Shown here piece by piece: positions 1 to 28,550 of a DNA stretch of 28,550 nt. Every line of letters starts with the position of its first letter. Position 1 is the stretch's first letter. The position numbers were made by a program, and so were the translations under genes. The notes under the pieces were generated by a model. That model ran no database searches and was not told the DNA's origin. It worked only from the letters and a program-made list of their open reading frames with translations. Origin of the DNA: a virus; the IMG/VR virus record IMGVR_UViG_3300030085_003258, positions 1 through 28,550 of that record; one strand, written 5' to 3'.

Positions 1-1319
1 TTAGTGAAAGCATAAACCTCAAAGGGGATCTGTACTTTCTTACAGAACCATGTCAGGTTCATCAGTTGCTTAACAGTGTCAAGGATAACATCACCCATAG
101 AACCAGACCAGTCCAGCACGAAGATCATGCCGTGGTTCTTACCATCAGGAAGCACGGTAACTTTCTTGAACAGATCGTCGTTGTACTTGTAAGTATGAAG
201 TGACTTAGTATCAAGCACACCAGTGCGAGATGTTGCCTGACGAGCATAAGCATCGGCAGACTTCTTGCACTCAAACTCCTTCACAAGGTAGTTTACTTCC
301 TTCTGAGCAGACTTTTTATATGTTTTGTATGCAGTATCTGGACCCTCAAAAATATCACCCCAGAACTCCATACGCTCTGCCTGCTTCTCATTGAAACACT
401 TGGTGATATAAGCAGTGAGATCCTTAGAGTCAACGATAACGTTCTCCATGATCATCTCAGGGAGTTCTACATAGGTAGTCTCGCTGTGATACTCAGAATT
501 GTTAGCAAGTTCTTCAGCATTCTCATCAAAAGCACGCTGAGTTTTAGACTCATTCTCATCATAAGTATCGCCACCTCCACTGTAAGAAGGAGTCTCAAGA
601 TCTGCATCATCGGCATCACGATCAGCACGATGATCTTCCTCAGGATCACTATCAGTGAACCACTCCTTATTCTCACCTTCCTCACCTTGCTGCTCAGATT
701 GTTCGCCATCGGTGCTTTGCTGTTCACCCTGTTGCTGAGGCATAGGGGCAGGAGTCTGCTGCTTCTCCTGTTGCTTCAGGTAGTCAACAATATCCTCACA
801 AATAGCGAGTACATCTTCAAAGGTCTCAGCGTTAGCAACACGGGTAACAAACTGATCCTCAGCATCATTGGCGAAGGGAATCATAGCGAAAGAACCAACC
901 TTGAAGTGCAGGTTGATACGATCAATGAATGACAGACGCTTAAGATCAATCTCTTGAATCTCAAAGAAATCCTGATCATTCAGTTCTTCATAACCCTGAT
1001 AGAAACTACGAGACAGACCAGGAAACTTACGCTTCATAAGTTTCTCAATGCGAGCATCCTCAACAACGTTCACAAAGTCTTTAGGAACTTTGTTGCGAAC
1101 GGACTCACGCCAATCAACGTCAGGGGTGTATAGTGCATGACCAACCTCATGACCCACCAGCATATCGTAGACAGTCGCAGATGCCTTATCCCAGATGGGA
1201 AGCGTCAGCACACGGCGAAGGGTGTCAAAGGATGCAGTGGGCACCTTACGGTGCTCAACGATCAGGTTCTCAGTGGCGAGGAGTTTGGCGAGGTTGCCCT
1301 TGATTTCTTGGTTGATCAT
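1..1319 (-). CDS. VWA-domain protein with HExxH metallopeptidase motif (CobT-like), partial
   Basis: Reading frame open from ATG at 1319 to the left window edge (439 codons visible, C-terminus missing). Residues 57-61 are HEVGH, a zincin motif, followed by an N-VVEDARIE segment (about 84-92) that could supply a third metal ligand. Residues about 185-250 are a Gln/Glu/Asp-rich low-complexity linker. Near the visible end, residues 403-407 read DWSGS, the DxSxS MIDAS metal site of a von Willebrand A domain. This peptidase-plus-VWA layout recalls CobT/CoxE-type proteins that partner with MoxR/CobS AAA+ ATPases; cyanophages commonly carry a cobS-like gene, which is not in this window. Its role in the phage is unknown. 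It follows the tail-fibre gene on the same strand after 89 bases. The domain calls are firm; the function is inference. Confidence 0.85.
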   Translation of the reverse strand, partial: MINQEIKGNLAKLLATENLIVEHRKVPTASFDTLRRVLTLPIWDKASATVYDMLVGHEVGHALYTPDVDWRESVRNKVPKDFVNVVEDARIEKLMKRKFPGLSRSFYQGYEELNDQDFFEIQEIDLKRLSFIDRINLHFKVGSFAMIPFANDAEDQFVTRVANAETFEDVLAICEDIVDYLKQQEKQQTPAPMPQQQGEQQSTDGEQSEQQGEEGENKEWFTDSDPEEDHRADRDADDADLETPSYSGGGDTYDENESKTQRAFDENAEELANNSEYHSETTYVELPEMIMENVIVDSKDLTAYITKCFNEKQAERMEFWGDIFEGPDTAYKTYKKSAQKEVNYLVKEFECKKSADAYARQATSRTGVLDTKSLHTYKYNDDLFKKVTVLPDGKNHGMIFVLDWSGSMGDVILDTVKQLMNLTWFCKKVQIPFEVYAFT

Positions 1320-1408
1320 GCGTCTGTCTCTCAACTGAAATAAGTATAGGGGATGACCCGACGAGCGGACCACCCCCTGTGACAGTTATTGAATTGGCAC
1401 AGGGTGCC
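1320..1408 (-). promoter_or_regulatory. Intergenic segment with possible -10 and ribosome-binding site for the VWA gene
   Basis: This 89-base gap separates the fibre gene stop from the VWA gene start. On the minus strand a TATACT hexamer lies at about 1350-1355 and a GAGAGAC purine stretch precedes the ATG at 1319. No convincing -35 and no CTAAATA/ATAAATA late motif is visible, so the promoter call is weak and read-through from the fibre gene is possible. Confidence 0.25.
1371..1406. other. Imperfect inverted repeat just after the tail-fibre stop codon
   Basis: CCCTGTG at 1375-1381 is the reverse complement of CACAGGG at 1398-1404, with a 16-base loop; the outer arms can pair further if two C residues bulge. 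It starts 3 bases past the fibre gene stop on the minus strand. There is no T-tract on that strand, so it is not a textbook intrinsic terminator. It may stabilise the mRNA 3' end or be a weak termination or pause site. Confidence 0.4.
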
Positions 1409-4400
1409 TCAGAGTTTCATAATGAATGTAAGAGCATACCATGGTGGTGCAACACCAAGAATTTGGTGCTTGTGATTTTTATTGTTGATTGGAAGAGTGC
1501 CAGATGTTCCATGAGTATGACCTTGACCCGTGTCGGCATCATTGAGATCATTCATTTGTCCATTATTTGATGTTGCTCCTCCAGTATATCCATCATGAGA
1601 ACCACCACCATAGTTGTTGATTCCAGCAGAAATAGGAATAGCAGCGGTGATACCAGTCAAATGATTCAAAATAGCTCCTGAACCAACACTTGCTGTGTGT
1701 CCATGATCTCCTTCATTTGGCATTGTAACAAATCCTATTGGTGCTGGTCTCAGTTGAGCAAAATGGACCATATGAATGGGAGTTTGCTGTGTACGATTCT
1801 GAAAGTTTTGACCACTATCACCACCTGGAATAGTGTCACCAGAATCATCATCGGTGCCACCACCACTAACATTGTGACTATGATCCCATTGTGATCCATC
1901 CATACTATGTGCGTGTTGACCAGTTCCTCCGACGTTGACAGTTACATTTTGATTATCATATTCAAACGAAACACTCTCCAACTCTGCCGAATTGTGACCA
2001 TGCCTCATGCCATGTCTATGCTTTGGGATTTGAGGTCTTGTTAATTCATGACTATCAATAGTAAACTGACTAGTATCAATCGCAATGCCCCATGATGTTC
2101 CATTCAAATCAGTGGCATTTTCAGTATCTTTATATTTGTGTCCACCCTTCTGATTTTCACTAATAGTTCCCATGGTGCCGTTTCCATCACCACCACCAGG
2201 ATTAACAAGTACTTGTGTGGGAGCTGGAGTTACTAAATTAGCAGCTCCTGCTGGACTTGTATAACTTTGACCAAGAACAAATCGTCCTCTCAGATCTGGC
2301 GTGGTGATATTTATACCCTTTCTGCTGGTGTAAGTACCACCATCACATGGAGCATAACCCCTAGGAATAACCGTAGTATGTCCAGTGGATACAGAAGAAG
2401 TATCAGCACTGGTAGAGTACATAATTACGGAAGCAATCGGCAGAGCGTGCTTCATGACTGCTTCTTGCATTTCATTATTAAACTCATTACCTAGAGTGGT
2501 ATAACTTAGTTTATTCGGCGCACCCTCTACTGGATTTAATTTAATCCTTTGCATCTCAACATAGCCATCATAAGCCTCAATATCACCAGTTGATTCTAAT
2601 TTACCTACTCTTACTGTTGCCATGTCACCACCACTGGTACTATTTGAAGTCCCAATGTTACCAAGTCCAGTCTTAAATATATACTTTAACGAATTGACAT
2701 CAAGACCCATGAATCCAGAGTTAGCAGCATTACTCTTGTAATACCTAAGTTCCATACCTCTGACACCATTTGCAGCAGAGGAGGGAGTATCAGCACCACT
2801 ACCACCACCACCAACGGAGATGATAGGATCCGTAAGGTCAACAACCTCGGTATTTACATAAGTTGTAGTACCATTAACTGTTAGATCTTTGGTGACTACT
2901 AAGTTATGATTGATTGTTGTTGTGCCCGTGTTCGCGCCCATGCTGATGTTAGTAGCACCAGTGAACGTATTCATTGTCACAGAAGCAATGTTAGCAGTAG
3001 TAACAGCTGTCAGGAAATTAGTTGTTTCTGCTGTAGTAGTAATTTCAAGAGTCCTAGGACCAGTATCATCAGTGGTGCTATCGTACTGACCAACCAACTC
3101 AATATCACTGTAAATCTTAAGTTTATCACTCTTCAAATTAGTGATAGATGTTCCACCCGACCTTCCAGCCGCTGTAGCAGTAGAAGCAGCAACATTCACT
3201 GTTTCTGCACTAGTGGCAAAATTAACTGTATCTGATGTAGTAGTATAATTAAAGGTTGATGCAGTTGAAGTAAGATTACCACCATTGGCTGCTATATCAC
3301 CAGAAACAGTCAGATCATTGTCAAACAGAACATCACCAGTACCAACATGAAGTGATGCAGTAGGTGCAGTCTGGTTGATACCGAACTTACCCGTTGTAAT
3401 ATAAGGTTCTGGTTGCTCGAATAGTTGAACGGTTTGATCAGTTGTCTCAGTATGTGATTCTTCAATGGATGTGAGATGACCAACACCAATTAAACCGATA
3501 TGTCTATAATCACCGATAAAAGGTTTTGTTGGATCAGTATTACCAGCTGTACCAACGTAGATGTATCCTTCATGTCTAGATTTACGGTTAATAGTTGGTT
3601 TATATCTAATATCACCAGGGAATTCACCTTCATTACCAGGAATAGGTTTAGTGTTATTAACGTTCAATATAAATTGTTTATTATTACCACTAGCAAATCC
3701 TGCTGATACGTCAGATACCTTTTTTCTGAGACAAAGGTCATGACTAATTAATGCTCTATTACTAACCTTCTCATTAGAGACTTCAGCACCTCTATTACAT
3801 TTAGTTAAGTTATCGAAGTTATTTGGAAGATTGTTTCCTTGACCACCATTAGTAGCAAGATTACCTGCAATATAAACGTTCTTTGTACCTGCAACATAAG
3901 GAACATATTCTTCATTAACAGCAACAGCAGATCCTGCAACTCTCAAGATTGGTTTGTCAAGAATCTCAACTTCACCAGTAATAGCGTTAATCTTCTGATT
4001 ACCAACATACAGATCACCGTATGCGTTTAGACCAGAATAGAATACAACACCAGCGCGACGACGCTGTGACTGTGAATAAAGAACTTCTTTATCATTGAGA
4101 ACAATTTCCTGTTTGGATGGGAAACCAGTTGAGTAGTTACCCGAACCAAATCCAGTATACTCAAATGTCTGGTTACCAGCACGAACCTGTGAAGTTCTTC
4201 TCAGTTCGATTTCAATCTCAGGAATATTTGAATTGAATGCGATCAATCTATTTTCTTGACCAGAAGTTGCCTTTCCTGTCAATGCATTGAGTGCAGGAGT
4301 ATATCCAGCATCAGCAACAAATGTAGCAACTGCTTCCTTCGTAATAGAAGATCTATCATCGTTCTGATATACTAAACCATGAACTAAATTGTCAGCAACT

Positions 4401-7375
4401 GAAACTGCGGCAGGTGGGTCAAAATCATGATTATCTTTATCAAGATCAGGATAAATCTTAGAAACATCTTGAGAATACTTCAAGAAACCAAATTCGTTAT
4501 CTGAAGCGTTGAACTGATCTCCTGTAGGTGCAACGTCAGCAAGAAGAACAGTCAGATAGTAAATACCATCCTGCTCACCAGGAATATGTCTTAGAATAGT
4601 ATCAGATCTATAAATGAAATAGATTCTATCAAACGGAGCAGTTTGATTAGTGTTAGAATTAGTATTATACTCTTTAATTACATTATTTGCATCGGTTCTT
4701 CTTGCAATAACATAACCAACGATAGGAGGTCTCGCATTAAGTTCAGTCTTAGGAATGACATAACGCAGACGATAAGTTCTATCAGCTAACTGTCTATCAT
4801 CAGAAACTCTTTTGAAGAAAATATTCTCTGTATTTGTTATGGTGCTTGCAGTGTAAATACTATTTGGATTAGTAAGAACTTGATGAATACCATTGTTTGT
4901 ATTTGATTTTACAGCAAGATACCAGTTTTCTTGCGTTGGATCATATCTCAGTGGAGATTTCTGAATATTTCTATAAACTTTGATTTGATTTACATCTCCT
5001 GGTGCATCAATGTTAATCTCAATACCATTGTTTGCATTTGATTCAGTATCAGAAATCTTAAATGTATAAGCATCTACAACATACACAAAATATTCAGTAG
5101 TTAAACTAAGAGTCTGTACTGTTCCACTCTGCTGAACTTGAGGAAGTTGTCCCGTAGTTGGAACATCAGCAATTACTCTGCGACGGAAGAATACTTTATC
5201 ACCAGTAGAGAAACCATGAGGGAAAGTACCTGTTGAGAATGTCTCAAGGCTTGAATTTACTTCAACATCAAATCTTGGAAGTTCTGGATTTGTATCAGAA
5301 ACAAATGCTTTTACTGTGAGGGTAGATCCTAAAGCTCTAGTAGATCTAATGTTTACAATACTATTTGAGGCAAGAGGATTAGAAAGATCTGCACCAGCTC
5401 TAGCATCTTCTTCTGAAGGTGCAATTTTAAATGTCGTATTAGTTACCTTAATGGCATAATAAAGTCTATTAGACTCCATGCCTAATGGTAGATAACCTGT
5501 GCTACTGTAAATTCTGATAGGAGTAGCAGTCTCAAATTCGTTTGGTTGGTTTGTGGTAAACGTATTGTCAGCAGTATTTACATTAAAAATTTCATGTTCT
5601 TCAATACCACTAGGATCAATTTCTGCTTCATATACATCTAAAGCACTAGTAGCAGGATTACTGAGTTTTACATAAATCCTGTCAGCCTTTTTACCACCAA
5701 TTTTATAGTCGTTAATGTTGAATATTGGTGCCTCAGATGCATCTCTCTGCTCAAACAAGAACAATTTAGTTCCAGTAGTATTAGCAGATAAACCTGCCCT
5801 ACTCTTTTGAACATCTAATGGATAATACTGAACATCACTTTCAAGAGTTGATAATGCCTGAGGTGGGACAATGTGAGTAATCTTACCCTTCTTATCAAGT
5901 GTAAATGAGTCAGGACGGAAACCATCAGCAACCAGTGCTTGTGTACCAAAGTTAGAGTTAGAGTTGGTGATAGAATAATCACCACCAGATTCAATCAAGT
6001 GCTGCTCAGCGTAACCAACGGCGAACACCGAAACTGACTGAATGAACGCATTGTTAGATACACGGATATGATAATGTCTCCAACCAGTGGTAGCATCACC
6101 ACGATAATATACACCTCTACTAGAATCTTGGTGTAGAGAAACAGCATCAGATGCGCCGCCATCTTTAACAAACTGTGGTGGATCTAATGTTTCAGTAAAC
6201 TTAACAAAGGCATTATCATCTTTCTGAAGAGAAACACCAGTAAACTGGGCAACAACCATGGATTTAAATCCACTGACTTTGCTACCATCTGCCCACAGAC
6301 CACAAAGACCATAAGTAGATCTCAGCGAACAGTTGAAGATATATGGTGAAGATGAATCAACAGTATCAATCTCAGCCTTAACAATAGCACTAGCAACCGC
6401 AGAAGATGGAATACTGCCTGGAGTTAAACCATTCTCAGTAATTACTAATTCAGTATCATTATTAACACTAGTAACATAATAAGTTCCATTCAAATCAGTA
6501 TATGAACCAGAAACCTTTTCAATAGTGATTTGTTGTCCTTCAAACACTTCATGAGGACCATCAGTTACAATAGTAACCAGTGCGCCAGAAACACTTGCTG
6601 AAGCGATTTCTTTCTGACCTGCCTGTTGCAGAGGACCAACAATTCTGTTCTCCTGGGTTCTTGATTCTAACTCACCAGGAGTTGTAGGAATAGATGCAAA
6701 TGCTCTTGCTGCTTTTGCATAGAAGAGATCCAGATCACTCTGGTCGGCATATGTAAAGCAAGTAACTTTATGGTGGGAATAGTCAGAGTTTACAATCGCG
6801 ATACTGGCGGGATCATTGTAAACACCACCATTACCAGAAACATCAGATGTAGGAAGAGCATCAAACAGCGAGAACTGCCAGAAATAACATGCACCAGTTA
6901 CTTTGAAGATTGATGTTCTGGCAATAGAATTTTCACTAGGGTTAGGAACATAACGTGGTCGGACTCTAGTCTTTCTCAAGTCCATACCAACCAGAGAAGT
7001 ACCTCTAGGTACAACTAATCCACCCTCAGTAGAGTTGAACTTAACAAGATCGTTAGCAGGATCTAGAATGTCAAAGTTAGACTGGTCAGACAGTTCAGGA
7101 ACTTCAGCGGTATTTGCCTTACCAGGACGGTTATCAATGATATACTCGCCAGGAGACAAGTTGATCGTAAACTGATCATACTTGTCATTATTTTGACCCT
7201 GAATATATGAAAATCTTGCAACTTCCAGCAGCGCACGCTGGATAGTTTTGAACGGTCTCGTAGGAGAGTTGCCGTTATTTGAAATCAAATCTGACGCATT
7301 AAAATCGTCAGGGTTTACATATAACATTCTTCCAGTTCTGGAAGCAATCAAGTTAGTTAATCTGGTTAATGCCAT
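1409..7375 (-). CDS. Large tail-fibre-type structural protein with tail-collar domain (1988 aa)
   Basis: Very large virion protein, probably a distal fibre or appendage that contacts the host. The N-terminus has a GNSPTRPFKTIQRALLE segment (about residues 34-50) typical of right-handed beta-helix (pectate-lyase-like) proteins. The middle is long, Thr/Asn/Ser-rich and beta-repetitive. At about 1645-1720 a phage tail-collar region is seen (PRGYAPCDGG, then TPDLRGRFVLG). The last 250 residues are Gly/His-rich with seven HxH motifs and end in VAPPWYALTFIMKL, a hydrophobic C-terminus common in fibre tips. The ATG at 7375 has no strong Shine-Dalgarno sequence but is the first ATG after a late-promoter-like ATAAATA at 7409-7415. 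It is transcribed away from the hub block and isolated by a terminator. Cyanophage homologues are usually labelled structural or tail-fibre-like; the receptor-binding role is inferred. Confidence 0.85.
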   Translation of the reverse strand: MALTRLTNLIASRTGRMLYVNPDDFNASDLISNNGNSPTRPFKTIQRALLEVARFSYIQGQNNDKYDQFTINLSPGEYIIDNRPGKANTAEVPELSDQSNFDILDPANDLVKFNSTEGGLVVPRGTSLVGMDLRKTRVRPRYVPNPSENSIARTSIFKVTGACYFWQFSLFDALPTSDVSGNGGVYNDPASIAIVNSDYSHHKVTCFTYADQSDLDLFYAKAARAFASIPTTPGELESRTQENRIVGPLQQAGQKEIASASVSGALVTIVTDGPHEVFEGQQITIEKVSGSYTDLNGTYYVTSVNNDTELVITENGLTPGSIPSSAVASAIVKAEIDTVDSSSPYIFNCSLRSTYGLCGLWADGSKVSGFKSMVVAQFTGVSLQKDDNAFVKFTETLDPPQFVKDGGASDAVSLHQDSSRGVYYRGDATTGWRHYHIRVSNNAFIQSVSVFAVGYAEQHLIESGGDYSITNSNSNFGTQALVADGFRPDSFTLDKKGKITHIVPPQALSTLESDVQYYPLDVQKSRAGLSANTTGTKLFLFEQRDASEAPIFNINDYKIGGKKADRIYVKLSNPATSALDVYEAEIDPSGIEEHEIFNVNTADNTFTTNQPNEFETATPIRIYSSTGYLPLGMESNRLYYAIKVTNTTFKIAPSEEDARAGADLSNPLASNSIVNIRSTRALGSTLTVKAFVSDTNPELPRFDVEVNSSLETFSTGTFPHGFSTGDKVFFRRRVIADVPTTGQLPQVQQSGTVQTLSLTTEYFVYVVDAYTFKISDTESNANNGIEINIDAPGDVNQIKVYRNIQKSPLRYDPTQENWYLAVKSNTNNGIHQVLTNPNSIYTASTITNTENIFFKRVSDDRQLADRTYRLRYVIPKTELNARPPIVGYVIARRTDANNVIKEYNTNSNTNQTAPFDRIYFIYRSDTILRHIPGEQDGIYYLTVLLADVAPTGDQFNASDNEFGFLKYSQDVSKIYPDLDKDNHDFDPPAAVSVADNLVHGLVYQNDDRSSITKEAVATFVADAGYTPALNALTGKATSGQENRLIAFNSNIPEIEIELRRTSQVRAGNQTFEYTGFGSGNYSTGFPSKQEIVLNDKEVLYSQSQRRRAGVVFYSGLNAYGDLYVGNQKINAITGEVEILDKPILRVAGSAVAVNEEYVPYVAGTKNVYIAGNLATNGGQGNNLPNNFDNLTKCNRGAEVSNEKVSNRALISHDLCLRKKVSDVSAGFASGNNKQFILNVNNTKPIPGNEGEFPGDIRYKPTINRKSRHEGYIYVGTAGNTDPTKPFIGDYRHIGLIGVGHLTSIEESHTETTDQTVQLFEQPEPYITTGKFGINQTAPTASLHVGTGDVLFDNDLTVSGDIAANGGNLTSTASTFNYTTTSDTVNFATSAETVNVAASTATAAGRSGGTSITNLKSDKLKIYSDIELVGQYDSTTDDTGPRTLEITTTAETTNFLTAVTTANIASVTMNTFTGATNISMGANTGTTTINHNLVVTKDLTVNGTTTYVNTEVVDLTDPIISVGGGGSGADTPSSAANGVRGMELRYYKSNAANSGFMGLDVNSLKYIFKTGLGNIGTSNSTSGGDMATVRVGKLESTGDIEAYDGYVEMQRIKLNPVEGAPNKLSYTTLGNEFNNEMQEAVMKHALPIASVIMYSTSADTSSVSTGHTTVIPRGYAPCDGGTYTSRKGINITTPDLRGRFVLGQSYTSPAGAANLVTPAPTQVLVNPGGGDGNGTMGTISENQKGGHKYKDTENATDLNGTSWGIAIDTSQFTIDSHELTRPQIPKHRHGMRHGHNSAELESVSFEYDNQNVTVNVGGTGQHAHSMDGSQWDHSHNVSGGGTDDDSGDTIPGGDSGQNFQNRTQQTPIHMVHFAQLRPAPIGFVTMPNEGDHGHTASVGSGAILNHLTGITAAIPISAGINNYGGGSHDGYTGGATSNNGQMNDLNDADTGQGHTHGTSGTLPINNKNHKHQILGVAPPWYALTFIMKL

Positions 7376-7408
7376 CTGAAGTTATTATACAAAATGGTTC
7401 TTCTGGGT

Positions 7409-7415
7409 TATTTAT
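7409..7415 (-). promoter_or_regulatory. T4-type late promoter motif upstream of the tail-fibre gene
   Basis: The minus strand reads GATAAATAAC here, matching the core ATAAATA of T4-like late promoters (TATAAATA; CTAAATA in cyanophages). It lies 34 bases upstream of the fibre gene ATG and directly downstream of a terminator, which is where an independent late promoter is needed. Confidence 0.55.
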
Positions 7416-7419
7416 CTAT

Positions 7420-7450
7420 AAAAAAAGATCAGGCACAAAGTACCTGATCT
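7420..7450 (-). terminator. Intrinsic terminator ending the hub/speD transcript
   Basis: On the minus strand, AGATCAGG (7450-7443) pairs with CCTGATCT (7433-7426) around a 9-base loop, an 8-bp stem, followed at once by a run of seven T residues (7426-7420). It begins 33 bases past the stop of the last small gene of the hub block, so it closes that operon and insulates the fibre gene. Confidence 0.85.
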
Positions 7451-7483
7451 CTAACACTTCCTTCACACGGAAATTAAATTTTA

Positions 7484-7654
7484 TCACTCATTTTGCATTG
7501 TGTCAAGCATGTATTCTACTGTGTTGGCGACATCATCCATAGCGTCACGCAGGAATGGTTGTTGACCAGATTCTTGCCGCATGTCATTTTTTTCGTCCGT
7601 AAGAGTCCATCGCCATTGTCTTGTGGGTTGTGAGTACCAGAGATTGATTTTCAT
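7484..7654 (-). CDS. Small conserved-looking hypothetical protein (56 aa)
   Basis: A 56-codon frame starts with ATG at 7654 and ends with TGA at 7484. The start overlaps the stop of the preceding gene as ATGA (7651-7654), the usual sign of translational coupling, and it is the last gene before the terminator at 7420-7450. The protein begins MKINLWYSQPTRQWRWTLT and is rich in Trp, Asp and Met, with a DAMDDVANTVEYMLDTM helix near the C-terminus. Similar short proteins with a KINLWY...WRWTLT start are, from memory, present in other T4-like cyanophages, but I know of no function. No membrane segment or signal peptide is seen. Confidence 0.75.
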   Translation of the reverse strand: MKINLWYSQPTRQWRWTLTDEKNDMRQESGQQPFLRDAMDDVANTVEYMLDTMQNE

Positions 7655-7911
7655 TCGGGTAAAGTGCTTTCGGGATCTAATTCTATACCGCTCAACATTG
7701 GGTGTAAACCTTCTTCCAACAAATATGCAGACTTCTGATGAATTAGTTCAATGGAAACTGTAGGAGAACCTATCACTTCTGCTAAAACTGCTTCATCATT
7801 CTGAGTTTCACCATCCAAAGAGTCAAACGTAAAAGGAATACCATTGAGAAAGTATGCCTTTACAATCCCTTCTTCATCGGTGATGACATGTTTAGCGGTT
7901 ACTTTATACAT
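7651..7911 (-). CDS. Hypothetical protein (86 aa) downstream of speD
   Basis: The ATG at 7911 follows the speD stop by one base, and the TGA overlaps the next gene's ATG, so it lies in a continuous translated operon. The sequence is acidic (many Asp and Glu) with two predicted short helices and a beta-rich N-terminal part (MYKVTAKHVITDEEGIVKAY). It has no recognised domain, membrane segment or metal motif. Its position next to speD does not reveal a polyamine role; it may simply be a late accessory gene. It is accepted as real because of its spacing and because the frame is open between two precisely abutting genes. Confidence 0.7.
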   Translation of the reverse strand: MYKVTAKHVITDEEGIVKAYFLNGIPFTFDSLDGETQNDEAVLAEVIGSPTVSIELIHQKSAYLLEEGLHPMLSGIELDPESTLPE

Positions 7912-7912
7912 A

Positions 7913-8245
7913 TTAGCGTTTGATACATTTTAGGTTGTAATCTCTCGCCTTGAGTGCCTCAATCATATGCATCATCGCCACTTCTGGATTCGTGTCCCCA
8001 CATGTAAAAACATCTAGGGCGGCAGACCCTCGCTCGGGCCAAGTGTGGATACTGATGTGACTCTCAGAGAGTAATGCTACTATAGTAACACCTTGTGGTT
8101 CAAACTTATGGGATGAAATATCCAATAAGGTTAAACTAGTTTTATTTAGAGACTGAATGATATGCTCTTTTAAATAGTTTTCATCATCAAGAAGTTCTCG
8201 GGGGCATTCATACACCTCCGTGAAACAATGTTTACCAAGTGTCAT
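7913..8245 (-). CDS. speD: S-adenosylmethionine decarboxylase proenzyme
   Basis: Makes decarboxylated S-adenosylmethionine, the aminopropyl donor for spermidine synthesis. The 110-aa length suits the short prokaryotic class. The self-processing site is intact: LLSESHISIHTWPE places Glu61-Ser62 at the cleavage point, with Ser62 becoming the pyruvoyl group; His67 and Cys82 (in DVFTCGD) occupy the positions of the catalytic His and Cys in bacterial SpeD. The ATG at 8245 overlaps the stop of the upstream needle-like gene by one base (TAATG), so the enzyme is translated together with virion proteins. speD is a known auxiliary metabolic gene of T4-like cyanophages, probably host-derived. A role in polyamine supply for DNA packaging or for host physiology during infection is inference. 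Confidence 0.95.
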   Translation of the reverse strand: MTLGKHCFTEVYECPRELLDDENYLKEHIIQSLNKTSLTLLDISSHKFEPQGVTIVALLSESHISIHTWPERGSAALDVFTCGDTNPEVAMMHMIEALKARDYNLKCIKR

Positions 8246-9456
8246 TAATTCAATCTAATAATAAGAGCAGTACCTGAAATTTCCTTCGTGGCGACCATTG
8301 AGATCATGCCCATGGCACCAGTTGCCTGCATAGCAATAGAACCACCTAAATTTTGCAGAAGAATTGTATTAGTTGGTGTAGGACCATTCTGAATACCAAT
8401 ACTACCAACTGCTGTTGCCTGAATAACACAATCACCTTTTGTGAGAGATCCAGCAGACCATGCTGTTAGTCCTGGTGCAGCAGTACCAATCTGAGTATAT
8501 GAATTACCCATAGGAATATCAACAAAGTCTTGAGAATATTGTAAAATAGGATCCATGAGTAAAGTTGATGTTCTGGATCCTATGATTTGATATTTCAATG
8601 TTTCCATAGGCATCGCGGCATAACCACCAGTGCCCGTAGTAAGTGGTCCAACTTTTTTAAGTGGATTGTTATTGACTTTGACCAACATCTTACCATCAAC
8701 ATCAAGAATATAGTCATGACCAACTTTATGCACAAGTGTGCCTTGAGTTGAATGAGTAGTAATATGAGCTCCTGGTCCCAAAGAAGGAGGTTCCAGAATG
8801 TTCATCTTCTGTTCCTGAATTACTTCACCATAATTCTCCTCCATCTTGCTGCCAGTAACAGTTTCCTTAAAACTAGTTGTAGAAAGTTCATACTGACCAG
8901 TGGAGATACTCAGTTTACCACTGCCAATACTCTTTGTCAAACCAAATGGTACGGGATCCTGACTTCCTGTGTTCAAACTAATCTGTTCTGCTGCTTTTAG
9001 TTTAATACTGCCACCTGCATTCAGTTCAATATCCTTAGCAGCAGTGATGTAAATACCACCCTTACCATTAGATTGAATGCATATGTCACCAGGACCAAAG
9101 ATTTCAACACTTTTTTCTTCATCAGCACCACCTTCACCGCCACCAGTAACTCTATGACCTTCAGCAATTAATTTAATGTTATGCCCAGACTTGAAGTGCA
9201 TATACCCTGTTGACTTAACATCAAGGTATCCCTCAGTGGGAGTCATATCTGCACTTCTGGCATTAATTAAAACTGCACCATTTTCCTGCCAACGAATAAA
9301 TGAGGCACGATAGTGACGCATTTCATAATTCCTATCGTCATGACCACATGTTTCTCTAATGGTAAAGGAACTATCAGTGATAGTTTCCCTTACCTCATTT
9401 ATTTCCTCCGTAATTTTGGAGGATTCTTGTTCAAGGGACTGTTTGGTATCTAACAT
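8245..9456 (-). CDS. Baseplate spike/needle-like protein (gp5 C-terminal-like, 403 aa)
   Basis: A repetitive beta-rich protein probably forming the central spike below the hub. Residues about 45-200 are runs of short strands with alternating charged and hydrophobic residues (GYMHFKSGHNIKLIAEG, GGIYITAAKDIELNAGG, SIKLKAAEQISLNTG), like the beta-helix/OB-needle of T4 gp5 and VgrG C-termini. Residues about 215-275 again show a KMLVKV-type needle repeat. The C-terminus is Gly/Ala/Met-rich. The start ATG at 9456 lies one base after the stop of the 1748-aa gp5-like gene, and its stop overlaps speD. An ATAAATA motif at 9504-9510 could add a transcript start. No lysozyme motif is present. The needle role is inferred from repeats and position; homology to gp5 is not proven. 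Confidence 0.6.
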   Translation of the reverse strand: MLDTKQSLEQESSKITEEINEVRETITDSSFTIRETCGHDDRNYEMRHYRASFIRWQENGAVLINARSADMTPTEGYLDVKSTGYMHFKSGHNIKLIAEGHRVTGGGEGGADEEKSVEIFGPGDICIQSNGKGGIYITAAKDIELNAGGSIKLKAAEQISLNTGSQDPVPFGLTKSIGSGKLSISTGQYELSTTSFKETVTGSKMEENYGEVIQEQKMNILEPPSLGPGAHITTHSTQGTLVHKVGHDYILDVDGKMLVKVNNNPLKKVGPLTTGTGGYAAMPMETLKYQIIGSRTSTLLMDPILQYSQDFVDIPMGNSYTQIGTAAPGLTAWSAGSLTKGDCVIQATAVGSIGIQNGPTPTNTILLQNLGGSIAMQATGAMGMISMVATKEISGTALIIRLN

Positions 9457-9457
9457 T

Positions 9458-12400
9458 TTATGGGCAATCTACGATGAACACGGTTCCGATTGTACTCTCG
9501 TTGTATTTATTGACAACTCTGAGATAGCGGTCAGCAACTTCGTCACAAGGAACAAATTCAATAACTGGTTGAGCAGATCCGCCAAATCCATTAGCACCTC
9601 TAATTCTAATATCAGGAAGTTGATCATAAACTATGTTTTGTGGGTTGGTAATTCTAATCTCGGCAAGTTTTCCATCCTGAATAGCAGCAAATGCTATAGT
9701 TGGATCACCATTAACATAAACAGTAGGTGAAGACTCATAGTAACCACCAACGTTGGTAAGAAGAATCTCAGTAAGAATTCCACATTCACCAGCTTCATCA
9801 ATGTTTGGAGTATAACCAATACCTTTAGATTTTACCACAATATTGACTAAACATCCATTCTCGTCTAGCTCTGATTTAGCAATAGCACCCGTTCCAAGAC
9901 CACTAATAGCAACCAGAGGAGGTTGCTTATATCGTACCTTACAATCTCTCAATTCATCGGGGATAGGAACGCTAATAACACCACCACCTCTGCCAACAAT
10001 AACTGGTGTGCTAGGAGGACGGGGGGCTGGATCAGTAACGGTATCTTCTTCATCATCGCCATCATCTTCGGGTACACACTTACCGTCAACACATATTTGA
10101 CCTGAAGGACAATCAGAGTCTACGGTACATGCCTTTACACACTTACCATCAACACAAACATATCCTTCGGGACAGTCCTTATCTAATGAACATGGTATTA
10201 CACACTTACCATCAACACATACCTGACCCTCAGGACAATCATCATCTATCTTACATTCACTAGGATCTGGTTTATCGTCATCATCAGGATCATCATCAGG
10301 ATCATCATCAGGATCATCGGGAGGATCAATAATCTCATCATCTTTGACACACTTGCCATTAAGACAAACATATCCCTTAGGGCAGTCCGTATCTACTGTG
10401 CATTCTGGAGCAGGATCAGGAACACATTCACCATTAACACATATCTGTCCTTCGGGACAGTCCTTATCTACTGTGCATTCAATAACAGGAACAAGATCCT
10501 CATCTGGACAGAAATATTCTTTATCATTTTTATCCTTCCAATACCCTTTCTTTTTCTCCATATATGTGAGAGATTTTGGATCTTCCTTCAGCATTTTCCT
10601 AACGATCGCGCAATCGTCATCGGGATCATCATCAGGAACATCTTCAGGAATATCTTTGGGATCATTAGGTTCAACAATATCACACAATCCAGCTGAAGGT
10701 GGGACAGAGAAGTCAACAGTAAGAAGTTTTACAAGTTCCCCCATAGCACTGAAAGAATATCCACCCTGATCTGGGAATGATAATTCGTTCCCAACAGCAT
10801 AGTTTTCACCAGCATTTAGAATCTGGAGAATTGTATATCTTGTATTATTAGGATTACCACCAGCACCTGGGAATGCCTCAAATCTTGCCCTTACTCTAAG
10901 ACCTGTGCCATCACCACCTACCAAATCAAAGTCACCTTGATAGGAATCGTTTAAATCAGCCCAGTTAAAAGCTGAACCATAAGTATGCTGTGCAAATTCA
11001 CCAGCTGCTTTTGGATAAAAACCCGCCTCAAAATCATTGATCCGCTTAGTCTTGATAATAGATTCATTACCAGTAACCTTCATAATGGTTAATCTAGCAT
11101 TTTCATCAAATCCATTAGCTCTGTTATCATCCCACTTAACTACCTGACCTTTTGAAATTACAGTTGGTTGTTTCATTCCAGGGGCACCAGAAGCACCAGG
11201 ATCTTGTCCTTTATATTGGAACAAATAAGTCTGACCAGCATTTACAAATATGGTTTTTTCTACAGATCCCTTTTCCTTTTTCTGTTTGAAAGTTTTACCT
11301 GCAACAAAAAGTTTACCGACTGCCAGACCAGATCTGTCAGGATCATCATCCCACTCAAATCTTAATTTAACAGAACCTTGTCCAACATCACCACTAATCT
11401 TTATACCAGTTCCATCTTCAAGGAACTTAGCAGTAAGTTCTTCACCAGGAACACTTTCTGCGGTCATTCTGGGTTTATAATTCTCATATAATTCAAATGA
11501 TGCACCAAGACCAGCAGGAGTAGCATCTGTTGTGTCACTATATGAGATCACATCTCCATCATCAAGTGTTCCAGCAGGAGCACAATTTACAGTGCTAGAA
11601 TATACACCGTCCTTTGTAATTCCAACATATGTTGGTTTGGTTGTATATGTAAGTACGGGAGTAAATGCTGATGGAGTTGTAGGTGTTGCAGTAATAACAC
11701 AGCGATAATACTCCTCATCCATAATTAAATAAGATGGTTGCTCAACTTTCAATCTATTCGTTGTAGCACCAGAATATGTAATGCTAGCAGACTGTGCAAC
11801 AGTAGATGTTGACCACTTGTCAATAGTGGTTCCCCCAACAGTAATACCAGAGGGACCGAAAGTAGTTACTTTTTCATCAATGGTTTCATTTCTGACTCCA
11901 TCGGAAACAGGAGTCCATATAACATTAGGCGCAACTATAGTATCACCAGTAGGATCATAACTTCTCTGCCATTCATAGGATAATGTATAACCAGGAACAC
12001 TTGTTTTAGCAACGAATCCAATATTTAAAGGAATCCCTTCCTCCTGCACCAAACAAGTAATAGGTTCAGATGACAATAAAATTTCAGCTTCACATACTGG
12101 CGATGGTTTGAAGTCCGTAGAGAAATTAATAACTACTTGTCTCTCTATACCTTCACCTACTTTGGTAGTTCCATTTTTCTTTCCAAGTCCACCTAAATTT
12201 GATCCTGTTCCTTCTGGAAGTAATTCATCAGTAAATTTAACTTTAAATGTTTTTGTGGCATTAATAAGTCCACCATCAGTATAAGTTGGAATAGAGAAAA
12301 TCTTCTTATTCTCTCCTGGACCAAATGTAAGAATACCTTCTCCACCCATATAATGAGTACCCTCTTCCGCAGGGAAAGTTAAAGTGTTATCTTGAATTGT

Positions 12401-14704
12401 CTCACATTTAACTCTAGTAGCAAAATCTACTACAGGAGTACGAATGACTTCCATTTTTGCAGCATCGCCCGCAACTACACTGACAGGACCCACTACATAA
12501 TTTACATTTTCAGTGATGATCTCTGGTGGGAAGAAAATGTCAGTTGTGCCTTCGGGTTCTTTTTCCTTAGGACCAAACCTAATTTTAAGTCTAGTAGTAT
12601 TGAGAATTTCTGATGTACTAGGAAGATTTTTATATGGAAATTTGTTGTTATTAAAATCAGATGATGATCTATAAATTGAAGCAGTATATGTTACATAAGG
12701 AATAGTAGCATCAGAAGGAATTCCTTCATCAGCAGCAATACCCATTCCTGCTGCTTGAGTAGTTTGAACATCCTGTTCTTCTTTAGGAGCTTCAGCAACT
12801 AAAGTAGGAACTGATACCGTAGCTTCACTTTGCCCTTTATCAAAAATAACTTCCTCAGAAAAAATTACAGTTTTTCTTCGTGGAAATTGCTGCTGATATT
12901 TTTTCTTCTTCTTCTTCGGCACTTTACCAAATTTTACGTCTGGTAAAGTAGCACCCCTCTCCAAATCACCACCAGACGTAAGACCTTCAGTAATACCAAC
13001 AACTCTAGCAGTATCATCTGGTCTCAAATATGCAGTAAAAATAATCACACCTCGGTGTTCAACACTATTTCTTCTGATTTTTAATTTATGAGTTTTACCA
13101 CTCTTAACAGTTTCCTTCTTAGGGAAAATCATGTACTCTGAATCATGCCTATCATCTTCTTTTCCGATGATGACAGCATATGTTGAACATGAAGAGTATG
13201 GACCTTTGTCACCAGGGACTGCTGGTATGCATTCTGAACCGTCTCCATTTTTTCCGTCGCCAAGATTATTACAGAAGTCAAATACATTAGATACTTTCGA
13301 TGCAGCAACATTAGTTGCTGTGGTAAATGCCCTTCTTAACGCTTGATTATCTGTGGAAACTCCAGGAACATTTGCTGTACCAAGATCAACACCTTTGGCA
13401 AAGTTTGCTGCCTCTGCATTTGCTTCAGCGGTAGACTTATTAATATCATCTGTCAAACTATTGATACCGCTCAATCCACTGTCGAGACTTTTTTTAATAC
13501 CTGTCGTCAGACCAAACTCACCAGGGTTGTTAAATGCAGTGACGAGAGCATTAGAAGCGTCAGTTGCACATTCTCCAGCACCGCCACAACTAATTCCTAG
13601 GAAGTCTAATACAGCATTAATTGCTTCACCCAGGAGATTACCAAAACCACCAATGATACCAGCAATAGATTCAATGGCACCCATGATACTCTCAATAAGA
13701 CCCAGGACTTCTCCCATAATCTCATTAAGAATACCATCAACTAATGTATCCAAACAACCAAATACACTACTAACTGCTGAATCTACAAGTGTATTCAGCA
13801 TATCTTCAATAAGATTACTAATTAATCCTTCAATATTACCAAAACTACAGAACACCATATTGAGAACTTTCTCAATGGTCTCATTAACTGTTGATGTGAT
13901 GCCCTTAATTGGCACCATAATCAACTTTACTAATTGATCAATAGCTTTTCTAGCATATTTGGTGATGATTGCTTTAACCCAACCAATTCCACTACGAATA
14001 ACACCAGTAATAGAGGCAAGATACTTTTGAATATATCCTGTCATGGAGAATAACTCTCCAGTTATACCATTAACAAACTTAGACCCGATTTTGCCATCAG
14101 TGTCCTGAACAATCTTCAAGAAATCGCCAATAAATGCTCCGATGTCTGATGATAATGATCCACTATCACCACACTTATCAGCACCCTTAATACTTTCACC
14201 ATTTTCAGGAATCTTAGATGCTTTTGTGACAACCTTGAAGCAACCGTTATCTCCTTGAATAGCACTCTTATTTTCTTTAAGAGGTTCTACAAGTTGAGCA
14301 GCAATATAAGGAGATGTTTGATCAAAATTTTCTTGCTTTCCTAAAACTGGATGCTTTGCCTTATGTGCAGATGCAATTACAGGACTGCTATAGTCTGGAC
14401 CTTCAAATCTAACAATAACAAATTGACCTTTGCCATACTGCCTAACATTATTATTTCTAATTGCACTATTTGCAGTTTCAGTTTGAATAGAAGGAATCCA
14501 AGGAAGTGCTGCTTTTGCTACTACATCTTCCTCACAATTCTGTTCATTAATATCACAATATCCATGAATAGCAGGACATCTAACCTGATAATATCCCCCA
14601 CCACCTTCTGACTTGACGCTAGTAATCCACCCAAGCATGGTAGTGCCTGCTTTGGCAAGTTCTTTACCTTGATATGATATGTTTTTTGAAAAGTCTGTGT
14701 TCAT
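9458..14704 (-). CDS. gp5-like baseplate hub protein, giant multidomain form (1748 aa)
   Basis: The N-terminus (about 20-120) resembles the OB-fold of T4 gp5: LGWITSVKSE, ALPWIPSIQTETANS, and a VRFEG strand. About 260-380 is a long run of hydrophobic, Gly-rich amphipathic helices. About 735-835 looks like a Calx-beta domain (EGILTFGPGENKKIFSIPTY). About 905-1005 looks Ig-like (SYEWQRS, EYYRCVITA). About 1410-1545 carries five Cys-rich repeats of form C-x4-DCP-G-x-C-x-G-x-C, split by an Asp-rich DPDDDPDDDPDDDD linker. The C-terminus has Gly-rich beta repeats. No lysozyme catalytic region is seen, unlike T4 gp5. It overlaps the upstream gp27-like gene as TGATG, matching the gp27-gp5 partnership in T4. 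The hub assignment is likely; the extra domains may form peripheral decorations or adhesins. Confidence 0.65.
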   Translation of the reverse strand: MNTDFSKNISYQGKELAKAGTTMLGWITSVKSEGGGGYYQVRCPAIHGYCDINEQNCEEDVVAKAALPWIPSIQTETANSAIRNNNVRQYGKGQFVIVRFEGPDYSSPVIASAHKAKHPVLGKQENFDQTSPYIAAQLVEPLKENKSAIQGDNGCFKVVTKASKIPENGESIKGADKCGDSGSLSSDIGAFIGDFLKIVQDTDGKIGSKFVNGITGELFSMTGYIQKYLASITGVIRSGIGWVKAIITKYARKAIDQLVKLIMVPIKGITSTVNETIEKVLNMVFCSFGNIEGLISNLIEDMLNTLVDSAVSSVFGCLDTLVDGILNEIMGEVLGLIESIMGAIESIAGIIGGFGNLLGEAINAVLDFLGISCGGAGECATDASNALVTAFNNPGEFGLTTGIKKSLDSGLSGINSLTDDINKSTAEANAEAANFAKGVDLGTANVPGVSTDNQALRRAFTTATNVAASKVSNVFDFCNNLGDGKNGDGSECIPAVPGDKGPYSSCSTYAVIIGKEDDRHDSEYMIFPKKETVKSGKTHKLKIRRNSVEHRGVIIFTAYLRPDDTARVVGITEGLTSGGDLERGATLPDVKFGKVPKKKKKKYQQQFPRRKTVIFSEEVIFDKGQSEATVSVPTLVAEAPKEEQDVQTTQAAGMGIAADEGIPSDATIPYVTYTASIYRSSSDFNNNKFPYKNLPSTSEILNTTRLKIRFGPKEKEPEGTTDIFFPPEIITENVNYVVGPVSVVAGDAAKMEVIRTPVVDFATRVKCETIQDNTLTFPAEEGTHYMGGEGILTFGPGENKKIFSIPTYTDGGLINATKTFKVKFTDELLPEGTGSNLGGLGKKNGTTKVGEGIERQVVINFSTDFKPSPVCEAEILLSSEPITCLVQEEGIPLNIGFVAKTSVPGYTLSYEWQRSYDPTGDTIVAPNVIWTPVSDGVRNETIDEKVTTFGPSGITVGGTTIDKWSTSTVAQSASITYSGATTNRLKVEQPSYLIMDEEYYRCVITATPTTPSAFTPVLTYTTKPTYVGITKDGVYSSTVNCAPAGTLDDGDVISYSDTTDATPAGLGASFELYENYKPRMTAESVPGEELTAKFLEDGTGIKISGDVGQGSVKLRFEWDDDPDRSGLAVGKLFVAGKTFKQKKEKGSVEKTIFVNAGQTYLFQYKGQDPGASGAPGMKQPTVISKGQVVKWDDNRANGFDENARLTIMKVTGNESIIKTKRINDFEAGFYPKAAGEFAQHTYGSAFNWADLNDSYQGDFDLVGGDGTGLRVRARFEAFPGAGGNPNNTRYTILQILNAGENYAVGNELSFPDQGGYSFSAMGELVKLLTVDFSVPPSAGLCDIVEPNDPKDIPEDVPDDDPDDDCAIVRKMLKEDPKSLTYMEKKKGYWKDKNDKEYFCPDEDLVPVIECTVDKDCPEGQICVNGECVPDPAPECTVDTDCPKGYVCLNGKCVKDDEIIDPPDDPDDDPDDDPDDDDKPDPSECKIDDDCPEGQVCVDGKCVIPCSLDKDCPEGYVCVDGKCVKACTVDSDCPSGQICVDGKCVPEDDGDDEEDTVTDPAPRPPSTPVIVGRGGGVISVPIPDELRDCKVRYKQPPLVAISGLGTGAIAKSELDENGCLVNIVVKSKGIGYTPNIDEAGECGILTEILLTNVGGYYESSPTVYVNGDPTIAFAAIQDGKLAEIRITNPQNIVYDQLPDIRIRGANGFGGSAQPVIEFVPCDEVADRYLRVVNKYNESTIGTVFIVDCP
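10072..10477 (-). repeat. Five Cys-rich coding repeats within the gp5-like gene
   Basis: Five near-identical units of about 20 codons each encode CTVDKDCPEGQICVNGECV-type modules, each with four Cys in the same spacing. The order is two units, an Asp/Pro-rich spacer, then three units. The recurring DNA pattern ACACACTTACCATCAACAC shows duplication at the nucleotide level as well. Confidence 0.9.
10278..10313 (-). repeat. Three exact tandem 12-mers encoding a Pro-Asp-Asp-Asp linker
   Basis: TCATCATCAGGA occurs three times in a row on the plus strand, with a fourth diverged partial copy. It encodes repeated Pro-Asp-Asp-Asp between Cys-rich units two and three. Such exact short tandems change copy number easily, so linker length may vary among relatives. 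Confidence 0.9.
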
Positions 14705-16074
14705 CAGGACTCTACTAGTTTACAAATTTCCATGTGGGTATATACATGAGTGATATCTTCAATCCTATGATTGATCTTCGTAATCAAATATACTCCTGAA
14801 TATTTATCACTTGCTTGATCAGCCTTACCAGAGTCTCCCTTAATTAAAGGGAAATCTAGATATAAATGACCGCCAGCTGATAATGATAAATTACCAGGAA
14901 CTCTAATTGTGGATGTCTTAGATTTTAACATGTCTAGCATAGAACCATAATTAATAGAAGATAATGCTGGATTGACTGGTTCATTATTTAAAGCAGTTTC
15001 ATCACATACGTTATAATATTCAATTTGATATTCTGACTGCTCAATATATTTAACTGTTGTAAATTCACCATCAGAAGCAGCTTTCAAACACTTGTCTTCG
15101 ATAGTTTTGGGTGGCAATTTTTCAATAACCTTGTTTACATTTCGCTCGGGTTCATTAACAATTGTTCTAGTTTTACCTCTCTTCTTTGCCGCAATCTCTT
15201 CAAGAAGACTAGACTGATTGACACCATCATAAAACTTATAACTCAAAATAGTTTGAGATGCAAGTGCAGGACCAGTCTGATTATCATTAACAAACTTAAC
15301 TTGATATGCAGTTCCTTTTTTAGTATCTAATCTAAACGGATCTGTAAGCAATGTATGAATTGAATCAAATCTATATTCATCATATGTTTCATAGAATACA
15401 TATCCAGCAGGTCTGGTTTCTTCTTTACCAGAACCATCAGTTCCCTTAGGTGTGGCAGGTTTGCACATATCATTGAGGAGTTGATAAACCAACTTATTAT
15501 GTCCCTGCAACTTAGCGACAGTTTCTGTCATTTGTTCCATAACAGGTGCTTTATTCTTAGTAGTTTGTATATACCTACCAAGTACATCGTCAACAATAGT
15601 ATTATAATCTATCTTTGTAGTTTCATCAGGAGGCCAAGAACTTTTAACATTCTTGGATAACGCTACAATAGCATCTCTATTGATAAGTTCTAATGTATAT
15701 TGCTTTTTCTTACCTTTAATTATTTGGTTGACAACTCTATTAACGTAGAAACAATTATCACCAGCAAACTCAAATTTTGGTCGAGATTTCTCCCATTCGG
15801 TTCCAATACCAGGATCATTGACAACAATCTCTACAGGACAAAATTGACGCACACCACACTTGTCGAATGCTTCATCAATAGCGCCAGCAGAATCTAAGAT
15901 AGTAATATCAGCAGTAATAAAAGATTCAAATAGTGACTCATAATAGTTAAACGAAATTACTTCAGGAAATTCTATTGCCTTTCCTGAAGGATTTAATCCA
16001 ACTAATTTATCAGTATCAGGAATATCGTAAACTTTTGCTTGTATAGCTCTTAACTTTGGTTCAGTAACTGACAT
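14704..16074 (-). CDS. gp27-like baseplate hub protein (456 aa)
   Basis: Probably the trimeric hub ring that joins tail tube and spike. The N-terminus has IEFPEVISFNYYESLFESF followed by ITADITILDS, and the C-terminus SGVYLITKINHRIEDITHVY then THMEICKL. This start-and-end pattern, a jellyroll/tube-like opening and a late-control (gpD/gp27) closing strand, fits hub proteins of contractile tails. A central charged helical region (about 275-330) includes AAKKRGKTRTIVNEPERN. The length exceeds T4 gp27 (about 390 aa). Its ATG at 16074 follows the previous stop by one base, and its stop overlaps the gp5-like gene by one base. The order hub then gp5-like matches the partnership known in T4. The fold-level call is moderately sure; exact orthology to gp27 needs a structure comparison. 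Confidence 0.55.
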   Translation of the reverse strand: MSVTEPKLRAIQAKVYDIPDTDKLVGLNPSGKAIEFPEVISFNYYESLFESFITADITILDSAGAIDEAFDKCGVRQFCPVEIVVNDPGIGTEWEKSRPKFEFAGDNCFYVNRVVNQIIKGKKKQYTLELINRDAIVALSKNVKSSWPPDETTKIDYNTIVDDVLGRYIQTTKNKAPVMEQMTETVAKLQGHNKLVYQLLNDMCKPATPKGTDGSGKEETRPAGYVFYETYDEYRFDSIHTLLTDPFRLDTKKGTAYQVKFVNDNQTGPALASQTILSYKFYDGVNQSSLLEEIAAKKRGKTRTIVNEPERNVNKVIEKLPPKTIEDKCLKAASDGEFTTVKYIEQSEYQIEYYNVCDETALNNEPVNPALSSINYGSMLDMLKSKTSTIRVPGNLSLSAGGHLYLDFPLIKGDSGKADQASDKYSGVYLITKINHRIEDITHVYTHMEICKLVES

Positions 16075-16075
16075 A

Positions 16076-17695
16076 TTATTCCTCTGTTGCGTAAATGTCT
16101 TGTGTCATTAAAATTACCTTAGCACCAAAAACATTATCAGTTTTTTGCGATACAGTATCTATATTAGATAATGATCTGCGCGTGGTGGTTTGTGATCGTC
16201 TAGTAAGATCCGAAATCTTAGTATTGATCTTCATGAGACTATTTTGAATACTATCAGCAGGAGTATCTCTTGTGATAGATTCTACTCCCATATCATTATT
16301 ATATAATGATGATTGTTGTTGCTGTCGTTGTCGAAGATAATTTGATGTGGGTCTACTAGATTCTGGAATAGGTGATCTAGTAATAGAAGTGGTATTGTTT
16401 TGAATAGGTGTTTGTGCTTTTGACTGTTGTTCTTTTTTATTCCTCTCAAAGATCATCTCAACCTTCTTAAAAGGTTCCTTGAATAAAATATTCAAGATCT
16501 GCTGACCGATAGGTCGTTCAGTAGGAATAACAATCAATGGTTCATCAACTGTTTGCATGTCAACTACCGTAGGTCTATCTACAATAAACTGAGCAAGATC
16601 ATCAGTCTTATCGTTGACATTATAATATATGTTATGCTTTACGTCAAATAATTGTGGAAGAATAATAGCACCAGTAGCATATACATCCCTGAAATAATTA
16701 CCACCCTCACCTCTCTTTCGTTCAGTCGGATCACCTGTCGGAGTTCCCCTAAAGTATAATGCACCACCAACAAATTCTGCTGATGCTTGAGAGAGTGGTC
16801 CTTCGGACTTAAAATCATCCAATATTTGCTGAGCAATGGCAGCATTACCATAACCATCAAATCTTTCTACAAGAAGTTCCAAACCATTTGGTTTAGCAGC
16901 AATCTCAAAAATTTCTTTCTTTGTGACATTGAGGTGTCCATATAGATTTACAGCATTTGCATCTCCACTCGTTCCATAGATTGCAGCAGAATATGGTGAG
17001 AACTGCTCCGATTTAGTAATAACAACTGATAGAGGTTCTTTCTTTGCTCTATTCAACATAACCTGAAATGCATCGGCAGCATTCTGTGCTCCAGAAGCTT
17101 CAAGCGTGGCAAGGTGAGCAGCAGCAACTAAATCTGCACCAGATGCTTTAGCATCTTTTATTGTCGCAGCATCCAGTGGGTCAGCAGCACCAAAAGAACC
17201 AGCAGCGGCAGCTGCCAATACTGTTAAAAAATTACCCAAGTCTTCTTGATCAATGTCTGGACCAGCAAATTTAGTTTTAGCTTCTTCCTCTTCTTTCTCC
17301 TCAGTTTTCTCTAATAATTTCTCAGTGAGTTTTATTCTTCTATTCTCAATCTCACGCTCAAGAAGTTTGTTATATGCAATCTTATGATAATCAATCTTTC
17401 TGACATTGTTTAACAACTTAGTCAGATTAGCAAGAAGATTATTGAATCTCTCCAGCAGATAATTCCAGTCATCAACATCTTCATCAGATACCAATACATC
17501 CATCTGATTTCTTGGCACCAGATAATGCTTCTCATCCTGTTCAAACTCCAACATCCAAGGTGGAATAATTGGAACAAACATGGCAGCAAAGTTCTTCAAT
17601 TCCTGCTTAACTTTTGCAGCAGGAATCATCTTAGTCAATGCTCTGATCTTGACTGCTTTACCCGACCCAACTATAAAAGACTTAGGATTGATCAT
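16076..17695 (-). CDS. Tail-tip protein with SleB-like cell-wall hydrolase region (539 aa)
   Basis: Residues about 188-330 resemble SleB/CwlJ-type hydrolases: HLATLEASGAQNAADAFQVMLNRA, in which Glu199 would be the catalytic residue, then EQFSPY, and GGALYFRGTPTG near the domain end. The N-terminal 140 residues are charged and helical with a long KLTEKLLEKTEEKEEEEAKT coiled coil. After about residue 370 it is Gln/Ser/Arg-rich and probably disordered (RQRQQQQSSLYN). It overlaps the 669-aa hydrolase gene as ATGA and precedes the gp27-like hub gene. It probably acts at the tail tip to open peptidoglycan during entry, or is a hub part that kept only the fold. The hydrolase call rests on three short motifs. 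Confidence 0.55.
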   Translation of the reverse strand: MINPKSFIVGSGKAVKIRALTKMIPAAKVKQELKNFAAMFVPIIPPWMLEFEQDEKHYLVPRNQMDVLVSDEDVDDWNYLLERFNNLLANLTKLLNNVRKIDYHKIAYNKLLEREIENRRIKLTEKLLEKTEEKEEEEAKTKFAGPDIDQEDLGNFLTVLAAAAAGSFGAADPLDAATIKDAKASGADLVAAAHLATLEASGAQNAADAFQVMLNRAKKEPLSVVITKSEQFSPYSAAIYGTSGDANAVNLYGHLNVTKKEIFEIAAKPNGLELLVERFDGYGNAAIAQQILDDFKSEGPLSQASAEFVGGALYFRGTPTGDPTERKRGEGGNYFRDVYATGAIILPQLFDVKHNIYYNVNDKTDDLAQFIVDRPTVVDMQTVDEPLIVIPTERPIGQQILNILFKEPFKKVEMIFERNKKEQQSKAQTPIQNNTTSITRSPIPESSRPTSNYLRQRQQQQSSLYNNDMGVESITRDTPADSIQNSLMKINTKISDLTRRSQTTTRRSLSNIDTVSQKTDNVFGAKVILMTQDIYATEE

Positions 17696-19701
17696 GACTC
17701 AGTATAATAGACGGTTGGTTGATAGAGTGCGACGATCTCACCTTTAACATCACCAAGCGAAAATTGTTCTTGTGTCTCATTAGCAATTTGCATTTGCTCA
17801 TTGCCTGGTATACTATTTAAACTAGAAGAGAACACTGATTTAGTTCCAAAGAATTCTTCGGGACTCATCGTATTACGATCACGTTGATTCTTTTCAATCT
17901 GCTTTTGAACTGCAGGGTCAGAGATAGGAAGTACAGGAGGAGTTTTAGGTTTATTTGATTTGTCTAACAACTTATCCATGTTATCAAAGAAAATATATGC
18001 CTTTGATAATCTTTCTTCTTTCCAATTATCCTGAGCAATTTTATCAGGTCTTTCAAAATCATACATGAAATTGTAAGTTGCCTTTTCAATATTCATTGGA
18101 CGATCAACAACATATTCTTTAGTTGATCGTCCAGAAGGAAGTTTTGAATTGCCATCAGCATCTAGATGGAGGGTATCAAGTTCCCACTTTAAAAAGTCTA
18201 ATTGTTGAGGAAGACTCTTAAATACGGGTCCACCATATAAATCAAGAGCTGTTTGCCATCTGCCATAATCAAAACCAGTGCTATCAGGATATCGTCCATC
18301 GCCGTCAGGATAGTGCTCCCACTGAGCAATACCACGACCTGGACCACCACCATATTGTTTGACATCTGGTTTCAATCCAGGCGATTCATGTTCTAAGTTT
18401 CCAAGAATACCAGCGACTAAGTAACTCTTACCAGGAAAAAATTGCGTCAACCTTCTAGCAGCAACCTTGTGGTTTTCGTTGAAGGTAATACCCCCTGCTG
18501 CCATCATAGTGTTAGTAAATCCAGCTTGTCTCTCAACACCAAGATTATCAAATCTACCGTAAGGAGATCTATAAAATGGATTGAGAGATTTAATTTTCTC
18601 CTCCATCATAAGTTGAGCGAAGATTGGCATCTGACTCATTGGAATTGCAAATTCAGGACCAGCTTCACCGACCATGACTCTACCGACTCTTTCAACAGAT
18701 CCCTCAGATTTCTGCTCCATCATCTCTTCACCAGCAATCACATAATCAATGTATGGCATAGGATTTTCTCCGCCATAATTAGGTCTCACTTCAGGGTGAA
18801 CCTCAATATGGAAGTGAGGACCAGTAGATCTACCAGTGTTACCAGACTTACCCATAACTTGACCGGCTTTCACAGTTTGATCAACCTTAACTGCAACTTC
18901 ACTGAGGTGAGCAAATCTAAACATTTTATTTAAAGATGGCACCCAAGCATCTACAAGTAATCCATACCCCACTGATGGATCATCAGAATTCTGATAACCC
19001 ACATACTTGATAATAGCATCCTTTTTAAGTGCAAACATCGTTCCTATAGGAACGCCAATGTCAACACCACCATGCATTCTACCCCAACGATAACCATATG
19101 CAGAAGTTAATTCATATCCACTAACATCAGATCCCTCTGTCTCACCCTTTGCTTTAAGTTGTCCTGCAACTGGGTTGTATGGAATAATTACAATATCCTT
19201 TGATTGATCAGAAATTCTATTCTTAAATCCAGCAGCAACAAAATTTGCCAACATGAGTCCCAAAGGATTATCATACAAATCAGAACTTTTACCACTAAAA
19301 ATAGAATCAATAACTTTATCAGCAGCAAGTTTTCTAGCAGCTCTCTTAGCGCGTGCAGTTTTTTGTTTTTGATCACTGCGTTCAATTCCATATAGAGATT
19401 TTTTTTGTTCGATTGCTTTCAGATAGTTTGACTGCATTTCGGAGAGAAAATTCTCCATCGAATCAAGATAAGTTCCCAACCTGACGAAGAACTTACTCAT
19501 CGGGTTAGTAGTCTTGTTCTCTATAATCAGTTGTTTTACTTTCTGCTCAGGAACAACCTGCAGATCTTCTACATCATCTAATTTAAGAATACTATCAACA
19601 CTAGCAATAGCAATCGGTGTAATATTATCAGATATGGCAAAGACTTCGGAAGCAAATGCCTCCGAATCTCTCTCTATCATTCTAGTCTTTGCTTTTATCA
19701 T
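17692..19701 (-). CDS. Tail-associated peptidoglycan hydrolase: M23 peptidase plus lysozyme-like domain (669 aa)
   Basis: Domain order: a helical N-terminus with a Lys/Arg-rich stretch (about 95-130); an M23 (LytM) metalloendopeptidase at about 190-310 with zinc motif HGGVD (His210, Asp214), FAHLS, and HFH (His296, His298); a VGEAGPEFAIPMS segment (about 345) of the kind seen in tape-measure proteins; then a phage lysozyme-like (transglycosylase) domain at about 415-560 with GILGNLEHESPGL, where Glu437 is the likely catalytic acid, and GRGIAQW. The ATG at 19701 overlaps the upstream stop as TGATG; an in-frame TTG one codon earlier is less likely. Both cleavage chemistries, peptide and glycan, are thus on one chain, probably carried in the tail and used at entry rather than for lysis. 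Confidence 0.85.
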   Translation of the reverse strand: MIKAKTRMIERDSEAFASEVFAISDNITPIAIASVDSILKLDDVEDLQVVPEQKVKQLIIENKTTNPMSKFFVRLGTYLDSMENFLSEMQSNYLKAIEQKKSLYGIERSDQKQKTARAKRAARKLAADKVIDSIFSGKSSDLYDNPLGLMLANFVAAGFKNRISDQSKDIVIIPYNPVAGQLKAKGETEGSDVSGYELTSAYGYRWGRMHGGVDIGVPIGTMFALKKDAIIKYVGYQNSDDPSVGYGLLVDAWVPSLNKMFRFAHLSEVAVKVDQTVKAGQVMGKSGNTGRSTGPHFHIEVHPEVRPNYGGENPMPYIDYVIAGEEMMEQKSEGSVERVGRVMVGEAGPEFAIPMSQMPIFAQLMMEEKIKSLNPFYRSPYGRFDNLGVERQAGFTNTMMAAGGITFNENHKVAARRLTQFFPGKSYLVAGILGNLEHESPGLKPDVKQYGGGPGRGIAQWEHYPDGDGRYPDSTGFDYGRWQTALDLYGGPVFKSLPQQLDFLKWELDTLHLDADGNSKLPSGRSTKEYVVDRPMNIEKATYNFMYDFERPDKIAQDNWKEERLSKAYIFFDNMDKLLDKSNKPKTPPVLPISDPAVQKQIEKNQRDRNTMSPEEFFGTKSVFSSSLNSIPGNEQMQIANETQEQFSLGDVKGEIVALYQPTVYYTES

Positions 19702-22088
19702 CAATCAAGATCTGTTTGATTTCTGGTAAATATACTCGTTCTCATGACAATATCAGGAGAATTATCACCAACAAAATCAGGTGCCTTTTTCTTACCAGGA
19801 ATTTTAATATAATCGGGTGGTAAAGGAACAATCTCAGGTTTTTGATCATTATTACCAGACATCATGCTACTTTGAGCATTCTCCAGATTTTGTGATGGCA
19901 TTGGACCCTTATAACCAGGAGCATTATAATAAGCATTAGGACCAGTAATCTGATCATATACTGCAGTTGGTTGTGGATTAATCAATTCATTAACAATCAT
20001 CTCTGCGAGCATAATGAGTGGATGTGCAGAAGCACGAATAGGTCTCTTAATTAACTCCCGTGTAATTGGTGTAGGACCAGACATGGGACCACCTTGAGAT
20101 GCTGGAACTGTCACCAATCTTCTCTGCTTCACTGAATCAACTATATCAAGACCAAACGCTCTATCAGGTCTTCCAAATACAGAAGGTTTCTTGCCTGCCT
20201 TAAAGTTTTTATTACTCTGACCTCTCTGCAAAGCATCATCACCAAAGAGTGTTGTAGGATCTGGATTCTTTTTAAAATAATCTAAAGGATTACCGAATCT
20301 TGCAGTTGACTCATTCGGGATACGAGTATTAACGCCCTTGTTAAACCAACCCATGAATCCACCATCTGCCATCGGCATAATTTTGTTGGAAATTCCTCTG
20401 AAATAATTTAATGCTTTACTACTATACAAATCAACATCACCCACACCACCAGATGCTTTATTCGTCACATCAAACACACCTGGCCGTGGTTCCTTTATAT
20501 TAGAATTTTTAAAGACCTCATCAAGATCCATTTTCAATAAATCAGGATCTTTAGCAGCACGATCAACAAGAGCATCCGCAGCTTCGTCCGTAACAGTACC
20601 AAGTTGTCTGCTGAAATCAGTTCTGACTTTAGGAGTCATACCACCCACATTAGGATTTGCCATCAACATCCTGTAAGCATCATCAGTTAATCCCATATTA
20701 CCAAAATATTGACTATAATCAACCACATCGGTAAGAGGTTTATATTTAGAAAAATCTACACCCTTCTGGAATAAATTTTGACTGAAAATATTATCAACCG
20801 AACCGCGAGACATGGGATCTTTATATCCACCAAGAGGACCACGACTACTCGCTGCCTGAATCATGTTAGCAGTTTGTATTCTCTGAGCGTCAGAAACACC
20901 TCTAAAAGCAGAAATTTTAGCAGCTTGCGGATCAACTAGTTTCGGATTAAGTCCACCAGGAGAAAGCAATCTCTGTTTAGCAATAGCAGCAGAACCTCCT
21001 TGGGCGGCAGCAGGAGAAATTCCAAGAAACCTAGCAATGTTAGGAGACTTAGAAGCCATCGCTATCACTGCTGGATTTGTAACAATTTTAGGTATCGCCG
21101 CTTGTGGAGCAGCAGGAGTAAACATCATCGCCAGATCAAGACTGTCACTCACCATTTTTGGATCTTGTCCAATCATTTCTGCGAATGATTTAAATCCAGG
21201 TATTGCTTCACCAATCGACGGTTGCTCTTTTAATGGGTTAAGAGAACTCGCAAGAGTTTCAAAATATGAAGGAGGTGTGGGACTATATGATGGTGTTCCA
21301 GGTTCTCCTGCTAAAAAATCTTCTTCAAACTTTGCAGCACCAAGCGGTTGATTACGAAGAAGATCCTGAAATAAGAATGGAATAACTTTAAGAAGATCAA
21401 GGACGTTTGGTACTTGAAATCCTGGTTCCTCCTCACGTTCTGGAAGTTCAACACCAGGAGTTGGAGAAACTGGTCCAGGATCAGGTTGATCAACAAGAGG
21501 ATCGTCTGGCGTCTCCTCTGTATTACCTGAAGGAACAGTAGGCGTTACAGGAACAGGAGAACCTAAGGGAGGGCGACCAGGAGGACGACCGCGACCACCA
21601 CCAAAAAATGGAAATCCACCGCCTGGTTTTTTGGGTTTCTTAGATCCGTCGCCAGAGGCATCAGGATCTCCAAAATCAACAGTCTTATCTAACAGATACT
21701 CTTCAAATGTATTCTGATATAATTCTCTCTTTCGTTCAAATACTTCTTTCTCTGTAATGATCTGTAGTTTTTGAAGTTTGATGATATCCTTCATCAACTT
21801 CTCAGTGGCGGTCATCTTTGCTTCAATCGCCCTGAGATGCCCCTGGATAGTCTTATTCTTTACAGGAGAAATCTTGATATTCTGAATCTTAGGCAGATCC
21901 AGAGTTGCAGCTGCAGGCATTTCTGCAATGCCGACGACCTGATCAGGAGTAACAGGAGGATTGACTGCTTTTACAACAATCTTAGGATCTGTACGGGGAT
22001 CTAAACCAGGACCGCCAACCTTAGGTGGACCCTCTTCAGGTTGAGGTTTCCCTGATTGATTTTGATCGCTGGGTGATATTCTCGCCAT
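19701..22088 (-). CDS. Tail structural protein, tape-measure candidate (795 aa)
   Basis: No enzyme motif was found. The N-terminus is Pro/Gly-rich (PQPEEGPPKVGGPGLDPRTD), followed by a charged helical stretch (about 75-135, including AIEAKMTATEKLMKDIIKLQ). A Gly/Arg/Pro-rich disordered region (about 155-230) includes GRGRPPGRPP and PDPGPVSPTPG. Further on are Ala/Met-rich helical segments. It lies directly after gp26 and its frameshift extension, the slot tape-measure genes take after G/GT-type chaperone genes. The ATG at 22088 overlaps the extension stop as TAATG. By the usual 0.15 nm per residue rule, its length would suit a tail of about 120 nm. It lacks the long continuous coiled coil of typical tape measures, so it may instead be another hub component. 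Confidence 0.5.
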   Translation of the reverse strand: MARISPSDQNQSGKPQPEEGPPKVGGPGLDPRTDPKIVVKAVNPPVTPDQVVGIAEMPAAATLDLPKIQNIKISPVKNKTIQGHLRAIEAKMTATEKLMKDIIKLQKLQIITEKEVFERKRELYQNTFEEYLLDKTVDFGDPDASGDGSKKPKKPGGGFPFFGGGRGRPPGRPPLGSPVPVTPTVPSGNTEETPDDPLVDQPDPGPVSPTPGVELPEREEEPGFQVPNVLDLLKVIPFLFQDLLRNQPLGAAKFEEDFLAGEPGTPSYSPTPPSYFETLASSLNPLKEQPSIGEAIPGFKSFAEMIGQDPKMVSDSLDLAMMFTPAAPQAAIPKIVTNPAVIAMASKSPNIARFLGISPAAAQGGSAAIAKQRLLSPGGLNPKLVDPQAAKISAFRGVSDAQRIQTANMIQAASSRGPLGGYKDPMSRGSVDNIFSQNLFQKGVDFSKYKPLTDVVDYSQYFGNMGLTDDAYRMLMANPNVGGMTPKVRTDFSRQLGTVTDEAADALVDRAAKDPDLLKMDLDEVFKNSNIKEPRPGVFDVTNKASGGVGDVDLYSSKALNYFRGISNKIMPMADGGFMGWFNKGVNTRIPNESTARFGNPLDYFKKNPDPTTLFGDDALQRGQSNKNFKAGKKPSVFGRPDRAFGLDIVDSVKQRRLVTVPASQGGPMSGPTPITRELIKRPIRASAHPLIMLAEMIVNELINPQPTAVYDQITGPNAYYNAPGYKGPMPSQNLENAQSSMMSGNNDQKPEIVPLPPDYIKIPGKKKAPDFVGDNSPDIVMRTSIFTRNQTDLD

Positions 22089-22270
22089 TACTGTTGTGCT
22101 GCTCTGCGTGCGTTTTCTTTTTCAATAAAATCAACTAACAGACTCACATAAACATCCCGTTCCCACGGCATCATATTTTCAATCTCTGTCAAGCTATATT
22201 TATGATGTTGCATGAGATTAAAATTTAGTCGGAAATAGTTTTCCAGATTATTCTGAAAAACCGCTATGCG
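22088..22270 (-). CDS. Frameshift extension of gp26 (60 codons, -1 frame)
   Basis: This frame is open in the -1 phase relative to gp26 from the slippery run to a TAA that overlaps the next gene's ATG. Its peptide includes HHKYSLTEIENMMPWERDVY, looks like a folded helical module and is rich in Tyr/Trp/Glu. A separate start is possible only at an ATG at 22213 (41 aa), which has no Shine-Dalgarno sequence. Fusion through frameshifting at 22270 gives a 296-aa gp26 long form. It occupies the place of T4 gene 51 between 26 and 27, but I cannot show homology to gp51. Confidence 0.7.
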   Translation of the reverse strand, partial: RIAVFQNNLENYFRLNFNLMQHHKYSLTEIENMMPWERDVYVSLLVDFIEKENARRAAQQ

Positions 22271-22279
22271 AAAAAATTT
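22238..22279 (-). promoter_or_regulatory. Predicted programmed -1 ribosomal frameshift signal
   Basis: The minus strand reads AAATTTTTTC at 22279-22270, which contains two overlapping X-XXY-YYZ heptamers in the gp26 frame (A AAT TTT and T TTT TTC). After an 8-base spacer (22269-22262) comes a hairpin: GTTTTTCAG (22261-22253), loop AATAAT, CTGGAAAAC (22246-22238), nine pairs with one G-U. The zero frame stops at TAG (22264-22266), only two codons past the run. Confidence 0.75.
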
Positions 22280-22977
22280 GCTAATCCCTCAATTGTGACA
22301 TCAGACTCAACACCAGTCTTGGGATTGGTTACATTCACAGTATGAGACAACTTAGGCATCGTTGCAAAGAACGACTGAAGTTTCTGATACTGCTTAGAGT
22401 TCATCTGCTCAACAAATTCCTCAAGTTCTTTCTTCGTGGAATCTGCTGCTTCCCATGTCTCCTCATCATTGTAGATAGTATCAATACATTCAACAGCATA
22501 TTCAAAAGTGCTATCAATAAGACTTTTCTTGTCATCAGGTTTCTTTTCCATAATATATTTCATCGTGGGATACTTCATCTTAATAAAGTAACCATTCTCA
22601 AGGTCAATGGTATCAGTATGACTCTTGTCCTTGACTACTTGAATATCGTCAATATTAATTTCAACCTCTGCCTGTGTCTCACCATCATCGGGACATGTGA
22701 TAGAGAATTCCAGAATTTCCCCAACAGACTTAGCACGAACATTGAGGAAGATATACTCAACATCAAATGTGGAGAGACTATCTAGATCAATCTTTGTTTG
22801 AATGCAGTTACTAATAATCTGGATAATAGCATCTGTAACTTCTTCCTGCTTTTCAGACTCTAATGCAAGGAGAAGAATTTTTTCTTCTCGGACTACAAAT
22901 GGTCTGTACTTTACTTTTTTTCCTGTAGATGGGATTTTCAACTCATGAACGGGAGTATTAATCTGAGGTAATGACAT
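22264..22977 (-). CDS. gp26: Baseplate hub subunit gp26 (237 aa)
   Basis: Belongs to the T4 gp26 baseplate family (Pfam T4_baseplate). The N-terminus SLPQINTPVHELKIPSTGKK followed by VKYRPFVVREEKILLLALES is diagnostic: a conserved strand followed by a charged helix. The middle has a CPDDGE turn and a YPTMKYIM segment, and the C-terminus is helical. Length is close to T4 gp26 (about 208 aa). In T4 it takes part in hub assembly. The frame ends just after a slippery T-run, with an open -1 frame continuing 60 codons, so both a 237-aa and a 296-aa form are expected. The ATG at 22977 lies 15 bases after the preceding gene. A CTAAATA motif inside that gene (23064-23070) could add a late start. Confidence 0.85.
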   Translation of the reverse strand: MSLPQINTPVHELKIPSTGKKVKYRPFVVREEKILLLALESEKQEEVTDAIIQIISNCIQTKIDLDSLSTFDVEYIFLNVRAKSVGEILEFSITCPDDGETQAEVEINIDDIQVVKDKSHTDTIDLENGYFIKMKYPTMKYIMEKKPDDKKSLIDSTFEYAVECIDTIYNDEETWEAADSTKKELEEFVEQMNSKQYQKLQSFFATMPKLSHTVNVTNPKTGVESDVTIEGLANFFA

Positions 22978-22992
22978 AGTTCAAAAAAATAA

Positions 22993-23670
22993 TTAGAATT
23001 CGGCTCCTTTTTTATCGTAAAAGATCACGACATGTTTTTCGTATCTAAACGATACTCTCAATTTATTTAGTGTGCTAGCACCATACGATAATGGTACACT
23101 CTCAATGTTATAAGGATATACATTAAACATATCATAATAACATGAATTTTGTCCAGATGGACCAGTTTTATCTTTATAACTTTTGGTCACTGTCAACTTA
23201 GGACATACCATATTTTCATAATAACGAAGTCCTACAGTATTAGGTATTGCTCTCCTTCTATTTCTTTCCGCTGGTTGAATCTCAGTAGTATCATCAAGAC
23301 CATACTCTGGGAACATGCCGCCCATCCATGCCTCAAAGAATTTTTGAGGATTCAACTGATTAGTCTGAATAAAACTCAAACGCATATCATTATAAAGTTT
23401 AGCATGGGGATATTGGATTAATCTACCTGCATACACGCCATCAACCTCTTGAGTGGCAGTAAATGTTCCTGGTAATGATGCTTCGTCACACAAAAACATC
23501 ATATTATCATATGCTCCGTCAGAAGCAGTCAGATTGAATCCATAATATTGCAGTCTACTTAAGATCTCAGCATTGTTTGTGGTACTGAAACTAAAGTTTA
23601 CCTCATACTCATTAGAATATGATGCACCTTTATCAGCATTAAATATCCCCCTCAGTTTAGATATAGACAT
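22993..23670 (-). CDS. Tail-tube-fold protein, gp54/gp19-like (225 aa)
   Basis: A probable tube or tube-initiator protein. The core reads FLCDEASLPGTF, AGRLIQYPHAKLYNDMRLSF, then KFFEAWMGGMFP, the arrangement seen in T4 gp19 and gp54 tube proteins (a LPG strand, a target-sequence strand, then an FFExWM helix). The C-terminus has SVPLSYGASTLNKLRVSFRY, like the closing strands of gp54. I chose ATG 23670 (MSISKLRGIF); the frame is open upstream to 23730, but that would run into the divergent gp4 gene and across the promoter region. It heads the hub block, and gp48, its expected cap partner, lies on the opposite strand nearby. The choice between tail tube and gp54-like initiator is unresolved. 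Confidence 0.6.
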   Translation of the reverse strand: MSISKLRGIFNADKGASYSNEYEVNFSFSTTNNAEILSRLQYYGFNLTASDGAYDNMMFLCDEASLPGTFTATQEVDGVYAGRLIQYPHAKLYNDMRLSFIQTNQLNPQKFFEAWMGGMFPEYGLDDTTEIQPAERNRRRAIPNTVGLRYYENMVCPKLTVTKSYKDKTGPSGQNSCYYDMFNVYPYNIESVPLSYGASTLNKLRVSFRYEKHVVIFYDKKGAEF

Positions 23671-23675
23671 TAATT

Positions 23676-23682
23676 CTAAATA
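23676..23682 (+). promoter_or_regulatory. Late promoter motif for the gp4-gp48-gp53 operon
   Basis: CTAAATA on the plus strand matches the cyanophage late motif. It lies 24 bases before the gp4 ATG at 23707, in a 36-base divergent intergenic region with no other promoter candidate for this strand. Confidence 0.5.
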
Positions 23683-23701
23683 GAAGTACTTGTTGTAATT
23701 A

Positions 23702-23708
23702 TATTTAT
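23702..23708 (-). promoter_or_regulatory. Late promoter motif for the hub operon
   Basis: The minus strand reads CATAAATA here, matching the T4-like TATAAATA late core at seven of eight positions. It lies 31 bases before the ATG at 23670 and overlaps the first codon of gp4 on the other strand. Confidence 0.5.
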
Positions 23709-24141
23709 GGCGTATTCTGGCAAGTTCCAACCAAAGAATCCAAAGAAATACAAAGGTGATCCGAGACTAGTAATATACAGATCATTATGGGAACTTAAAT
23801 TCATGAAATGGTGTGATGACCATGATCATGTGCTTGAATGGGGTAGCGAAGAAATTGTTGTTCCTTATCGTTCTCCTCTGGATGGCAGGATTCACCGATA
23901 CTTCGTTGATTTCTACATTAAAATCCGAAATAAGAACAATACTATCAAAAAATATCTAATTGAAGTCAAACCTAAGAAACAAACAATACAACCCAAAGTA
24001 CCTAAAAGGAAAACACCACGTTATTTAACTGAAGTTTCTACATATATCATCAACCAAGCGAAATGGGAAGCGGCAAGAGAGTGGTGTGCAGATAGAAGAC
24101 TAGAATTTCTTATACTCACAGAGGAGCACTTAAATGTCTAA
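23707..24141 (+). CDS. gp4: Head completion protein gp4 (144 aa)
   Basis: Homologue of T4 gp4 (gene 50/4), needed to finish DNA-filled heads before tail joining. The start MAYSGKFQPKNPKKYKGDPR is almost the T4 pattern, followed by YRSLWELKFMKW, WGSEEIVVPY, RRYFVDF-type IHRYFVDFYIKI, YLIEVKPKKQT, and C-terminal KWEAAREWC...FLILTEEHL. The E-x-K in IEVKPK and the upstream Asp are in the positions of a PD-(D/E)xK endonuclease-like core. Length matches the family (about 150 aa). It is the first gene of a plus-strand late operon and overlaps the next gene by 8 bases. Confidence 0.93.
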   Translation: MAYSGKFQPKNPKKYKGDPRLVIYRSLWELKFMKWCDDHDHVLEWGSEEIVVPYRSPLDGRIHRYFVDFYIKIRNKNNTIKKYLIEVKPKKQTIQPKVPKRKTPRYLTEVSTYIINQAKWEAAREWCADRRLEFLILTEEHLNV

Positions 24142-24583
24142 GGGATTTGCTAAAACAAAAGGCGGACTAGAATTAAATATAGTCAAAAAATCTGGTGGAC
24201 AGAAGAAAAGTAGAGAATGGTATCGCAGAGAAGTCTTTGAATATCTCTACGACAACATGACAGATGAAGTAGAACCAAATAAACTATATTATTACGAATA
24301 TGATCCAAAATTCAAAGCACAAATGGATAGATATGACATCTATCCTCTAGTTTATGCATTTGATCGCGCCAAAGATAATTTTTTGGGATCTAATATACAC
24401 TATCTGCGTGACAGAGAAAAAGGTCCCTATGCTCTTGCCCTCCTAAATAAAAAAGCAAGGATTATTGAGAAAACTATTCACCGATACATCTTCAAACAAG
24501 CAGATCATTTATTTTTTGAGGTCCAAGAAGAAGATTGGGAATTTATCGCTACTCTCCCGATTCATAGATTTATAGAAAACTAA
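24134..24583 (+). CDS. Conserved-looking virion-operon protein of unknown function (149 aa)
   Basis: It lies between gp4 and gp48, overlapping gp4 by 8 bases and gp48 by one base (TAATG). It is basic at the N-terminus (KKSGGQKKSREWYRREVF) and very rich in Tyr and Phe. It has a YYYEYDPKFK strand, then DIYPLVYAFDRAKDNFLGSN with IHYL, a pattern I recall from unannotated proteins of other large myoviruses near head and tail genes. The C-terminal half has a helix-rich KKARIIEKTIHRYIFKQADH and an acidic VQEEDWEF end. No catalytic motif or membrane segment is seen. A DNA-end or neck/baseplate role is possible from context only. Confidence 0.8.
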   Translation: MSKGFAKTKGGLELNIVKKSGGQKKSREWYRREVFEYLYDNMTDEVEPNKLYYYEYDPKFKAQMDRYDIYPLVYAFDRAKDNFLGSNIHYLRDREKGPYALALLNKKARIIEKTIHRYIFKQADHLFFEVQEEDWEFIATLPIHRFIEN

Positions 24584-25647
24584 TGTCAAAGGTATTAAGG
24601 TATCCTAAGGAATTTGGTACAACTGGTCCTTCAGTGGACTATCTTGAGATGCAATTTATTAGAAGAAATTATGATAGTGAAAAAGTAGACTATATGTTAG
24701 AAGATGTTGATGGAGCTAACACAATTTTTATTAATATTCCCCAAAAAGTAACCGAAGCAATCTCGCAGCAGTTTAATCAAACTAAACTTGGTGAATTAGG
24801 TGCTTTCCTCGGAAAAAGATCAGATGCTGCTGGAGCTGTTAGAGATGCACTTACAAGAACTGCCGAACAATTCTTACTAGATAAATCTGTTGATGTCGCT
24901 AATAAATTGGGTGCAACAAACCTCTCTGCTTCTGGATTACTTTCAGCAACTAGTGGTGTTGTATTCAACCCAAATCTTGAGGTTCTTTATGAAGGACCAG
25001 ATTTTAGGACATTTAATTTCCAGTTTAACTTGTTCACTAAATCAAAAGTAGATGCAGAAGAAATCTTTAAGATTGTAGAATCTTTAAGAAAAGCAAGTTT
25101 ACCTAGAGTATCTACTATAGATGATATTAACACCACACAATTAAAAGGTGTGTTTACGGACACTGCTGCCATCGGAGCAACAACTGCTGGCATAACCACT
25201 ATTTCTAAAGCCATCGAAGGTGGTCTCAAAGGAAAATTTGACTCCGAAAAAACTGCTCTTGGAGGAGCAGGAGAAGGAATTTTAGGTAGTATTTCTGGAT
25301 TTTTTGATTCAGGAGCATCTGCAGCAGGAGCAGCAGCAACTGCTGGGGGTCTGTTATTTAACGGTGGTTCTAGATTTATCAAACAACCTCCATTCATACT
25401 TCTTACATATAAGAGAGGAACAGATGATCATCCTTTTATCAAACCACTGCTCCCATGTGCTATTAATCAGATTAATTTTGATTTCACTCCAACTGGAAAC
25501 TACACTACAGTGGGTGAATTCAATGCTGATCCAAAAGCAACTACTGTTGGGGTTACAATTACCATGAATCTCACTGAAGTGACAAATCTATTTGCTGATA
25601 AAATGTTCACCGATAGAGCACCAGGAGTTAAGGAGGAGAAGAAATAA
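24583..25647 (+). CDS. gp48: Baseplate tail-tube cap gp48 (354 aa)
   Basis: In T4, gp48 caps the hub and starts the tail tube together with gp54. The N-terminal region VLRYPKEFGTTGPSVDYLEM followed by QFIRRNY, with an IFINIPQKV strand, matches gp48 of cyanophages; the C-terminal half has PPFILLTYKRGTDDHPFIKP, INQINFDFTPTGNYTTV and VTITMNLTEV, the closing strands of the tube-like domain. Length matches T4 gp48 (364 aa). Between them lies an Ala/Gly-rich stretch (about residues 225-265). The ATG overlaps the previous stop (TAATG), and its own stop overlaps the gp53 ATG in the same way. Confidence 0.85.
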   Translation: MSKVLRYPKEFGTTGPSVDYLEMQFIRRNYDSEKVDYMLEDVDGANTIFINIPQKVTEAISQQFNQTKLGELGAFLGKRSDAAGAVRDALTRTAEQFLLDKSVDVANKLGATNLSASGLLSATSGVVFNPNLEVLYEGPDFRTFNFQFNLFTKSKVDAEEIFKIVESLRKASLPRVSTIDDINTTQLKGVFTDTAAIGATTAGITTISKAIEGGLKGKFDSEKTALGGAGEGILGSISGFFDSGASAAGAAATAGGLLFNGGSRFIKQPPFILLTYKRGTDDHPFIKPLLPCAINQINFDFTPTGNYTTVGEFNADPKATTVGVTITMNLTEVTNLFADKMFTDRAPGVKEEKK

Positions 25648-26342
25648 TGTCAGGATTCTTTTCATATTTACCAAAAATAGAATATACCCCAACTAGAATC
25701 AAATTTCAATTTACCAATCAAGATTTTGTACTTGCTACAAACATTTTTAAAGGATTATCATTAGATAATTCTGCATATGCTACAGATCTGTTTGCAGAAT
25801 TTAGTTTAAAAGACGGTGTTAGACCAGATCAAGTTTCTGAAGCAGTTTACGGTGATCCTAATTATGATTGGGTTATTTTGTTAACCAATAAAATTACAGA
25901 TCTTAAAAATGATTGGCCATTGAGTCAATCAGAATTTGAAATATTGATCAATAAAAAGTATCCTGACCCTCACTCAGTAAAAAACTATCTTACTAAAGAA
26001 GTTAAAAATGACATTGGCGAAGTAGTTCTTCCTGGTGGACTAGAAGTATATTATGATCCAAACGACCAAGATTCTTTCAAAAGAACATATATCAAATCAT
26101 ATAATCCCATAGTAGAGGAAACTGAAAATGGTGCAACGTTGCTAACATCAATTACTCATTATGAGTGGGAACAAGCACGCAATGAAGAAAAAAGAAAACT
26201 ACAAATCTTAAAACCAGATTATCTTGAGACTTTTGTAAAGATCTTCCAAGCATCGGCAAATTACTTGCCAAGTGTAAAGAGTAAGTCCAAAGTTAAACAG
26301 ACTCTAAACAAAACTAGTATCTTTAATAACATCACCCTATGA
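25647..26342 (+). CDS. gp53: Baseplate wedge protein gp53 (231 aa)
   Basis: In T4, gp53 bridges neighbouring wedges around the hub. The key region is RPDQVSEAVYGDPNYDWVIL, aligning by eye with T4 PEELANAIYGNPQLYWVLL, followed by a WPLSQSEF segment like T4 WITSQEAA. Near the C-terminus YEWEQARNEEKRKLQILKPD resembles the T4 YEAAVLENEKLRQIKII stretch. It is longer than T4 gp53 (196 aa) by about 35 residues, mostly at the C-terminus, where a Lys/Ser-rich tail occurs. It is coupled to gp48 (TAATG) and to the small gene after it (ATGA). Confidence 0.9.
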   Translation: MSGFFSYLPKIEYTPTRIKFQFTNQDFVLATNIFKGLSLDNSAYATDLFAEFSLKDGVRPDQVSEAVYGDPNYDWVILLTNKITDLKNDWPLSQSEFEILINKKYPDPHSVKNYLTKEVKNDIGEVVLPGGLEVYYDPNDQDSFKRTYIKSYNPIVEETENGATLLTSITHYEWEQARNEEKRKLQILKPDYLETFVKIFQASANYLPSVKSKSKVKQTLNKTSIFNNITL

Positions 26343-26587
26343 TATTAGAAGAAGCATGTTATTCCTTAAAACTAGAATGTGCCCTAAGAGACTTAGGTTT
26401 TGTTGACATCGGTTGGAAATGTGTAGCACATGCAGGTATATTCTTCGTACAACCAGTAGGAATCCCAGATGACCCCGAAGGGGATCTTCTGGGTTTTTCT
26501 TTAACTATACCTAATAGAAGAACTCATCAAAGGTACAGATTAGTATCCACTGCTAAGAGAGCACTGGATATTGCTCAGGGACTATAA
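26339..26587 (+). CDS. Hypothetical protein (82 aa), last gene of the gp4-gp53 operon
   Basis: The ATG overlaps the gp53 stop as ATGA, and the frame ends 14 bases before the terminator T-run begins. The protein has three Cys in the first 30 residues (EACYSLKLECA, GWKCVAH) and a basic C-terminal part (NRRTHQRYRLVSTAKRALD). No known domain is recognised. A strong hairpin (26464-26493) followed by five T residues lies inside the gene at codons 42-51. A soluble, possibly nucleic-acid-binding late accessory protein is only a guess. Confidence 0.7.
   Translation: MILEEACYSLKLECALRDLGFVDIGWKCVAHAGIFFVQPVGIPDDPEGDLLGFSLTIPNRRTHQRYRLVSTAKRALDIAQGL
26464..26498 (+). terminator. Possible terminator hairpin inside the 82-aa gene
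   Basis: CCCAGA (26464-26469) pairs with TCTGGG (26488-26493) and CCCC (26473-26476) with GGGG (26480-26483) around a GAA loop, with a small internal loop, followed by TTTTTC. It has the shape of an intrinsic terminator but sits in a coding region, where translating ribosomes would normally suppress it. Confidence 0.4.
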
Positions 26588-26600
26588 AAACCCTACAGAC

Positions 26601-26636
26601 AAAAAAATACCCCGAATTTTTTTTCGGGGTTTTTTG
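26601..26636. terminator. Bidirectional intrinsic terminator between convergent operons
   Basis: ACCCCGAA (26609-26616) pairs with TTCGGGGT (26623-26630) around a T6 loop, flanked by an A-run on the left and a T-run on the right. It has the stem plus T-tract in both directions, and it separates the plus-strand gp53 operon from the minus-strand gp32 cluster. Confidence 0.92.
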
Positions 26637-26639
26637 GAA

Positions 26640-26828
26640 TTAATAATCAATTTTGCCACAGTAATCAGGATGTTTCTTGATAAACTGTAGAACATATGAG
26701 TCAGCGTCTACTTCCATGGTGTAATGTGCATGGTTGTGCTGGACTCCAACTAGAATTAGAAAACCCACTATCAATACATTGAAGTGGGTTACGGGACTAC
26801 TGAGGATCTGTAGTAGGTACTTCTTCAT
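26640..26828 (-). CDS. Small membrane protein (62 aa)
   Basis: The C-terminal gene of the gp32 cluster. With ATG 26828 it is 62 aa: a short basic start (MKKYLLQILSS), one hydrophobic segment HFNVLIVGFLILVGV (about residues 14-28), then a hydrophilic tail ending KKHPDYCGKIDY. An in-frame TTG start at 26867 would make it 75 aa. The ATG has AAGAAGG directly against it, which is too close for ideal Shine-Dalgarno spacing, so the start is uncertain. It overlaps the preceding gene by 32 bases. The single span with a positive N-terminus suggests an inner-membrane protein or uncleaved signal anchor. No family is recognised; a lysis or host-membrane role is speculation. Confidence 0.5.
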   Translation of the reverse strand: MKKYLLQILSSPVTHFNVLIVGFLILVGVQHNHAHYTMEVDADSYVLQFIKKHPDYCGKIDY

Positions 26829-27021
26829 CCTTCTTGTTAAAACCAAAGGGTCCTTCTTTCTCTTCAAGTTTCAGTCGCAATGCAACTGTACCGATGGACT
26901 CAAGGACTTTTAGGATGTCCTCTGCCCTGGCATCTTCACCAAGTTCTTTGGCAACGTACCAATACTTTGGCCAGAAGGACTCACCTGCCTTCTCGTAGTC
27001 TTCAACGGTCAGTAGTTTCAT
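26797..27021 (-). CDS. Small hypothetical protein (74 aa) coupled to gp32
   Basis: The ATG overlaps the gp32 stop as ATGA (27018-27021), a strong sign that it is translated with gp32. The protein is acidic and helical: LLTVEDYEKAGESFWPKYWY, then ARAEDILKVLESIGTVALRL, then a Lys/Glu-rich tail. In T4 the gene near gp32 is the helicase loader gp59 and, further on, the late co-activator gp33; this protein is too short for gp59 and lacks features I associate with gp33, so no name is given. Position next to gp32 points to a replication or late-transcription accessory role. Confidence 0.75.
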   Translation of the reverse strand: MKLLTVEDYEKAGESFWPKYWYVAKELGEDARAEDILKVLESIGTVALRLKLEEKEGPFGFNKKDEEVPTTDPQ

Positions 27022-27986
27022 TCTTCCTCAGCAAGGCGGGCAAAGTAGGACAGGGTATCATCATCGTCAGTCGTAGGAGCAGGACGTGATGCAGCAGTCG
27101 GTTGAAGGTTGTTCAGTTCTTCCTTCATGGCATTAGGCATGGGACGGGGAGGGACACTGAACTTAGGTGCTCCCATGATGTCAGCATCATTGAAACCACC
27201 GCGACCTTCGGACTCATCTTCCAGAGTCTCACGATCAAACTTCTGCTTCTGACCACGACCCAGAACGACATTCAGACGTGAATCAAGTTCCTCATAGGAC
27301 TTGAAGTTCTTAGCATCCATAAACTCACTCAGAGAGTGCTGTGAACGCCAAACCTTTTCAAGTTCAGCATCAGTCATGTCCTCAAGAGTAGAAGGTGCAG
27401 CGAAGTCAGACTTATCGTAGTTCCAATAACCATCCTTCTTCTGCAGTTTCAGTTTGAAGTTGGCACCCTGCCACAGATCAAAGGGATTGATCGGAGTCTC
27501 ATCTTGGAACTCAGGTTGCATTGCTGCCTGAATCTTGTCAAAGATCTTCTTACCGAACTTGTAGAGGAAGACCTTGCCTTCGTTAGAAGGATTAGAAGGG
27601 TCACTCACAACATAGATGTTGGAGTAGTAGGACAGTTTACGCTTCTGCTTACGAGCGACCTCCTTGTCGCTATCAAGACCACTGTTCCACAGTGTACGGT
27701 TCAGTTCCGACACGGGATCTTTCTTACCCAGAGTGGTCAGGGAGTTTTCAATATACCATCCACCAGGACCTTGGAAACCATGTGACCAAACCTTTGCCCA
27801 GGGAAGTTCTTCGCCTTCAGGTGCAGGCAGGAAACGGATTACCGCAAAACCGTTGCCAGACTTGTCCATCTCGGGTTTCCAGAAACGATCATCACTGCTA
27901 CCACCAGTAGCTTGGAGCTTGTCAATCTCCTTGGTCAGACGATCAAAACCAAACTTGGAGCTGTTCTTAAGATCAGCAAAAGACAT
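27018..27986 (-). CDS. gp32: Single-stranded DNA-binding protein gp32 (322 aa)
   Basis: Coats single-stranded DNA in replication, recombination and repair. The N-terminal basic part (about 1-30) precedes the DNA-binding core: FAVIRFLPAPEGEELPWAKV, WSHGFQGPGGWY, RKQKRKLSYYSNIYVVSDP, NEGKVFLYKFGKKIFDKIQA and NPFDLWQGANFKLKLQKKDG, all in T4 order. KQKRKLS corresponds to the T4 KRKTS (LAST) motif. The C-terminus ends acidic (TTDDDDTLSYFARLAEEE), the protein-interaction tail. The T4 zinc ligands are absent: there is no Cys in the protein. The ATG at 27986 has GAGG seven bases upstream. A predicted pseudoknot in the leader suggests translational self-control as in T4. Confidence 0.93.
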   Translation of the reverse strand: MSFADLKNSSKFGFDRLTKEIDKLQATGGSSDDRFWKPEMDKSGNGFAVIRFLPAPEGEELPWAKVWSHGFQGPGGWYIENSLTTLGKKDPVSELNRTLWNSGLDSDKEVARKQKRKLSYYSNIYVVSDPSNPSNEGKVFLYKFGKKIFDKIQAAMQPEFQDETPINPFDLWQGANFKLKLQKKDGYWNYDKSDFAAPSTLEDMTDAELEKVWRSQHSLSEFMDAKNFKSYEELDSRLNVVLGRGQKQKFDRETLEDESEGRGGFNDADIMGAPKFSVPPRPMPNAMKEELNNLQPTAASRPAPTTDDDDTLSYFARLAEEE

Positions 27987-28058
27987 TTGTATTACCTCGG
28001 ATTAGTTGTGTGTGTTGTATTCGTTGGATTGCGATGACCCAACAGGATCATCATAACC
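27987..28058 (-). promoter_or_regulatory. gp32 mRNA leader with predicted H-type pseudoknot and unstructured operator
   Basis: Minus strand, in order: GATGAT (28052-28047) pairs with GTCATC (28038-28033); the loop contains GTTGG (28043-28039), which is complementary to CCAAC (28027-28023) beyond a 5-base linker. This gives stems of 6 and 5 pairs with loops of 3, 0 and 5 bases. A G-poor stretch (GAATACAACACACACAACTA) then leads to GAGG and the ATG. This is the plan of the T4 gene 32 self-regulatory leader. Confidence 0.65.
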
Positions 28059-28065
28059 TATTTAG
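28059..28065 (-). promoter_or_regulatory. Late promoter motif for gp32
   Basis: The minus strand reads CTAAATAGG, an exact CTAAATA, overlapping the stop codon of the DUF1825-like gene. If the start is about six bases downstream, the transcript begins at the foot of the leader pseudoknot. gp32 may also be read through from upstream early transcripts. Confidence 0.5.
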
Positions 28066-28403
28066 AGATCTCCGTCAAGCACTTGCTGGCGAACACTTTC
28101 CATGTTGTCACGAAACTTGTCGTAGATGTCCAGCATGTTGAGACCATCGGCATCCATACCGAGTCTCCTAGCAGCGTCACGGAACTCTTGCTTGAGACGT
28201 ACTGCCATCGGATCGTCAGACAGATTCAGTCTCATGTAGAAGACCTTCTGCCTTTCAATCAAGTCCAGCATAGCATCAAAGAACTCAATACGGTCATCCG
28301 TTTCCATCAAAGGAATGAACGGCAACCGATTGACGATCTCCTGCTGCTTGAGGTTGATCTCCTCAGCTTCTTTTTGTACTATTTCTGATTCAAAGAAAGA
28401 CAT
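28062..28403 (-). CDS. DUF1825-like protein (113 aa)
   Basis: The N-terminus SFFESEIVQKEAEEI resembles the DUF1825 family, small helical proteins encoded by nearly all cyanobacteria, for which I know no firm function. The rest is helical and charged: LMETDDRIEFFDAMLDLIER, QKVFYMRLNLSDDPMAVRLK and a C-terminal DKFRDNMESVRQQVL. Length fits the family (about 105-115 aa). It lies upstream of gp32 in the same direction, with 75 bases between them, and overlaps the end of the preceding frame by 25 bases. Its presence supports a cyanobacterial host and may be a host-acquired gene; a regulatory interaction with host machinery is speculation. Confidence 0.65.
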   Translation of the reverse strand: MSFFESEIVQKEAEEINLKQQEIVNRLPFIPLMETDDRIEFFDAMLDLIERQKVFYMRLNLSDDPMAVRLKQEFRDAARRLGMDADGLNMLDIYDKFRDNMESVRQQVLDGDL

Positions 28404-28549
28404 TGGTGATCTAATACTTTTTCCTTTAAAGTTCCCTTATATTTAACAGTGTCTACAGATACGAATGGAGTGTACTTCATAACGGTTCTCCTCACGTCAG
28501 ACCAAACAATAGTTTCCACAATCTTTTTATCAAACTGTGGTATAAAGTT
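28379..28549 (-). CDS. Partial reading frame at the window edge, unknown product
   Basis: A minus-strand frame is open from the right window edge to TAG at 28379 (56 codons visible). The last part reads MKYTPFVSVDTVKYKGTLKE. There are two readings: the C-terminus of a gene starting outside the window, or a 33-aa gene starting at ATG 28480, which has an excellent GAGGAGAA ribosome-binding site six bases before it. The frame upstream of the ATG (FIPQFDKKIVETIVWSDVRR) looks like protein, favouring the first. It overlaps the DUF1825-like gene start by 25 bases. I do not recognise a family. Confidence 0.5.
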   Translation of the reverse strand, partial: NFIPQFDKKIVETIVWSDVRRTVMKYTPFVSVDTVKYKGTLKEKVLDHQCLSLNQK

Positions 28550-28550
28550 T

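Follow-up and report, generated by a model that had tools for sequence, protein, structure and literature searches.

The gp32 leader in the window, a 28,550-nt stretch from an IMG/VR record that represents part of a T4-like cyanophage genome, carries two overlapping promoters and two alternative predicted hairpins, and each predicted transcript begins at the first base of one of these hairpins. The positions of the promoters and helices, their conservation and their covariation are established by comparison of leader sequences among related phages. We infer from this arrangement that transcription starts at these sites and that the hairpins form, and we hypothesize, as the reading we think is probably correct, that the paired 5′ ends protect the message and, together with an open track downstream, provide the site at which gp32 represses its own synthesis.

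The gp32 gene occupies positions 27018–27986 of the minus strand, on which all features described here lie, and starts with the ATG at 27986 (PF08804, E = 5.7e-45; phrog_224, E = 3.8e-127). It is adjoined upstream by a co-directional gene (28062–28403; phrog_468). Gp33 was considered for this gene and dropped, as a match to PF08855 (E = 2.1e-10) identifies it as DUF1825. The annotations of S-PM2 and S-SM2 likewise place DUF1825, of unknown function, immediately 5′ of gp32. In T4 gp32, zinc is held by three cysteines and one histidine. The three cysteine ligands are lost from the gp32 of the window, as they are from those of syn9, S-RIM8 and S-SM2, which agrees with an earlier reading of the window from sequence alone that gp32 has a changed core; S-PM2 gp32 retains them, as does T4. 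The annotated start of S-CREM1 gp32 (24808) lies 15 codons 5′ of the common start of its homologues (24853) and falls within the leader.

A near-consensus σ70 promoter, TTGACG-N17-TATGAT (28078–28050), precedes gp32 and agrees at 10 of 12 positions with the σ70 consensus TTGACA/17/TATAAT. The −35 element of this putative early, host-type promoter (28073–28078) is located in the 3′ end of the upstream gene, while the −10 element (28050–28055) overlaps the 5′ arm (arm A) of the first hairpin, S1; transcription is predicted to start at 28043, 7 nt past the −10 element. Its spacer accommodates a late-promoter-like box, TCTAAATA (28059–28066), which also overlaps the stop codon of the upstream gene and, judged by sequence, is a putative T4-type late box (TATAAATA or CTAAATA upstream of the start). 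The predicted late start is 28053, 6 nt past the end of the box according to the T4 rule (PMC1524935). The late box of T4 spans −13 to −6; for Aeh1, the published form is CTAAATA at −12 (PMC1524935, PMC2988020). The sequence-only reading was thus right to treat CTAAATA as a form of late promoter, a string that is not over-represented within the window, but it overlooked the σ70 promoter with its early start at 28043. This promoter predicts early 5′ ends inside the pseudoknot that had been proposed for the leader, so that the 5′ arm of S1 would be missing from early RNA.

The σ70 promoter is conserved in relatives: TTGAC-N16–18-TAnnnT or a close variant is present in 406 of 431 gp32 leaders from viral contigs. 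Among 136 representatives drawn from these leaders (≤85% identical over −12 to +30), the spacer measures 17 nt in 127, a G occupies the early +1 position (7 nt after the −10 element) in 116, and TAAATA lies inside the σ70 spacer in 45. On the sense strand of the 178-kb S-CREM1 genome, gp32 alone has a σ70 promoter (TTGAC-N17) whose spacer includes a late box. A cyanophage start-site map for gp32 was not found in the literature searched.

The paired segments described earlier from the window alone are present and extend further than was noticed. A six-pair helix joins GATGAT (28052–28047) to GTCATC (28038–28033) with one G–U pair, and a five-pair helix joins GTTGG (28043–28039) to CCAAC (28027–28023). 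The two are interleaved, with CCT as L1, 0 nt between GTTGG and GTCATC, and GCAAT as L3. The first extends to nine pairs (S1, 28032–28053), in which UGAUGAUCC (28053–28045) and GGGUCAUCG (28040–28032) enclose the loop UGUU (28044–28041) with a predicted folding energy of −12.2 kcal/mol; the second extends to seven (S2, 28023–28043), in which GUUGGGU (28043–28037) and AUCCAAC (28029–28023) enclose the loop CAUCGCA (28036–28030) with a predicted energy of −7.3 kcal/mol in early RNA. The first base of S1 is the predicted late start, 28053, in support of the earlier view that the leader is structured where late transcripts are predicted to begin, and the first base of S2 is the predicted early start, 28043. 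Because the extended helices overlap in their middle arm, they are mutually exclusive. According to these predictions early RNA can form S2 only, and in late RNA S1 would be favoured, or possibly a pseudoknot. Folding of the window leader as a single sequence is not significant (z of only −1.2); on comparative evidence from the leaders of related phages, both helices are clearly beyond chance.

For the early start, a scan of helix starts over all leaders peaks at early +1, where 48% have a helix of −4.5 kcal/mol or lower, compared to about 4–15% at most other positions. When the first five bases were fixed and the remainder shuffled, the early +1 helix gave z = −8.2. In 54 of 136 cases a leader contains the complement of its own first four bases, compared to 14.6 ± 3.3 when leaders are swapped (0/2000), and this result persists at 65% identity (31/76 vs. 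9.6); at other offsets the swap test gave nothing except at +2, which is part of the same helix. The early arms differ widely between phages, with GTGG/CCAC, GTAG/CTAC, GTGA/TCAC, GTGC/GCAC and GTTGG/CCAAC all represented. About half of the leaders, including a large group that starts with GTACAC, have no +1 helix. In leaders of the latter group (such as L149, L164, L136 and L181) no 5′ hairpin is seen; an inverted repeat, AGGTnnnnACCT, is located in the early-promoter spacer, at the 3′ end of the upstream gene.

The late-start helix depends on the late box. A helix of −7 or lower that starts between −2 and +2 of late +1 is found in 35 of the 45 late-box representatives, as opposed to 3 of 91 at matched positions in leaders without the box (p = 5e-20); a looser criterion for S1 gave 38/45 vs. 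31/91 (p = 2e-8), and we judged the energy threshold to be cleaner. With some exceptions, the start of S1 tracks late +1 over spacing classes of 10, 13, 14, 15 and 17 nt, which identifies the late start, and not the early −10 element, as its anchor. This bears on the possibility that the inverted repeat between −10 and +1 acts not in RNA but in DNA, as an operator through which a regulator controls the early promoter. The S1 repeat does extend over both the −10 element and the early start, where repressors classically bind; against this stand its tracking of the late start across spacing classes, its near absence from leaders without a late box and its greater tolerance of G–U than of A–C, and we regard such an operator as very improbable.

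The same distribution weighs against S1 being an RNase E or RNase III processing site in read-through RNA from upstream, from which the gp32 message would be released. Processing is consistent with the co-directional upstream genes, since a search of the window revealed no intrinsic terminator between them and gp32, and with T4, where RNase E processes gene 32 mRNAs at a site 71 nt 5′ of the start codon (PMC3014915). A processing site would be required in leaders with and without the late box alike, but S1 hardly occurs outside late-box leaders, which makes this explanation improbable as well.

Covariation supports S1 as a hairpin. The seven-pair S1 scores 0.338 for covariation in the 13-nt class, compared to 0.246 ± 0.019 in shuffles (0/500), and the true register is the best, with slid registers at or below 0.235. 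A null model simulated on the gp32 protein tree reached the S1 covariation of the corresponding set (0.307) in 1 of 1000 runs, its percentage of paired positions in 6 and its number of double changes in 29 (p = 0.029). One of the 25 rows in the MAFFT alignment (A1) was misplaced and was retained. In the 13-nt class, G–U pairs outnumber A–C mismatches by 25 to 5, a bias expected under selection on the sense RNA; the asymmetry is weaker (22 vs. 9) in a freer count on freely chosen helices, and neither S1 count consists of independent observations, because the covariation cells are related. The same freer count shows no asymmetry for S2 (13 vs. 15).

Does the leader then contain the H-type pseudoknot that had been proposed, and does it act as in T4? 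As a lone feature of a single sequence the pseudoknot is weak and unremarkable: one at least as long occurs in 107 of 3000 dinucleotide shuffles of the 79-nt leader (3.6%) and in 70 of 722 non-overlapping 79-nt windows of this contig (about 10%). Among 25 late-box leaders with two helices, a pseudoknot with trimmed helices is geometrically possible in the window and seven others, and excluded in the remaining 17. Seven of the eight capable leaders belong to the spacing-10 class of the window, which makes the pseudoknot an option in this clade and not the conserved element, so that the sequence-only reading is supported only in part. In syn9, S-RIM8 and many contigs, arm A is GCTAC, arm B GTAGC and arm C CTAC; arm B of this type can pair with A or with C, never with both, and a pseudoknot is therefore impossible. 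In three leaders (L185, L186, L187) there are two copies, near and far, of the arm complementary to the early start (GCAC or CCAC), and only the far copy would permit a pseudoknot.

These observations render doubtful an autogenous operator of the T4 kind, in which an H-type pseudoknot in late mRNA would nucleate gp32 and the spread of the protein over the track would block the ribosome. Arguments for it are that the helices of the window interleave with loops of feasible size, that seven leaders of the spacing-10 class permit the same geometry, and that structure, repeats and ribosome site follow one another as in T4 (PMC535899). Set against these are the leaders that exclude a pseudoknot, syn9-type leaders among them, its frequency by chance, and the lack of compensatory changes in GTTGG/CCAAC among the close relatives of the window, whose S2 does not vary; replacement of the whole S2 helix is seen only in more distant relatives. 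Energy offers the pseudoknot no clear advantage either, as S1 of 8–9 pairs alone is predicted at −12.2 kcal/mol and the window pseudoknot, at a hand estimate of about −8 to −13 kcal/mol that varies with the loop model, comes close to this competing hairpin. Rfam gave no match for the window at gathering or permissive thresholds, and for the T4 leader only sub-threshold chance matches; a model of the T4 operator is thus probably missing from Rfam, and the lack of a match carries no information. In RB49 the pseudoknot has been reported absent.

Downstream of the helices, the G-poor run that had been noted earlier does lead to the ribosome-binding site GAGG (27995–27998) and the gp32 ATG. The track (27999–28022) has AAUMC repeats and is predicted to be unstructured. 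Over the 136 representatives the last 35 nt before the ATG contain 11% G, and at least two AATMC repeats occur in 98 of the leaders; the T4 gene 32 leader has UUAAA (TTAAA-type) repeats at the corresponding place (see also PMC535899). S-CREM1 served as the only whole-genome control. There, gp32 is the only place on the sense strand with at least three AATMC within 40 nt, and the minus strand has four places with three repeats. The gp32 leader of S-CREM1 lacks both start-matched helices and has a G5–C5 hairpin instead. Elsewhere in that genome a helix of −7 or lower accompanies 11% of the other late boxes, and a +1 helix 30% of the other early-type promoters. The occurrence of early-start hairpins beyond gp32 makes it more likely that protecting the mRNA is at least part of their role. 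A further candidate for the arrangement seen at gp32 is the S-CREM1 psbA leader (about 13040–13104), with a 13-pair hairpin from the predicted early start and, adjacent to that start, the late box ATAAATA.

We return to the protective hairpins and self-repression site as the preferred reading, and propose the following model. The host σ70 early promoter and the gp55-type late box in its spacer would both serve gp32. With each start at the first base or bases of a hairpin, the mRNA would have a paired 5′ end irrespective of the promoter, early RNA (from 28043) folding into S2 and late RNA (from 28053) into S1; since the 3′ arm of S1 overlaps the 5′ arm of S2, the full helices would be alternatives, and in the clade of the window late RNA may still fold trimmed S1 and S2 into a pseudoknot. 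The base-paired end would shield gp32 mRNA from decay that depends on the 5′ end. Pairing at the 5′ end is known to impede RppH and RNase E (PMC3997798), and we assume that both enzymes act alike in marine cyanobacteria. In T4, the gene 32 message shows unusual stability, and RNase E cleaves it just 5′ of its structured element (PMC3014915). The 36–45 nt of G-poor, mostly unstructured repeats would link the hairpin to the ribosome site, and hairpin and open track together may be where gp32 coats the leader and represses its own translation.

A further, more tentative possibility is that the leader is an RNA switch set by promoter choice, in which the middle arm has two possible partners, an upstream arm that only late RNA contains and, in early RNA, the downstream arm. 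If so, the change from σ70 to gp55 would alter both the 5′ structure and the length of open track (36 vs. about 45 nt), and mRNA stability or autogenous repression would shift with it.

A review from 2010 called for studies of gp32 autocontrol in diverse T4-related phages (PMC3014915). The comparison over hundreds of contigs shows what cyanophage gp32 leaders have in place of the pseudoknot, namely predicted helices that coincide with the early and the late start and, after them, open repeats. The model predicts the start sites to single-base precision, and autocontrol and mRNA protection in these abundant marine viruses become testable in cultured phages such as syn9.

One close known parallel is the gene 32 operator of T4, T2 and RB69, where in T4 a structured 5′ element is followed by an unstructured repeat track and the ribosome site (PMC535899, PMC3014915). 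The cyanophage leaders share the gene, a leader structure that lies at the 5′ end of the message or close to it (a stable mRNA in the T4 group, predicted ends here) and an unstructured, G-poor track that reaches and overlaps the ribosome site. They differ in that the conserved element is not a pseudoknot, which is possible in some leaders only, but two alternative 5′-terminal hairpins matched to two promoters, and in that the track is built from AAUMCAA and does not conform to UUAAA or UAAA. The arrangement is kept in many related phages and, by analogy with the T4 pseudoknot, could shield or regulate the message. A second parallel is found in stabilising stem-loops of the ompA/papA type, which likewise leave few or no unpaired 5′ bases and whose sequence is free to vary; at both predicted starts, early +1 and late +1, a helix lies at or near the 5′ end. 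Unlike these, the cyanophage leader would, as predicted from its sequence, hold two nested hairpins with a common arm, one per promoter. Overlapping promoters, finally, have been described in RB49, S-PM2 and Syn9, where a σ70 promoter and a late box likewise precede a homologue of a T4 middle gene (PMC2984593); in the leaders of the window type, in contrast, the late box sits within the σ70 spacer, and the predicted starts are 10–17 nt apart, each matched by its own hairpin.
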